DNA of 53,337 nucleotides. Source: Deltaproteobacteria bacterium (GTDB lineage Bacteria; Desulfobacterota; Binatia; HRBIN30; JACQVA1). The translations under genes were made by a program, and so were the position numbers. The notes under the pieces were generated by a model, which was not told where the DNA came from, made no database searches, and saw only the letters and a list, made by a program, of their open reading frames with translations. The DNA lies in the NCBI GenBank assembly GCA_016210005.1, contig JACQVA010000182.1, positions 1 to 53,337 of the forward strand, in the 5' to 3' direction. Below are positions 1-53,337 of this stretch, one piece after another. Positions within the stretch are counted from its first letter, which is position 1; each line of letters opens with the position of its first letter.

Positions 1-157
1 TCCCCATAACACGTGGGGAGCACCGTCGGTGATCAGCGGTTCAGTTCAACGGGGCCTTTCCGCCATCCGGCGGCAACCACCACAGCATCTCGCGCAACCC
101 CGTGTCGCGCCGGATGCCGGAAAAACCCTTTTACGTTAGACCGCACGAGCCGGAGCA

Positions 158-754
158 GTGACGTCGATTCTCTTGGTTCGGCACGCCCACGCACCATGGT
201 CTACGGATGAGATGCGATCGCTCTCCCGCAGGGGTCAGCTCGATGCCGATCGCCTGGCAGACGAGTTGGCGGTTCTTCCCATCACTGCGGTCTACTCAAG
301 TCCCTACAGACGCTCGCTGGAAACCGTATCACCGCTAGCGGCTCGCCTTGACCTGCCGGTACAAGAGCTGCCGGACCTTCGCGAGCGTGCGCTCGGCTCG
401 TTCAACTCCCGCTCATTCGAGCAGGCCGTGGCATCAACGTGGGCGGACCTTGACTTCGCTCACGCCGGAGGAGAATCCAACCGTGAAGCACGCCACCGCG
501 GCATCTCGACGATTCGATTCCTTGCCACCCGCCATCCAGATGACGTCGTAGTCGCGGGGACCCACGGGAACCTGCTCGCCCTCATCCTCAGCGCCTTCGA
601 CGACCGCGTCGCCTTCGACTTCTGGCGATCGCTGAAGTTCCCCGACGTTCTGCGACTGGATCTCGAACGCTCAGGAAAAGGCGCATACCATCGCCTCAGC
701 TCGCGTGCGGTCAACACCTATAAGGCCTCCGTTGTCAAGAAGACGCGGCGGTAG
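158..754 (+). CDS. Histidine phosphatase family protein
   Basis: A 198-residue protein of the histidine phosphatase (phosphoglycerate-mutase-like) superfamily, which hydrolyses phosphate esters through a phosphohistidine. The N-terminus carries the family signature LVRHAHAPW (RH at about residues 8-9, with the nucleophilic His), and the second His lies in VVAGTHGNLLAL at about residues 130-141. The YSSPYRRSLET stretch matches the conserved SS-x-x-R-x-x-x-T segment. The start is a GTG at 158, placed just before the first beta strand; no strong ribosome site is visible. The substrate cannot be told from the sequence; small phosphatases of this type act on sugar phosphates, nucleotides or phosphoproteins. 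The next gene downstream is only a transposase remnant, so there is no operon context. Confidence 0.85.
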   Translation: MTSILLVRHAHAPWSTDEMRSLSRRGQLDADRLADELAVLPITAVYSSPYRRSLETVSPLAARLDLPVQELPDLRERALGSFNSRSFEQAVASTWADLDFAHAGGESNREARHRGISTIRFLATRHPDDVVVAGTHGNLLALILSAFDDRVAFDFWRSLKFPDVLRLDLERSGKGAYHRLSSRAVNTYKASVVKKTRR

Positions 755-815
755 CGCCACGGGGGCGGGGGGCGCTCGCGGGAAGCAGACGCGGCGGGCA
801 CGCTGAGGAGGGTGA

Positions 816-1193
816 GCCGACTTCGTTTCACAGCGGGTGCCATGGGCCAAAGAGCGGCGCGATGAACTAGAAGCGGGCAAAATCGACACCGTCCTTGCGG
901 AGCTACGTGTCCATGCCAACATCATCGACGAGGCCCGCAAGTGTATCGACTACCTCACCACCAACCGCAACCGGATAGGCTTCCCGGAGTTCCGCGCCCA
1001 GGGGCTATGCACCTCGACCGGCGTCGTGGAGGCCGGCTGCAAGACAGCCGTCGGCACCCGGCTCAAGCGCGCCGGCATGCGCTGGACCGTCACCGGTGCC
1101 GACGCAATCATTGCCCTGCGCTGCTGCGTGCTCCCTGGCCGCTTCGAGGATTTCTGGGAGCGGCGCTCAGCCGTGGCTGCCGAGGCCACGTAG
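816..1193 (+). pseudogene. C-terminal remnant of an ISKra4-type transposase
   Basis: An open frame of about 125 codons that resembles only the C-terminal part of ISKra4-family transposases: the STGVVEAGCKTAVGTRLKRA block, then GMRW, an ALR segment and GRFEDFW near the end. In frame a TGA at 813 precedes it and there is no initiator context, so the N-terminal three quarters, with most of the catalytic residues, are missing. Full-length relatives are roughly 400-500 residues. No terminal inverted repeat could be recognised. A 15-base perfect palindrome (1193-1207, GTGAGGT-C-ACCTCAC) overlaps the stop and may be a leftover of the element or chance. The assignment to ISKra4 is from memory of the family motif. 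Confidence 0.7.
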
Positions 1194-1337
1194 TGAGGTC
1201 ACCTCACAAATGTGTCGTGCGCCCCCACCGCGTGGGTGGCGAGGAAGTTGCTGACGGTGGTGGCTATGCGGCCGCGCGTTCGTGCTGCGGCGCGCGCAGC
1301 TCTTTCCAACAGCGCGGCGTGATCGCGTCGATTCGGC

Positions 1338-2411
1338 TCATCGGGTGAGTGCTGACGAGAATCGATGGGGTGCCGGCTGTTGCTGCGTCAGGCAGTGGAG
1401 TGTGCCCAAGCCCCAGACGAGATCGACGGCATGGATACCGATGGTTTCACGGGTCGGAAACAACCGGGCCAGGGTATCCAACGCGAGGCGGTCGTTCGGG
1501 TCGTTGAAGGTGGGCACCAGCACCGCCACGTTGGCGATGTAGAAGTTGGCGTAGCTTGCCGGCAAGCGCATGCGCTCGTAACGGATGGCTTGCGGCAGCG
1601 GCAGCTCGATCACCTCGAACGGCCGCCCGTCCTGATCGCGCATGCGCTTGAGCCGGCGCAGGTTGTCGGCCAACGGGGCGTAGTTCTCGTCGCGCCGATT
1701 GCTCTCGACCGCGGCCACCACCGTGCGCGGGCCGGTGAACCGCGCCAGATCATCGACATGGCCGTGGGTATCATCCCCTGCAATTCCGCACCCCAACCAC
1801 AGAACGTTGGTCACGCCCAAGCAGTCGCCCAAAACCCGCTCGAGTTGCGCGCGCGATAGGTGCGGGTTACGCGCCTGGATCGGCGAGAGCAAGCATTCCT
1901 CGGTCGTGAGCAGCGAGCCGCTGCCGTTGACGTCGATGCTGCCCCCTTCGAGCACGACGGGTCGGCCGGCAACCGCGGGCGTGAATCGCGGCAGCCGTAA
2001 GCGCCGCGCCAGCTGCGCATTGACGGCGTTGTCGAGCTGCCAGTTGCGGTACTTCGCCCAGCCGTTGAACTTCCAGTCGGTGATTGCCAGCTGGCGGCCA
2101 CGCTTGATGAAGAGCGGTCCGAAATCGCGCATCCAGCCGCGATTGGTGGGAATGACGAGGAACTCGACTTGCGCCGCCGGCACGTGCGCCTTAGCCAGCA
2201 ACTGCTGCGCCCGCAGGCGCGCCGCCGGATCGCGCACGATGATGCGCACGCGCTCGCTGCGCGCCAGCACCCGCGTGATCTCGACGTAGACGAAGTGGAT
2301 AGCGGCGATCTTTCCGGGCCAGTCCGCCGGCCGGTGCGGCCAGGCTATCCACGTCGCCGCGTGCGGCTCGAACTCCGCCGGCATACGGTAGCCCAGCTCA
2401 GCCGGTGTCAT
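1338..2411 (-). CDS. aguA: Agmatine deiminase (peptidyl-arginine deiminase family)
   Basis: A 357-residue enzyme that would hydrolyse agmatine to N-carbamoylputrescine and ammonia in polyamine synthesis from arginine. Family marks: the N-terminal MPAEFEPHAATWIAWPHR segment, MRDFGP, GGSIDVNG, the catalytic His region DTHGHVDDLARF, and the nucleophilic Cys near the C-terminus in GTLHCLTQQQP (about Cys340). The frame stays open upstream to 2702, but the ATG at 2411 (MTPAELGYRMP) matches where family members begin and gives a normal length. It is divergent from the CoA-transferase at 2678, leaving a 266-base control region. Arginine decarboxylase, which makes its substrate, is encoded about 40 kb away at 42129. 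No carbamoylputrescine amidase is seen in the window. Confidence 0.92.
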   Translation of the reverse strand: MTPAELGYRMPAEFEPHAATWIAWPHRPADWPGKIAAIHFVYVEITRVLARSERVRIIVRDPAARLRAQQLLAKAHVPAAQVEFLVIPTNRGWMRDFGPLFIKRGRQLAITDWKFNGWAKYRNWQLDNAVNAQLARRLRLPRFTPAVAGRPVVLEGGSIDVNGSGSLLTTEECLLSPIQARNPHLSRAQLERVLGDCLGVTNVLWLGCGIAGDDTHGHVDDLARFTGPRTVVAAVESNRRDENYAPLADNLRRLKRMRDQDGRPFEVIELPLPQAIRYERMRLPASYANFYIANVAVLVPTFNDPNDRLALDTLARLFPTRETIGIHAVDLVWGLGTLHCLTQQQPAPHRFSSALTR

Positions 2412-2677
2412 CTTGGCCTCTGCAGTTCGTCGCACAGCGGCGTGCCTATCGTCACTGACGAGCAATGACAATACTTTGCAGCGATCATCCGGGTTCCCAT
2501 GGCGGCGATGCGGACCGGCATCGCCGCCGATGCGAGTGAGCATCGGCAATGCGGCCCCGCGGGGGCGACACCGCCTTTGATCGTGAGCCCGTGGTCGGCG
2601 CGCACTTGGCGCCGGCATTGCTCTTGACACTACCCAGCAACGCGCCGGGCAGTACCCCTGCGACCGGCGGAGTGCGT

Positions 2678-5071
2678 ATGCAACGTGATGACAGCCAAGC
2701 ACCGCCGCCTGCAGCCCTCGGTACCCTGAGAGTGATGGAGTACGGCACCGGTGTCGCCACCGCCTTCTGCGCCCGGCTGCTCGCCGACTTCGGGGCCACG
2801 GTCTTCAAGATAGAACCCCCCACGGGCGACCCCCTGCGACATCACGGCCTGTTTCCCGGCGATAAGCCGCATCCCGATCACAGCGCTCTGTTCGCTTACC
2901 TCAACGCGGGTAAGCAAAGCGTGGCGCTCACGGGCGATCATGAGGCTGACCGCACGCTGCTAGCCCGGCACGCCGGCGGTGCCGACGTGCTGGTAACCGA
3001 CCTGCTGCCGGCCGAGCGTGCGACCTGCAATCTCGACGAGATCAGCGCCGGTGGAAACATGGTGACGGTATGCTTGCCCGCCATCGGCTCCTGGGGTGCC
3101 TTTGGTGGGCGGCGCGCTTACGACCTACAAGTCTGCGCGCTGTCGGCGGCCAGCATCATCCTGGGTGAACCCAAGCGGCCGCCGCTGCACTTCCCGTTTC
3201 ACTTGCCGGCGCTGCAAGCCGGTATGCACGGGGCGGCGGCAGCGTTGAGCGCGTTGCTGGCGCGGCGCCGCTGCGGGCGGGGGCAGGCAGTCGAGGTCGC
3301 TGCTACCGACGTGCTCGCCTTCTACACCGGGGGCATGTCCCGATTCATTCTCGGCTCCGGCGGATCATGGCGGCGACGTGGCTTCGAGCGCCACGGCACG
3401 ATGTATCCCTCGGGCTTCTACCCGTGCCGGGACGGCTTCATCTTCATCGCCACCCAGACCCGCGCGCAATGGACCGGTTTCCTGCGCCTGATGGGTAACC
3501 CGCAGTGGGCGCAGCAGGACCCCGTGCTGCAAGACGGCGTGCGCATCGGCTGGGCACGCGCCGACGAGGTCGACCTGCACTTCATTCCCTGGCTGACGCA
3601 GTACACCCGGCGCGAGTTGGCCGACATGGCCCGCCAGGCCGATTTGGTCCTCGGCCCGATCAACAACGTCGATGACTTGTTTGGCGAGCCGCACCTGGAA
3701 GCGCGGCGCTTTTGGGCCGAGGTGAGCGTCGGCGAGACCACCGTGCGCATGCCGGGTATGGGGTACGCGATGTCGGCCACGCCCTGGCGCCTCGGGCGAG
3801 TGCCGAGGCTCGGCGAGCATGCCCAGGACGCCGTGGCCAGTGCGGTTGCCCCCGCGCGACCTCCGAGTCGACCGCCGGCGCGCATCCGCCGGCCGCTCGA
3901 GGGCTATCGCGCGCTCGAGTTCGGCTTCAACTGGGCCGGACCGCTGGTGGGACAGATCTTGGCTGACCTCGGCATGGAGGTGATCAAGGTCGAGACCAAC
4001 GCACGGCTCGACTTCATGCGCCATTGGCAGCACGCGCGAAAGTTTTTCCACAACGCCAACCGCGGCAAGCTGAGCGTCTCGGTCAACCTCAAGCAGGCGG
4101 GCGGGATCGAGCTGGTGCGCCGCTTGGCCGGCCGGGTCGATGTCGTCTTCGACAATTTCGCCGCTGGCGTCATGGCCCGCAACGGCCTCGGCTACGACGA
4201 CCTGCGCCAAGTCAAACCCGACCTGGTCGTGCTGTCGATGGCGATGGCGGGGCAAACCGGCCCGCTCAAACACCTGCGGGGATTCGCCACCATCGCCACC
4301 GGCTTCGCCGGTTTGGAGTCGGCCATTGGTTACCCCGATACTGGCTCGACCGGCCTGCCCTTGCTCGGCATTGGCGATACCAACGCCGCCATTCAAGGTG
4401 TGTACGCCTGCCTGGTGGCGCTGTGGCACCGCGAGCACACCGGTCAAGGGCAGTTCATCGACCTGTCGCAGATCGAGGCCGCCGCCACGCTTGCGGCCGA
4501 ACCGCTGTGCGACTTCCAAATCAACGGCCGCGTGGCCGCACCGCAGGCCAACCGCCACCCCTGGATGGCCCCGCACGGCACCTACCCCGCTGCCGGCAAG
4601 GACCGTTGGGTCGCCGTCGCCGTCGGCAGCAACGCCGAGTGGCAAGCGCTGGTGCAAGCCATGGGCGAGCCGTCGTGGGCCAAAGAGCCTGCCTTCAACG
4701 AAGCCCACAGCCGTTACGCGCGACAGGCCGAGATCGACGCGCGGCTGGCCCAGTGGACTGCCGCGTTCGATCGCGACGCGCTGGTCGAAAGGCTGCAAGC
4801 TGCCGGCGTCGCCGCCGCGCCCGTGCTCGAGATCGACGAGGTTCGCACCCACCCCCATTTCCAGGAGCGGCAGCTGTGCCAGGAAATCAGGAGTTTCGAA
4901 GGCAGCCCAGAGCTAGTATACAACACGCCGTGGCATTTCAGTTTGACCGCACGCGGCGTGGACCGGCCTTCACCGCAGGTTGGGGAGCATAACCACTATG
5001 TCTTCGGAGAACTGCTCGGGATGACGGCAGAGGAGATTCAACACCTCGCCGAGCAGCAAGTGATGTGGTGA
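2678..5071 (+). CDS. Tandem-domain family III (CaiB/BaiF) CoA-transferase
   Basis: A 797-residue fusion of two family III CoA-transferase domains, about residues 15-390 and 405-790; the usual member has one domain of about 400 residues. Both halves open with the typical fold start (RVMEYGTGVATAFCARLLAD; RALEFGFNWAGPLVGQILAD) followed by GATVFKIEPP or GMEVIKVE. The enzymes move CoA between carboxylic acids through an aspartyl-CoA anhydride. The second half has the expected Asp (about Asp567, in GIGDTNAAIQG). An ungapped alignment back from the shared G-x-GQ motif puts Ala (about 178) at that place in the first half, so only the second half looks catalytic. The ATG at 2678 is chosen because upstream residues look non-coding. 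The acyl-CoA ligase follows after three bases. Confidence 0.88.
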   Translation: MQRDDSQAPPPAALGTLRVMEYGTGVATAFCARLLADFGATVFKIEPPTGDPLRHHGLFPGDKPHPDHSALFAYLNAGKQSVALTGDHEADRTLLARHAGGADVLVTDLLPAERATCNLDEISAGGNMVTVCLPAIGSWGAFGGRRAYDLQVCALSAASIILGEPKRPPLHFPFHLPALQAGMHGAAAALSALLARRRCGRGQAVEVAATDVLAFYTGGMSRFILGSGGSWRRRGFERHGTMYPSGFYPCRDGFIFIATQTRAQWTGFLRLMGNPQWAQQDPVLQDGVRIGWARADEVDLHFIPWLTQYTRRELADMARQADLVLGPINNVDDLFGEPHLEARRFWAEVSVGETTVRMPGMGYAMSATPWRLGRVPRLGEHAQDAVASAVAPARPPSRPPARIRRPLEGYRALEFGFNWAGPLVGQILADLGMEVIKVETNARLDFMRHWQHARKFFHNANRGKLSVSVNLKQAGGIELVRRLAGRVDVVFDNFAAGVMARNGLGYDDLRQVKPDLVVLSMAMAGQTGPLKHLRGFATIATGFAGLESAIGYPDTGSTGLPLLGIGDTNAAIQGVYACLVALWHREHTGQGQFIDLSQIEAAATLAAEPLCDFQINGRVAAPQANRHPWMAPHGTYPAAGKDRWVAVAVGSNAEWQALVQAMGEPSWAKEPAFNEAHSRYARQAEIDARLAQWTAAFDRDALVERLQAAGVAAAPVLEIDEVRTHPHFQERQLCQEIRSFEGSPELVYNTPWHFSLTARGVDRPSPQVGEHNHYVFGELLGMTAEEIQHLAEQQVMW

Positions 5072-5074
5072 GCG

Positions 5075-6733
5075 ATGGCGACGTTCCCGACCTTCCCGCC
5101 TGAGTATCGCCGGCGCTTTGTCGCGGCCGGCCTCTGGCTGGACCGAACGCTGTACGACTACTTCAGCGAAACCGTGCGCCGCCTGCCCGAGCAGGTGGCC
5201 ATCGTCGCCGGCGCGCGGCGCATTACTTTCAGCCAGTGGGCGCACGAAGCCGAGCGCTTGGCCGCCGGGCTGGTGCGGCTGGGGCTGGCCAAGGGGGATA
5301 TCGTCTCGGTGCAGCTGCCCAACTGGCCGGAGCTGTGCGTGCTGCAGGTGGCGCTGGCGCGCATCGGCGCCGTGATTCAACCGATGCACATGATCTACCG
5401 CCAGCGCGAGATCGCCGCGATGCTGCGCTTTTGCGACTCGCGCGCGGTCTTTCTACCGGCAAGCTATCGCGGCTTCGACTACGCCGCGGCGCTGGCCGGA
5501 ATCCGCGGCGAACTGCCCCAGCTGAAGTATGCCGTCACCACGCGCGGCGCTCACGGGCCGTGGCCGCGCTACGACGACCTGGTCGCCGGTAGCGACGGCC
5601 TGGCGGCCTACGAGGCCGCTTATCCGGTCGTGGCCGACGACGTCTTCTACCTCAACTTCACCTCCGGCACCGAAGGCGATCCGAAAGGCTTTCTGCACAC
5701 TCACAACACGTTACTGAGTGCGCTCAAGCGCTTCGCCGACATGCAGGCGCGCCATGATCCGAAATCGGCCGCCGACGTGATCCTGGCCAATAGCCCGATG
5801 TCGCACTCCTTCGGCCACCTGACCACGCATCAGGTGCTGCTGCGCGGCATTCGCATGGTTCTGGTCGAGCACTTCGAGCCCGGCGAGACCCTGCACCTGA
5901 TCGAGCGCGAGCGCGTCACCGCCATCTCCGGCACACCGGCGCACTTGATCAGCCTGCTCAACCACCCCGATTTCGCCAAGCATGACCTCACCAGCGTCAA
6001 GAGCGTTGGCGTCGGCGGCGCGCAGTGCCCGCCGCAGTTGCTGGCCGACATCAAAGTCAAGTTCGGCGTCGCGACCGGCAACACTTACGGCATGGGCGAG
6101 AACATCGTGCACACCCGCACGCTGCCGTCCGACCCAGCGGAAGTCATCCGCGACACCGTCGGCCGGCCGGTGCCGGGCGCCGAGCTGAAGATCTTCTGCG
6201 AGGATCACCGCAGCGAGACCAGCCCCGGCACGGTCGGCGAGATCGCCTTCCGTGGCCCCACCTTGTTCGCCGGCTACTACAAGCAGCCCGAACTATCGCG
6301 GGTCACCCGTAACGACGACGGCTGGTTCTTCACCGGTGATCTCGGCTTCGTCGATGAACGCGGCTACCTTCATCTCGCCGGCCGCAAGAAGGACATGATC
6401 AACCGCGGCGGCACCAAGATCTTCCCGAAGGAGATCGAAGACCTGCTCCACTCGCATCCCAAGATCCTCAAGGCCGCCGTGATCGGCATGCCGGACTACC
6501 GGCTGGGCGAGCGCATCTGTGCTTACGTGGTGCCGCGGCCGGGGGAGACGCTCTCGCTTGATGAGCTGCGCGCGTATCTCACCGGCCTCAAAGTGACGAA
6601 GCACAAGTTCCCCGAGCGGCTGGAGGTCATCGACGAGTTGCCCATGACCCCGACCGGCAAGATCAAGAAGGAGCCGTTGCTGCGCGACATCGAGCAGAAG
6701 CTCGGCGCAGCCGGTGGCCGTTTCGACGAGTGA
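5075..6733 (+). CDS. AMP-dependent acyl-CoA synthetase/ligase
   Basis: A 552-residue member of the ANL adenylating superfamily, which activates a carboxylic acid with ATP and joins it to CoA. The phosphate-binding loop is FTSGTEGDPKGFLHTHN (about residues 193-209). The A5-type motif reads YGMGE, the adenylate/hinge region is FTGDLGFVDERGYLHLAGRK, and the catalytic Lys lies in the C-terminal PTGKIKK. Length and motif order are normal. The substrate is not evident; the N-terminal organisation recalls 2,3-dihydroxybenzoate-AMP-ligase-like and medium-chain or aromatic acyl-CoA synthetases. It starts three bases after the CoA-transferase stop and is followed closely by the dehydratase, so it is in the same operon and probably supplies the CoA ester handled by the cluster. 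Confidence 0.9.
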   Translation: MATFPTFPPEYRRRFVAAGLWLDRTLYDYFSETVRRLPEQVAIVAGARRITFSQWAHEAERLAAGLVRLGLAKGDIVSVQLPNWPELCVLQVALARIGAVIQPMHMIYRQREIAAMLRFCDSRAVFLPASYRGFDYAAALAGIRGELPQLKYAVTTRGAHGPWPRYDDLVAGSDGLAAYEAAYPVVADDVFYLNFTSGTEGDPKGFLHTHNTLLSALKRFADMQARHDPKSAADVILANSPMSHSFGHLTTHQVLLRGIRMVLVEHFEPGETLHLIERERVTAISGTPAHLISLLNHPDFAKHDLTSVKSVGVGGAQCPPQLLADIKVKFGVATGNTYGMGENIVHTRTLPSDPAEVIRDTVGRPVPGAELKIFCEDHRSETSPGTVGEIAFRGPTLFAGYYKQPELSRVTRNDDGWFFTGDLGFVDERGYLHLAGRKKDMINRGGTKIFPKEIEDLLHSHPKILKAAVIGMPDYRLGERICAYVVPRPGETLSLDELRAYLTGLKVTKHKFPERLEVIDELPMTPTGKIKKEPLLRDIEQKLGAAGGRFDE

Positions 6734-6758
6734 GCTAGCGCCAGAGATCGGAGCCAGC

Positions 6759-7892
6759 ATGGAGTTCGGCAAGATTACCGAGGACGCCATCGCCAAGTTG
6801 AAGCGCCGCATCGGCGTCGAACGTAAAGGCAGCACCATGCACCGGCGCGGCCCGCTGCGCCTGCCCCGTGACGTCATCCGTCGCTTCGCCATCGGCTCGG
6901 GCGACGACAACCCGCTCTACCTCGACCTCGACTACGCCGGCAAGAGCCGCTACCGCACCCTCATCGCCCCGCCCAGCATCATCGGGTTCACCGAACGCAC
7001 CAACGGCGCCACCGACGGACTGCCCGGCTGCCACACCATCTGGCGCGAAGCGATCTACGAGTGGTATTTGCCGCTCAAGATGGACGACGTGCTCGACTCC
7101 AGCACCTACCTGCGCCGCGTCGAGCTGATCCCGAGCCAGTTCGGCGGCGGCAAAGCCGTGGTGCAGGATTACGAAACCTACATCCGGAACCAGCGCCAGG
7201 AGAGCGCGGCGAACTACCGCACCTCATGGCACCGCTTCGAGCGCCACAGCGCCGCCAAGGCCGAGAAGTACAAACGCGAGCTGGCCAACTATACGCCCGC
7301 TGACATCGACAAGATCAAGGCCGACTACAAGCAGGAACAGCGCCGCGGCCGCGATATCCTGTGGTGGGATGACGTTCGCGAAGGTGACCAGATCCCGTTC
7401 GTCGTCAAAGGGCCGACCACCCAGATCAGCAAGTTCGCCTTCGAGAGTTGGGGCGGCCCGGGCGGCTGGTTCGTCGGCCACAAGCTCGCCTTCGCACTGT
7501 TCGAGAAACATCCCGGCCTGCCGTTCATCAACGAGCAGGGCATCCCCGAGGCCCCGGTGGCGATCCACTGGTCCAACGAGCGCTCGCAAAAGCTCCTCGG
7601 CCTGCCCGGCGCCTACGAGGCCGGTTACGAACGCACCAGCTGGATCGTCCACATGTTGATGAACTGGATCGGCGACGACGGCTTTCTGCATCGCCTCACG
7701 CAACGCTACCCGACCTTCAGTCTCTTGGGCGACACCACCTGGTGCCGCGGCACGGTGGCGGAGAAGTACGTCATCGATCAGCCCGTCGACGGCAAACGCC
7801 ACGCGCTGCGCTGCGAGATCTGGACGGTGAATCAACGCGGCGACACTACCACCACCGGCGAGGCGGTGGTGCTGCTACAAGCACGCAACTGA
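6759..7892 (+). CDS. MaoC-like / FAS1-type double hot-dog dehydratase
   Basis: About 377 residues. The N-terminal half resembles the FAS1-like MaoC N-terminal dehydratase domain, with FAIGSGDDNPLYLDLDYA matching the hydratase motif (Asp, then Asn-Pro), and the C-terminal half contains a second hot-dog-like region around WDDVREGDQIPFVVKGP and TQISKFAFESWGG. Such proteins add or remove water at the 2,3 position of acyl-CoA thioesters. The frame is open from 6714, overlapping the ligase, but the ATG at 6759 (MEFGKITEDAI) has GGAG six to nine bases upstream and is preferred. The product is longer than simple MaoC hydratases, as expected for the fused form. It lies between the ligase and the luciferase-like gene, two bases before the latter. 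Confidence 0.75.
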   Translation: MEFGKITEDAIAKLKRRIGVERKGSTMHRRGPLRLPRDVIRRFAIGSGDDNPLYLDLDYAGKSRYRTLIAPPSIIGFTERTNGATDGLPGCHTIWREAIYEWYLPLKMDDVLDSSTYLRRVELIPSQFGGGKAVVQDYETYIRNQRQESAANYRTSWHRFERHSAAKAEKYKRELANYTPADIDKIKADYKQEQRRGRDILWWDDVREGDQIPFVVKGPTTQISKFAFESWGGPGGWFVGHKLAFALFEKHPGLPFINEQGIPEAPVAIHWSNERSQKLLGLPGAYEAGYERTSWIVHMLMNWIGDDGFLHRLTQRYPTFSLLGDTTWCRGTVAEKYVIDQPVDGKRHALRCEIWTVNQRGDTTTTGEAVVLLQARN

Positions 7893-7894
7893 GT

Positions 7895-8830
7895 ATGCGC
7901 GTCGGCTTGCTCTACCAACACACCGGCCCGGACGGCGACTTCGCCCCGGTGATCGAACAGATCGCCAAGGCCGATCACCTCGGCTTCGACACCGTCTGGC
8001 TCGAAGAGCACCCCGGAGCGCCCGGCGCCCTGGGCTCGCTCGCCATCGTTCTCGGGGCACTCTCCAAGCGCACCCGTGCCATCCGCCTCGGCGGATTCAG
8101 CGCACTCGCCTTGGCGCATCCGATTCGCACCGCAGAGGACTTCGCGGTGGTCGATCTGCTCGCAGGCGGCCGGCTGAACTTCGGCGTCACTCCGTACGCC
8201 GATGCTGAAGGCTGCCGCCGTTATCGCGTGCCTGCCGCTGACTGCGCCGACCGCTTCCGCGAGGCGCTCGACCTCGTGCTGGCCGCCTGGGTGTTCGACG
8301 AGTTCTCGTACGGCGGCCGCTGCCACCAATTCCCCGCCCACACCACCGCCGGCACCGGCTTGCAACGCAAGCGACTGGGCGACGCCGGCTATCGGCCGCA
8401 GTGGGAACGCGGGCCGGAAACGCCCGACTTCCTCACCGTCACCCCCAAGCCGTTGCAGCAGCCGCGCCCGCCGGTGTGGCTGCGCGCGGATCAGCCGGAG
8501 TGGATTACCTTTGCCGCCGAACGTGGACACTCGCTGGTGCTGCCGGCCGGCGCGCCGCAACTGCTGCAAGCCGCGGCGCAGGCTTACGACAGCGCCCTCA
8601 CCCGCGCCGGCCGCGATCGCAGCTCGGTGGAACTGGCAGTGATCACGGACCTGCCCTTCGACGGCAGTCGGCTGGCGGCCCACACCTTATCCGCGCTGCA
8701 TCAGCTTCACGGCGCCAGCGGCTTGAACCACCTGATCTGGCGCGTGCCCTATCCGCAATTGCCGCAGCCAGACCTCATCGCCGCGCTGGCGCAATTCGCC
8801 GCCGAAATTCACCCCATGTTGCAGGCATGA
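7895..8830 (+). CDS. Luciferase-like monooxygenase (LLM class flavoprotein) A
   Basis: A 311-residue luciferase-like flavin-dependent oxidoreductase. It has the TIM-barrel signature: MRVGLLYQH, the acidic pair in DTVWLEEH near residue 40, LGGFSALALAHPIRTAEDFAVVD, and LLAGGRLNFGV at about residues 90-100. Members use FMNH2 or coenzyme F420 with an organic substrate, often with O2. It begins two bases after the dehydratase stop, so it is translated from the same message. It is shorter and distinct in sequence from the LLM protein that follows, so the two are not a recent duplication. Substrate and cofactor are unknown; the acyl-CoA context suggests oxidation of an acyl or ring substrate. Confidence 0.82.
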   Translation: MRVGLLYQHTGPDGDFAPVIEQIAKADHLGFDTVWLEEHPGAPGALGSLAIVLGALSKRTRAIRLGGFSALALAHPIRTAEDFAVVDLLAGGRLNFGVTPYADAEGCRRYRVPAADCADRFREALDLVLAAWVFDEFSYGGRCHQFPAHTTAGTGLQRKRLGDAGYRPQWERGPETPDFLTVTPKPLQQPRPPVWLRADQPEWITFAAERGHSLVLPAGAPQLLQAAAQAYDSALTRAGRDRSSVELAVITDLPFDGSRLAAHTLSALHQLHGASGLNHLIWRVPYPQLPQPDLIAALAQFAAEIHPMLQA

Positions 8831-8872
8831 CATGAAGACAGCAATCGCGCTTTTCGCGCCGCGGATGTGACC

Positions 8873-9874
8873 ATGGAGTTCTGGAGCGGCATCGGCGGCC
8901 TGGCCAAGTCACGGGTGTTCCCCCGCAACCTCGCGCTCGACTACGCCGAACTGGTCGATAGCGCTTGCCTGCTGGAGGAGATGGGCTTCGATGCCTTCAG
9001 CGGCTCGGAACATCACTTCATGTACGACGGCTTCTGCCCGTCGCCGCTGGTGGCCTTGTCGGGCTTGGCGCTGAGCACCAAACGGATCAAGTTCGTCACC
9101 GGTGCCCTGCTGCTGCCGCTGCACGACCCGCTGCGCATCGCCGAGGACGCGGCGACCCTCGATCGCCTTTCGGGCGGCCGTCTGATCTTAGGCCTCGGCA
9201 TGGGCTACCGCCCGCTCGAGTTCGATGGGCTGGCGAGCGAGAAGCGCACCCGCGGCGCCCGCTTGGTCGAGATGATTCAGCTGGTGCAGCAAGCGCTCAG
9301 CCAAGAGCGCTTCTCGTTTGCCGGCAAGTACTACCAGTACGAGAACATCAGCGTCACCCCGCGCCCGCGGCAGCAGCCGCATCCGCCGCTGTGGCTGTGC
9401 GGCGGCACCACGGCCAAAGCCGCACGCCGCGCCGGCCGCGCCGGCCTGCCCTACTGGCTGGCCACTTCCACCTTCGAGCACGCCGAGCAGTGCGTGCACG
9501 CCTATCGCGAGGCCGGCCGCGCCGCCGGCTTCCCGCCGCAGGCGCTCAAGGTGGCGGTCTTCAAGGACCTCTGTCTGGCCGCCAGCCGCGAACAGGCCGT
9601 GAAACTGCGCCAGACGCTGCTCCGCGCCTTCTACGACGAGCACATCCTGGGCTACGGCTACCTCGTCGATGAAGCCGGCGAGCACCTCTATAACCCGCCG
9701 CGCAGCCACCCGCTTTACCAGCAGTTCGTTGCCAGCATCTTCGCCGGCACACCGCAGATGGCGATCGCAGAACTCCAGCGCTACGAAATGCTCGGCATCG
9801 AGGCCATGTACGTGGCGACGGTGCAGAAGGAGCTGTTCGTCAAAGAGGTCATGCCCGCCTTTCGCAAACCGTGA
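8873..9874 (+). CDS. Luciferase-like monooxygenase (LLM class flavoprotein) B
   Basis: A 333-residue member of the LLM superfamily, closer to the bacterial-luciferase type than its upstream neighbour. It shows MGFDAFSGSEHHF (with the His pair often found in this clade), the LPLHDPLRIAEDAATLDRLS segment, GGRLILGLGMGY at about residues 100-111, and RPRQQPHPPLWLCGGT. Start choice: ATG at 8873 (MEFWSG), with an in-frame GTG at 8867 also possible. Lying directly after LLM A, it could form a heterodimer with it, as LuxA and LuxB do; that is inference from arrangement. It probably uses reduced flavin or F420. Confidence 0.84.
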   Translation: MEFWSGIGGLAKSRVFPRNLALDYAELVDSACLLEEMGFDAFSGSEHHFMYDGFCPSPLVALSGLALSTKRIKFVTGALLLPLHDPLRIAEDAATLDRLSGGRLILGLGMGYRPLEFDGLASEKRTRGARLVEMIQLVQQALSQERFSFAGKYYQYENISVTPRPRQQPHPPLWLCGGTTAKAARRAGRAGLPYWLATSTFEHAEQCVHAYREAGRAAGFPPQALKVAVFKDLCLAASREQAVKLRQTLLRAFYDEHILGYGYLVDEAGEHLYNPPRSHPLYQQFVASIFAGTPQMAIAELQRYEMLGIEAMYVATVQKELFVKEVMPAFRKP

Positions 9875-9906
9875 AGCGCGCGCCGACGCTGCCCCAGGAG
9901 CCCGCC

Positions 9907-10446
9907 ATGGCAGAAGCTAAGCAATCGTATATCCAAGAGCAGATGCTCAGCCTGATCGATCCCAAGCTGGTCGATCAATGGGGTGATCCCAACAAACATC
10001 CGGAGACGCAGCTTTCCCAGGAGCAAGTCGACCAGCTGCTCGCGGCCGGACGCGAGATGTTCATTTCGCATCTCACTCGCGACGGCTTCCCCATGGTGAC
10101 CGTCCACGTCTACTGCTTCATCGACGGCCAGCTGTGGAGCACCACCGTCAAGGGCCGGGTAAAGGCGGCGGCCTACCAGCGCGACCCGCGGTGCGCCCTG
10201 TGCATCTCGTCGTCGGGGCTCAAGCTGCCCTTCGGCGGTGCGCTCACGATCAAGGCCCGCGCCACGGTGATCGAAGAGCGCGCGCTGGTCGAGCGCGTCT
10301 GCCGCGAGCACGCGCGCCGCTATTACTCCGGCGAGCGGGCGCAGGAGCTGTTCTTCGGCACCCTCTTTACCCCCAATCGCGTCGCCCTGCGCTTCGACAT
10401 CGACAAGATCATCAGCTGGGCCAACATCGGCGTGCGCCGCGACTGA
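9907..10446 (+). CDS. Pyridoxamine-5'-phosphate-oxidase-like FMN/F420 split-barrel protein
   Basis: A 179-residue protein of the PNPOx-like split-barrel fold, recognisable from FISHLTRDGFPMVTVHVYCF, the LWSTTVKGRVKAAAYQRDPR strand pair and CALCISS. Such proteins bind FMN or F420 and either reduce flavins or act on small substrates. The ATG at 9907 follows CAGGAGCCCGCC, a good ribosome site; an earlier in-frame GTG at 9871 overlaps LLM B and is less likely. Next to two luciferase-like genes it may supply reduced cofactor or be a separate reductase; this is inference. About 220 bases of repeat-bearing spacer separate it from etfA. Confidence 0.72.
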   Translation: MAEAKQSYIQEQMLSLIDPKLVDQWGDPNKHPETQLSQEQVDQLLAAGREMFISHLTRDGFPMVTVHVYCFIDGQLWSTTVKGRVKAAAYQRDPRCALCISSSGLKLPFGGALTIKARATVIEERALVERVCREHARRYYSGERAQELFFGTLFTPNRVALRFDIDKIISWANIGVRRD

Positions 10447-10668
10447 GCGGGCAAGTCGGCGGAGCGCTTTGCACAACTAGAGGAACACGGATGCGCAGAA
10501 TGAACCAACCACCGCGGCACCGAGAACACCGAGGAAGAGCTTCCCATTTCGGATTTCGGGTTGTGGACTGAGCAATGAACCGGAATGGACGCCCTAGGGC
10601 CGGCTGTGCCGGCCGATTCCGAGTTCCCTCTGCGCCTCGGCGGTTGATTTTCTATTTCCTTTACGGCC
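10447..10668. repeat. Intergenic spacer with dispersed palindrome and micro-repeats
   Basis: A 222-base spacer without a convincing gene. At 10595-10617 it holds a 23-base palindromic segment (core GGCCGGCTGTGCCGGCC) that is identical, on the opposite strand, to 44105-44127 and nearly identical to the head of the copy at 48093. Around it are short near-repeats such as CACCGAGAACACCGAGGA (about 10518-10536) and a CCTCTGCGCCTCGGCGG stretch. They look like parts of a dispersed non-coding repeat rather than a promoter, although transcription of etfA may begin here. Confidence 0.6.
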
Positions 10669-11658
10669 ATGTCTGACGCTCCTGAAATCTGGGTCGTTGC
10701 CGAAGCCGACGGCGAGCGCTGGCGCGAAGTCAGCCTCGAAGCATTGTGCGACGCGCGCGAGCAAGCCGACCGCGCCCGCGGCACGGTGGCGGCGGTGACC
10801 TTCGGCCCGGTGCCGCAAGCGGAGCTAGAGCGGCTGGCCCGCTACGGTGCCGACCGGCTGTTGTGTTCGAGCGGCACTGCCGCCGAGGCACGATCCGCCG
10901 AGCGTTGCACCGCGGTGCTCGCCGGGGCGCTGGCGCAGTCGCCGAAGCTGGTGTTGTTTGGTGACACCGCGCTCGGGCGCGATATCGCCAGTCGGCTGGC
11001 CGCGGCGCACTCCCTGGGGTTTGCCAGCCACTGCAACTGGGTGCGGCTGACCCCTGACGGTTCGGCGGTCGAAGCCGCGCGCCTGGTTTACGGCGGTAAA
11101 CTTTACGCCCGCGTGCGCATCCGCTCGACGCCGGCGTTGGCCAGTTTGCGCCCGGGAGCGGCGGGCGTGGGCAAGCCGGCGCCGCGTGCGCTGCAAGTCA
11201 CGCCGCTGCCGCCGCTCGCCAGCGCCGCCACCCGGGTCGAGCATCTGGAGTTCGTCACCGCCGACCCGCGCACCGTGGACATCACCGAAGCCGAGCGCAT
11301 CGTCGCGGTCGGACGCGGTATCGGTAGCCACCAACAGCTGGCGTTGTATCAGCGGCTCGCCGATCAGCTGGCAGCCTCGCTGGCGGCGTCACGGCCGCTG
11401 GTGGACGCGGGCTGGCTCGAGGCTGAGCGCCAGGTGGGCCAGACCGGCCGCATCGTCGGGCCGCGGCTGTACCTGGCCGCCGGCATTTCCGGTGCCAGCC
11501 ATCACACGTTGGGCATGAAGTCGTCCGAGTGCGTCGTCGCCATCAACCGTGACAAGAACGCAGAGATCTTCAAGCTCGCCGACTTGAAGGTGGCCACTGA
11601 TCTCAACACCCTGATGCCGGTGCTGCTGGAAAAGTTGGAGGCCAGGCGCAGCCCATGA
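10669..11658 (+). CDS. etfA: Electron transfer flavoprotein subunit alpha
   Basis: A 329-residue ETF alpha subunit, which with EtfB carries electrons from acyl-CoA dehydrogenases towards the quinone pool, using FAD. The C-terminal FAD domain is clear: VGRGIGS at about residues 214-220, then QVGQTGRIVGPRLYLAAGIS (FAD-binding QTG), SGASHHTLGMK, and VVAINRDKNAEIFKLADLK. The N-terminal domain includes LVLFGDTALGRDIASRLAA. It overlaps the next gene by four bases (ATGA), so the Fe-S oxidoreductase is translationally coupled. In this operon alpha and beta are separated by that oxidoreductase instead of adjoining. The cluster also encodes an acyl-CoA dehydrogenase at 16414, a probable electron donor. 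Confidence 0.95.
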   Translation: MSDAPEIWVVAEADGERWREVSLEALCDAREQADRARGTVAAVTFGPVPQAELERLARYGADRLLCSSGTAAEARSAERCTAVLAGALAQSPKLVLFGDTALGRDIASRLAAAHSLGFASHCNWVRLTPDGSAVEAARLVYGGKLYARVRIRSTPALASLRPGAAGVGKPAPRALQVTPLPPLASAATRVEHLEFVTADPRTVDITEAERIVAVGRGIGSHQQLALYQRLADQLAASLAASRPLVDAGWLEAERQVGQTGRIVGPRLYLAAGISGASHHTLGMKSSECVVAINRDKNAEIFKLADLKVATDLNTLMPVLLEKLEARRSP

Positions 11659-13598
11659 CGCCCGCGCGCGAGATTCTCGGCAACATCCCGCCGGGGCTGC
11701 AAGCCGCCATGTACGTGGCCACCCTCGGCGCTGCCGCGGTGGCGGCGCTGAAGATTGCCGCGCAGGTGCGGCGCTGGCGCCGCGGCGGCCCCGAGCCGCG
11801 CCTGCTGCCGCGGGCCGAGCGCCTGCGCGCCTTCGCCCGGCGCGCCGTCGCCCAGCGCGACATCGCCGAGCGCGATCGCCTCGCCGGCGCCATGCACCGG
11901 ATGATCTTCTGGGGCTTCGCCGTCCTGTTTCTCGCCACCGTTCTCACCGCCATCGATCACGACCTCGGCATCCCGCTGCTGCACGGCCCATTCTATCTGT
12001 TCTTCGCCTTTGTCGTGGACCTGTTCGGGGTGCTGTTCATTGCCGGCCTGTTGCTGGCGGTCTACCGCCGCTATGTCGTGCGCCTCGCCCAGCTCGGCTA
12101 CGGCCGTCCCGGCGACGCCGCGGCGTTGCTCTGCCTGCTGCTGGCCGGCGTCACCGGCTTCTGGCTCGAAGGTGCGCGCATCGCGCTCGACGGTTGGCCG
12201 GATTATGAACGGCTCTCCTTCGCCGGTTGGTTCAGTGGGCTGCTGCTCGAACCGCTGGTGTCGTCGTGGCCGTCGGCGCATCGGATCATCTGGAGCCTGC
12301 ACATCGCCGCGGTCAGCGCGCTGTTTGCGTGCCTGCCGTTCACGCGCCTCCTGCACATGCTTGCGACGCCGGCCAACTTACTGTTACGTGCGCGCCCGTT
12401 GGGGGGGTTGCGGCCGGTGCGCGGCGAGGCCGCGCCGCAAGCCACGTTCGCGGCCTTCAGCTGGAAGCAGTTGCTCGAACTCGACGCCTGCACCAGTTGC
12501 GGCCGGTGCTCGCAGGTCTGCCCGGCCACTACCGCCGGCAAGCCGCTGTCGCCGATGCTGGTGATCCAACACCTGCGCGAAGCGCTTGCGGGCGAGCGGC
12601 CGGCCGGCGATCTCATCGGTGCGGTGGTCGCCCCCGACGAGCTGTGGTCGTGCACCACCTGCGGCGCTTGCGAGGAAGTCTGCCCGGTGGCCATCAATCA
12701 CATCGATCGCCTGGTGGACTTGCGCCGCGTGCTGGTTGACCGCGGCGAAATTCAAGCCACCGGCGCGCGCGCGCTCGAAAGCATGTTGGGCAAGGACAAT
12801 CCCTGGGACCACGCCCCCGGCGAACGCGCGCGCTGGGCCGAGCGGCTGGGCCTGCGCGTGCTGCGCGAGGGCGAGTCGTGCGACACCATCTACTGGATCG
12901 GCTGCGCCGGCGCTTACGACGAACAGGCCCGCAGCGTCTCCGAGGCGGTGGCCAAGCTGCTCCAGCGCGCCGGCGTGGACTTCGCCATCCTCGGCGCCCG
13001 CGAAGGCTGCACCGGCGACCTCGCGCGCCGGCTGGGCGAGGAAGGGCTGTTCGCGGAGCTGGCCCGCCGCAACACCGCTGTGATTCGCGCCCACGGCGTG
13101 ACACGAATTATCACCCACTGCCCGCATTGCCTGAACACTTTTCGCACGGAGTACGATCTCGCGGGCATCGAGATCGTTCACCACAGCCAGTTACTACAGC
13201 AGTTGGTGAGCGCTGGCCGCTTGCAGCCGGCGCGGCCGGCGGCTCAGCGCGTCACCCTGCACGACCCCTGCTACCTCGGCCGCTACAACGGCCTATTCGA
13301 CCAGCCGCGCGCCGCGCTCGCCGCGATCCCGCAGGTCGAGCTGAAGGAGATGCCGCGGGCACGGGCACAGTCGTTCTGCTGCGGCGGCGGCGGCGGCCAG
13401 GTGTTGATCGACGTAAAGGGCGGCCAGCGTATCCCCAACCTCCGCTTTGCCGAGGCCGCCGCCCTCGACGTCGACGTGATCGCCACCGCCTGCCCGTTCT
13501 GCAAGATCATGCTAGCCCCGGTGCCCGCCGAAGGCGGCCTCGAAGGCCGAGTGGTCGTGAAAGACATTGCCGAGCTGCTGGCCCAGGCGTGCCTATGA
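11655..13598 (+). CDS. Membrane-bound (Fe-S) oxidoreductase, ETF:quinone / heterodisulfide-reductase-like
   Basis: A 647-residue protein. The first 240 or so residues contain several hydrophobic membrane segments (for example IFWGFAVLFLATVLTA and FYLFFAFVVDLFGVLFIAGL), as in NarI-type haem or quinone-binding membrane domains. Two ferredoxin-like [4Fe-4S] motifs follow: CTSCGRCSQVCPATTAGK (first Cys about 279) and CTTCGACEEVCPVAI (about 333). Then come two cysteine-rich CCG-type regions, ending in HDPCYLGRYNG, SFCCGGGGGQ and ATACPFCK. Such proteins pass electrons between ETF and membrane quinones. It overlaps etfA by four bases and etfB by four bases, so the three are made together. All expected cysteines are present; no truncation is seen. 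Confidence 0.88.
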   Translation: MTPAREILGNIPPGLQAAMYVATLGAAAVAALKIAAQVRRWRRGGPEPRLLPRAERLRAFARRAVAQRDIAERDRLAGAMHRMIFWGFAVLFLATVLTAIDHDLGIPLLHGPFYLFFAFVVDLFGVLFIAGLLLAVYRRYVVRLAQLGYGRPGDAAALLCLLLAGVTGFWLEGARIALDGWPDYERLSFAGWFSGLLLEPLVSSWPSAHRIIWSLHIAAVSALFACLPFTRLLHMLATPANLLLRARPLGGLRPVRGEAAPQATFAAFSWKQLLELDACTSCGRCSQVCPATTAGKPLSPMLVIQHLREALAGERPAGDLIGAVVAPDELWSCTTCGACEEVCPVAINHIDRLVDLRRVLVDRGEIQATGARALESMLGKDNPWDHAPGERARWAERLGLRVLREGESCDTIYWIGCAGAYDEQARSVSEAVAKLLQRAGVDFAILGAREGCTGDLARRLGEEGLFAELARRNTAVIRAHGVTRIITHCPHCLNTFRTEYDLAGIEIVHHSQLLQQLVSAGRLQPARPAAQRVTLHDPCYLGRYNGLFDQPRAALAAIPQVELKEMPRARAQSFCCGGGGGQVLIDVKGGQRIPNLRFAEAAALDVDVIATACPFCKIMLAPVPAEGGLEGRVVVKDIAELLAQACL

Positions 13599-14461
13599 AC
13601 ATCGCCGTCTGCCTCAAGCAGGTGCTCGATGCCAGTGTGCCGCTGCGAGTGGTCAATGGCGCGGTGCAGCAGGACGCGCCCCGACCGATCATGCGGCTGG
13701 GTGCGGCCGATCGCACGGCGCTGGCGGAAGCGCTGGCGCTGCGGGCGCGCTGCGGCGGGCAGGTCACCGCCGTTAGCGCCGGCGCCGCCGACGCCGTCGA
13801 CGCTTTGCGCTACGCCCTCGCCCGCGGCGTTGACCGTGCCGTTCAGATGACCGGTGCCGATCCGCTCGATCCCGTTGCCAGCGCCCTGGCGGCGGCGGTT
13901 GCGCTGGTTGTAGGCCCCGACCTGGTCCTCTGCGGCAATGCTTCCGGGGATGGCGCCTCGGGGCGCTTTGCGGCGGAGTTGGCAGCTCGTCTGGCGACAC
14001 CGCTGGTGACGCGTGTCGCGGCGATCACACCCGCGCACGGGCGCCACCTATGGTTGGAGCGCCGCCTCGAACGCGGCGAGCGCGAACGCGTGCGCTGCCC
14101 CCTGCCCGCGGTGCTGGCGGTGGAGCCGGCGCTAGCCGAGGCCGGCTACGTGTCACTGCGGGCGCTGCGCGCGGCGGCGCTGCTGCCGATCGAGGTCCAG
14201 GTCGCTGTGCCTAGCGGCGCGGAGCCGCTGTGCGAGCTGATTGCCCTCGAGCCGGCACGGCCGCGCCCGAAGCGCATCAGCGCGCCGGCCGCGGGACTGT
14301 CGGCGATGGACCGATTGACCCACGCCATCACCGGCGGCATGCAGCACAAGCGCAGCGGTGAGTTCGTCGAAGGCGCCCCGGCGCAGGTCGCCGCCGAGAT
14401 CGTGCGCTTCCTCGAGGAACGCGGCTTCAGCGGCGAGCGCCGAGGAGGAGGCAATGGCTGA
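13595..14461 (+). CDS. etfB: Electron transfer flavoprotein subunit beta
   Basis: A 288-residue ETF beta subunit. The start MNIAVCLKQVLDAS matches the family, as do the internal ALAEALALR segment and the DLVLCGNASGDGASGRFAAE motif around residues 108-127, where AMP is bound. The ATG overlaps the stop of the Fe-S oxidoreductase (ATGA). The C-terminal tail carries a second segment rich in basic residues, slightly longer than minimal EtfB. The frame ends eight bases inside the next gene, so translation is again coupled. With etfA at 10669 it should form the FAD-containing heterodimer. Confidence 0.93.
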   Translation: MNIAVCLKQVLDASVPLRVVNGAVQQDAPRPIMRLGAADRTALAEALALRARCGGQVTAVSAGAADAVDALRYALARGVDRAVQMTGADPLDPVASALAAAVALVVGPDLVLCGNASGDGASGRFAAELAARLATPLVTRVAAITPAHGRHLWLERRLERGERERVRCPLPAVLAVEPALAEAGYVSLRALRAAALLPIEVQVAVPSGAEPLCELIALEPARPRPKRISAPAAGLSAMDRLTHAITGGMQHKRSGEFVEGAPAQVAAEIVRFLEERGFSGERRGGGNG

Positions 14462-16409
14462 CTTCGACTACCTGTTCACCCCGATCAAGGTCGGGACAAT
14501 GACGGTGCCCAACCGCATCTGCGAGACCACCTATTCCATCAACGCCGGCCGGGCCGACGGCTTGCCCGACGCCGCCTTCATCGAGCACCACTTGCAAAAG
14601 GCGCGCGGCGGCGTCGGCTGGATCGGCAGCCAGACCTGGCTGCTGCCCACGCCCTTGCCGCCGGGCCACGCCGGCGAGGTACTGGCGGGACAGGGGGCGA
14701 TTTCGTTTGCCGTCTACCAGTCGCCGAAGTTCGTCGAGCGAGTCAGGCAATTCACCGACGCGGTGCGCGCCTGCGGCGCGGTCAGCGTCATGCAGCTCAC
14801 TCACCTGCAATCGCTGATGGGCCCGTCGCCGGTGCCGATCTCTCTGCTGTACGATCACGTCCCCTCCGCACTCGAGCCGGAGCACATCGAGTTCATCCTC
14901 GACACTTATTGGAAGGCAGCGGAGAAGTTCCACGAAGCGGGGGCCGACGCGGTCGAGATCCATTGCGCTCACGAGACGCTGCCGCAGTGGTTTCTGTCGC
15001 CCTACACCAACAAGCGCGGCGATCAGTGGGGTGGCTCGCCGGAGAATCGCGTCCGCTTCGTCGTCGAAGCCGTCCGCCGCATTCGCGAGCGGGTAGCGCG
15101 CGAGTTGAACGTCGGGCTGCGCATCAACGCCGACGAGTACAAAGAAGGCGGCTATACCCTCGAAGACATGAAGGCGATGGCGCAGCTGATCTGCAGCCAG
15201 GTGTCGCTCGACTTCCTCAACGTCGACGTCGGCTCGCCCTGGGGCATGCCGAGCTACATTCCGCCGATGCAGTATCCGCTGGCGGCCTTCGCCTACGCCG
15301 CCGCCGAGATTCGCCAGGTGGTCAACCTGCCCGTGCTCTACGCCGGCCGCGTCAACGATCCGGTGTTGGCCGAGCGCCTGCTGGCGGAAGGCCAGGCCGA
15401 TCTGATCGGGATGACGCGCGCCTCGCTCGCCGATCCCGACTTCCCGCGCAAGGCGCGTTCCGGGCAGCTCGACGACATTCGCAAGTGCATCGGCTGCAAC
15501 ACCTGCATCGGCAAGGTCATCCACGACGAGGTCAAGTCGCCGGTGTGCGCGGTCAATCCGGTCATCGGCCACGAACGCGAGTGGGCCGCGGTCGCGCCGG
15601 CCAAGACGCCCAAGCGCGTAATCGTGATCGGCGCCGGTGCCGGCGGGCTCGAAGCCGCGCGGGTGGCGGCCATGCGTGGTCACAAGGTGATCGTGCTGGA
15701 GCGCAACGCCGAGATCGGTGGCCAGCTGCTGATTGCCGCCAAGGCACCGCGGCGCGAGGGTTTCCTCGACTTTCCGCGCTACCAAGAATTTCAGCTGCGC
15801 CGGCTGAACGTCAAGCTGCGGCTCAATACCGTGGCCACGGCCGAAATGGTGCTCGGCTTGCAGCCCGAGGTGGTGATTGCTGCCACCGGCTCGCTGCCGC
15901 GAACGCTCGAGGTAGCGGGCAGTGGTCAGGACAACGTCGTGCAAAGCTGGGACGTGCTGCGCGGCACCCGCGAAGTCGGCGGCCGCGTCGTCATCGTCTC
16001 GGAGGACGACGGCATGGAAACCCCGAGCGTGGCCGACTTCCTCGCCGCCCAAGGCAAGCAGGTGGAGATCTTGCACAAGTGGCTGATGATCGGCAGCCGC
16101 ATCGAGCGCTACACCCAGGGCATCGTCTTCTACTGGCTCTATAAGAACGGCGTCGTGATCAGCCCTTCGACCCGCGTGCGCGCTATCGAGGGCTCGACCG
16201 TTATCGCGTACAACTCACACACCAGCGCAGAGCGGCGCATCGAAGGCGTCGACCACGTCGTGCTGAGTCTCGGAAGCCAGGGCGACAACGGCTTGTACCG
16301 GGCGCTCAAGGGCCGGGTGCCGGAGCTCTACCTGGTGGGCTCAGCCTTCGCCCCGCGCCGCCTGGTCGAGGCCACCCAGCATGGCGCCCGCATCGGCAAG
16401 ATGATCTGA
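14454..16409 (+). CDS. NADH:flavin oxidoreductase / 2,4-dienoyl-CoA-reductase-like (FadH type)
   Basis: A 651-residue multidomain flavoenzyme. The N-terminal TIM barrel (about 1-340) is Old-Yellow-Enzyme-like, opening with LFTPIKVGTMTVPNRI and including HCAHETLPQWFLSPYTN and the GGSPENRVRF motif. A Cys cluster for [4Fe-4S] follows in KCIGCNTCIGK (first Cys about 345) with a further Cys in SPVCAVNP. Then comes a Rossmann FAD/NAD(P) region, VIVIGAGAGGLEAARVAAMR. FadH-type enzymes reduce dienoyl-CoA or related enones with NAD(P)H. The ATG at 14454 has GAGGAGG upstream and overlaps etfB. The open frame extends to 14358, but those residues are low-complexity. Substrate uncertain. Confidence 0.88.
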   Translation: MADFDYLFTPIKVGTMTVPNRICETTYSINAGRADGLPDAAFIEHHLQKARGGVGWIGSQTWLLPTPLPPGHAGEVLAGQGAISFAVYQSPKFVERVRQFTDAVRACGAVSVMQLTHLQSLMGPSPVPISLLYDHVPSALEPEHIEFILDTYWKAAEKFHEAGADAVEIHCAHETLPQWFLSPYTNKRGDQWGGSPENRVRFVVEAVRRIRERVARELNVGLRINADEYKEGGYTLEDMKAMAQLICSQVSLDFLNVDVGSPWGMPSYIPPMQYPLAAFAYAAAEIRQVVNLPVLYAGRVNDPVLAERLLAEGQADLIGMTRASLADPDFPRKARSGQLDDIRKCIGCNTCIGKVIHDEVKSPVCAVNPVIGHEREWAAVAPAKTPKRVIVIGAGAGGLEAARVAAMRGHKVIVLERNAEIGGQLLIAAKAPRREGFLDFPRYQEFQLRRLNVKLRLNTVATAEMVLGLQPEVVIAATGSLPRTLEVAGSGQDNVVQSWDVLRGTREVGGRVVIVSEDDGMETPSVADFLAAQGKQVEILHKWLMIGSRIERYTQGIVFYWLYKNGVVISPSTRVRAIEGSTVIAYNSHTSAERRIEGVDHVVLSLGSQGDNGLYRALKGRVPELYLVGSAFAPRRLVEATQHGARIGKMI

Positions 16410-16413
16410 GCGC

Positions 16414-17580
16414 ATGGACCTGAGTTACAGCCACGAAGACGAAGAGTTTCGTGCCCGCGTGCGCCGGTGGTTGCGGCTGCACCTGGCTGAAGCCGCCAAG
16501 GCTCCACGCGAGCCGTCGGCGGCCATTGAGCACGCCAAGGCTTGGCAGCGCCGGATGTACGAGGCCGGCTTCGTCGGCATCGCCTGGCCCGAGGCTTACG
16601 GCGGGCAGGCGGCATCGCTCACCCAACAGGTGGTGCTCAACGAGGAGCTGGCGCGCTCCGGCGCACCACCGCTGATCAACACCATCGGGCTCAACATCCT
16701 CGGCCCGGCGTTGATCCTGCACGGCAGCGAGGAACAGAAGCGGCGCTTCCTGCCCCGGATACTGGCTGCCGAAGACATCTGGTGCCAGGGCTTCTCCGAG
16801 CCCGATGCCGGCTCTGATCTCGCTGCGCTGCGCACGCGCGCGGTCGTCGACGGCGATGTCTTCATTGTCAACGGCCAGAAGCTGTGGACCAGCCTCGGGC
16901 CGATCGCCGACTGGTGCTTCTTGCTAGTGCGCACCGACACCGCGGTGCCGAAGCAGGAGGGCATCAGCTATCTACTGATGGATATGAAGTCACCCGGAGT
17001 TCGCACGGCGCCGATCCGGCAGATTACCGGCAAGCGCCACTTCAGCGAGTTATTTCTCGACGACGTGCGCGTACCGAGAGCCAATCTGGTGGGCGAGCTC
17101 AACCGCGGCTGGCTGATTGCCAAAGCGACGCTATCGTTCGAGCGCTCCGGTTTGGCGGGCGTGGTCGAGCTCGAACACCACCTCGAGGGCGTGCGGCGAC
17201 TGGCCGGGGCGCTGGGGCGGCTACAGGATCCCCTCATCCGCCAGCGGCTGGTGCAGTTGCTGATTGAGAAGGAGACGTTGAAGTACACCGGCTATCGCGC
17301 CCTGACCCAGCAGCTGCGCGGCGCCGCGCCCGGGCCGGAGTCGGCCGTCGGCAAGCTGGCCTCGTCGGAGCTGCGCGCGCGGGTGATGGACCTGGCTCTG
17401 GAAATCGAAGGCGCCTACGCCGGCATCGGCCGCGGCAATGCCCGCGCCCTTGATCGCGGCCGGTGGCAGGGGCTGTATCTCGACGCCCGCGCCTACACCA
17501 TTGGCGGCGGCACCTCGGAGGTGATGCGCAACATCATCGCCGAGCGCGCCCTCGGCCTGCCGAAAAGCACTGCCGGCTAG
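16414..17580 (+). CDS. Acyl-CoA dehydrogenase
   Basis: A 388-residue FAD-dependent acyl-CoA dehydrogenase. Recognisable parts: WPEAYGGQAASLTQQVV, the flavin-binding GFSEPDAGSDLAALRTRA (about residues 127-144), NGQKLWTS, and the C-terminal GGGTSEVMRNIIAERALG. It oxidises an acyl-CoA to the 2,3-enoyl-CoA and hands electrons to ETF, whose genes lie just upstream. It starts four bases after the FadH-like gene, in the same operon. The chain-length or ring specificity cannot be read from the sequence. After its stop there is a 115-base gap before the convergent CoxG-like gene. Confidence 0.92.
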   Translation: MDLSYSHEDEEFRARVRRWLRLHLAEAAKAPREPSAAIEHAKAWQRRMYEAGFVGIAWPEAYGGQAASLTQQVVLNEELARSGAPPLINTIGLNILGPALILHGSEEQKRRFLPRILAAEDIWCQGFSEPDAGSDLAALRTRAVVDGDVFIVNGQKLWTSLGPIADWCFLLVRTDTAVPKQEGISYLLMDMKSPGVRTAPIRQITGKRHFSELFLDDVRVPRANLVGELNRGWLIAKATLSFERSGLAGVVELEHHLEGVRRLAGALGRLQDPLIRQRLVQLLIEKETLKYTGYRALTQQLRGAAPGPESAVGKLASSELRARVMDLALEIEGAYAGIGRGNARALDRGRWQGLYLDARAYTIGGGTSEVMRNIIAERALGLPKSTAG

Positions 17581-17695
17581 TTGGTGGTGCGAGGCAGAGA
17601 AGACCGGAGGCTTACAACGGATTGAGCGGGTGGGGTGGATTCGGAGCGGATGAGTCCAATGGCGACATCGAAGCCTTGGCCTTTGTGCCAGTCCG

Positions 17696-18289
17696 TCAGC
17701 TGGCTGATCCGCCGAATAGCCGGCGAAAGAAGCCGGCGATGGCCGACCAGATTACGTGCAGGACAATCGGCACGATCCGGATCGGCTTGGCCTCCGCCGC
17801 TGCCGGTGGTGACGTCGATTGAGCGGCGCCTGCCTGCGCCACTTCCAGGCGGGCTTTGACGCTGGCGGCGAACTGCTGGAACAGCTGGTGAGCGACGCCC
17901 TGGATCATGCCGCGACCGACCTGGACGATGCGGCCGGTGAGATCGACGCTGGCTTCGGCAACTACTTCGGTCTGGCCGTCGGGCAACGGCCGCAGCCGGC
18001 TGCTCAGGTTGCCCTTGGCGATGCCGCCGCCGGTCTCGCGCCCCTCGGCTACCATTCGCATGACGTAGCTCGGCTCGTCGATTTCGGTGAATTGGACGCG
18101 GCCCTTGTAGGTGGTGGTAATGGCGCCCACCTTGATCTTGACGTTGCCCATGAAGGTCCGCTCATCCACCACGCTGTCGAGCGCAGCGCCCGGCATGCAA
18201 GCGACCACCTGCTGCGGATCCATAACGAAGCGCCAGACCTCGGCGATGGGTGCGCGTACTTGAAAGGTTTCCTGTATCTCGATTGCCAT
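17696..18289 (-). CDS. CoxG-like SRPBCC protein (CO dehydrogenase subunit G family)
   Basis: A 197-residue START/SRPBCC-fold protein of the CoxG family. It begins MAIEIQETFQVRAPIAEVWR and carries CMPGAALDSV and VGAITTTYKGRVQF, typical of this family; the C-terminus has one hydrophobic stretch (IVPIVLHVIWSAIAGFFRRL) that could anchor it in the membrane. CoxG proteins are encoded with molybdenum hydroxylases of the CO-dehydrogenase type and are thought to help maturation or membrane attachment. No CoxLMS homologue lies nearby, so its partner is elsewhere or it has another role. It is convergent with the acyl-CoA dehydrogenase. Confidence 0.88.
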   Translation of the reverse strand: MAIEIQETFQVRAPIAEVWRFVMDPQQVVACMPGAALDSVVDERTFMGNVKIKVGAITTTYKGRVQFTEIDEPSYVMRMVAEGRETGGGIAKGNLSSRLRPLPDGQTEVVAEASVDLTGRIVQVGRGMIQGVAHQLFQQFAASVKARLEVAQAGAAQSTSPPAAAEAKPIRIVPIVLHVIWSAIAGFFRRLFGGSAS

Positions 18290-18380
18290 CAGCTTTGCCT
18301 GCGTTTCCGTGGCTGCCCTTATCTTCTGCCCTCAGTCGGGTCAACGCCGCCGGCAACGGTGCGGTTCGGCAGGTCGGATC

Positions 18381-18923
18381 TCACCCGCCCAACGCGCGGT
18401 AGGCTTTGTCGAACTCCCACACGATCAGCGCACCGGCGAGGGCGACGTGACCGCTGCGGCCGATGCGCACGTAGGCCGCCGTCGCCGCCGGGTTACGGTC
18501 ACCGAGCACGATCACCAGCGGCGCGCCGCTGGCGGGGTGCAGCTCGATCTCCGCCTGCGGCGATTCCAGTCCGTAGTCGCGCAAGGCCGCGGGGCTGTCA
18601 TCGAGCCGCATCAGCTCGCCGAGCTGACTGAGGTTATCGAGGAAGTCGGGGATAGCGTTGGCGCGCTCGGCGCCGCTCCAGCCCTCGCCTGCCCGCACCG
18701 CTTCCAGCCGGCGTCCCTGGCGGGTCAACACCACGCGCGTGATCTCACGCGCAGTGAAGCTAAGCAACGGTGGCGCTTGCTGCGTCGGGTCCACGGCCTT
18801 GGGCTCGCCCAACAGGTCGGGAGGCTGGGGCCGCTCCGGCGGCGGCGGCGGCTCCAAGAGCAATACCGCCGCCCCCGCCGCGACCAGCAGCGCCAGCACC
18901 AGCGTGCCGCGCCCGCCGATCAT
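18381..18923 (-). CDS. DUF4340-like protein (short)
   Basis: A 180-residue protein with one N-terminal transmembrane segment (residues about 6-24), a proline-rich linker and a DUF4340-like domain (FTAREITRVVLTRQGRRLEAVR, GLESPQAEIELHPASGAPLV, VWEFDKAYRALGG). DUF4340 proteins accompany Gld-type ABC exporters and often contain about 300 residues, so this copy has a single short domain. Its start overlaps the end of the GldG-like gene by four bases, showing co-transcription with the transporter. Its function is not established. Confidence 0.75.
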   Translation of the reverse strand: MIGGRGTLVLALLVAAGAAVLLLEPPPPPERPQPPDLLGEPKAVDPTQQAPPLLSFTAREITRVVLTRQGRRLEAVRAGEGWSGAERANAIPDFLDNLSQLGELMRLDDSPAALRDYGLESPQAEIELHPASGAPLVIVLGDRNPAATAAYVRIGRSGHVALAGALIVWEFDKAYRALGG

Positions 18924-20329
18924 GTGCCGCCCCGCCGGCGCCGGCGGGCGGTGACCACGATACCAATCAGCAGCAGTACCGCCGGCTGTACCACCACCGC
19001 GCTCCAGAAGATCATGCGCCCCTGACGCGCGGTGAGCGAGATCGGCGACAGGCTGCCGTGCTGCAGGCCTTTGCGCCGCACCGCCACCAGGTCCTCGTCC
19101 TCCGCCAGCACCGCCACCGTGCTCATGAACAGGTCCTTGTTTCCCATCAGGTTCAGGTACAGATTGCCGGCGAAGTCGGAGTCGCCGAACACCGCCACGC
19201 GGCCGGGCGCAGCGCTCTGGCCGCCGTCGCTCTCGGCGGTGTTGGTGACGTTTGCCATCACCGCCACCGGCAGCGGTCCGTTCTTATCGACGGTGGGGCG
19301 AAAGCGCACGTTGCCCTCCGGCGGCGCCTGGGTATCGATGCGCGCCCAACTCTCCGGGCTGGTCAGCGCCAGCAACGAGACCACCACGCCCGCGCGGTTC
19401 TCTTCAACCGGTTCGAGGCTGCGGGCGAGCGAGAAGACGGCCGCGGTCTCGAGGTTCTTGCGGAACGTGCCTTCATCGAAGATCGGCACCCGCGGCATGA
19501 AGCTATCGGCGCCGAAGAAACGATTGCGCTCGTCGACGATCAGGTCGGGGTTGAGCTTGATGTTGAAGCGCGCCAGCAGCGCCGCCACCGCGGCCGAGGC
19601 CTCGGGATCGACCAGGAAGAAGAGCCGGCCGCCGCGCCGGGCGGCGGCTTCGAGTTGATCGGCCTCGCCGGGAAACAAGTCGCGCGTGGGACCGGCCGAA
19701 ATCACCACCGTGCAATCCGCCGGCACGCCCTCGGGGGGCAGCCGCTCGATCACGCGCACGCCGAAGTTCTCGCGTTCGAGCGCTTTGGCCACCTCGCTGT
19801 AGCCGCGCCGTTCACTGTTCTCACTCGGGCTGTGTTCGCCGTGCCCGGTGAGAAAACAGAGCGTCCGCGGCCCGCGCGCGCTCAGCTTGAGTAGGGCGTT
19901 GGTGATCTCTATTTCGTCGAGGGAACTGAGCGGCACCACCCGCTGCCCGCCCTCGATCACGCCGGTGTTGTAGCTGGCGATGGTGAACTTCTTGGCCAGG
20001 CCGGGGCTGCGGTCGAGATCATAGAGGCCGAAGTCGATGGCCGGCGAAGCGGCGCTGAACTGCTCCAGCAGGTCTTCCACCTGGCGGCGCTGCCCGGCCT
20101 CCTGGCTGCTGCAGAAAGCGTAGATCTTCACCCGCTCGGTCACCTTGCGCGCGATCTTCAACGACTGGTCGGAGAGTACGAAGCTTTGCGTCGGCGTCAG
20201 GTCGTAGCGCCGGTTGTGCCGCTCGCTCAACACGATGGCGATGCCGCCCAAGGCCAGCGCCAGCACCACCTGCACCGCCAACAAGGCGGCCTGGCGGGCG
20301 GCGTGGCTCGACCACGGCATGCGCGCCAT
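18920..20329 (-). CDS. GldG-family ABC transporter auxiliary protein
   Basis: A 469-residue membrane-anchored protein of the GldG / ABC-type uncharacterised auxiliary family. There is an N-terminal membrane segment (residues about 12-34), then RRYDLTPTQSFVLSDQSLK, the characteristic periplasmic domain start. The region around FLTGHGEHSP and GYSEVAKALERENFGV matches the family, and a C-terminal membrane segment lies near residues 440-462. In gliding bacteria GldAFG form an exporter; outside Bacteroidetes the same set is widespread with unknown cargo. It follows the permease gene after 12 bases and overlaps the DUF4340 gene by four. Confidence 0.88.
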   Translation of the reverse strand: MARMPWSSHAARQAALLAVQVVLALALGGIAIVLSERHNRRYDLTPTQSFVLSDQSLKIARKVTERVKIYAFCSSQEAGQRRQVEDLLEQFSAASPAIDFGLYDLDRSPGLAKKFTIASYNTGVIEGGQRVVPLSSLDEIEITNALLKLSARGPRTLCFLTGHGEHSPSENSERRGYSEVAKALERENFGVRVIERLPPEGVPADCTVVISAGPTRDLFPGEADQLEAAARRGGRLFFLVDPEASAAVAALLARFNIKLNPDLIVDERNRFFGADSFMPRVPIFDEGTFRKNLETAAVFSLARSLEPVEENRAGVVVSLLALTSPESWARIDTQAPPEGNVRFRPTVDKNGPLPVAVMANVTNTAESDGGQSAAPGRVAVFGDSDFAGNLYLNLMGNKDLFMSTVAVLAEDEDLVAVRRKGLQHGSLSPISLTARQGRMIFWSAVVVQPAVLLLIGIVVTARRRRRGGT

Positions 20330-20341
20330 CTGCGCCGCCCC

Positions 20342-21082
20342 TCACCGCACCCCGCGCCAAGCGCGCGAGCCGAGCGATTGCAGGGTGAAGAACAAGAAGA
20401 GCGCGGTGAAGACGGCGAAGAACACCACGTCGCGAATGTCGATCACCCCGCGTGAGAAGTTGAAGAAGCGGTCGAAGAGCGACAGCCGCAGCAGCGCTCG
20501 CACGATCCGCTGCTCGGCCACCTCCTCGTTCCAGGTCACGAACCAGAAGAACACCAGGATGCCATAGGTCACCATCGCGCTGACCACCTGGTTCTCGGTC
20601 AGCGAGGAGATGAATAGGCCGCAGGCGATGAAGGCGGTGCCGAGCAGCACGATGCCGAGATAGGCCGCCGCCAGCGGGCCGATGTCGAACTGGTAGAAGC
20701 GGTAGAAGACGGCCGGATTGAGCAGGGTCGGCAACAGCATCGCCAGAAAGAAGAGCCAGGCCGCCAAGAACTTCCCGAGCACGATCGCCGCGTCGCTCAC
20801 CGGGTAGGTCCACAGCAGCTCGATGGTGCCGAGTTTCTTCTCTTCGGCAAATAGCCGCATCGTCACCAGCGGCAGCACCAGCAAGGCGCACAGCCGCATG
20901 TCGAGGAAGACGTACTGCCACAGCCCGGTCGGCAGCACGTAGCCGCCGAAGAGGACGAAGAAGATCAGATCGCTGTAAAAGAAGTAGCCGCTCAGCAGCA
21001 GGAACACCGCCAGTAGCACGTAGGCGATGAACGAGCTGAAATAGGAGCGCAGCTCACGCCGGCAGATGACCAGTGCTTTCAT
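20342..21082 (-). CDS. ABC-2 type transporter permease (GldF-like)
   Basis: A 246-residue integral membrane protein with about six hydrophobic segments (for example IAYVLLAVFLLLSGYFF and FLAAWLFFLAMLLPTLL). The EEKKLGTIELLWTYPVSD motif between membrane segments is typical of ABC-2 permeases. It overlaps the ATPase gene by four bases (21079-21082), so the two are coupled and form the transporter core with the GldG-like protein. Cargo unknown. Confidence 0.9.
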   Translation of the reverse strand: MKALVICRRELRSYFSSFIAYVLLAVFLLLSGYFFYSDLIFFVLFGGYVLPTGLWQYVFLDMRLCALLVLPLVTMRLFAEEKKLGTIELLWTYPVSDAAIVLGKFLAAWLFFLAMLLPTLLNPAVFYRFYQFDIGPLAAAYLGIVLLGTAFIACGLFISSLTENQVVSAMVTYGILVFFWFVTWNEEVAEQRIVRALLRLSLFDRFFNFSRGVIDIRDVVFFAVFTALFLFFTLQSLGSRAWRGVR

Positions 21083-22059
21083 TGGCGCTGATCCGCGGTG
21101 GTGGTCTCGGCGGGAGTTTCGGAATGAGACACCATGGTGAGAAAGATGTCTTCGAGCGACAGCGTCAGCGGCCGCAGCTCACGCAGCCCCCAGCCCGCCG
21201 CGGTGACCGCGGCGGCGATGTCCGCGCGCAGATCGCACTCCTTGGCGGTGCTGACGGTGAGGGCAACCACGCCGCCCTCTGGTGCCGGTTCGAGTTCGGG
21301 CTCGAGGCGCAATACCCCCGGAATAGCGTGCAGCCGGCGGCGAACTTCGGCCGCGGGTCCGATCACCTCGAGATGAATCTCCGAGGTCCGGCGCAGCCGC
21401 TGGTTGAGATTGCGCGGCGTGTCCACCGCCAGGACCCGGCCTTTGTTGATGATGATGACGCGATCGCAGGTGGCTTCGACTTCGGAAAGAATGTGCGTCG
21501 ACAGGATCACCGTGCGTTCGCCTTGCAGGCGGCGGATCAGGGCGCGCATCTCGGCGACCTGCTCGGGATCGAGCCCAGAGGTGGGCTCGTCGAGAATCAG
21601 CACCTGCGGCTCTCCTACCAGCGCCTGGGCGATGCCGACGCGCTGGCGGTAGCCCTTCGACAGCGTGCCGATGATACGATGCTGCATCTGGGCTAGGCCG
21701 CAACTGGCCAGCAAGTCGGGCAGTTGGCGGCCGGCCTGGGCGCGCGCCATTCCCTTCATCTCGGCGACGTAGGTGAGGTAATCGCGTACCGTCATGTCGA
21801 GATAGAGCGACACCCGCTCCGGGAAATAGCCCACCACGCCGCGCGCCTGCTGCGCCTGCGCGACCACGTCGTAGCCCGCCACCAGCGCGCGCCCGGCCGT
21901 GGGCGGGAACACCCCGGCCAGGACGCGCATGGTGGTGCTCTTGCCGGCACCGTTGGGCCCCAGAAAACCGACGATCTCACCGCGGCCGACCTGGAACGAC
22001 ACGCCGGCAATGGCGGTGAATGCCCCGAACTGTTTGGTTAGACCTTCGGCCAGGATCAT
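21079..22059 (-). CDS. ABC transporter ATP-binding protein (GldA/NatA-like)
   Basis: A 326-residue ATPase with all motifs: Walker A GPNGAGKST at about residues 35-43, signature LSKGYRQRVGIAQAL, Walker B VLILDEPTSGLDPEQ and the switch His in STHILSE. A C-terminal extension of about 100 residues follows the core domain, as in GldA-type exporters. The ATG at 22059 is chosen over an upstream TTG at 22071. It heads the minus-strand transporter operon with the permease, the GldG-like protein and the DUF4340-like protein, and is divergent from the M48 protease gene. Confidence 0.93.
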   Translation of the reverse strand: MILAEGLTKQFGAFTAIAGVSFQVGRGEIVGFLGPNGAGKSTTMRVLAGVFPPTAGRALVAGYDVVAQAQQARGVVGYFPERVSLYLDMTVRDYLTYVAEMKGMARAQAGRQLPDLLASCGLAQMQHRIIGTLSKGYRQRVGIAQALVGEPQVLILDEPTSGLDPEQVAEMRALIRRLQGERTVILSTHILSEVEATCDRVIIINKGRVLAVDTPRNLNQRLRRTSEIHLEVIGPAAEVRRRLHAIPGVLRLEPELEPAPEGGVVALTVSTAKECDLRADIAAAVTAAGWGLRELRPLTLSLEDIFLTMVSHSETPAETTTADQRQ

Positions 22060-22237
22060 GCGCGTCTGCAATCCTAACGAAGCCCGCGCGCGGGCTCAAA
22101 TCCGTGCGGCGGCTCGTGCAAGCCGCGTGCAAGTATTGCTCGGCCGGCGGCTTGTCAAGTGCCCGCCGCGGATGGTGCCCACCGCAGATGGCTGCGTGCG
22201 CGTGCCGCACTGGCGCACCACGCCTCGGCTGCATACA

Positions 22238-23440
22238 ATGCCGCGCATGACCAAGCTCAGGGCGATCGCTCCCGCCGCGCTGCTGTTGGGTGCCGCGATC
22301 TACGCCTGCACCAGCGCACCCTACACCGGGCGCTCGCAACTGGTGCTGGTGTCGGAGTCGCAGGAAGTCCAGCTCGGTATCGACGCCTACCGCCAGGTGT
22401 TGAGCAAAGCGGTGCTGGTGCAAGAAGCGCCGGTGCTCGCTTTGGTCCGCCGCGTCGGCGAGCGGGTACAGGCCGCGGCCGACAAGCCCGACTACAAGTG
22501 GGAGTTCAACGTTATCGACGACGACAGCATGATCAACGCCTTCGCTCTGCCCGGCGGCAAGGTGGCCGTCTACACCGGGCTCTTCGAGGTGGCGCAGGAT
22601 GAAGCCGGCTTGGCCGCGGTCATCGGCCACGAAGTCGGCCACGCGCTGGCGCGCCATGGCGCCGAGCGCATGAGCCAGGGGCAGCTGGCCCAGATCTTTG
22701 GCACCGGACTGGCGCTGGCGCTTGGCGGCCAAGACCCGTACGCAGCGGAAGCGGTCCTGCAGGCTTTCGGGCTTGGCGTACAGTTGGGGGTGCTGCTGCC
22801 GTATAGCCGGGCGCAGGAGTCGGAGGCCGATCACATCGGGATGATTCTCATGGCCAAAGCCGGCTACGACCCCGAGGCAGCGCTACACCTGTGGGAGCGC
22901 ATGGAAAGGGCGAACGACAAGGTCCCGCCCGAATTCCTCTCCACCCATCCCAGCGCCGGCACCCGGCAACAAGACATCAAGCGCTGGCTGCCCGAAGCTC
23001 AGCGCCACTACCAACCCGATCCCAACCGGCAAATCGCCAAGCTGCCGACTCTGGCCGAGCTAGAGGCGTCCGGCGATCACGGCGAGGCGGCGTGCAAACG
23101 CTACGCGCGCACTATCGACGAGAAGGCGCGCGCGCCGCAGGCTGCGCGCATCTTGCAGGAGGCGCTCGGCAAGACGTTGGGGATTCCGGCCGCTACCGTG
23201 GACCGCCGCCAACTCGACACCCGCATCAGTCTCGGCGAAGTCGCCGTCGCCAGCGCGCTCGCCCAGGCGGGCGCCGGCAGCTTCGACGAAGTCGTCGCCG
23301 CCTACAAGCAAGGCAAGCGCTGGTCGGCGATCGCGAAGGATGACGACAAGGTGATCCGGGAGGCCATCGGCTCGCTACGCAGCGCGCTAGTTGAAGCTCG
23401 CGCCCTCACCCGCAAGTACAGCCGCCCCCGCGGGCGCTAG
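22238..23440 (+). CDS. M48-family metalloprotease, lipoprotein-like
   Basis: A 400-residue zinc protease. The catalytic motif is HEVGHALARHGAER (His131, Glu132, His135). A hydrophobic leader ends in a Cys (AAIYACTSAPYTGRSQ), which may be a lipobox, suggesting attachment in the periplasm. QLVLVSESQEVQLGIDAYRQ and SEADHIGMILMAKAGYDPEA (third zinc ligand Glu) match the BepA/LoiP-type periplasmic M48 group, which degrade or help assemble outer-membrane proteins. ATGs at 22238 and 22247 are both possible starts. The last 110 or so residues form an extra region without a recognised domain. The next gene is about 120 bases away. Confidence 0.87.
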   Translation: MPRMTKLRAIAPAALLLGAAIYACTSAPYTGRSQLVLVSESQEVQLGIDAYRQVLSKAVLVQEAPVLALVRRVGERVQAAADKPDYKWEFNVIDDDSMINAFALPGGKVAVYTGLFEVAQDEAGLAAVIGHEVGHALARHGAERMSQGQLAQIFGTGLALALGGQDPYAAEAVLQAFGLGVQLGVLLPYSRAQESEADHIGMILMAKAGYDPEAALHLWERMERANDKVPPEFLSTHPSAGTRQQDIKRWLPEAQRHYQPDPNRQIAKLPTLAELEASGDHGEAACKRYARTIDEKARAPQAARILQEALGKTLGIPAATVDRRQLDTRISLGEVAVASALAQAGAGSFDEVVAAYKQGKRWSAIAKDDDKVIREAIGSLRSALVEARALTRKYSRPRGR

Positions 23441-23468
23441 CGCCCACTAGCCGGCAACCTTCGTCTCA

Positions 23469-23499
23469 TGCGCTGCCCTGCGCTGCCCTTGCGCTGCCC
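23469..23499. repeat. Three tandem copies of a 10-base unit
   Basis: The unit TGCGCTGCCC occurs three times in a row, with one extra T before the third copy, between the M48 gene and the CsgG-like gene. It is short, non-coding and may vary in copy number. It lies about 65 bases before the likely GTG start of the CsgG-like gene. Confidence 0.7.
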
Positions 23500-23563
23500 C
23501 CTGAGGCTTTCAGCTCGCAGACAAAAAGTGATATAGGGCATGATCGCGAACGAGGAGGGCATC

Positions 23564-24259
23564 GTGAGAGCGTCACTACAGCGGGGCTTCGTTCTCGGGT
23601 TGGCGGCGCTGGCGGCAGCGTGCAGCCCTACCCGCACCATCAGTGAAGGCGTCGCCGACCGTGGCCCGGCAGTCGCCGCGGCACCGTTGCCCGAAGCCGA
23701 GCGGATGCAGATCGCCATCGGCCGCTTCACCAACGAGTCGAGCTACGGAGCCGGTCTCTTCACCGACGAATCCGGCGATCGCCTGGGCAAGCAGGCGAGC
23801 GACTTGCTGAGCAACCATCTGGTCGAAACCCAACGCTTCGTCGTTGTCGAACGGCCTGATCTCGGGCGGCTGAGAGCGGAAGCGAAGCTGATGGGCCTCT
23901 CCGAAGAGGACTTCAGGAAGAACCTGAAGGGCGTCGATGCGCTGATTCTCGGCTCGATCGCCGAGCTGGGGCGGGAGACCACCGGCCGCTCGTGGTTCTT
24001 CGGCCGCTCGAAGCAGCAGCGCGCGCGTGCCCGCGTGGTGTTGCGGTTGGCCGATCCACGCACCGGAGAGATCTTCTATACGCAAGAGGGCAGTGGCGAC
24101 GCCACCATCGAAGCCGCCAGCACGCTTGGCTTCGGCGGCAGCGCGGGGTGGGACTCGACTCTGGACGGCAAGGCGATCGACGCGGCGATCGTCAACATGC
24201 TGAACAACGTCGTGCGCACTCTCGATGCCCGCCGCCCGCTCAAGGGGGCGGCCCGATGA
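23564..24259 (+). CDS. CsgG-family lipoprotein
   Basis: A protein of about 231 residues of the CsgG/curli-assembly-like family. The leader VRASLQRGFVLGLAALAAAC ends in a lipobox Cys. The domain includes QIAIGRFTNESSYG, ETQRFVVVERPDLGRL and GVDALILGSIAELG, all typical. The GTG at 23564 has GAGGAGGGC just upstream and is preferred to ATG 23540. The gene overlaps the DUF4810 gene by four bases. The CsgG-like, DUF4810 and DUF799 trio occurs together in Neisseria and other Gram-negatives as an outer-membrane lipoprotein set of uncertain function. No curlin genes are present, so a curli role is unlikely. Confidence 0.85.
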   Translation: MRASLQRGFVLGLAALAAACSPTRTISEGVADRGPAVAAAPLPEAERMQIAIGRFTNESSYGAGLFTDESGDRLGKQASDLLSNHLVETQRFVVVERPDLGRLRAEAKLMGLSEEDFRKNLKGVDALILGSIAELGRETTGRSWFFGRSKQQRARARVVLRLADPRTGEIFYTQEGSGDATIEAASTLGFGGSAGWDSTLDGKAIDAAIVNMLNNVVRTLDARRPLKGAAR

Positions 24260-24690
24260 CCGCGCCGCGGCCGGGCGGTAAACCGGCGCATCCCGATCAC
24301 GCACAGAGCTGGCTTTACCTGGCGCTGGCCTTCGCGTGCGTAATCGTCACCGCGGGTTGTGGTCCGACGGCCCTCTACGACTGGGGTCAGTACGAAGACA
24401 GCCTGCAGGCCAGCTACGTTGCTCACGACGAGGTCAAGGCGCAGGCCGCCCTCGAGGCGACCATCACCTCGGCGCAGCAGACCGGGCGCCGCGTTCCCCC
24501 GGGCGTGTGTGCCGAGTACGGCTTCCTGCTTTACAAGCGCGGGCAGCCCGCGCAAGCCATTCAATACTTCGAGCAGGAGGCCCGGCTGTTCCCGGAATCG
24601 AAGCCGTTGATGGACAAGTTGATCACCAAGGTTCGCCAACAGGCCGCGGCTAACATGCCGCCGTCGGCCGGGGGCGGCTCGCTGCAATGA
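24256..24690 (+). CDS. DUF4810 lipoprotein
   Basis: A 144-residue lipoprotein. A signal segment (LYLALAFACVIVTAGC) ends in a lipobox Cys near residue 35, followed by YDWGQYEDSLQASYV, the DUF4810 hallmark. A TPR-like helical stretch (AEYGFLLYKRGQPAQAIQYF) with a conserved EARLFPES motif follows. It is the middle gene of the CsgG-like, DUF4810, DUF799 operon, overlapping both neighbours by four bases. Confidence 0.87.
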   Translation: MTAPRPGGKPAHPDHAQSWLYLALAFACVIVTAGCGPTALYDWGQYEDSLQASYVAHDEVKAQAALEATITSAQQTGRRVPPGVCAEYGFLLYKRGQPAQAIQYFEQEARLFPESKPLMDKLITKVRQQAAANMPPSAGGGSLQ

Positions 24691-25343
24691 TGCCGCGGTG
24701 CATCGCTGTCGCCTTGGCTCTGCTTGGCGTGGCCGGCTGCGCCGCCAAGAAGGACTACAGCGCCTATTTCGCGCATGAGCCACGCTCGATTCTCATAGTG
24801 CCGGCGCTGAACGAAACGACCACGGTCGAGGCCCAGCCGGTGTACATGACCACGGTGTCGCGGCCGCTGGCCGAGCGCGGCTTCTATGTGTTTCCGGTCT
24901 ACCTGACGGAGCTGCTCTTGCGCGACCTCGGACTGCCCGAGGCCGGCCTGGTGCACCAGCTCCCGCTCGATCGCTTCCGCGAGCATTTCGGCGCCGACGC
25001 GGTGCTGTTCGTTACCATCAAGGACTGGAGCAACCGCTACGCCGTATTGCAGACATCGACCACGGTTACCGCCGCGTTTACACTGAAGGATACTCGCACG
25101 GGCACACTGCTGTGGGAGAGCACGCAATCGGTGGCACACAATTCCGGCGACGGTGGTGGCAACTTGATCGGCATGTTGGTCGCAGCCGCCGTTACGTACG
25201 CCGTCAACGAGATGATCGAGGTCGACTACCGCCCGCTGGCGCAGCAGGCCAACACGCAGGCGTTCGTCATGCCCGGTACCGGGCTTCCGGCCGGGCCGTA
25301 TCATCCTGACTTCGGCGGTGACAAAGACCGCTACTCGCGCTAG
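24687..25343 (+). CDS. DUF799 / GNA1162-family lipoprotein
   Basis: A 218-residue lipoprotein. The signal (RCIAVALALLGVAGC) ends in a lipobox Cys near residue 18. RSILIVPALNETTTVEAQPV and ERGFYVFPVYLTELLLRDLG match the DUF799 family, whose structural member is Neisseria GNA1162, a TolB-N-like fold. It ends the three-gene lipoprotein operon. Family members sit in the outer membrane and may form a complex with the CsgG-like protein; the substrate is unknown. The next gene starts about 90 bases downstream. Confidence 0.86.
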   Translation: MMPRCIAVALALLGVAGCAAKKDYSAYFAHEPRSILIVPALNETTTVEAQPVYMTTVSRPLAERGFYVFPVYLTELLLRDLGLPEAGLVHQLPLDRFREHFGADAVLFVTIKDWSNRYAVLQTSTTVTAAFTLKDTRTGTLLWESTQSVAHNSGDGGGNLIGMLVAAAVTYAVNEMIEVDYRPLAQQANTQAFVMPGTGLPAGPYHPDFGGDKDRYSR

Positions 25344-25434
25344 CGGGCTTCACCCGCAGCCCAAAGCCGAAAGCACCGGCTTCCTCGCGGCCCCAGCTTG
25401 ACCCGTCCCCAACCCGCCGGTAGGGTCCGTGCCT

Positions 25435-26814
25435 ATGCCGAATTGGGTTCGTGGAACGATGGTGGCGGTCGTGGCCGGTGCGTTGGTGGCGTCGCCGGCG
25501 GCCGCGCTGACTTATGCCGGGCGCGTGCGCGAGCAGGTGTTGCCGAACGGGCTCAAGCTGCTCTTGCTCGAAGAGCATAAGGCGCCGGTGGCAGTCTTCC
25601 AGGTGTGGTATCGGGTCGGCTTGCGCAACGAGACGCTCGGCCGCACCGGGCTGTCGCACCTGCTCGAACACATGATGTTCAAGGGCACGGAGAAGGTGGG
25701 GCCGGAGGAGTACTCGAAGATCATCCAGCGCAACGGCGGCAACACCAACGCCTTTACCACGCAGGACTACACCACCTACTTCGCGACCATGGCCAGTGAC
25801 CGCATCGGCGTGGTCAACGAGTTGGAAGCCGACCGCATGGCGCACCTGCAATTCCAGGAGGATCTCTTCGCCCCTGAACGGCAGGTGGTCATGGAGGAGC
25901 GCCGGCTGCGCACCGACGACAGCCCGGTTGCGGCGCTGTTCGAGGCCATCAGCGCCGCCGCTTACACCGCCCACCCTTACGGCTGGCCGGTGATCGGCTG
26001 GATGGAGGACATCCGGCAGTCGAGGCTGGCCGACCTCAAAGAGTACTTCCAGCAGTACTACACCCCCAACAATGCCGTGGTGATCGTGGCCGGCGATTTC
26101 GATACCGCGCAACTGGCGGCCGCGATCGAGAAGGCATTCGGTGCTATTGCCGCCGGCAGCCCGCCGCCGCCGGTGCGGGCGGTCGAGCCGCCGCAACAGG
26201 GCGAGCGCCGCGTCACCGTGCGCCGGGAAGCGCAACTGCCTTTCGTCGGCCTTGCTTATCACGTGCCCAATCTGCACCAGCCCGACGCCGCTGCGATCGA
26301 AGTGCTGGCCGGCGTTCTGGCCGGCGGTAAGAGCGCACGGCTGTATCGGGAGCTGGTCTATCGCCGGCGCCTGGCGCGTGAGGCCAACGGCAGCTACGAG
26401 TACACCTCCAAAGACCCCGGCACCTTCACCCTCTACGCGCAACCGCTGCCGGGCAAGACCCCCGCCGAGCTGGAGAGAGCCTTGCTCGCTGAGATCAAGA
26501 AGCTGCAAAGCAAACCGCCGAGCGAGCGTGAAGTCGAGAAGGCCAAGAACGGTATCGAGGCCGGCTTCGTCTTCGCGCAAGACTCGCTCTTCTACCAGGC
26601 GTTGTTGCTCGGCCAGTACGAGATTGCCGGCGACTGGCGGCTGATAGATCAGTACCTGCCGCGGGTGCGCGCGGTGAGCGCCGAAGACGTGCGCCGGGTG
26701 GCGGCCACTTACCTGATCGCCGACAACCTCACCGCCGGCGTGCTCGATCCCTTGCCCCCACAACCCGGCAAGCGCATGGCTCCGGCGCCAGCGCCGCACG
26801 GGATGGTGCACTAA
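25435..26814 (+). CDS. M16-family zinc peptidase (catalytic subunit)
   Basis: A 459-residue insulinase-type peptidase with a signal-like leader (MVAVVAGALVASPAAALT). The inverted zinc motif is intact: HLLEH (His75, Glu78, His79), followed by MMFKGTEK. Glu further downstream in RLRTDDSPVAALFEAIS and the RELVYRRRLA motif support the family. The next gene is a second M16 protein without the motif; the pair overlap by one base (TAATG). Such pairs form heterodimers in which one subunit is catalytic and the other helps bind substrate. Likely periplasmic; substrate unknown. ATG 25435 is chosen over the GTG two codons earlier. Confidence 0.93.
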   Translation: MPNWVRGTMVAVVAGALVASPAAALTYAGRVREQVLPNGLKLLLLEEHKAPVAVFQVWYRVGLRNETLGRTGLSHLLEHMMFKGTEKVGPEEYSKIIQRNGGNTNAFTTQDYTTYFATMASDRIGVVNELEADRMAHLQFQEDLFAPERQVVMEERRLRTDDSPVAALFEAISAAAYTAHPYGWPVIGWMEDIRQSRLADLKEYFQQYYTPNNAVVIVAGDFDTAQLAAAIEKAFGAIAAGSPPPPVRAVEPPQQGERRVTVRREAQLPFVGLAYHVPNLHQPDAAAIEVLAGVLAGGKSARLYRELVYRRRLAREANGSYEYTSKDPGTFTLYAQPLPGKTPAELERALLAEIKKLQSKPPSEREVEKAKNGIEAGFVFAQDSLFYQALLLGQYEIAGDWRLIDQYLPRVRAVSAEDVRRVAATYLIADNLTAGVLDPLPPQPGKRMAPAPAPHGMVH

Positions 26815-28154
26815 TGCGCTGGACGATGGGCTTGGGTCTGGTCGCGCTGCTCGGCCTCGGCATCGGGGCGGCGCGGGCGGGAACACCCGCAGCCACTTAC
26901 AGCACGCTCGGCAACGGTGTCACCCTGATCGTCTCCGAGCAGCGCAGCGTGCCGGCGGTGATGGTTCAGGTCACCTTGGATGCCGGCGCCCGGCGCGACC
27001 CGGCCGGCAAGGAGGGCGTGGCGCATCTCGCCGCTGAGTTGCTGACCGAGGGTACCGCTCGGCGCAGCGCCTCGGAGATCAGCGACGCCATCGATTTCCT
27101 CGGCGCCTCGCTGGAGTCGGCCGCGGATGCCGACATGGTCACCGTCTCACTTGCTGTGTTGAGAAAAGATCTCGACGCCGGCCTGGACTTGCTGGCCGAC
27201 GTGCTGCTCCATCCGGCCTTTGCCGAAGCGGAATTGACCCGCCGCCGCGAGGCCGTGCTAGCGGGTATCCGGGCACAGGAAGACCAGCCCGGCGCGGTGG
27301 CGGGCAAGGCCTTCCAGCGCGCGCTCTTCGGTAGCGAGCCCTACGGCCATCCCGACGAAGGCACCTTGCACTCGGTGCCCAAGATCACCCGCGCCGACGT
27401 CGTGGCCTTCTACCGGCGGCACTATCGCCCGCGACAGGCATTGGTGACTGCGGTCGGCGACGTGGCCACGGCGGAAATCCAAGCCAAGCTCGAGGCCGTG
27501 CTCGGTTCCTGGGACGGCGGCCCGGCCGCAGCCTTCGACTATCCTGCGCCCCAACCGGTGGCGACATCACCGGTATTGATCGACAAGCCCCTGACCCAGG
27601 CCAACATCATCCTCGGGCACCGCGGTGTGGCGCGCGACAACCCCGACTACTACGCCCTCACGGTCATGAACTACATCCTGGGCGGCGGCGGCTTCTCTTC
27701 CCGCTTGCTCGACAATATCCGCACCCGCAGCGGCTTGGCCTACTCGGTCGGCAGCATGTTCTCGGTCAATAAGGCGGCGGGGAGTTTTCAGGTGGTAATG
27801 CAAACCAAGAATGCCTCGGCTCACGACGCCATCGCCCGTGCACGCGAGGAGATCGACCGCATCCGGCGCGAACCGGTGACCGACGATGAAATCACCGAAG
27901 CCAAACTCTATCTCACCGGCAGTTTTCCGCTGCGGCTCGATAGCAACCGCAAGATCACCGGCTTCCTCTCGCAGGTGGAGTTCTACGGCTTGGGCCGCGA
28001 CTACGCCGAGACCTACCCCCAGCGCATCAACGCCGTGACCAAGGAGGAGGTCTTGCGCGTGGCGCAACTGTATCTCAAGCCCGAGCAGCTGCTGCTGGTG
28101 GTCGTCGGCAACCTGAGTGAAATCTCGTTGTCGAGTGCCGCGCAGGCACCGTGA
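26814..28154 (+). CDS. M16-family peptidase-like protein, zinc motif degenerate
   Basis: A 446-residue M16 paralogue, probably secreted (leader MGLGLVALLGLGIGAARAG). At the zinc-motif position it reads GVAHLAAELLTEGT: the first His is present, but the Glu and second His are not, so it cannot bind zinc normally. It keeps GGGGFSSRLLDNIRTRSGLA, typical of the C-terminal half of the fold, where the partner binds. It is translated directly after the catalytic partner. Its job is likely substrate binding in the heterodimer. Confidence 0.91.
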   Translation: MRWTMGLGLVALLGLGIGAARAGTPAATYSTLGNGVTLIVSEQRSVPAVMVQVTLDAGARRDPAGKEGVAHLAAELLTEGTARRSASEISDAIDFLGASLESAADADMVTVSLAVLRKDLDAGLDLLADVLLHPAFAEAELTRRREAVLAGIRAQEDQPGAVAGKAFQRALFGSEPYGHPDEGTLHSVPKITRADVVAFYRRHYRPRQALVTAVGDVATAEIQAKLEAVLGSWDGGPAAAFDYPAPQPVATSPVLIDKPLTQANIILGHRGVARDNPDYYALTVMNYILGGGGFSSRLLDNIRTRSGLAYSVGSMFSVNKAAGSFQVVMQTKNASAHDAIARAREEIDRIRREPVTDDEITEAKLYLTGSFPLRLDSNRKITGFLSQVEFYGLGRDYAETYPQRINAVTKEEVLRVAQLYLKPEQLLLVVVGNLSEISLSSAAQAP

Positions 28155-28180
28155 GCCGAGCACGACCAAGAGAGGGCATC

Positions 28181-28369
28181 ATGGCCGAAGGATCGAAGCA
28201 CCGCTCTGCTAGCGATGCGCGCAAGGCGCAGCTCCTGGGCGCGGCGCAAAATGAACAGCAGCGGCTGCTGGTCGGCTGGTTGTTCGATGGCTTCGTGGCC
28301 TTGGAGCAGACCGAGTTCGGTGAGCTCGAGCCGATCGGCGTCAGCGCGCCGCTAGAGTGCCGGCGATGA
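28181..28369 (+). CDS. Small hypothetical protein
   Basis: A 62-residue protein with no recognised domain. The ATG at 28181 has AGAGGGC just upstream, and the TGA overlaps the start of the amidase gene (ATGA at 28366-28369), the pattern of translational coupling, which supports it being a real gene. It is rich in Ala, Gln and charged residues in the first half (SASDARKAQLLGAAQNEQQR) and then hydrophobic and acidic (LVGWLFDGFVALEQTEFGEL). There is no signal peptide. The function is unknown. Confidence 0.5.
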   Translation: MAEGSKHRSASDARKAQLLGAAQNEQQRLLVGWLFDGFVALEQTEFGELEPIGVSAPLECRR

Positions 28370-29766
28370 ACGAGCTGCCACTGCTGACGGCGAGCGAGCT
28401 GGTTGCGCTGCTGGCCAAACGCAAGCTGGGCGCGGTCGAGCTGACCGCGGCGTTTCTCGATCGCATCGAGAAGCTCGATCCGCTGATCAACAGCTACATC
28501 ACGGTTACCGGCGAGCAGGCCCTGCGCCAGGCCCGCCGGCTCGATCGCGCGCGTGGCCGGCGCGGGCCGCTGCACGGCTTGCCGCTGGCGGTCAAGGACC
28601 TCTGCGCCACCCGCGGCGTACGCACCACCGCGGGCTCGAAGATCCTGGCCGACTGGGTGCCTGACTTCGAGGCCACGGCGGTGGCCCGTTGGCGCAGCGT
28701 CGGCGCCGTCGTGCTGGGCAAGCTCAACCTGCACGAGTTCGCTTACGGCGTCAGCACCGACAACCCTCACCACGGGGCCACCTGCAACCCGTGGGCGCTG
28801 GACCGCATTCCGGGCGGATCGAGCGGCGGCTCGGGCGCGGCGGTCGCGGCGTCGCTATGCGCCGGGGCGATCGGCACCGACACCGGCGGCTCGATCCGCA
28901 TTCCTGCCGGCGCCTGTGGGGTGGTAGGGTTGAAGCCGACGTGGGGTCGGGTCAGCCGCTACGGCGTGGTGCCGCTGAGTTGGTCGCTCGATCACGTCGG
29001 ACCGCTGGCGAAGACGGTCGAAGATGCGGCGCTGCTACTCGCGGCCATGGCGGGTGCGGATGATCATGACCCGACTTGCAGCACCCGGCGAGTTGGGAAC
29101 TACCGCGCCGCCTTGAGGCAGCCGGCGCAGGGTCTGCGGGTGGGCGTGCCGCGTGAGTTCTTCTTCGACGTCGTTGGTGACGAGGTGCAAGCGGCGTTCG
29201 ATGCGGCCCTGACGACACTGAAGCGGCTCGGTGTGCGCGCCCTGCCGGTGTCGCTGCCGTCGCTGTTGCAAGCGCAGCCGGCGCATCTGGCGATCATGAT
29301 GGCGGAGGCTTCCGCCTATCACGCCGTCAACCTAACCCGGCGCGCGGATGACTTCGGTGCCGATGTCAGGACGTTCCTGGAAGTGGGCAGGCTGATCCCT
29401 GCCACCGCCATGATCGCGGCCCAACGCCTGCGGGCGCGGCTGGCGGCCGAATGCACGGCCGCCTTCGCGCGCGTCGATGCGCTGGTCGTACCCGGCATCG
29501 CCGTGCCGGCGCCACGGCGCAGCGACACCTTCGTCAACATCGGCAACCAAGCGCTCGACGTCGGCAGCGCCCTGTCACGCAACATGGGGCCGTTCAATCT
29601 CACCGGCCTGCCGGCCATCAGCGTGCCCTGCGGCCAAGCCCGCACGGGTCTTCCCCTTGCCTTTCAAATCGCCGGTCCGGCTTTCGCGGAGAGCACGATC
29701 CTTCGCCTGGCTCACGCCTACGAGCAGGCCACCGAGTGGCACACCCTCCGGCCGCCGCTGAAGTAG
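28366..29766 (+). CDS. Amidase (amidase-signature family)
   Basis: A 466-residue amidase-signature enzyme, which hydrolyses carboxamides. The catalytic triad is visible: Lys77 in LPLAVKDLC, the cis-Ser in PGGSSGGSGAAVA, and the nucleophile Ser176 in GTDTGGSIRIPAG. The resemblance to GatA of aminoacyl-tRNA amidotransferase is strong, but no gatB or gatC lies nearby, so a stand-alone amidase is more likely. The C-terminus has LTGLPAISVPCG, usual for the family. It begins at an ATG overlapping the small upstream gene. Confidence 0.9.
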   Translation: MNELPLLTASELVALLAKRKLGAVELTAAFLDRIEKLDPLINSYITVTGEQALRQARRLDRARGRRGPLHGLPLAVKDLCATRGVRTTAGSKILADWVPDFEATAVARWRSVGAVVLGKLNLHEFAYGVSTDNPHHGATCNPWALDRIPGGSSGGSGAAVAASLCAGAIGTDTGGSIRIPAGACGVVGLKPTWGRVSRYGVVPLSWSLDHVGPLAKTVEDAALLLAAMAGADDHDPTCSTRRVGNYRAALRQPAQGLRVGVPREFFFDVVGDEVQAAFDAALTTLKRLGVRALPVSLPSLLQAQPAHLAIMMAEASAYHAVNLTRRADDFGADVRTFLEVGRLIPATAMIAAQRLRARLAAECTAAFARVDALVVPGIAVPAPRRSDTFVNIGNQALDVGSALSRNMGPFNLTGLPAISVPCGQARTGLPLAFQIAGPAFAESTILRLAHAYEQATEWHTLRPPLK

Positions 29767-29786
29767 CAGAGCGGTAAGCCGCGGCC

Positions 29787-30764
29787 TCAGACGTGGCGCA
29801 GCACGTCCTCGGCCAGGCGCCGCATGACGTCCTCGCCGCTGAACGAGAACAGCACTTGGGAGACGCCCCACTCGCGCTGGCGGCGGCGTAGCTCGGCGAC
29901 GCACTGCTCGGGCGTGCCGATCAGCGCCATCGGCGAGTGCAGCATGCCCTCGGCGGTGGTGTTGAACATCGGCGCCATGCCTTCGGCCATCATGCGAGTG
30001 GCCTCGGGCGAGTCGGTGACCACGGTGGAAAACACCATGTTGCTGATTTGGATCGCGTTGCCGTCGCGGCCGTGGCGCGCGGCCTCTTGACGCAAGAAGG
30101 CCACCTTGGCGCGAAAGCTCTCGTCGGTCAGCTTGGCCACATTCTCGAGCTTGATGTAGCCGGGCTTGCCGGCGTCGGAGATGACGTTGACGATATCGGC
30201 ATGCCGCGCTGCCACCCGCAGCAAGCCTTTACCGCCGCCACCGAGCATGATCGGCGGATGCGGCTTCTGCACCGGCTTGGGCGACAGCACGGCCTCGTCG
30301 AAACGGTAGAACTCGCCGCTGAAGCTGGTGCGTTCCTTCGTCCACAGCGAGCGCATGCAGGTCAACGATTCGTCCAACATCCGCAGCCGCGGGCCGATTT
30401 CCGGAAAGGCGATGCCGGTCATTTTGAATTCGCTCTCGGTCCAGCCCGTGCCTATGCCGGCGATCAGCCGCCCGCCGCTCAAGCGGTCGAGCGACATCAG
30501 GCTCTGCGCCGTGATCGCGGGATGACGGAAAAGATTGCACAAGACCAGGTGGCCCACCCGAACCTTCTTGGTGGCCTCTGCCATCAAGGCGACCTCGATC
30601 ATCGGGTCGTACGAGAGATAGTCGGCGTTGACTTGGCGCTCGGGCCCCTCAGCCACGATGTGATCGGGAACAAGCAGTGCGTGAAAGCCGAGCCCCTCCG
30701 CGGCCTGAGCGACGTCGCGCAGCCGTGGCCACTCCAAGCTGGCCAGTTGTAGTCCGAACTCCAT
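29787..30764 (-). CDS. LLM class F420/flavin-dependent oxidoreductase
   Basis: A 325-residue luciferase-like protein of the family often annotated as F420-dependent. Marks: MEFGLQLASLEWPRLRDVAQ, ALLVPDHIVAE, VRVGHLVLCNLFRHP, LDRLSGGRLIAGIGTGWTES, and PHPPIMLGGGGKGLLRVAA. It is a third luciferase-like gene in the window, distant in sequence from the two at 7895 and 8873. Convergent with the amidase and upstream of nothing obvious in function. F420 use would need proof; no F420 synthesis genes are in the window. Confidence 0.87.
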   Translation of the reverse strand: MEFGLQLASLEWPRLRDVAQAAEGLGFHALLVPDHIVAEGPERQVNADYLSYDPMIEVALMAEATKKVRVGHLVLCNLFRHPAITAQSLMSLDRLSGGRLIAGIGTGWTESEFKMTGIAFPEIGPRLRMLDESLTCMRSLWTKERTSFSGEFYRFDEAVLSPKPVQKPHPPIMLGGGGKGLLRVAARHADIVNVISDAGKPGYIKLENVAKLTDESFRAKVAFLRQEAARHGRDGNAIQISNMVFSTVVTDSPEATRMMAEGMAPMFNTTAEGMLHSPMALIGTPEQCVAELRRRQREWGVSQVLFSFSGEDVMRRLAEDVLRHV

Positions 30765-30832
30765 GACTTCTCCTCCGTTGCGTCTAAAGAAATCGCCGGC
30801 GGCCGAGCATAGCGGCCGGGCCGCCGCTTCAA

Positions 30833-31837
30833 TTACAGCAGTCCGAGCTTACGCGCGAGCACGTCAGCCGCCAGGCCCAGCAGGAACAGGCTGCCGAATC
30901 GGCGGGTGTGCTGAAAGGCGAAAGCGGAGTACCACAGCGGCCAGATGTTCGGCGGGTATTCCGGCGGCGGCCCGGCCGGCCGAGGGTGGGCGTAAACGCG
31001 CACGGCGCGCCAGTACCACTGCAGCGCGAACAGCACCGCCAGCAGCAGCACCGAGAGGTAGCCGCTCCACACCAGCACCGCGACCAGCACGTACTCCAGC
31101 GTCAGCATCCCGATAGTGGCGTAACGCGCATTGCGTTCGCCCAACAGCACCGGCATGGTGCGGATGGCCTTGGCCGCATCGGCATCGAGCTTGTCGATGT
31201 GTTTACCGAACAGCACGGTGGTGGCCGCCAGCGCCACCGGCAGGCTCGCCAATATCACCAGCAGCGAGGTCTGCCCGCTGATGACGTAGTAGCCGCCGCC
31301 CACCATCAGCGGCCCCCAGACGATGATCACCGCCACCTCGCCCATGCCGATGTACTTAAGCGGCCAGGTGTAGAAGAGCACGAAGAAGGCGCCGAGCGCG
31401 AGCAGCGCCAGCGTGGCCTCGCCGCGCACCGCCACCAGCGCCGCCCCGGCACTCAACGCGATCAGACCGGTCACGGCCATGTAGCGCAGCGCCTGGGCGC
31501 GTGTCATCAAGCCGTGTTCGAGCGGCTGGGGGCCGTACTGGGCGCGGAAGTAGTTGTCCTTGTCGACCCCTTTGAGATGATCGGTGAAGTCGTTCACCAG
31601 GTTGTTAGTGGCGTGGGCGAAGAGCAGCCCGACCGTCACCAGCAGCCATAGCAGGGCATCGAAGTAGCCGTCGCGCGCCGCCAGCAAGCCTGCGATCATG
31701 GCCGAGATCAGCGTCATCACCAGCACGGCGGAGCGGGTGGCGATCAGCCAGCGCGAGATCACATCGAGGCCATCCCACTCTTGCTTGCTCACGCGCGGGA
31801 TGACGTTCACCGCTCTGGCCCACATGGAAACGTTCAT
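30833..31837 (-). CDS. UbiA-family prenyltransferase (MenA-like)
   Basis: A 334-residue membrane prenyltransferase with about eight hydrophobic segments. The aspartate-rich motifs are HATNNLVNDFTDHLKGVDKD (first, Asn/Asp Mg-diphosphate binding) and HIDKLDADAAKAIRTM (second). It would transfer a polyprenyl chain to an aromatic or quinone precursor, such as in menaquinone synthesis. The open frame extends upstream to 32245, but MNVSMWARAVNV at 31837 has AAGGA about seven bases upstream and fits the family. No other quinone genes are nearby. The small membrane protein gene precedes it by 32 bases. Confidence 0.87.
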   Translation of the reverse strand: MNVSMWARAVNVIPRVSKQEWDGLDVISRWLIATRSAVLVMTLISAMIAGLLAARDGYFDALLWLLVTVGLLFAHATNNLVNDFTDHLKGVDKDNYFRAQYGPQPLEHGLMTRAQALRYMAVTGLIALSAGAALVAVRGEATLALLALGAFFVLFYTWPLKYIGMGEVAVIIVWGPLMVGGGYYVISGQTSLLVILASLPVALAATTVLFGKHIDKLDADAAKAIRTMPVLLGERNARYATIGMLTLEYVLVAVLVWSGYLSVLLLAVLFALQWYWRAVRVYAHPRPAGPPPEYPPNIWPLWYSAFAFQHTRRFGSLFLLGLAADVLARKLGLL

Positions 31838-31869
31838 GATGGAATCCTTCGACGCTGGCAGCAGCGATG

Positions 31870-32367
31870 TCAATCCGCCGGCAACGCGGCCTCGCCGGCG
31901 ATGGCGTAGAGCGCAATCAGCGGCGTCACCACCGCGCCGAGCGCCGCAGCAAAGATCGCCTTGAAGGCGACGAAGCCCCAGAAGCTCTGTTGTGTGACGC
32001 CGCCGGCAGTGAGCGCGGCGATCGTGGCCGGCGCCACACTGGCCACGGTCAAGGCCCCGAGCAGAAGTCCGCGCCGGAACGTGCCCCGCGGCAGCCAGCG
32101 CATTGCCGCCGGCAACGCCGCTAACGGCGGCACCGCCCCGGCGCGTACTTGCCGGCGCGCCAGCGGCGTCACAATCAGGCAGGTGAACAACGGCAGCAGC
32201 AAGGCCGTGCCGATGGTGTCGCCGGCAATGCTTTGCTGCCCCCACAGCGGTACCGCGGCCGCGCCGCGAAACATAAAGAAGGCGATCACCCCGTTGATCA
32301 GCAGGTTGACGACGATCGACCCGACCCCTTCTTCGAGCAGCAAGAAGCGCTTGTGTGCCGGCAACAT
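31870..32367 (-). CDS. Small multi-pass membrane protein, unknown
   Basis: A 165-residue protein with four probable membrane segments (around IVVNLLINGVIAFFMF, IGTALLLPLFTCLIVTP, LLLGALTVASVAPATIAAL and FKAIFAAALGAVVTPLIALY). It begins MLPAHKRFLLLEEGVGS; an upstream ATG at 32397 is also in frame. I do not recognise the family. It lies just upstream of the UbiA-like gene on the same strand, so it may belong with it. Confidence 0.68.
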   Translation of the reverse strand: MLPAHKRFLLLEEGVGSIVVNLLINGVIAFFMFRGAAAVPLWGQQSIAGDTIGTALLLPLFTCLIVTPLARRQVRAGAVPPLAALPAAMRWLPRGTFRRGLLLGALTVASVAPATIAALTAGGVTQQSFWGFVAFKAIFAAALGAVVTPLIALYAIAGEAALPAD

Positions 32368-32421
32368 GCCCGTGCTTATAAGCCAGTGCCGGTACAAATG
32401 GAAAGCCGGGGCCGGTGCTTG

Positions 32422-33474
32422 CTACGGCAAAGGCGCCGCCGGCGTACCGCCGGCATGGGTGAGGATTCGGGAGACGAGGTGATCGACCAAGTCCCTGCGC
32501 GCCGCCGGCGGGGTACGCCGGCCGCGTGCCGCGGCCAGCGGCAACTCCCCTAGCTCGGCAGCACTGCCGATCCGCCGCAGGCGGCCAGTGGCCTCCAGAT
32601 GGGCGTCGAGCACTCCCGCTTTACCGCGAAAGATACTGATTGCCGGCACCCCCAGCAGCGCGGCCTCACGCGCCATCGTACCGCCGCCGGAAATCACCAG
32701 GTCGGAGTGCCAAATCAGATTGAGCCCGTCCACCGGACGCTCGGGTAGGCAGACGCGGGCATCACCGCGGCACATCGCTGCCACCGCCGCGCGCTGCTCG
32801 GCGTCGCGGGCGGTGATCACCAGTTGCGCTTGCGGTTGGCAAAGCAGGCTGCGCACAACCTCGAAGAAGAGCGCGTTGCCCTCGGCGCTGGCGTAGTGCG
32901 CATGAAACGAAGGCGGTCGAACGGTTACCACCAGGCGGTTCGGATCAAGCCCGAGGCTCGCATAGATGGCCGCGTCGGGCTGGAATTCAGCGAGATAAAG
33001 CTCCTCCTTGAAGCCGTCGTAAGGTGTTACCTTCCTGAGATCGGCGCCCGACGGCCGCAGGTGTTGTTCGAGCAGGACGCGCGGCACCAGCACCTCGCTC
33101 GCCCAGCGATGGACCAGCGCTTTCGAGGCGTGCTCGTAGTCATAGCCGGTCACGCAGGGAATCCGCAGCCCAGCCGCCGCCAGCAGGTGCGCGCGCACGC
33201 CGTGACTAACAGCCACCGCGAAGCCGCGGCCACGAGCCCAGCGCGCCAGCGCCAGTGCACGGCTCAGCACCGCCGCTGCCCGCGCCAGCCGCGACGAGTG
33301 CTGCACGGCACCGACAACGCTGAAGGGTTCACCCGCTGCCCGCTGCAGCGCTACGACTTCGCCGTAGTCACGCACCGTGACCAGCACCTCGGCCCCGCGC
33401 GCTCGCAGCGCCGGCAACAGCGGCCGAAAGAACCACGCTTGCGGCGCATTCTCGATATCGACCCACACCCGCAC
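32422..33474 (-). CDS. DUF354 family protein (glycosyltransferase-like fold)
   Basis: A 350-residue DUF354 protein, a family resembling GT-B glycosyltransferases and UDP-GlcNAc 2-epimerase-like enzymes. It opens VWVDIENAPQAWFFRPLLPAL, typical for the family, and has HSDLVISGGGTMAREAALLG and VPAISIFRGKAG in the C-terminal nucleotide-binding half. The GTG at 33474 is selected because family members begin just before this motif; an ATG at 33513 also exists. The last codons lie in a GC palindrome (32438-32454). It is divergent from the DsbA-like selenoprotein gene. Confidence 0.8.
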   Translation of the reverse strand: MRVWVDIENAPQAWFFRPLLPALRARGAEVLVTVRDYGEVVALQRAAGEPFSVVGAVQHSSRLARAAAVLSRALALARWARGRGFAVAVSHGVRAHLLAAAGLRIPCVTGYDYEHASKALVHRWASEVLVPRVLLEQHLRPSGADLRKVTPYDGFKEELYLAEFQPDAAIYASLGLDPNRLVVTVRPPSFHAHYASAEGNALFFEVVRSLLCQPQAQLVITARDAEQRAAVAAMCRGDARVCLPERPVDGLNLIWHSDLVISGGGTMAREAALLGVPAISIFRGKAGVLDAHLEATGRLRRIGSAAELGELPLAAARGRRTPPAARRDLVDHLVSRILTHAGGTPAAPLP

Positions 33475-33521
33475 GCCCGCGCTTATATACGCCGCGGCGC
33501 GCGCGAGCCACACCAGGGGAG

Positions 33522-33602
33522 ATCACGAGAACACGATGCTCCGAAAGCACGAGAAGGATCCGCTTCCGCTTTCGTGTTTTCGAGCTTTCGTGCTGTCGTG
33601 AT
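33522..33602. repeat. Imperfect inverted repeat with CACGA micro-repeats
   Basis: Two arms (33522-33556 and 33569-33602) form an imperfect palindrome with a 12-base loop. The arms share ATCACGA, then CACGA after three bases, and another CACGA after eleven bases, with CGAAA between. It sits between the divergent DUF354 gene and the selenoprotein gene. It has the look of the dispersed intergenic repeats seen elsewhere in this window. Confidence 0.75.
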
Positions 33603-33726
33603 TGAGCCTGTCACCGGCCGCGGCGGCTTCGCGCGGCACCTCAGGAAGCCGGCGCTTGTCATGGGCGTCCGGCACAGGTAATAGAGAGCTGCCCGCAACT
33701 AGCGGAGGAGAGGAGGAAGCTCGCCA

Positions 33727-34452
33727 ATGGAGTACCCGACAACGCGCCGTGCCATCCCCTTGGGCGCTTTGGCGTTGCTGGCCGCATGCGGCCCGAGCGC
33801 CGAGGACGTTACCGAGCTGCGCAGCCAGCAAAAGCAGATCCTGGCCAAGCTCAACGACCTCGAGAAGAAGCTCGACGCCCGCCCGGTGGCCCCACAAGCG
33901 GCTGCCCGCCCGCAGATCGATCCCAACAAGATCTATGACATACCCATCGGCGCCTCGCCGGTGAAAGGAGCCAAGGAGGGCCGGGTCATCATCACCGAGT
34001 TCTCCGACTTTCAGTGACCATTCTGCGCCCAGTCCGCCAGTTTGGTGGACCAAATGCTGAAGGAATACCCGAACGACACACGCTTCGTGTACAAGCAGTA
34101 CCCGTTGCCGATGCACCCGTTCGCGATGGATGCGGCCAAGGCCTCGCTGGCCGCCGGCAAGCAAGGCAAGTTCTGGGAGATGCATGACGAGCTGTTCGCC
34201 AACAGCCGCGCCTTGCAGCCGGACAAGATCAGGGAATACGCGCAGAAGGTCGGCCTCGATGTCGCCAAGTTCGAAGCCGACATGAAGTCGCCCGAGATTC
34301 AGCAACAGATTCAGGACGAGATGAAGCTTGCCACCGACGTGCAGGTAACCGGCACGCCCACCATCTTCGTCAACGGCAAACGCCTAGGCAGCCGTTCGCC
34401 CGAGGGCTTCCGGGCGATGATCGACGAGATCATCAAGGGCAAGAAGGGCTAA
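33727..34452 (+). CDS. DsbA-like thioredoxin-fold selenoprotein (Sec97), readthrough of TGA
   Basis: A 241-residue lipoprotein-like DsbA/DSBA-thioredoxin protein. Residues 1-21 are a lipoprotein signal ending in LLAAC. A helical, coiled-coil-like segment follows (about 27-50), then the thioredoxin-fold domain from about 70. The only interruption is TGA at 34015-34017 (codon 97), where the first active-site Cys belongs: EFSDFQ-U-PFCAQSA; relatives read CPFC. The same frame continues with the rest of the fold, including the cis-Pro loop in VTGTPTIFVNGKRL (about 207-220). A hairpin at 34032-34050 follows the TGA. The ATG has GAGGAGGAAG upstream. The product would be a periplasmic thiol oxidase, reductase or isomerase. 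The alternative is a recent nonsense mutation. Confidence 0.82.
34032..34050 (+). promoter_or_regulatory. Candidate bacterial SECIS hairpin
   Basis: The segment GTCCGCC-AGTTT-GGTGGAC forms a seven-pair stem (one G-U pair) with a five-base loop AGUUU. The loop begins 22 bases after the TGA, leaving 21 bases between, within the range known for bacterial SECIS elements, and G is the second loop base, as is usual. An alternative five-pair stem TTTGG-TGGA-CCAAA overlaps it (34041-34054). SECIS elements bind SelB to insert Sec at UGA. This rests on hand pairing only. Confidence 0.6.
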
Positions 34453-34536
34453 GCTACCTTGTTCGCTGGGGGGAGCACAACCGTGCGCCCCCCAGCGCCC
34501 GACTTGTTCCCCGCCAACGCCCCCGGCCTTTTCGGC

Positions 34537-35754
34537 TCACGTCCGGTAGGCGGAATTGAAGCGCACGTAGTCCGGTGTCAGGTCAGAGCACATGCGGTGA
34601 GCGACGGCATGGCCGGCGTGCAGATCGAGCATCAAGGCGAATTCCGGCCGGGCCGTGATCTGGGCCGCGCGCCGTTCCACCTTGCCCGTCAGCTCGACGC
34701 CGCGGCGGACCACCTGGACGTCGCCGAGGAAGATGTCGAGGCGCGCCGGGTCGAACACGGCGCCGCTGTAACCGGCGGCGCAGACGATGCGGCCGGTGTA
34801 AGGATCACCGCCGAAGAACGCCGTCTTGCACAGCGGCGAGCGGGCGATGGTATCGGCAACCCGTTGTGCGTCGGCGCGGCTGCGAGCACCACGAACGGTG
34901 ATATCAATCACCTTGGTGGCACCCTCGCCGTCCTGCACCAGCATGCGGGCGAGCGCCCGCATGACGCGCCCGACCGCGCCGGCGAACTCGGCGAAGCCGG
35001 CCGCGGCCGGCGTCAGTGTGCGGTTTCCGGCCACGCCGTTGGCGAGCAGTAGCAGGGTATCGTTGGTGCTGGTGTCGCCATCGACGACCGCGGCGTTGAA
35101 CGACTGCGGCAGGCCGAGCGCCAGCGCCCGCCTCAAAGCCGCCCGCGACACCCGGGCATCGGTGACGATGTAGCTCAGCATGGTGGCGTGCAGCGCCATA
35201 CGCGGCGCGATCATGCCGGCGCCCTTGGCCATGCCAGCGATGGTGACCTCGCGGCCGTCGAGCACGACCCCTTCGACGGCGAATTTCGCAAAGGCGTCGG
35301 TGGTCATGATGCCTTCTAGGGCCCGATGAAAGCCGCCCGCACTGGCGTCACGGCAGGCCGCGATGACACCGCGGCGGACCTTTTCGAGCGGCAGCGGAAT
35401 TCCAATCCGCCCGGTCGAGGAGGGCACGACGAGCTGCTCGCGGATGCCGAGTTGCTGCGCCACCACCCGGCACATAGTGCGGGCTGCGCGCAAGCCCTCG
35501 CGCCCGGTGTAAGCGTTAGCATTGCCGCTGTTCACCACCACCGCTTGCAGCCGGCCGCCGCGCAAGCGCTCGCGCCCGAGCTGCACCGGCGCCGCTTGCA
35601 CGCGGTTGGTCGTAAACGCGCCGGCAGCGGTCGCCGGCACTTCGGAGATGATCAAGCCGATGTCGCGTTTTCGCGTCGTCTTCAGCCCGCACGCCGCGCC
35701 CCCGAAACGAAACCCCGGCACCGCGATCGGTACCTGTTGCACCTGCACCTTCAT
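34537..35754 (-). CDS. argJ: Glutamate N-acetyltransferase / amino-acid acetyltransferase (ArgJ)
   Basis: A 405-residue ArgJ, which in arginine synthesis moves the acetyl group from N-acetylornithine to glutamate, or makes acetylglutamate from acetyl-CoA. Recognised from VVVNSGNANAYTG, LEGIMTTDAFAK, KGAGMIAPRM and VDGDTSTNDTLLL (substrate-binding Asp/Thr region). The precursor cleaves itself before a Thr; here that Thr is about 191 in MALHATMLSY. The usual text is MATML, so three extra residues (LHA) seem to precede the Thr. The C-terminus ends NSAYRT, as in the family. The only ribosomal neighbour upstream is the RND pump gene (40 bases), co-directional. Confidence 0.93.
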   Translation of the reverse strand: MKVQVQQVPIAVPGFRFGGAACGLKTTRKRDIGLIISEVPATAAGAFTTNRVQAAPVQLGRERLRGGRLQAVVVNSGNANAYTGREGLRAARTMCRVVAQQLGIREQLVVPSSTGRIGIPLPLEKVRRGVIAACRDASAGGFHRALEGIMTTDAFAKFAVEGVVLDGREVTIAGMAKGAGMIAPRMALHATMLSYIVTDARVSRAALRRALALGLPQSFNAAVVDGDTSTNDTLLLLANGVAGNRTLTPAAAGFAEFAGAVGRVMRALARMLVQDGEGATKVIDITVRGARSRADAQRVADTIARSPLCKTAFFGGDPYTGRIVCAAGYSGAVFDPARLDIFLGDVQVVRRGVELTGKVERRAAQITARPEFALMLDLHAGHAVAHRMCSDLTPDYVRFNSAYRT

Positions 35755-35793
35755 GCGCCGAGTTGGTATCGAAGCGCCGGCGGCGGCGCAAGC

Positions 35794-38700
35794 TCACGCG
35801 GCCGCATGCTGCCGGTGCAACAGGAAGTAGACCAGCGGCACCACTACCAGTGAGAAAGCGGTCGAGGCGAAGATGCCGAAGATGAAGCTCCAGGCCAAGC
35901 CGGAAAAGATCGGGTCAAGGGTGATCACGACGGAGCCGGACATGGCGGCGCCGGCGGTCAGCACTATCGGGCGCAGCCGGGTGGCGCCGGCCTCGATCAC
36001 CGCCTCGGCCAGCGACCGGCCGTCGCCGCGACTGCGAATGTGCTCGATGAAATCGATCAAGATGATCGAGTTGCGCACCACGATGCCGGCCAGCGCGATC
36101 ATGCCGATCATGCCGGTGGCGGTGAAAAACACCGGCGTGGCGTAGGCGCCGACCGGTTCGGTGAACAGCAGATTGAGCACCCAGAAACCCGGCATGATGC
36201 CGATGACGGTGAGCGGGATGGCGATCATGATTACCACCGGAATCAGCAGCGACTGCGTTTGCGCGACCAGCAACACGTAGATCATCAGCAGCGCCGCACC
36301 AAAGGCGAGACCGAGATCACGGAAGACATCGACCGTGATCTTCCACTCGCCTTCACCGGCCAGGTCCAGGCTGTACCCCGCCGGCAGCGGGTGCTGGCTC
36401 TGCCAGCGCTGGAGATCGAAGACCGCCTCGACCGGACTGCGCCCGGCCATCTCGGCGATGACGAAAGCCACCGGGCGCAAGTTCTTGTGATAGATGGTGC
36501 GCTCGCCGCTTTCCTCGGCAACACTACCGATCTCACCGAGCGCCACCAGCGCGCCGGCACTCGATTGCACCTGCAGCGCCAGCAGATCGGCGGCGGCGCT
36601 ACGCTGGGCGCGCGGCACGCGCAGCGCCAGCGCCAGCGGCAGCCGCTCTTCGGGTACGTGCACTCGACCCACCGGGCTGCCGGCCAAGGCGATCTGCAAT
36701 GTCCGGGCCGCGGTCTCGACGCTGACGCCGGTGAGCGCCGCTTTGTCACGATCGAGGCGGTAGTGCATCTTGCTGTGCTCGGCCTCGGCGTAGTCATCGA
36801 CATCAACCACGCCGTCGATCTGCTCGAGCGCATGGCGTACCCGTTTGGAGACGGCGACCAGATCGTCATTGCTGGCGCTGAGCGGCCCATAGACTTCGGC
36901 CACCACCGTGGCCAACACCGGCGGCCCGGGCGGGGCCTCGACGATCTTGACGTTGGCGCCGTAGCTGCGGCCGATGCGCTCGACCTCCGGGCGCAGGCGC
37001 AAGGCGATTTCGTGCGACTGCTGCGTGCGCGCCTCCTTGGGCAGCAGGTTGATGCGCATGTCGGCAACGTGGCCGCCGCGGCGCAAGTAGTAGTGGCGCA
37101 CCATGCCGTTGAAATCCATCGGCGAGGCCAGCCCGACGTAGCTCTCGTAGTCGGTGACCTCGGCAACCGTCGCCAAGTAAGCGCCGAGGGCGCGGGTTAC
37201 GGCATCGGTGTCTTCCAGTGCCGTGCCGCGCGGCATGTCGATCACCAGCGCCAGCTCGTTCTTGTTGTCGAACGGCAGCATCTTCAGCGGCACCGCGCGC
37301 GTCACCGCCAGCAAGGCCGAGCCGGCAAAGGCCAGCACTACCGCCAGCAAAAACAGCGCGGCCCGGCGCGGGCGGGCAAGCAGCGGCGCCAGCACGGCAC
37401 GATACCAGCGATAAGCCGCCGACTGCGTAATCGCGAACGGCGCCGCGCCGCCCTTGCCGTATTCGCCCTTGAGCAGGTGGTAGCTCGCCCACGGCGTCAC
37501 CGTGAACGCCACCACCAGTGACGTCAGCATCGCCACCGGCACGTTGAAGGCCATCGGCGCCATGTACGGACCCATCATGCCGGTGATGAAGAACATCGGC
37601 AGGAAGGAGACGATGACGGTGAAGGTGGCCAGAATCGTCGGCGGCCGCACCTCATCGACGGCCGTGAGCGTGGCCTCCAGCGGCGGCTCCTGGCGCAGCT
37701 TGAAGTGGCGGAAGATGTTCTCGACGTCGACGATGGGGTCGTCGACCAGCAGGCCGAGCGACAAGATCAAGGCGAAGAGCGTGACCCGGTTGATGGTGTA
37801 GCCGAAGATCAGGTCGAGCAGGAGGGTGATCGCCAGCGTCATCGGCACCGCCAAGGCGACGATGAACGCCTCCTTCGGCCCCAGCGCCAGCGCCAGCAGC
37901 ACGATGATGGTCGCAATCGCGATCAGTAGATGCTTGACCAGCTCGTTGACCTTGTGGTTGGCGGTCTCGCCGTAATCGCGTGTGATATGCACCGCAACGT
38001 CGTCGGGAATAACGCTGCCGCGCAGCGCCTCGACTTCGCGGATGACTTCCTCCGCCACGCGCACGGCGTTGGTGCCCTTGCGCTTGGCGACGGCGATGGT
38101 CACGGCCGGGCGCTCCTCGCCCGGGCGCGGCGCGCTCGAGTCGTGCAGCTGAGCGGGGGCGAGTTCGCCGTGCGGCTGGCCCACAACCCGCGCTTGGGCC
38201 GCGGCCGGGCCGAAGCCAATGCGGCTGTAACTCTGCACCTCCTCGGGGCCGTCGATCACTCGGGCGACGTCGCGCACGTACACCGGGTGCCCGGCGGGCG
38301 CCGCCAGCACGCTGTTGGCCACTTCGTCGGCGGAGCCGAAGAACGGCCCGGCTTCCAACAGCACCTCGCGCCCGCCGCGCTCGAAGCTGCCGGCCTGGAC
38401 GTTGAGGTTGGCGGCGCCGAGCGCGCGCACGACTTCGAGCAGTGACAGACCGCGCGCCGCCAGCTTCACCGGATCGGCGTAGACCGTCACCTGGCGCCGC
38501 TGGCCGCCGACCACCCAGCTGCGCCCGGTGTTGGGGACACGGGTGAGTTTGTCGAGCACCTCGTCAGCGACGCGCCGCAGGTCGCCGCCGCCGGACCCGG
38601 CCGCAGATAGGGTGAACAAGACGATCGCTACATCGTCGATCTCGACCGGCTTGACGATCCAGCTCGTCACCCCCGGCGGCACCGCGTCTTGATTCGACAT

Positions 38701-39069
38701 CACCTTGTTCCACACCTTCACCAGGCTCCGTTCGCGGTCCTCGCCGACGTAGAAGCGCACCGTCGCCACCGCCTCGCCCGGGCGCGACATCGAGTAGACG
38801 TACTCGACGCCGTCGATCTCCCACAGCTTTTGCTCCAGCGGGGTGGCCACCAGCTTTTCCGTCTCTTGCGCCGAGGCCCCGGGAAACTGCACGAACACGT
38901 CGGCGAACGGCACGACGATCTGCGGCTCCTCCTCGCGCGCTGTCACCAGCAGCGCCAAGGCGCCGGCCAGCAGTGAGGCGATGAGAAAGAGGATCGACAG
39001 CTTCGAGGTGATGAAGACTTCGACGACTTGGGCGGTGAGGCCGCGTGTGGGCCGAGGCGGCGCAGTCAT
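35794..39069 (-). CDS. RND efflux transporter permease subunit (AcrB/CzcA-like)
   Basis: A 1091-residue inner-membrane RND pump with 12 expected membrane segments, two large periplasmic loops and the proton-relay pair in LGLLVDDPIVDVENIFR (TM4 Asp-Asp). It has AQSLLIPVVIMIAIPLT-like hydrophobic runs and GLAWSFIFGIFASTAFSLV near the C-terminus. The HAE/CzcA subgroup is uncertain. The periplasmic adaptor gene ends 46 bases upstream, so they form the pump core. No TolC-type outer-membrane factor is encoded here. ArgJ follows after 40 bases. Confidence 0.93.
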   Translation of the reverse strand: MTAPPRPTRGLTAQVVEVFITSKLSILFLIASLLAGALALLVTAREEEPQIVVPFADVFVQFPGASAQETEKLVATPLEQKLWEIDGVEYVYSMSRPGEAVATVRFYVGEDRERSLVKVWNKVMSNQDAVPPGVTSWIVKPVEIDDVAIVLFTLSAAGSGGGDLRRVADEVLDKLTRVPNTGRSWVVGGQRRQVTVYADPVKLAARGLSLLEVVRALGAANLNVQAGSFERGGREVLLEAGPFFGSADEVANSVLAAPAGHPVYVRDVARVIDGPEEVQSYSRIGFGPAAAQARVVGQPHGELAPAQLHDSSAPRPGEERPAVTIAVAKRKGTNAVRVAEEVIREVEALRGSVIPDDVAVHITRDYGETANHKVNELVKHLLIAIATIIVLLALALGPKEAFIVALAVPMTLAITLLLDLIFGYTINRVTLFALILSLGLLVDDPIVDVENIFRHFKLRQEPPLEATLTAVDEVRPPTILATFTVIVSFLPMFFITGMMGPYMAPMAFNVPVAMLTSLVVAFTVTPWASYHLLKGEYGKGGAAPFAITQSAAYRWYRAVLAPLLARPRRAALFLLAVVLAFAGSALLAVTRAVPLKMLPFDNKNELALVIDMPRGTALEDTDAVTRALGAYLATVAEVTDYESYVGLASPMDFNGMVRHYYLRRGGHVADMRINLLPKEARTQQSHEIALRLRPEVERIGRSYGANVKIVEAPPGPPVLATVVAEVYGPLSASNDDLVAVSKRVRHALEQIDGVVDVDDYAEAEHSKMHYRLDRDKAALTGVSVETAARTLQIALAGSPVGRVHVPEERLPLALALRVPRAQRSAAADLLALQVQSSAGALVALGEIGSVAEESGERTIYHKNLRPVAFVIAEMAGRSPVEAVFDLQRWQSQHPLPAGYSLDLAGEGEWKITVDVFRDLGLAFGAALLMIYVLLVAQTQSLLIPVVIMIAIPLTVIGIMPGFWVLNLLFTEPVGAYATPVFFTATGMIGMIALAGIVVRNSIILIDFIEHIRSRGDGRSLAEAVIEAGATRLRPIVLTAGAAMSGSVVITLDPIFSGLAWSFIFGIFASTAFSLVVVPLVYFLLHRQHAAA

Positions 39070-39115
39070 GGCGCGGGGGGCGGGCGCATCTGGGCCAAGC
39101 GGCGGAGCCGGCGCA

Positions 39116-40195
39116 CTAGGGTTGGGCCTCGACCACTACCTGCTCACCCGCGCGCAGGCCCGACAGCACCTCGATGAGGTCGCCGAAGGTCTTGCCGGTG
39201 CGGACGTGGCGCACGTGGGCGCTGCCGGCGCTGACCACGCGCACGCTTTCGAGCTGGCCGGTGCGGGTGACGGCTGCGGCCGGAATCAACAGCGCCGTGT
39301 GCTTGGCGCAGGGAATGCGCAGGCTGCCGTAAGTGCCCGGCCGCAGACCGGCGCCGGGCGGCAGGCCGGCGCGGATCAAGAAAGTGCGGCTGGCGGGGTC
39401 GGCCATCGGGGCGATCTCCTCGACTTGCACGACCAGCTCGCGCTCGGGGGCATCGAGGTGCGCAACCAGCTCGCGGCCGAGGCTCAAACCGCCAGCGCAT
39501 TGCTCCGAGACCCGCGCTTCCAGCCGCAGCGATGCCGGATCATGGATGACGACCAGTGCTCGCCCGGGCGTGGCGGTGTCACCGGGGTCGACCAAGCGCT
39601 CGGCAACCACGCCGTCGAACGGGGCGCGCACGGTGGTCTCGCCGAGCAAGACGTCGGCCTCGGCCAGAGCGTCACGCGCCTGCGCCGCCAGGGCGCGGGC
39701 GCCTTTGGTGCGGGCATCGACCGCGTCGAGATCCTGCTGCGTGGCGACTAGCTGCTTGAACAACGCGCGCAGGCGGCGTTGATCGGCTTCTGCGTGCGTC
39801 GCCTGGGCCTCGGCCGCCGCCAGCGCCGCCCGCGCCTGCTGCAGGCGCGCTTGCACGTCACGATCATCCAGCGCGGCCATTACCTCGCCGGCTTTGACCG
39901 CTGCCCCCGCGACCACGTGAACCGCCAGCACGCGTGCCATGACTTTGCTGGCAACGTTGGCGACGCTGCGCGAGCCGACGGTGCCGGGCCAGTCGATGAG
40001 ATCGTCGACTTCGCGCACCTCGACGGTGACGCTGCGGCCCGCTTCCCCAGGCTCGGCTCCCAGCGGTACAACACCGGGAGTTACCTTCGCTCGGCCGAAG
40101 GTGCCCTGCAAGTACAACAGCAGCAACACCAGCGCGGCGATGGCAGCGAGGGCAATCAGAGCTTTGCCACTGATGCGCGGGCGGTCTGGGCTCAC
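39116..40195 (-). CDS. RND efflux periplasmic adaptor (membrane fusion protein)
   Basis: A 359-residue adaptor with an N-terminal membrane anchor (ALIALAAIAALVLLLLYLQG), a lipoyl/biotinyl-like domain (VAGAAVKAGEVMAALDDRDV), a long coiled-coil hairpin (ARLQQARAALAAAEAQATHA onward), and the second lipoyl half in LLGETTVRAPFDGVV. It links the inner-membrane pump at 35794 to an outer-membrane channel. The upstream DUF2892 gene ends 27 bases before it, on the same strand. Confidence 0.91.
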   Translation of the reverse strand: MSPDRPRISGKALIALAAIAALVLLLLYLQGTFGRAKVTPGVVPLGAEPGEAGRSVTVEVREVDDLIDWPGTVGSRSVANVASKVMARVLAVHVVAGAAVKAGEVMAALDDRDVQARLQQARAALAAAEAQATHAEADQRRLRALFKQLVATQQDLDAVDARTKGARALAAQARDALAEADVLLGETTVRAPFDGVVAERLVDPGDTATPGRALVVIHDPASLRLEARVSEQCAGGLSLGRELVAHLDAPERELVVQVEEIAPMADPASRTFLIRAGLPPGAGLRPGTYGSLRIPCAKHTALLIPAAAVTRTGQLESVRVVSAGSAHVRHVRTGKTFGDLIEVLSGLRAGEQVVVEAQP

Positions 40196-40222
40196 GGCTG
40201 GAACTCGGCGCGGCGCACGCGC

Positions 40223-40408
40223 TCACGTGGTACCGAGCTTGCGCAAAACGGTTTCGGCCGGGCAAATCCCGGTAAACGACGACTGGATCAGGTTCAGCGC
40301 CACGAAGGCGGCCAGCAGCAGCCACACCTGCGAGAGCGTGACGCCGAGCAGCAGGCTGATACCCACCAGGCTGCCGGCCAACAGTCGAACGGCTCGTTCC
40401 GTTGCCAT
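40223..40408 (-). CDS. DUF2892 / YgaP-type small membrane protein
   Basis: A 61-residue membrane protein with two hydrophobic segments (LLAGSLVGISLLLGVTL and WLLLAAFVALNLIQSSF), ending in FTGICPAETVLRKLG, the hallmark of DUF2892, also found as the membrane tail of the rhodanese YgaP. The ATG at 40408 has AAGGGGG upstream at good spacing; an earlier in-frame ATG at 40417 is too close to that site. Such genes often accompany RND pumps. Function unknown. Confidence 0.85.
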   Translation of the reverse strand: MATERAVRLLAGSLVGISLLLGVTLSQVWLLLAAFVALNLIQSSFTGICPAETVLRKLGTT

Positions 40409-40492
40409 GGCGATCATCCCCCTTTCGCGACCTGCGATCACTCCTGCCGCAAACCGCGAGAAATTTCCAGAGGGTCTGGTAATCATCGCGCC

Positions 40493-41758
40493 CTACGCGT
40501 TTGCCGGCGCGCGCGGCGCCGCAACGTACTCGGCGTCAAACCGGTAGCTGACGGCGCGGTCGCCTCCACTCGCGGTATCGAGTTCGGCCACCTCGCTGGC
40601 CAGGCCAACGCCGCTCAGGCCGCCTTCCGGATTAGCTGCCAGCGCCTCACAGTCTGCCGGCATTCCGCTGGCGCTGGCAGGGCAAGACACGCCACCGCAG
40701 TCTTGGCCTGGGCCGATAACGACACCTGAAGTGTTGTCGGCATCGAGGATCGACGCGGTGGCGCTGCCGGTGGTGGTGAGCAAGTGAGTAGCCTCGCCGT
40801 GTACCACGGGCGGGTCGTCGGCGTTGCAGGGAACGCCGTCGGGACCCTTGGCGGCGACGCACTCGCCGCCGCCGGTGCAGGCGCTTGCCGTCAATGTGCA
40901 CACGGTGCCGGGGTTGCCACCGCCGCTGCAGACCTTGGTGACAACTTCGACGGCACAGCTACCGCCGTCGGCGATCTGGCCGATGCGCTGGCCGCGCTCC
41001 AGCAGGATCGAGCCCGGCGGACCTTGACCGGACTGCACCAATACCGGCGGGCCGTTGCACACGCCGGGGTGAGCCGGGTTGGTGTCGAGCGTGCCGCCGG
41101 CAGCCCGGCAGTCCGCTTCGCTGAAGCCGTCTTCGCCGACGACGCCGATGTTGTGATCGACGACCAGGTCGATATTCACTCCCACCAAGCCGGCGGAGCC
41201 GCAGCCGATCTGCCCGGCAGCCGCGAGATTGGAGCTAGCTCCGGCCAGGACCGCGCCGCGCAGGCAGATACAGACCAGGCCACTCACCGGCAGAGGATCG
41301 AACTCGACATCATCAAGCCGCACCGCCACCGGTATCGCGCCCTTGTCGGCGGCGCGGGCTTTGCCCGTGCGCCAGGTCTCACGGCCGCTGACGGGGCCGA
41401 GCACGATGTTGAAGGCAGGGGTGTCGAGCGTGAGGTTGGTGGTCAAGTCGAAGTTGAATGGGCGTGCGGTCTCCGGCGTACAGTTCACCGCACAGCCGTC
41501 ACCGCCGGTGTTGTTGCCGTCATCACACTCCTCGTCACCTTCGCGCAGGCTGTTGCCGCACAACGGTACGGGCGTGGCCGTGGCCGTGACGGTTGCGGTC
41601 GGCGTTGAGGTAGGAGGCGGCGGTGTCGGAGAAAGGTTGGCAGTCGGCGACGGCGGCGGGGTCGGCGTTGGCGGCGCCCCGTCGTTGCCATCACAGCCGC
41701 TAAGAACCAGCGCCAGCGCCACAGCCAGCAACTGCGGCAAGACCCGTGACTTCATCAA
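40493..41758 (-). CDS. DUF4215-type Cys-rich lipoprotein
   Basis: A 421-residue lipoprotein with signal MKSRVLPQLLAVALALVLSG ending in a lipobox Cys (about 22). A long Pro/Thr/Ser-rich linker follows (PPTPTPPPSPTANLSPTP and TATVTATATPVP), then one DUF4215-like Cys-rich repeat with EGDEECDDGNNTGGDGC. The remaining 300 residues are a secreted, Cys-bearing domain that I do not recognise. Such linkers and DUF4215 repeats are common in surface proteins of Myxococcota and related lineages. The stop is 85 bases from the start of the DUF2892 gene downstream. Confidence 0.75.
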   Translation of the reverse strand: MMKSRVLPQLLAVALALVLSGCDGNDGAPPTPTPPPSPTANLSPTPPPPTSTPTATVTATATPVPLCGNSLREGDEECDDGNNTGGDGCAVNCTPETARPFNFDLTTNLTLDTPAFNIVLGPVSGRETWRTGKARAADKGAIPVAVRLDDVEFDPLPVSGLVCICLRGAVLAGASSNLAAAGQIGCGSAGLVGVNIDLVVDHNIGVVGEDGFSEADCRAAGGTLDTNPAHPGVCNGPPVLVQSGQGPPGSILLERGQRIGQIADGGSCAVEVVTKVCSGGGNPGTVCTLTASACTGGGECVAAKGPDGVPCNADDPPVVHGEATHLLTTTGSATASILDADNTSGVVIGPGQDCGGVSCPASASGMPADCEALAANPEGGLSGVGLASEVAELDTASGGDRAVSYRFDAEYVAAPRAPANA

Positions 41759-42128
41759 AGGCCTCCTGCGCGTAATGTCACCGCGATGTCACATTGTCGG
41801 CCCGGCCCAGTGCCGCAGTCAAGCAGCAAGTTTGCGTGCGGATCAACTACCTGCGGCAGGCCGGCCGGGCGGGTTGAGGGCAGCTCGTCTCCAGCTTCCC
41901 TCCTGCCGGTTCTCGGAAATCCTGCAACGCAAGGCGGCTTGCGGTTAGCCCGTAGGGCAGACTGCGCCTGCCACATCCCGGGTCGAAGAGGGACGGCAGG
42001 CGCAGCCTGCCCTACTGCTGCTGGAGGTGAGCTTGCTCGCTTCTCGGCGGCAGTTGCGCGCGCGCACAAAGGCGCTATAGAGGACCGGCGACTGAGTGAC
42101 CACGCAGGCGTGAGGAGAAACTAAGAGG
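41759..42128. other. 370-base intergenic region between divergent genes
   Basis: This gap between the lipoprotein gene and speA holds no convincing gene. Its main structure is the inverted repeat at 41952-42015, described separately. It must contain the promoters for both directions, but I cannot identify them with confidence. GAGGAGAAACTAAGAGG lies just upstream of the speA start. Confidence 0.6.
41952..42015. repeat. 21-base inverted repeat with a 22-base loop
   Basis: Left arm 41952-41972 and right arm 41995-42015 are complementary at 20 of 21 positions (arm text begins GTAGGGCAGACTGCGCCTG). The arms resemble widely dispersed bacterial intergenic palindromes ending CCCTAC, and the repeat at 44105 ends in the same CCCTAC. 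It could fold in RNA, but it lies in a divergent promoter region, so termination is unlikely. Confidence 0.85.
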
Positions 42129-44030
<1,902 letters not shown>

Positions 44031-44106
44031 CGGGCGCGGCGTCCCGATCCGCCGCGCTGATCGCTGATCCGTAGCCCCGTCTCGGTGCCCTCAGTGGCAC
44101 GGAGAT

Positions 44107-44244
44107 CGGCCGGCACAGCCGGCCCTACTTCTTTGGACCTTGGACCTTGGACTTTGGACTGCGTTCGAGGAGTAAAGGAGTAAAGGGGCCAAGCCACACC
44201 CGACTGGTCACTGGTCACTGACCACTCGTCACTGCTTCCGGGTC
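44107..44244. repeat. Dispersed repeat copy A (138 bp)
   Basis: A mosaic repeat matched by copy B at 48093-48222 in the same orientation. It opens with a GGCCGGCACAGCCGGCC palindrome, continues with TTGGACC/TTGGACT 7-base units (about 44132-44160), GGAGTAAA units (44169-44186), and GGTCACT-type 7-base units (44206-44233), and ends GCTTCCGGGTC. Against copy B it has one extra TTGGACC unit, one extra GGAGTAAA unit and one fewer GGTCACT unit. The end overlaps the 3' end of the STAND gene: its TGA and last nine codons lie in the repeat. Confidence 0.92.
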
Positions 44245-47133
44245 CTGGGCACACCGAAAACCGATGCTGCGGAAGCGGTCGTCGGGATGGTTGCCGATGC
44301 GGCACGCGGCGCGCAGGACGTCAGCATCGTCGTCGAACGAGCCGCCGCGAAGAGTCTTGGTGTCCTTGTCGTTGTCGTACCAGGAGTCCGTCCACTCCCA
44401 CACGTTGCCCGCCATGTCCATGAGGCCGTACGGCGACGCGCCCGCCCGGCAGCTCCCGACGGGAGCCGGCTGACCACTCGGGTTACCGAAGACCGCGCGC
44501 GACGGATCAGGGTCGTCCTCGCCCCATGGGTAGCGCCGTCCATCGGTTCCCCGTGCCCCTTTCTCCCACTCCCACTCCGTCGGCAGACGCAGGCCCGCCC
44601 ACTGGCAGTACGCTTGCGCGTCGTGCCAGTTCACGCCGACCACGGGTTGCTGCGGCTGGTTGAAGCGCTCATCGTCCCAGGACGCGGGCTTCTTCGCATG
44701 CGGCTTGGCGTTCAAGAACTGCGCGTACTGAGCGTTCGTCACCAGATAGCGCGCCAAGTAGAAGGGCGCGTCGATGCTCCGCTCGGTTGGCGAACCTCCT
44801 GCCAGGAACGGTCCGGCGGGTATGAAAACCAAGTCTGTTCCGTCCGTCGGGTTGGTGCGCTGCAACGGCAGCCCCGTGACCTGATCGACTGGAGCGCCGG
44901 AAACCTCTCGGGCGACACCTTCCGCCGACAGGATGCCAGCAATGAGAGGTCTCAACGAAGGGTCGCGGCGGGCGATTTCCTCCAAGCGATCCGCGACTGC
45001 CTCGATCGTGTGTCTCGGCATCGCACGCAACGCCAGCAAGGCCGCGTAGCGGTGCGCCGCCACGTCAACGCCTCGCAGACGGGCCGTGAATCGTCGCCAT
45101 CCCGTCAACGGACGAGCCGCCTCAACGAACGGCTCAGCGGAAAGCCCTTGTGCATCCCGGATGCACTCGGCAGTAAAGGACTCGTGCCCGCGCAGCTTGC
45201 CGGCTGCGGCGACCGCCCGCATGAGATCGGAGAAGAAGCTGGGATTGTGCAGGCCGGCGAACAGGCGGGTCACCTCGCGCCACCAGCTCTCATCGTAGTG
45301 GTCTATCAGAACCTCGAAGCGGCGCTGATTGCGAATTTCCTCCGCCGCCAAGTACTCCTGGAAGCTCAGATGGAGGAAGCCGTACTCATCGGTGCCGTAG
45401 CCGGTGAGCAGGCCGCTGCGGTCACGCACGCTATCCAGAAACGCTTGCGTATCGATCTCGCGGTGTAGGCGCGTGGCACACTCGCTCAGCACCGGCCGGA
45501 TCTCGTCTTCACGTGCCGATCGGCGGTCGCACTCGCCGTGCATCCACAGCGCCAGCGGTTGCAAGAACTCTCGCGCTTCCTTGGCCCGGAGCCCAGTGTC
45601 GAGTCGCCTGGCCTTGTCCCAGTGCTCCAGCAGCATGTCGACGCACTTCTCGTACAACTCGACGCGCTTGTCCGGCAGATCCCCGCCTTGATAGCGCACC
45701 AGCGCGATGAGCTGCAGAAGCATGGGGTTGACCGCCAGCCGCCGCAACGCCTCGTAGTCCCAGATGCGCTCCGCAAGTGTGCTGGCCTCACGCTCGGCTT
45801 GCTCCAAAACGGCCGCGGACCCGTCTTTCAGAAAGGAATAGACGACGCGGTACCAGCGTCGCAGGAAGTCATCCACCTCTTGCCTCCGCAACGGCGCAAC
45901 GTCTAGCTGGAGATGCGGTGCCTGCAACGGGGCAGCGCGATACCCGGCGAAGCGCGAGGTGACCACGATGCGATTGTCCGGATAGCGCTCGGCGAGCCGC
46001 TCGATCCACCGCGACACCTCGATCCGCTGATCGCGGTTGGCAACCTCGTCCAGGCCGTCGCACAGGAGCAAACAGCGGCCGTCGGTCAGCGCGGGTGCAA
46101 AGAAACGCGGCGGGAAGTCCTTGATCGCGGGATCGCTCGCCGCCTGCAGCGCTGGGGCAAAGTCGTCGTCGACCCGCACGTTGCGCAACGGCACGAAGAC
46201 CGGCAAGGTGTCGGCACCGAGACCCAGCTCGCCCTGCCGGCCACCGGCGCAGAGGAGAGCGAGATGCTTGAGCAGCGTCGTCTTCCCCGATCCCGGATGA
46301 CCGAGCACCGCGACCAGGTGCAGGTCGCGTTCGAGAGCGAACTGCCAGGCAGACGAAAAATCACGCGCCTCGCCGCTTGCTTCCGTCAGCGCGGCCCGCT
46401 CGGTGGCGCGATCGAGCATCGCGATGGTGGTACGAATCGGCACCAAGACCTTGTCGAGATCGATCGGCATGGTCAGCGCGGTTGGGAATCCGGCCAGTGA
46501 GAGATGGCGGTGTTTGTCGACCAGCTTCAGGTACTCGGCGCGCAAGTCCGCCCGCTCGCCGCCGAACGGCGCCGCCACCGTCGCGCCGAAGCGTTGCGCG
46601 CACCATTGCACGAGCAGCTCGCGCAACGTGCGCTCGAACGCTCCGACCTCCTCGTACGTCGTGACGAACCAGGCCGGCTCGCGATCGGGCGCCTCATACC
46701 GGGCGCGGAAGTTGGTGACCTTCTTCCACTGCTCCAGCCCGTCCGGAGTCCGCAGCGGCTTCGGATCCGGCCGTGCGTTGGAGAAGAACATCCAGATCGT
46801 GGGACGATCCCCAGTCTCCTTGCGGGTCGCTTCGGCGACGTTGAACTCTTCCTCGGTGCCCGACTCGGCCACGCTGGTCGGCGTGCCGAATCGGGACCAC
46901 AGGATGCCGACGAAGATGTCGCAATCCCGAACGTGTTGGTTGATGGCCGCCTGCGGGCGCACACCGTCCTTGAGCGCGTGGGTCTCCCAGCGGACCGCAT
47001 CGAGTACGAACCCTTGCGACTCGCCCATACGCCGGCTCACCGCGAGGACGGCACTTTCGGCGATTGCTCTCTCGTTGGTCACGTCGCCAGGCGAGGCGAT
47101 GAAGACGCGAATCTTTGTCACTTCGGAAGACAT
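44215..47133 (-). CDS. STAND-like protein: DUF4062 + NACHT NTPase + FGE-sulfatase-like domain
   Basis: A 972-residue protein. Residues 7-180 resemble DUF4062 (IRVFIASPGDVTNERAIAES; CDIFVGILWSRFGTP), a TIR-like effector or nucleotide-binding fold. Residues 270-400 form a NACHT NTPase: Walker A GHPGSGKTT (278-286), Walker B LLLCDGLDEV (355-364) and VVTSRFAGYR. A helical middle region follows, then an FGE-sulfatase/C-type-lectin-like domain from about 767 to 963, with FIPAGPFLAGG, RLPTEWEWEKGARG, GNVWEWTDSWY and LRGGSF to IGFRCA. The catalytic Cys pair of true formylglycine enzymes is not visible, so it is likely a ligand-binding domain. This architecture resembles antiviral STAND NTPases. The ATG at 47133 is preferred over the one at 47151. 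Confidence 0.87.
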   Translation of the reverse strand: MSSEVTKIRVFIASPGDVTNERAIAESAVLAVSRRMGESQGFVLDAVRWETHALKDGVRPQAAINQHVRDCDIFVGILWSRFGTPTSVAESGTEEEFNVAEATRKETGDRPTIWMFFSNARPDPKPLRTPDGLEQWKKVTNFRARYEAPDREPAWFVTTYEEVGAFERTLRELLVQWCAQRFGATVAAPFGGERADLRAEYLKLVDKHRHLSLAGFPTALTMPIDLDKVLVPIRTTIAMLDRATERAALTEASGEARDFSSAWQFALERDLHLVAVLGHPGSGKTTLLKHLALLCAGGRQGELGLGADTLPVFVPLRNVRVDDDFAPALQAASDPAIKDFPPRFFAPALTDGRCLLLCDGLDEVANRDQRIEVSRWIERLAERYPDNRIVVTSRFAGYRAAPLQAPHLQLDVAPLRRQEVDDFLRRWYRVVYSFLKDGSAAVLEQAEREASTLAERIWDYEALRRLAVNPMLLQLIALVRYQGGDLPDKRVELYEKCVDMLLEHWDKARRLDTGLRAKEAREFLQPLALWMHGECDRRSAREDEIRPVLSECATRLHREIDTQAFLDSVRDRSGLLTGYGTDEYGFLHLSFQEYLAAEEIRNQRRFEVLIDHYDESWWREVTRLFAGLHNPSFFSDLMRAVAAAGKLRGHESFTAECIRDAQGLSAEPFVEAARPLTGWRRFTARLRGVDVAAHRYAALLALRAMPRHTIEAVADRLEEIARRDPSLRPLIAGILSAEGVAREVSGAPVDQVTGLPLQRTNPTDGTDLVFIPAGPFLAGGSPTERSIDAPFYLARYLVTNAQYAQFLNAKPHAKKPASWDDERFNQPQQPVVGVNWHDAQAYCQWAGLRLPTEWEWEKGARGTDGRRYPWGEDDPDPSRAVFGNPSGQPAPVGSCRAGASPYGLMDMAGNVWEWTDSWYDNDKDTKTLRGGSFDDDADVLRAACRIGNHPDDRFRSIGFRCAQDPEAVTSGQ

Positions 47134-47237
47134 GAGGGCCTCACCACCCACCCGGCCGGGGGATTCGGCGTGGGCCTACTACCGCCGGCCGGGCTACCGC
47201 CGCTGTTTGGCCGTGCCCTTCCATCGGAGGCACGGCA

Positions 47238-47693
47238 TCACCTCTGCCGTCGCGGCGGCACTGGCTGGGGCATAGCCGGGATAACGACCAAATCGAATGC
47301 GCGCCCGTCAGCCAGGCGCACGGCGCTGAAGTGGCGAACGTCGCGTGTCGCGAGGCGTCGAAGGTCAAGCTCGTCCGCAAGTGCAACAATGGTCGCGTCA
47401 ACCAGCCCGAGCTGCAGGTCGGCATATGCGGCGTCGATGGCGATGGCACGGCTGAGCTGCGCGTCTGTCGGGGGGGCGTAGATGAACGCGCCGCGGCGGA
47501 TGTCAGCAATCAGGCTGCGCATGGCCTGGCGTTCTGCGCGCAGGAAGTAGTCGATCTCCGCGAGCACGAGCCCCGGAATGTAGCGAGCGCGGGCCGCATC
47601 TATCGCCGCACGGAAAACCCGGTGATCGGGAGCAGACTCGACCAGGTAGTCGACGAGCGCTCCCGTATCGCAGATGACCGCCGGCTGGCTCAA
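47238..47693 (-). CDS. PIN-domain toxin (VapC-like)
   Basis: A 151-residue PIN-domain ribonuclease toxin. The acidic catalytic residues are in place: Asp9 (ICDTGALVDY), Glu46 (VLAEIDYF), Asp99 (GLVDATIVALAD) and Asp118. Such toxins cleave RNA when released from their antitoxin. The TTG start overlaps the antitoxin stop (TTGA at 47690-47693), so antitoxin and toxin are coupled. The STAND gene starts about 105 bases beyond the end of this gene on the same strand. Confidence 0.87.
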   Translation of the reverse strand: MSQPAVICDTGALVDYLVESAPDHRVFRAAIDAARARYIPGLVLAEIDYFLRAERQAMRSLIADIRRGAFIYAPPTDAQLSRAIAIDAAYADLQLGLVDATIVALADELDLRRLATRDVRHFSAVRLADGRAFDLVVIPAMPQPVPPRRQR

Positions 47694-47929
47694 CGTTCAA
47701 GGTCCCGAAACAGCTCGCTCTCGTCGGCGCATTCTCGCAGGCGTCCCTTGATGACGCCAGCGGAGCGCGGCCGCGGATGCTCGCGGAACTGCTCCAGCGC
47801 CCGCCGCAGCTGTCGGCGGACGAACTGGGATCGGGAGATGCCCTGCTCGCGCGCCGCCCGATCGAGTAGCCGCGTGGTCTCGGCATCCAGGGTGATCGTC
47901 GTGACAGGCTTCGCTCGCGAGAGTGTCAT
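47690..47929 (-). CDS. Ribbon-helix-helix antitoxin (VapB-like)
   Basis: A 79-residue antitoxin with an N-terminal ribbon-helix-helix DNA-binding segment: TTITLDAETTRLLDRAAREQ then GISRSQFVRRQLRRAL. The C-terminal tail (ADESELFRDLER) would wrap the toxin. The ATG at 47929 is chosen; the frame is open farther upstream to 48163, but that part runs into the dispersed repeat region. Antitoxins of this type repress their own operon; a promoter should lie between 47930 and 48092, but is not identifiable by eye. Confidence 0.82.
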   Translation of the reverse strand: MTLSRAKPVTTITLDAETTRLLDRAAREQGISRSQFVRRQLRRALEQFREHPRPRSAGVIKGRLRECADESELFRDLER

Positions 47930-48258
47930 GGTCGCACTATACCCTCGCACCCGAGGGAGTTGCAAAGCTGCCGTTCGCTCATCCGATGACCGGCGCCTTC
48001 CTGAACACTCGCCACCGTTTCCGAGCCGCCTCCCGTCCAACCTTCTGCGCCGGCCGCTTCTATGTTGTAACCGCGGTGCAAGACCCGAGACACGGCCGGT
48101 ACAGCCGGCCCTACTTCTTTGGACCTTGGACTTTGGACTGCGGCCAAGGAGTAAAGGGGCCAAGCCACACCCGACTGGTCACTGGTCACTGGTCACTGAC
48201 CACTCGTCACTGCTTCCGGGTCGATACCGCGAATTCCACGAGCCGCTTGCGAGCACCT
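47930..48258. other. 329-base intergenic region containing repeat copy B
   Basis: This gap lies between the antitoxin start and the end of the GST-like gene. The part from 48093 to 48222 is repeat copy B, described separately. The rest shows no gene I can support. It should include the toxin-antitoxin promoter. Confidence 0.6.
48093..48222. repeat. Dispersed repeat copy B (130 bp)
   Basis: The second copy of the mosaic repeat, in the same orientation as copy A. It begins CGGCCGGTACAGCCGGCC and has the same sequence order, with a different number of the 7-8-base units: one fewer TTGGACC unit, one fewer GGAGTAAA unit, and one more GGTCACT unit. It ends with the shared GCTTCCGGGTC 37 bases before the end of the GST-like gene. 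Together the copies bracket the STAND and toxin-antitoxin genes. Confidence 0.92.
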
Positions 48259-49263
48259 CTAGCTCCGGCTGGTCAGCGCTTCGTAGCACCCGGCCTGCTT
48301 TAAGATGGGAGCGAGCGCCGACTTGTCCGCCACGGCGGCGTAGCGGGCGCGCAAGGCGGCCAGCGACTTGGCGTGGTATTTCTGCGTCTCCTGCGTGTAC
48401 GGCTTGCCGGCTAGGGTCATCGAGAACTCCTTCTGCCCCGCCGCCAGAGCTTGCGCGTTGGCAATCGTCCACGGCAGGAAGATGGCACCGATCTCATCAC
48501 GGAGCAGCGGCATCAGGGTCGGTGCCAGCGCCGCCCACGGCTCGAATTGGCCTTCGTTGCTGGGATCGAGCATGCGCCGGGCCCAAGCCAGAACGTTGGG
48601 CGCCTTCTGCTGCATGAGCGCGGCCGGCGTCGGGTCGGTGGAGCACTGGTAGAGTTGCGCGTACAGTCCGAAGTCACCGAAAGCGGGCCGGCCGCCGAAG
48701 AGATACGGGCGCCGCTCCAGGTGGGCGTCGAGAATGGCGAGCTGGCGCAAGAACGAGCCCTCAATCTGTTCTTTGGTTTCGGCACATGAGCCGACGAACT
48801 TCAGCCGCGGAATCATTCGCCCCTTGATCATTTCAACGGCGCCGATCAGCTCGTCTTCCGGCAACTCCGGCATCATGCTGCGGGCGAGGCGCTGCGCGGC
48901 CGACTGCTGATCGGGCTCATACCACCAGCGGTAATGGAACATCGGCTTGTTGCCCCACTCGTCGCCGTACTCCTCGATCAGCGCCGAGATGAACGCCGGC
49001 GCGGGGTCGGCGGGATGGATCGACGACTCGGGATGGAGCGCCTCGAAGTGCTCGATGATCGGAGTCGAGTCCTGCAGGCCCTGGCCCTCAGGCGTGACCA
49101 CCAGCGGGATCAGCGGCAGCTTGGCGTAGCGGCGAAACTCCTCCTCGGTGGCGGGGTTGCGAATCAACCACTGGTGCGCGATGCGCTTGTAGCGGAAGTA
49201 GGAGCGGACCTTCACCGAGTAGGGCGACAGCTCGTTACCGAAGATGCGGTGGACGTTGGACAT
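48259..49263 (-). CDS. Glutathione S-transferase-like protein
   Basis: A 334-residue protein with an N-terminal thioredoxin-like GST domain (MSNVHRIFGNELSPYSVKVR; GLQDSTPIIEHFEALHPESS, where the Ser-Thr of the glutathione site is DST) followed by an extended helical C-terminal domain (about 90-300). The active-site position reads SPYS, with no Cys, so a Ser-type or non-catalytic GST is expected. Longer than ordinary GSTs of about 220 residues. AFGDFGLYAQLYQ matches the C-terminal GST motif. Substrate unknown. Divergent from the acyl-CoA dehydrogenase gene at 49445. Confidence 0.85.
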   Translation of the reverse strand: MSNVHRIFGNELSPYSVKVRSYFRYKRIAHQWLIRNPATEEEFRRYAKLPLIPLVVTPEGQGLQDSTPIIEHFEALHPESSIHPADPAPAFISALIEEYGDEWGNKPMFHYRWWYEPDQQSAAQRLARSMMPELPEDELIGAVEMIKGRMIPRLKFVGSCAETKEQIEGSFLRQLAILDAHLERRPYLFGGRPAFGDFGLYAQLYQCSTDPTPAALMQQKAPNVLAWARRMLDPSNEGQFEPWAALAPTLMPLLRDEIGAIFLPWTIANAQALAAGQKEFSMTLAGKPYTQETQKYHAKSLAALRARYAAVADKSALAPILKQAGCYEALTSRS

Positions 49264-49444
49264 GATACGGCCTCCTTTCGCGCCGGCGTCTGACTCGGCG
49301 TAGCTGGTTTCGGCCGTGGAGTCGATGCCACGCTGGGGTTACAGCGCCGACGGCGGCGCAAGATCTTCGTTGACATAGCTTGCACCCTCTCGCTAAGGAC
49401 AGTGGCGACATCGCCCCCGGGCGCCGCCCGACACAGGAGCCGCT

Positions 49445-50545
49445 ATGAACTTCGACTTCTCCGATGACCAGAAACTGCTGCAGAAGACTGCCCGCGAGTA
49501 TCTGAGCGAGCACGCGCCGCTGAGCCTGTGCCGGGCGGTGTTGGAGTCGGCGGCGCCGTACTCGGAGACGCTGTGGCAAGGGGTGGCGCAAATGGGCTGG
49601 CTGGGCACGGCGATTCCCGAGGAATACGGCGGTGCCGGCTTCGGGCGCTTGGAGCTGGCTGTGCTGGCTGAAGAGGTAGGGCGTGCCTTGGCGCCGATTC
49701 CGTTCTCGTCGAGCATCTACTTGGCGGCGGAAGCGTTGCTGCTGGCGGGGTCACCGGCACAGAAACAGACCTACCTTCCAAAACTCGCCAGCGGTGAGTG
49801 GGCCGCCACCTTCGCCCATGCCGAGCAACCGGGTGAGTGCGGTGCCGCGGCCATCACCACCAAGTTCGCCGGCGGCAAACTCACCGGCAGCAAGGTCCCA
49901 GTGCTCGACGGCGCGGCTGCCCGCTTCGCCGTGGTTACGGCCACCGGCAACACTGGCGTGGTGCTGGCGTTGGTTGACCTGACCGCGACCGGGGTCGAGC
50001 GCACCGCCGTTCGTTCGATCGATCCCAGCCGCTCCCTGGCCGGCATTCGCTTCAACGCCGCGCCCGCCGAGCTGCTCGGCGATGTCGGCGCGGGTTGGAG
50101 CACGGTGCAGGCGGTGCTCGACCGCGCGGCGGTGTTGATGGCGTTCGAGCAACTCGGTGGGGCCGAGCGCGCCTTCGAGATCACGCGCGAGTACTGCTTA
50201 AGCCGCTACGCCTTCGGCCGCCCGATCGCTTCGTTCCAGGCGCTCAAGCATCGGCTGGCTGACCTCTACGTCGAGATCGAGTTGGCGCGCTCGAATGCCT
50301 ATTATGGCGCCTGGGCGCTGAGCAACGACCGCCCCGAGTTGGCGGTAGCCGCGTGCGGCGCGCGTGCCGCCGCCAGCGAAGCCTTCGAGCTGGCCAGCGC
50401 CGAGATGATCCAGTTGCACGGCGGCGTCGGCTACACCTGGGAGTTCGACTGCCACCTGTTCTATCGCCGCGCCAAGCTGCTCGGCGTCGCGCTCGGCAGC
50501 GCGCACCATTGGCGCGAACAACTCATGGAACGATTGGGGGCGTGA
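49445..50545 (+). CDS. Acyl-CoA dehydrogenase, shorter paralogue
   Basis: A 366-residue acyl-CoA dehydrogenase-family protein: MNFDFSDDQKLLQKTAREYL, TAIPEEYGGAGFGRLELAV, AHAEQPGECGAAAITTKF and IQLHGGVGYTWEFDCHLFYRR near the C-terminus. It lacks the usual flavin-site pattern SEPDAGSD, reading HAEQPGECG instead. Such short proteins often pair with a neighbouring normal dehydrogenase, as in the heteromeric FadE pairs of steroid degradation. The partner candidate is the gene at 50655, 109 bases away. Substrate unknown. Confidence 0.88.
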   Translation: MNFDFSDDQKLLQKTAREYLSEHAPLSLCRAVLESAAPYSETLWQGVAQMGWLGTAIPEEYGGAGFGRLELAVLAEEVGRALAPIPFSSSIYLAAEALLLAGSPAQKQTYLPKLASGEWAATFAHAEQPGECGAAAITTKFAGGKLTGSKVPVLDGAAARFAVVTATGNTGVVLALVDLTATGVERTAVRSIDPSRSLAGIRFNAAPAELLGDVGAGWSTVQAVLDRAAVLMAFEQLGGAERAFEITREYCLSRYAFGRPIASFQALKHRLADLYVEIELARSNAYYGAWALSNDRPELAVAACGARAAASEAFELASAEMIQLHGGVGYTWEFDCHLFYRRAKLLGVALGSAHHWREQLMERLGA

Positions 50546-50559
50546 TTTGGGAGGTCAAC

Positions 50560-50606
50560 AACGGATTCAACGGCACGTGCATCACTGCCGGAATCAAGAA
50601 TCCGTT
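50560..50606. repeat. Inverted repeat of AACGGATT type between dehydrogenase genes
   Basis: AACGGATT at 50560-50567 and AATCCGTT at 50599-50606 are exact inverses, with related tracts (TTCAACGG, then TTCAATCCTTTAATCGGTTGT) adjoining. This stretch is only about 110 bases long. It has the look of the dispersed 8-9-base micro-repeat family of this genome, rather than an operator. Confidence 0.55.
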
Positions 50607-50654
50607 CAATCCTTTAATCGGTTGTATTCTTTGTCCCGCATGAAGGAGTGACTG

Positions 50655-51902
50655 ATGGATTTCAATGATACTTCGGAAGAAGCCGCTTTCAGGGCCGAGG
50701 CCCGGGCCTGGCTCGAGGCCAACGCCGAACGTCTGAAAGCCGGAGAGCGCGCCCCGGGCCTGGCCGAGGGACGGGCCGATCAGGAGTTGATTCAGCGCTC
50801 TCAGCAGTGGCAGGCAAAGAAGGCCGACGCCGGCTGGGCCTGCATCACCTGGCCGAAGGAGTACGGCGGCCGTGGCGCCAGCGCCATCCAGAGTGTGATC
50901 TGGAACCAGGAAGAGAGCCACTACAAGATTCCACCGAACATCTTCGGCATCGGTCAGGGCATGCTCGGGCCGACGATCATGGTGCACGGCAGTAGCGAAC
51001 AGAAGCAACGCTATCTGCGGCCGATGCTGCGCGGGGACGAGATCTGGTGCCAGCTCTTCAGCGAGCCCGGTGCGGGCTCGGACTTGGGCGGCTTGCGCAC
51101 CAGCGCGGTGCGCGAAGGTGACCAGTGGGTGATCAACGGCCAGAAGATCTGGACCACCGGTGCCCAATATTGCCGCTGGGGCATGATCCTGTGCCGCACC
51201 GATCCCGGCGCGGAGAAGCACAAGGGCATCACCTACTTCATCGTCGACATGAAGTCTCCCGGCATCGACATCCGACCGATCAAGCAGATCAACGGGCTGT
51301 CGGGTTTCAATGAGGTGTTCTTCACCGACGTGCGCGTATCTGACGACAATCGCGTCGGGGCGGTGAACGAGGGCTGGCGCGGGGCGCTGACCACGCTGAT
51401 GAACGAGCGCCACTCGATCGGTGGTGGTGCCGGTGGGCCGGACTTCGGCGATCTGCTGCAGCTGGCGAAGGAAACCTTGTGGGAAGGCCGGCCGGCATTT
51501 GCCGACAGCGCCGTGCGCCAGCGGCTGGCGCGCTTCTACATTCGGCTCAAGGGACTGCAGTATACCGGCTATCGTACCCAGACCGCGCTGTCCCGCGGCG
51601 CAATCCCCGGGCCGGAGAGTTCTATCGGCAAGCTGGTCGGGGCCCCGCTGCGGCAAGAGATGGCGAGCTTCGCCGTCGACCTGCAAGGTGCCGCCGGTGT
51701 GGCGATGGATGGTGCCGCCAGTGCCGATGACGGCCTGTGGCAGTTGATGTACCTGGCCACGCCCGGGCTGCGCCTGGCGGGCGGCACGGACGAGATTCTG
51801 CGCAACATCATCGCCGAACGCGTCCTCGGCCTGCCCCCCGAGATCCGCGCCGACAAAGGTATGGCCTTCAAGGACGTGCCAACCGGTCCGAAGAACACCT
51901 GA
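50655..51902 (+). CDS. Acyl-CoA dehydrogenase
   Basis: A 415-residue acyl-CoA dehydrogenase with FSEPGAGSDLGGLRTSAV, INGQKIWTTGAQYCRW, and LRLAGGTDEILRNIIAERVL at the C-terminus. The opening MDFNDTSEEAAFRAEARAWL matches the FadE-type enzymes used for complex acyl chains. The ATG has AAGGAGTGACTG upstream, a strong site. It lies 109 bases after the shorter dehydrogenase gene and probably works with it, as an alpha-beta enzyme. Confidence 0.93.
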   Translation: MDFNDTSEEAAFRAEARAWLEANAERLKAGERAPGLAEGRADQELIQRSQQWQAKKADAGWACITWPKEYGGRGASAIQSVIWNQEESHYKIPPNIFGIGQGMLGPTIMVHGSSEQKQRYLRPMLRGDEIWCQLFSEPGAGSDLGGLRTSAVREGDQWVINGQKIWTTGAQYCRWGMILCRTDPGAEKHKGITYFIVDMKSPGIDIRPIKQINGLSGFNEVFFTDVRVSDDNRVGAVNEGWRGALTTLMNERHSIGGGAGGPDFGDLLQLAKETLWEGRPAFADSAVRQRLARFYIRLKGLQYTGYRTQTALSRGAIPGPESSIGKLVGAPLRQEMASFAVDLQGAAGVAMDGAASADDGLWQLMYLATPGLRLAGGTDEILRNIIAERVLGLPPEIRADKGMAFKDVPTGPKNT

Positions 51903-52081
51903 ACGCAGCGGCCGGCGGAAGTTGATTCGCGCCGTTGACATGGCCTTGCCAGGCTGCGGGTGACGCGCCCGCTCGGCCCACCGGTAGTCAGGGGCGCGGG
52001 TGTTCGCCTCGGCCTTGGCTCGATCCTCGTTGCGGTGTTGATCTTCTAGCGTATTTTGAGGTCGTGTAGGGCAGGTTCTCC

Positions 52082-53083
52082 ATGGCGCGTTTTCTGACCA
52101 ACCGGAATTTTCTCGCCACCCACGGCGAACGCTACCGCGCGCTATGCGCGCACGGCGGGTATGACGCCGAGCCGATTACGCTGCCCGACGACCCCACGGT
52201 GCGGCTCGACCCGGCGGAACTGACCGAGATCGAAATCGCCTGCTGCACGGATGACTTCGAGGCGGATCCGAGCTTTACCCGGCGCTTCCTGGGTAGCGCG
52301 TTGCGCGCGCCGAATCTGCGCTGGCTGCAACTCCCCAATGCCGGCATCGATCACCCGGTCTTCGGCCAGCTGCTGGCGCAAGGCGTCACGCTGACCACAG
52401 CTTCCGGTGTTACGGCCGAGCCCATCGCCCAGACTGCCATCGGCGGCTTGCTCGCGTTGGCCCGCGGCTTTCCACGCTGGGAGGAGGCGCGGCGCCGTCA
52501 CCAGTGGCTGCCCCACCCTAGTGGTCAGCTGCCGCGTGATCTGCGCGGGCAGACTATGGTCATCGTCGGCGTCGGCGCCATCGGCAACCAGATCGGCCGA
52601 CTGGCGCAAGCGCTCGGGCTGCACGTGATCGGAGTGCGCCACCGAGCACGTACGCTCGCCGATCATGTTGACGAAATGCATCCGCCCTCGGCCCTGGCCG
52701 CGCTGCTGCCGCGAGCCGACTGGCTGGTGCTGGCCTGCCCGCTGACGGATCGGACGCGCGGCTTGGTCGGTGCCGCTGCGCTGGCGCTTCTGCCCGTAGG
52801 TGCGTACCTCATCAACGTTGCCCGCGGGCAGATCATTGATGAAGCGGCGCTGGTGGCCGCCTTGCAAAGCGGCCGGCTGAGCGGTGCCTACCTCGACGTG
52901 TTCGCGGTCGAGCCCTTACCCGAGGACTCGCCGCTGTGGGAGCTGCCGCAGGTGATCATCTCGCCACACGACTCGGCCGCGGCCAGCGGCAACGCCGCGC
53001 GCATCGCCGAGCTGTTCTTGCGCAACTTGCGCCACTGGCTGCAGCACGAGCCGCTGGAGAACGCGGTGGCGGCGCCGGGCTGA
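52082..53083 (+). CDS. D-2-hydroxyacid dehydrogenase (NAD-binding)
   Basis: A 333-residue D-isomer-specific 2-hydroxyacid dehydrogenase family protein. The Rossmann motif is IVGVGAIGNQIGRLAQALG (about residues 158-176). The catalytic residues are visible: Arg in INVARGQIIDE, Glu in DVFAVEPLPED, and His in ISPHDSAAASGN. It interconverts 2-oxo and 2-hydroxy acids with NAD(P)H. The substrate is not evident. A 179-base gap from the acyl-CoA dehydrogenase includes a TTGACA that I could not support as a promoter. Confidence 0.92.
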   Translation: MARFLTNRNFLATHGERYRALCAHGGYDAEPITLPDDPTVRLDPAELTEIEIACCTDDFEADPSFTRRFLGSALRAPNLRWLQLPNAGIDHPVFGQLLAQGVTLTTASGVTAEPIAQTAIGGLLALARGFPRWEEARRRHQWLPHPSGQLPRDLRGQTMVIVGVGAIGNQIGRLAQALGLHVIGVRHRARTLADHVDEMHPPSALAALLPRADWLVLACPLTDRTRGLVGAAALALLPVGAYLINVARGQIIDEAALVAALQSGRLSGAYLDVFAVEPLPEDSPLWELPQVIISPHDSAAASGNAARIAELFLRNLRHWLQHEPLENAVAAPG

Positions 53084-53140
53084 TTCGCCGCCGGCCGCGG
53101 GTGCGCGACAAATTTGTGGGTAACGTGGTTCGGTGTTATG

Positions 53141-53187
53141 GCCGTCATTCCCGCGAAAGCGGCCGTCATTCCCGCGAAAGCGGGAAT
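53141..53187. repeat. Tandem ATTCCCGCGAAAGCGGGAAT-type repeat
   Basis: A 21-base unit GCCGTCATTCCCGCGAAAGC(G) occurs twice in tandem (53141-53161 and 53162-53182). The second copy completes the 20-base palindrome ATTCCCGCGAAAGCGGGAAT (53168-53187). It resembles the Neisseria dRS3 element (ATTCCC with GGGAAT arms). The repeat ends 20 bases before the GIY-YIG start. Confidence 0.85.
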
Positions 53188-53207
53188 CCAGTTTGGCGTT
53201 TGGCGCT

Positions 53208-53337
53208 ATGGACAAGCCGTTCTGCGTTTACATCCTGGCCAGCAAACGGAACGGCACGCTGTACATTGGGGTGACCTCACAGCTGGCAACGCGGGTGTGG
53301 CAGCATAAGAGCAAGGTAGTGGAGGGTTTTTCGGCCA
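53208..53337 (+). CDS. GIY-YIG family nuclease (partial, runs off window)
   Basis: The first 43 residues of a GIY-YIG endonuclease-domain protein: MDKPFCVYILASKRNGTLY, then IGVTSQLATRVWQHKS. The VYIL and LYIGVT parts are the GIY and YIG strands, and the Arg after them is expected for catalysis. Stand-alone proteins of this type have about 90-100 residues, so about half is missing at the window edge. It follows a tandem dRS3-like repeat. Confidence 0.82.
   Translation, partial: MDKPFCVYILASKRNGTLYIGVTSQLATRVWQHKSKVVEGFSA

Follow-up and report, generated by a model that had tools for sequence, protein, structure and literature searches.

Known DsbA-Like Selenoproteins and Comparison with the Locus

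DsbA-like selenoproteins with a UxxC motif have been in print since 2005–2006, and the kind itself is established. They were recorded in the Sargasso Sea set under COG2761 (PMC1088965), listed for isolate genomes (PMC1794560), represented by 63 sequences named 'DsbA 1' in the GOS set (PMC2398784), and listed again, with NIP15863.1 as a named example, in a 2026 review (PMC13188914), which bears out the statement of an earlier note on this DNA that Sec forms of such proteins are known. The same review lists the NF041057 Rcas_1661 family thioredoxin-like (seleno)lipoprotein as DsbG-like, with UxxC. Two proteins of related fold, ScsC and alpha-DsbA2, are described in the titles or abstracts of their structure papers as trimeric disulfide isomerases. 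A literature search for Binatota together with selenocysteine found selenocysteine only in a reference list.

The window—the whole stretch of 53,337 nucleotides analyzed here—is contig C182 of a metagenome-assembled genome (MAG) of 5.9 Mb in 268 contigs, with 97.6% completeness and 4.5% contamination. Its predicted selenoprotein resembles the published DsbA-like selenoprotein (form 1; PF01323, UxxC) in having a DsbA-type domain, Sec in UxxC and Cys homologues, as these are described in print. The best NCBIfam match of the protein was NF041057 (residues 14–234), likewise a lipoprotein able to hold Sec; however, a score of 75 bits against the curated cut-off of 190 placed it outside that equivalog, and membership was rejected.

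The best among the 50 Foldseek hits listed were 3gyk, alpha-DsbA2 (6eez), BdbD (3eu3), and Caulobacter ScsC (7rgv). The top one, 3gyk from Silicibacter, is titled just thioredoxin-like oxidoreductase, and 6eez matched at the level of the domain. The catalytic domain shares its fold with BdbD and 3gyk (TM-score by target of 0.81–0.86), although identity is 22–31% and both of these proteins have Cys, not Sec. With ScsC (Caulobacter 7rgv, Proteus 5idr and 4xvw) the protein may share the placing of a DsbA domain behind an N-terminal helix, which is predicted here, and the Foldseek alignments to these stalked entries spanned at least 230 columns, gaps included. Nevertheless, identity to ScsC is 19–24%, and with an rmsd of about 12–15 Å any likeness of the stalks is at most one of kind and does not extend to their pose. 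The active site of ScsC has Cys and not Sec, and ScsC usually lies next to its partner ScsB in the scs arrangement; no ScsB-type partner was found beside the window gene, and the only DsbD_TM gene found in the genome was on another contig.

Gene and Protein Layout

The frame opening with the ATG at 33727 contained exactly one TGA, at codon 97, in the context EFSDFQUPFCAQ (TGA read as U). With C in place of U, the read-through protein was assigned by Pfam to DSBA (PF01323, E 8.7e-27, 94.6 bits against a cut-off of 25.6) and also to Thioredoxin_4 (E 1.8e-26). Its AlphaFold2 model, with Cys in place of Sec, had a mean pLDDT of 90.3 and a pTM of 0.75. The single TGA, Pfam, and AlphaFold2 thus agree with the earlier proposal that two frames in the same phase form one 241-residue DsbA-fold gene with U-P-F-C. 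The features of the locus are given in Table 1; we take GAGGAGG to be Shine–Dalgarno-like and LALLAAC to be a lipobox, the lipid anchor at Cys21 being a prediction, and the geometry of the Thr210–Pro211 loop is presumably cis, as in the family.

Table 1. Features of the predicted selenoprotein gene in the window and loci of VKOR-DsbA fusions with in-frame TGA in family f5
Feature	Position	Strand	Details and basis
dsbA-like selenoprotein gene (predicted)	33727..34452	+	241 codons and TAA stop (34450-34452)
Shine–Dalgarno-like GAGGAGG	33710..33716	+	10 nt upstream of ATG; read directly
Signal peptide (probable); lipobox LALLAAC with Cys21 as last residue	33727..33789	+	Translation; Cys at this column in 44/52 rows of alignment A3
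Predicted N-terminal helix (residues 25-50), a candidate stalk for oligomerization	33799..33876	+	AlphaFold2 model; long Foldseek alignments to stalked ScsC
In-frame TGA, predicted Sec97, first residue of UPFC	34015..34017	+	Translation and homologue codons
Second active-site residue Cys100 (TGC)	34024..34026	+	Invariant in alignment A3
Putative bacterial SECIS hairpin	34032..34050	+	7-bp stem 34032-34038 / 34044-34050, loop AGUUU 34039-34043
Thr210-Pro211 of active-site loop (GTPTIFVNG)	34354..34359	+	Both residues invariant across 52 rows
Predicted Sec VKOR-DsbA genes of family f5	L116:3261-4478 (P0002; TGA at 4008); L132 2194; L134 1860; L135 2257		

The nearest neighbors of the gene encode DUF354, UbiA, ArgJ, AcrB, and HlyD proteins, of which DUF354 and ArgJ say nothing about function. 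An ArgJ homologue adjoins the Cys homologue in two other genomes (G075, G076) and lies about 3 kb away from it in a third (G078), which points to orthology, not function.

General reassignment or suppression of TGA in this genome would also explain the read-through of the window gene. However, 24 of the 35 long ORFs of the window end in TGA, and three of these are supported by Pfam (luciferase-like, ArgJ, AcrB); the 35 ORFs are a mechanical, largely non-overlapping list, including some spurious ones and one opposite the selenoprotein gene. In addition, TGA is also the terminal stop of 6 of the family's 17 Sec genes. On these TGA stops in window and family genes, general reassignment was rejected as hardly credible, and TGA is a true stop elsewhere, as previously claimed.

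Codon 97 in Relatives and Selection on the Gene

Some match to the window protein was present in at least 142 of the 148 genomes of the class among the matches listed by the protein search. Reading of class loci revealed TGA at the aligned codon 97 in at least 18 genes of 17 genomes, one genome (G086) having two; the count of 18 is a lower bound because it comes from the loci read among the matches listed, which were only a part. After merging rows alike around the site (including those of G092 and G004), 101 distinct rows were obtained, and the family comprised 17 Sec rows and 34 distinct Cys rows, the latter with TGC or TGT at codon 97. The second active-site codon was TGC or TGT in every family row, Sec and Cys. 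On a tree of 77 of the 101 rows, from which 21 rows under 100 bits, two rows of L026, and one of L024 had been dropped, the Sec/Cys label changed at least six times. The homologue alignment suggested in the earlier note therefore revealed TGA alternating with TGC/TGT at codon 97, and the frame was otherwise open in relatives with any of these codons. A wider sample of the phylum (395 genomes, E up to 1e-45) yielded 12 matching genomes, five of them outside the class, and none of these five had TGA.

Comparison of the two closest genomes gave, for the 28 codons preceding the TGA, a dN of 0.19 and a dS of 1.26 and, for the 139 codons following it, 0.09 and 0.85, respectively; on either side the pattern of substitution resembles that of purifying selection. 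These data bear on a pseudogene or a sequencing error, in which a Cys codon, TGC or TGT, had mutated or been misread to TGA; a single base change suffices, and the genome is a MAG. Nevertheless, the same TGA recurs in the 18 or more genes with the frame otherwise open, dN is low relative to dS after the TGA, and the hairpin is conserved. Decay or error was rejected on this recurrence, open frame, selection, and hairpin, and we regard it as having a negligible chance of being correct.

The TGA might in addition be a switch that responds to selenium, so that cells lacking selenium would make a stalk lipoprotein of 96 residues with a role of its own. The part before the TGA does carry the signal, lipobox, and helix by itself; however, the N-terminal part is kept without a stop in Cys homologues, and no sign of a separate role was seen, which makes such a switch improbable.

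Tandem Sec and Cys copies (L009/L089, L078/L090, L081/L097, and L088/L098) were found in four genomes (G088, G081, G080, and G082). The gene's own stop was TGA in 6/17 Sec genes vs. 27/34 Cys genes of the family (Fisher p 0.004, genomes taken as independent), perhaps because Sec genes avoid ending in TGA.

Putative SECIS Hairpin

The published bSECIS model (PMC13188914) has a loop of 3–9 nt, in which G stands within the first two positions, in most cases ahead of G/U, and a stem of 4–16 bp located 16–37 nt from the UGA, with an MFE of ≤ −7.5 kcal/mol. Compared with the constraints as given in PMC13188914, the hairpin downstream of codon 97 fell within all of them (loop AGUUU, 7 bp, 21 nt after the TGA, −12.3 kcal/mol), and it co-varies in Sec rows; the earlier description of a hairpin at a fitting distance and with a fitting loop was thus confirmed. 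The outer A-U of the loop can pair too. The region 34010–34070 folded with a z of −2.06 (6/200 shuffles as good), and a stretch of 54 nt counted from the TGA had a z of −2.50 (3/200). For the 21-mer 34031–34051, picked once the hairpin was known and having the energy stated above, z was −5.24 (0/200).

Over eight pairs, the loop A-U counted, 91.2% of cells were paired in the 17 Sec rows, against 49.6% in 31 Cys rows, the same as in shuffled ones; the Cys control comprised 31 of the 34 rows (L015, L012 at 2347, and L094 were left out). When the partner was shifted by one to three columns, 15–48% of cells were paired in Sec rows, and one outer pair was unpaired in 9 of these 17 rows. Paired cells, doubly changed cells, and the covariation score were each equaled by 0/500 shuffles of the Sec rows, while two of the five measures, doubly changed pairs (3) and further pair types (6), were not above shuffles, being reached by 136 and 388 of 500; the shuffle tests, like the Fisher tests, take related genomes as independent.

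The loop corresponds to the eighth codon past the TGA, which was AGT in 15 of the 17 Sec genes and GGT in two. Elsewhere in the same genes AGT is rare, accounting for 1/150 Ser codons (Fisher 15/15 Ser vs. 1/150, p 2e-20, the two GGT genes set aside). Rfam gave 0 matches over the window at gathering thresholds, which is not counted against a bacterial SECIS.

A Cys homologue in G076 (L063 1771-1824) keeps the stretch CGGTTTGGTGGAT, close to the Sec hairpin, in a genome with no match to selA or tRNA-Sec; this stretch is possibly a fossil SECIS.

Selenocysteine Machinery

The genome of the window encoded tRNA-Sec (77.8 bits, anticodon TCA), selA, selB, and selD, all on contigs other than that of the gene (C148, C150, C247, C9); the search for these genes proposed in the earlier note thus found each of them, and neither of the two outcomes that the note named as refuting its proposal was observed. 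The selD match (L055 1501-2424) contains one in-frame TGA, which makes SelD a probable selenoprotein as well.

Across the class, selA or tRNA-Sec over 60 bits was present in 17/17 Sec-form genomes vs. 12/24 Cys-only genomes (p 0.0004, genomes taken as independent), and both were present in 15/17 vs. 8/24. The single misses among the Sec-form genomes concerned tRNA-Sec in G062 and selA in G063. Neither component was found in 12 of the 24 Cys-only genomes, whereas the other 12 have Sec machinery yet use Cys. The tRNA-Sec count was limited to matches over 60 bits. Those near 50 bits pass the Rfam cut-off but were judged to be other long tRNAs, and their inclusion raised the number of Cys-only genomes with machinery to 14/24 and weakened the contrast (p 0.002).

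We estimate the probability that Sec is inserted at UGA97 in a DsbA-fold protein at about 0.95; from the sequence, the insertion is predicted with near certainty. SelB and Sec-tRNA(Sec) would decode UGA97, aided by the hairpin just downstream. The product would be exported and probably lipid-anchored at Cys21, and a helical stalk would precede its catalytic domain of the DsbA type.

Predicted Function

The first residue of a UxxC motif is the attacking residue in thioredoxin-fold chemistry, and from its first place in this motif we infer that Sec97 has this part. Sec97 would attack substrate disulfides or oxidized thiols, and Cys100 would resolve the mixed selenenylsulfide. The genome of the window encodes a DsbD that has N-terminal, membrane, and thioredoxin domains. 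It also encodes a separate VKOR-DsbA fusion, which could be the maker of disulfides. Because of these two proteins and the likeness to ScsC and alpha-DsbA2, we favor an isomerase or reductase kept reduced by DsbD. The selenoprotein would then perform periplasmic disulfide isomerization or reduction in an ScsC-like manner, a role to which we give about even odds.

With Sec inserted, the enzyme might instead be an oxidant: a lipid-anchored oxidase of the DsbA/BdbD type, re-oxidized by VKOR, in which Sec would speed the exchange. BdbD, an oxidant, is among the best folds, the VKOR-DsbA fusion is present in the same genome, and family f5 has a related Sec DsbA encoded close to VKOR-DsbA. However, the VKOR of this genome already carries its own DsbA domain, the predicted stalk would be of the kind seen in the ScsC isomerases, and a lower redox potential is to be expected for a pair that contains Sec; an oxidizing role appears rather unlikely. 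Another thiol or peroxide task is more doubtful still.

Predicted Sec in VKOR-DsbA Fusions and a Second Sec DsbA Group

Four genomes of family f5 (G011, G014, G015, G016; Table 1) carry VKOR-DsbA fusions in which TGA takes the place of the first active-site Cys codon in the DsbA domain, the domain call being that of Pfam on the G016 protein. Each of these genomes had tRNA-Sec over 65 bits. A hairpin with a CGUG loop was part of the MFE fold in three of the four genes; the G016 sequence allows it, but its MFE fold is a different one. This TGA is less expected than that of the window gene. No report of Sec in VKOR was found in the literature searched, and the word VKOR is absent from the accessible text of the 2026 review (PMC13188914). 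The VKOR-DsbA gene of G012 (L133 2233) has TGC at that codon, yet shares the GCGCCCGUGAGGUGC stretch with the Sec gene of G016. Sec may have been replaced by Cys there, leaving the SECIS behind; the hairpin is absent from the MFE fold of both genes.

Family f5 also contained a second Sec DsbA group, with UPYC (L109-L115 and L116 2662, from G001–G007 and G016), 35–39% identical to the window protein. Its N-terminal part matched PPIase (28.8 bits, cut-off 27; L109) or, weakly and under their cut-offs, SurA models. In G001–G007, a Cys-type VKOR-DsbA gene was located in the same 5-kb stretch as the UPYC gene.

We tentatively suggest, as a reading that is possible but not favored, that the class runs a selenium-based periplasmic disulfide chemistry. 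It would combine the stalked, lipid-anchored, ScsC-like Sec isomerase encoded in the window with the f5 Sec DsbA, fused to a SurA/PPIase-like part and encoded near VKOR-DsbA, which itself has Sec in some genera. If this is true, Sec would occur in the disulfide-forming enzyme itself, the VKOR-DsbA of family f5.

Implications

Under the standard code this gene falls into two parts; it is now read whole, and its family occurs in Sec form in at least 17 genomes of the class. The predicted enzyme adds a candidate selenium-dependent step to the periplasmic disulfide chemistry of little-studied bacteria. Four genomes carry a Sec copy and a Cys copy in tandem and so allow a direct test of what repays the cost of using selenium.
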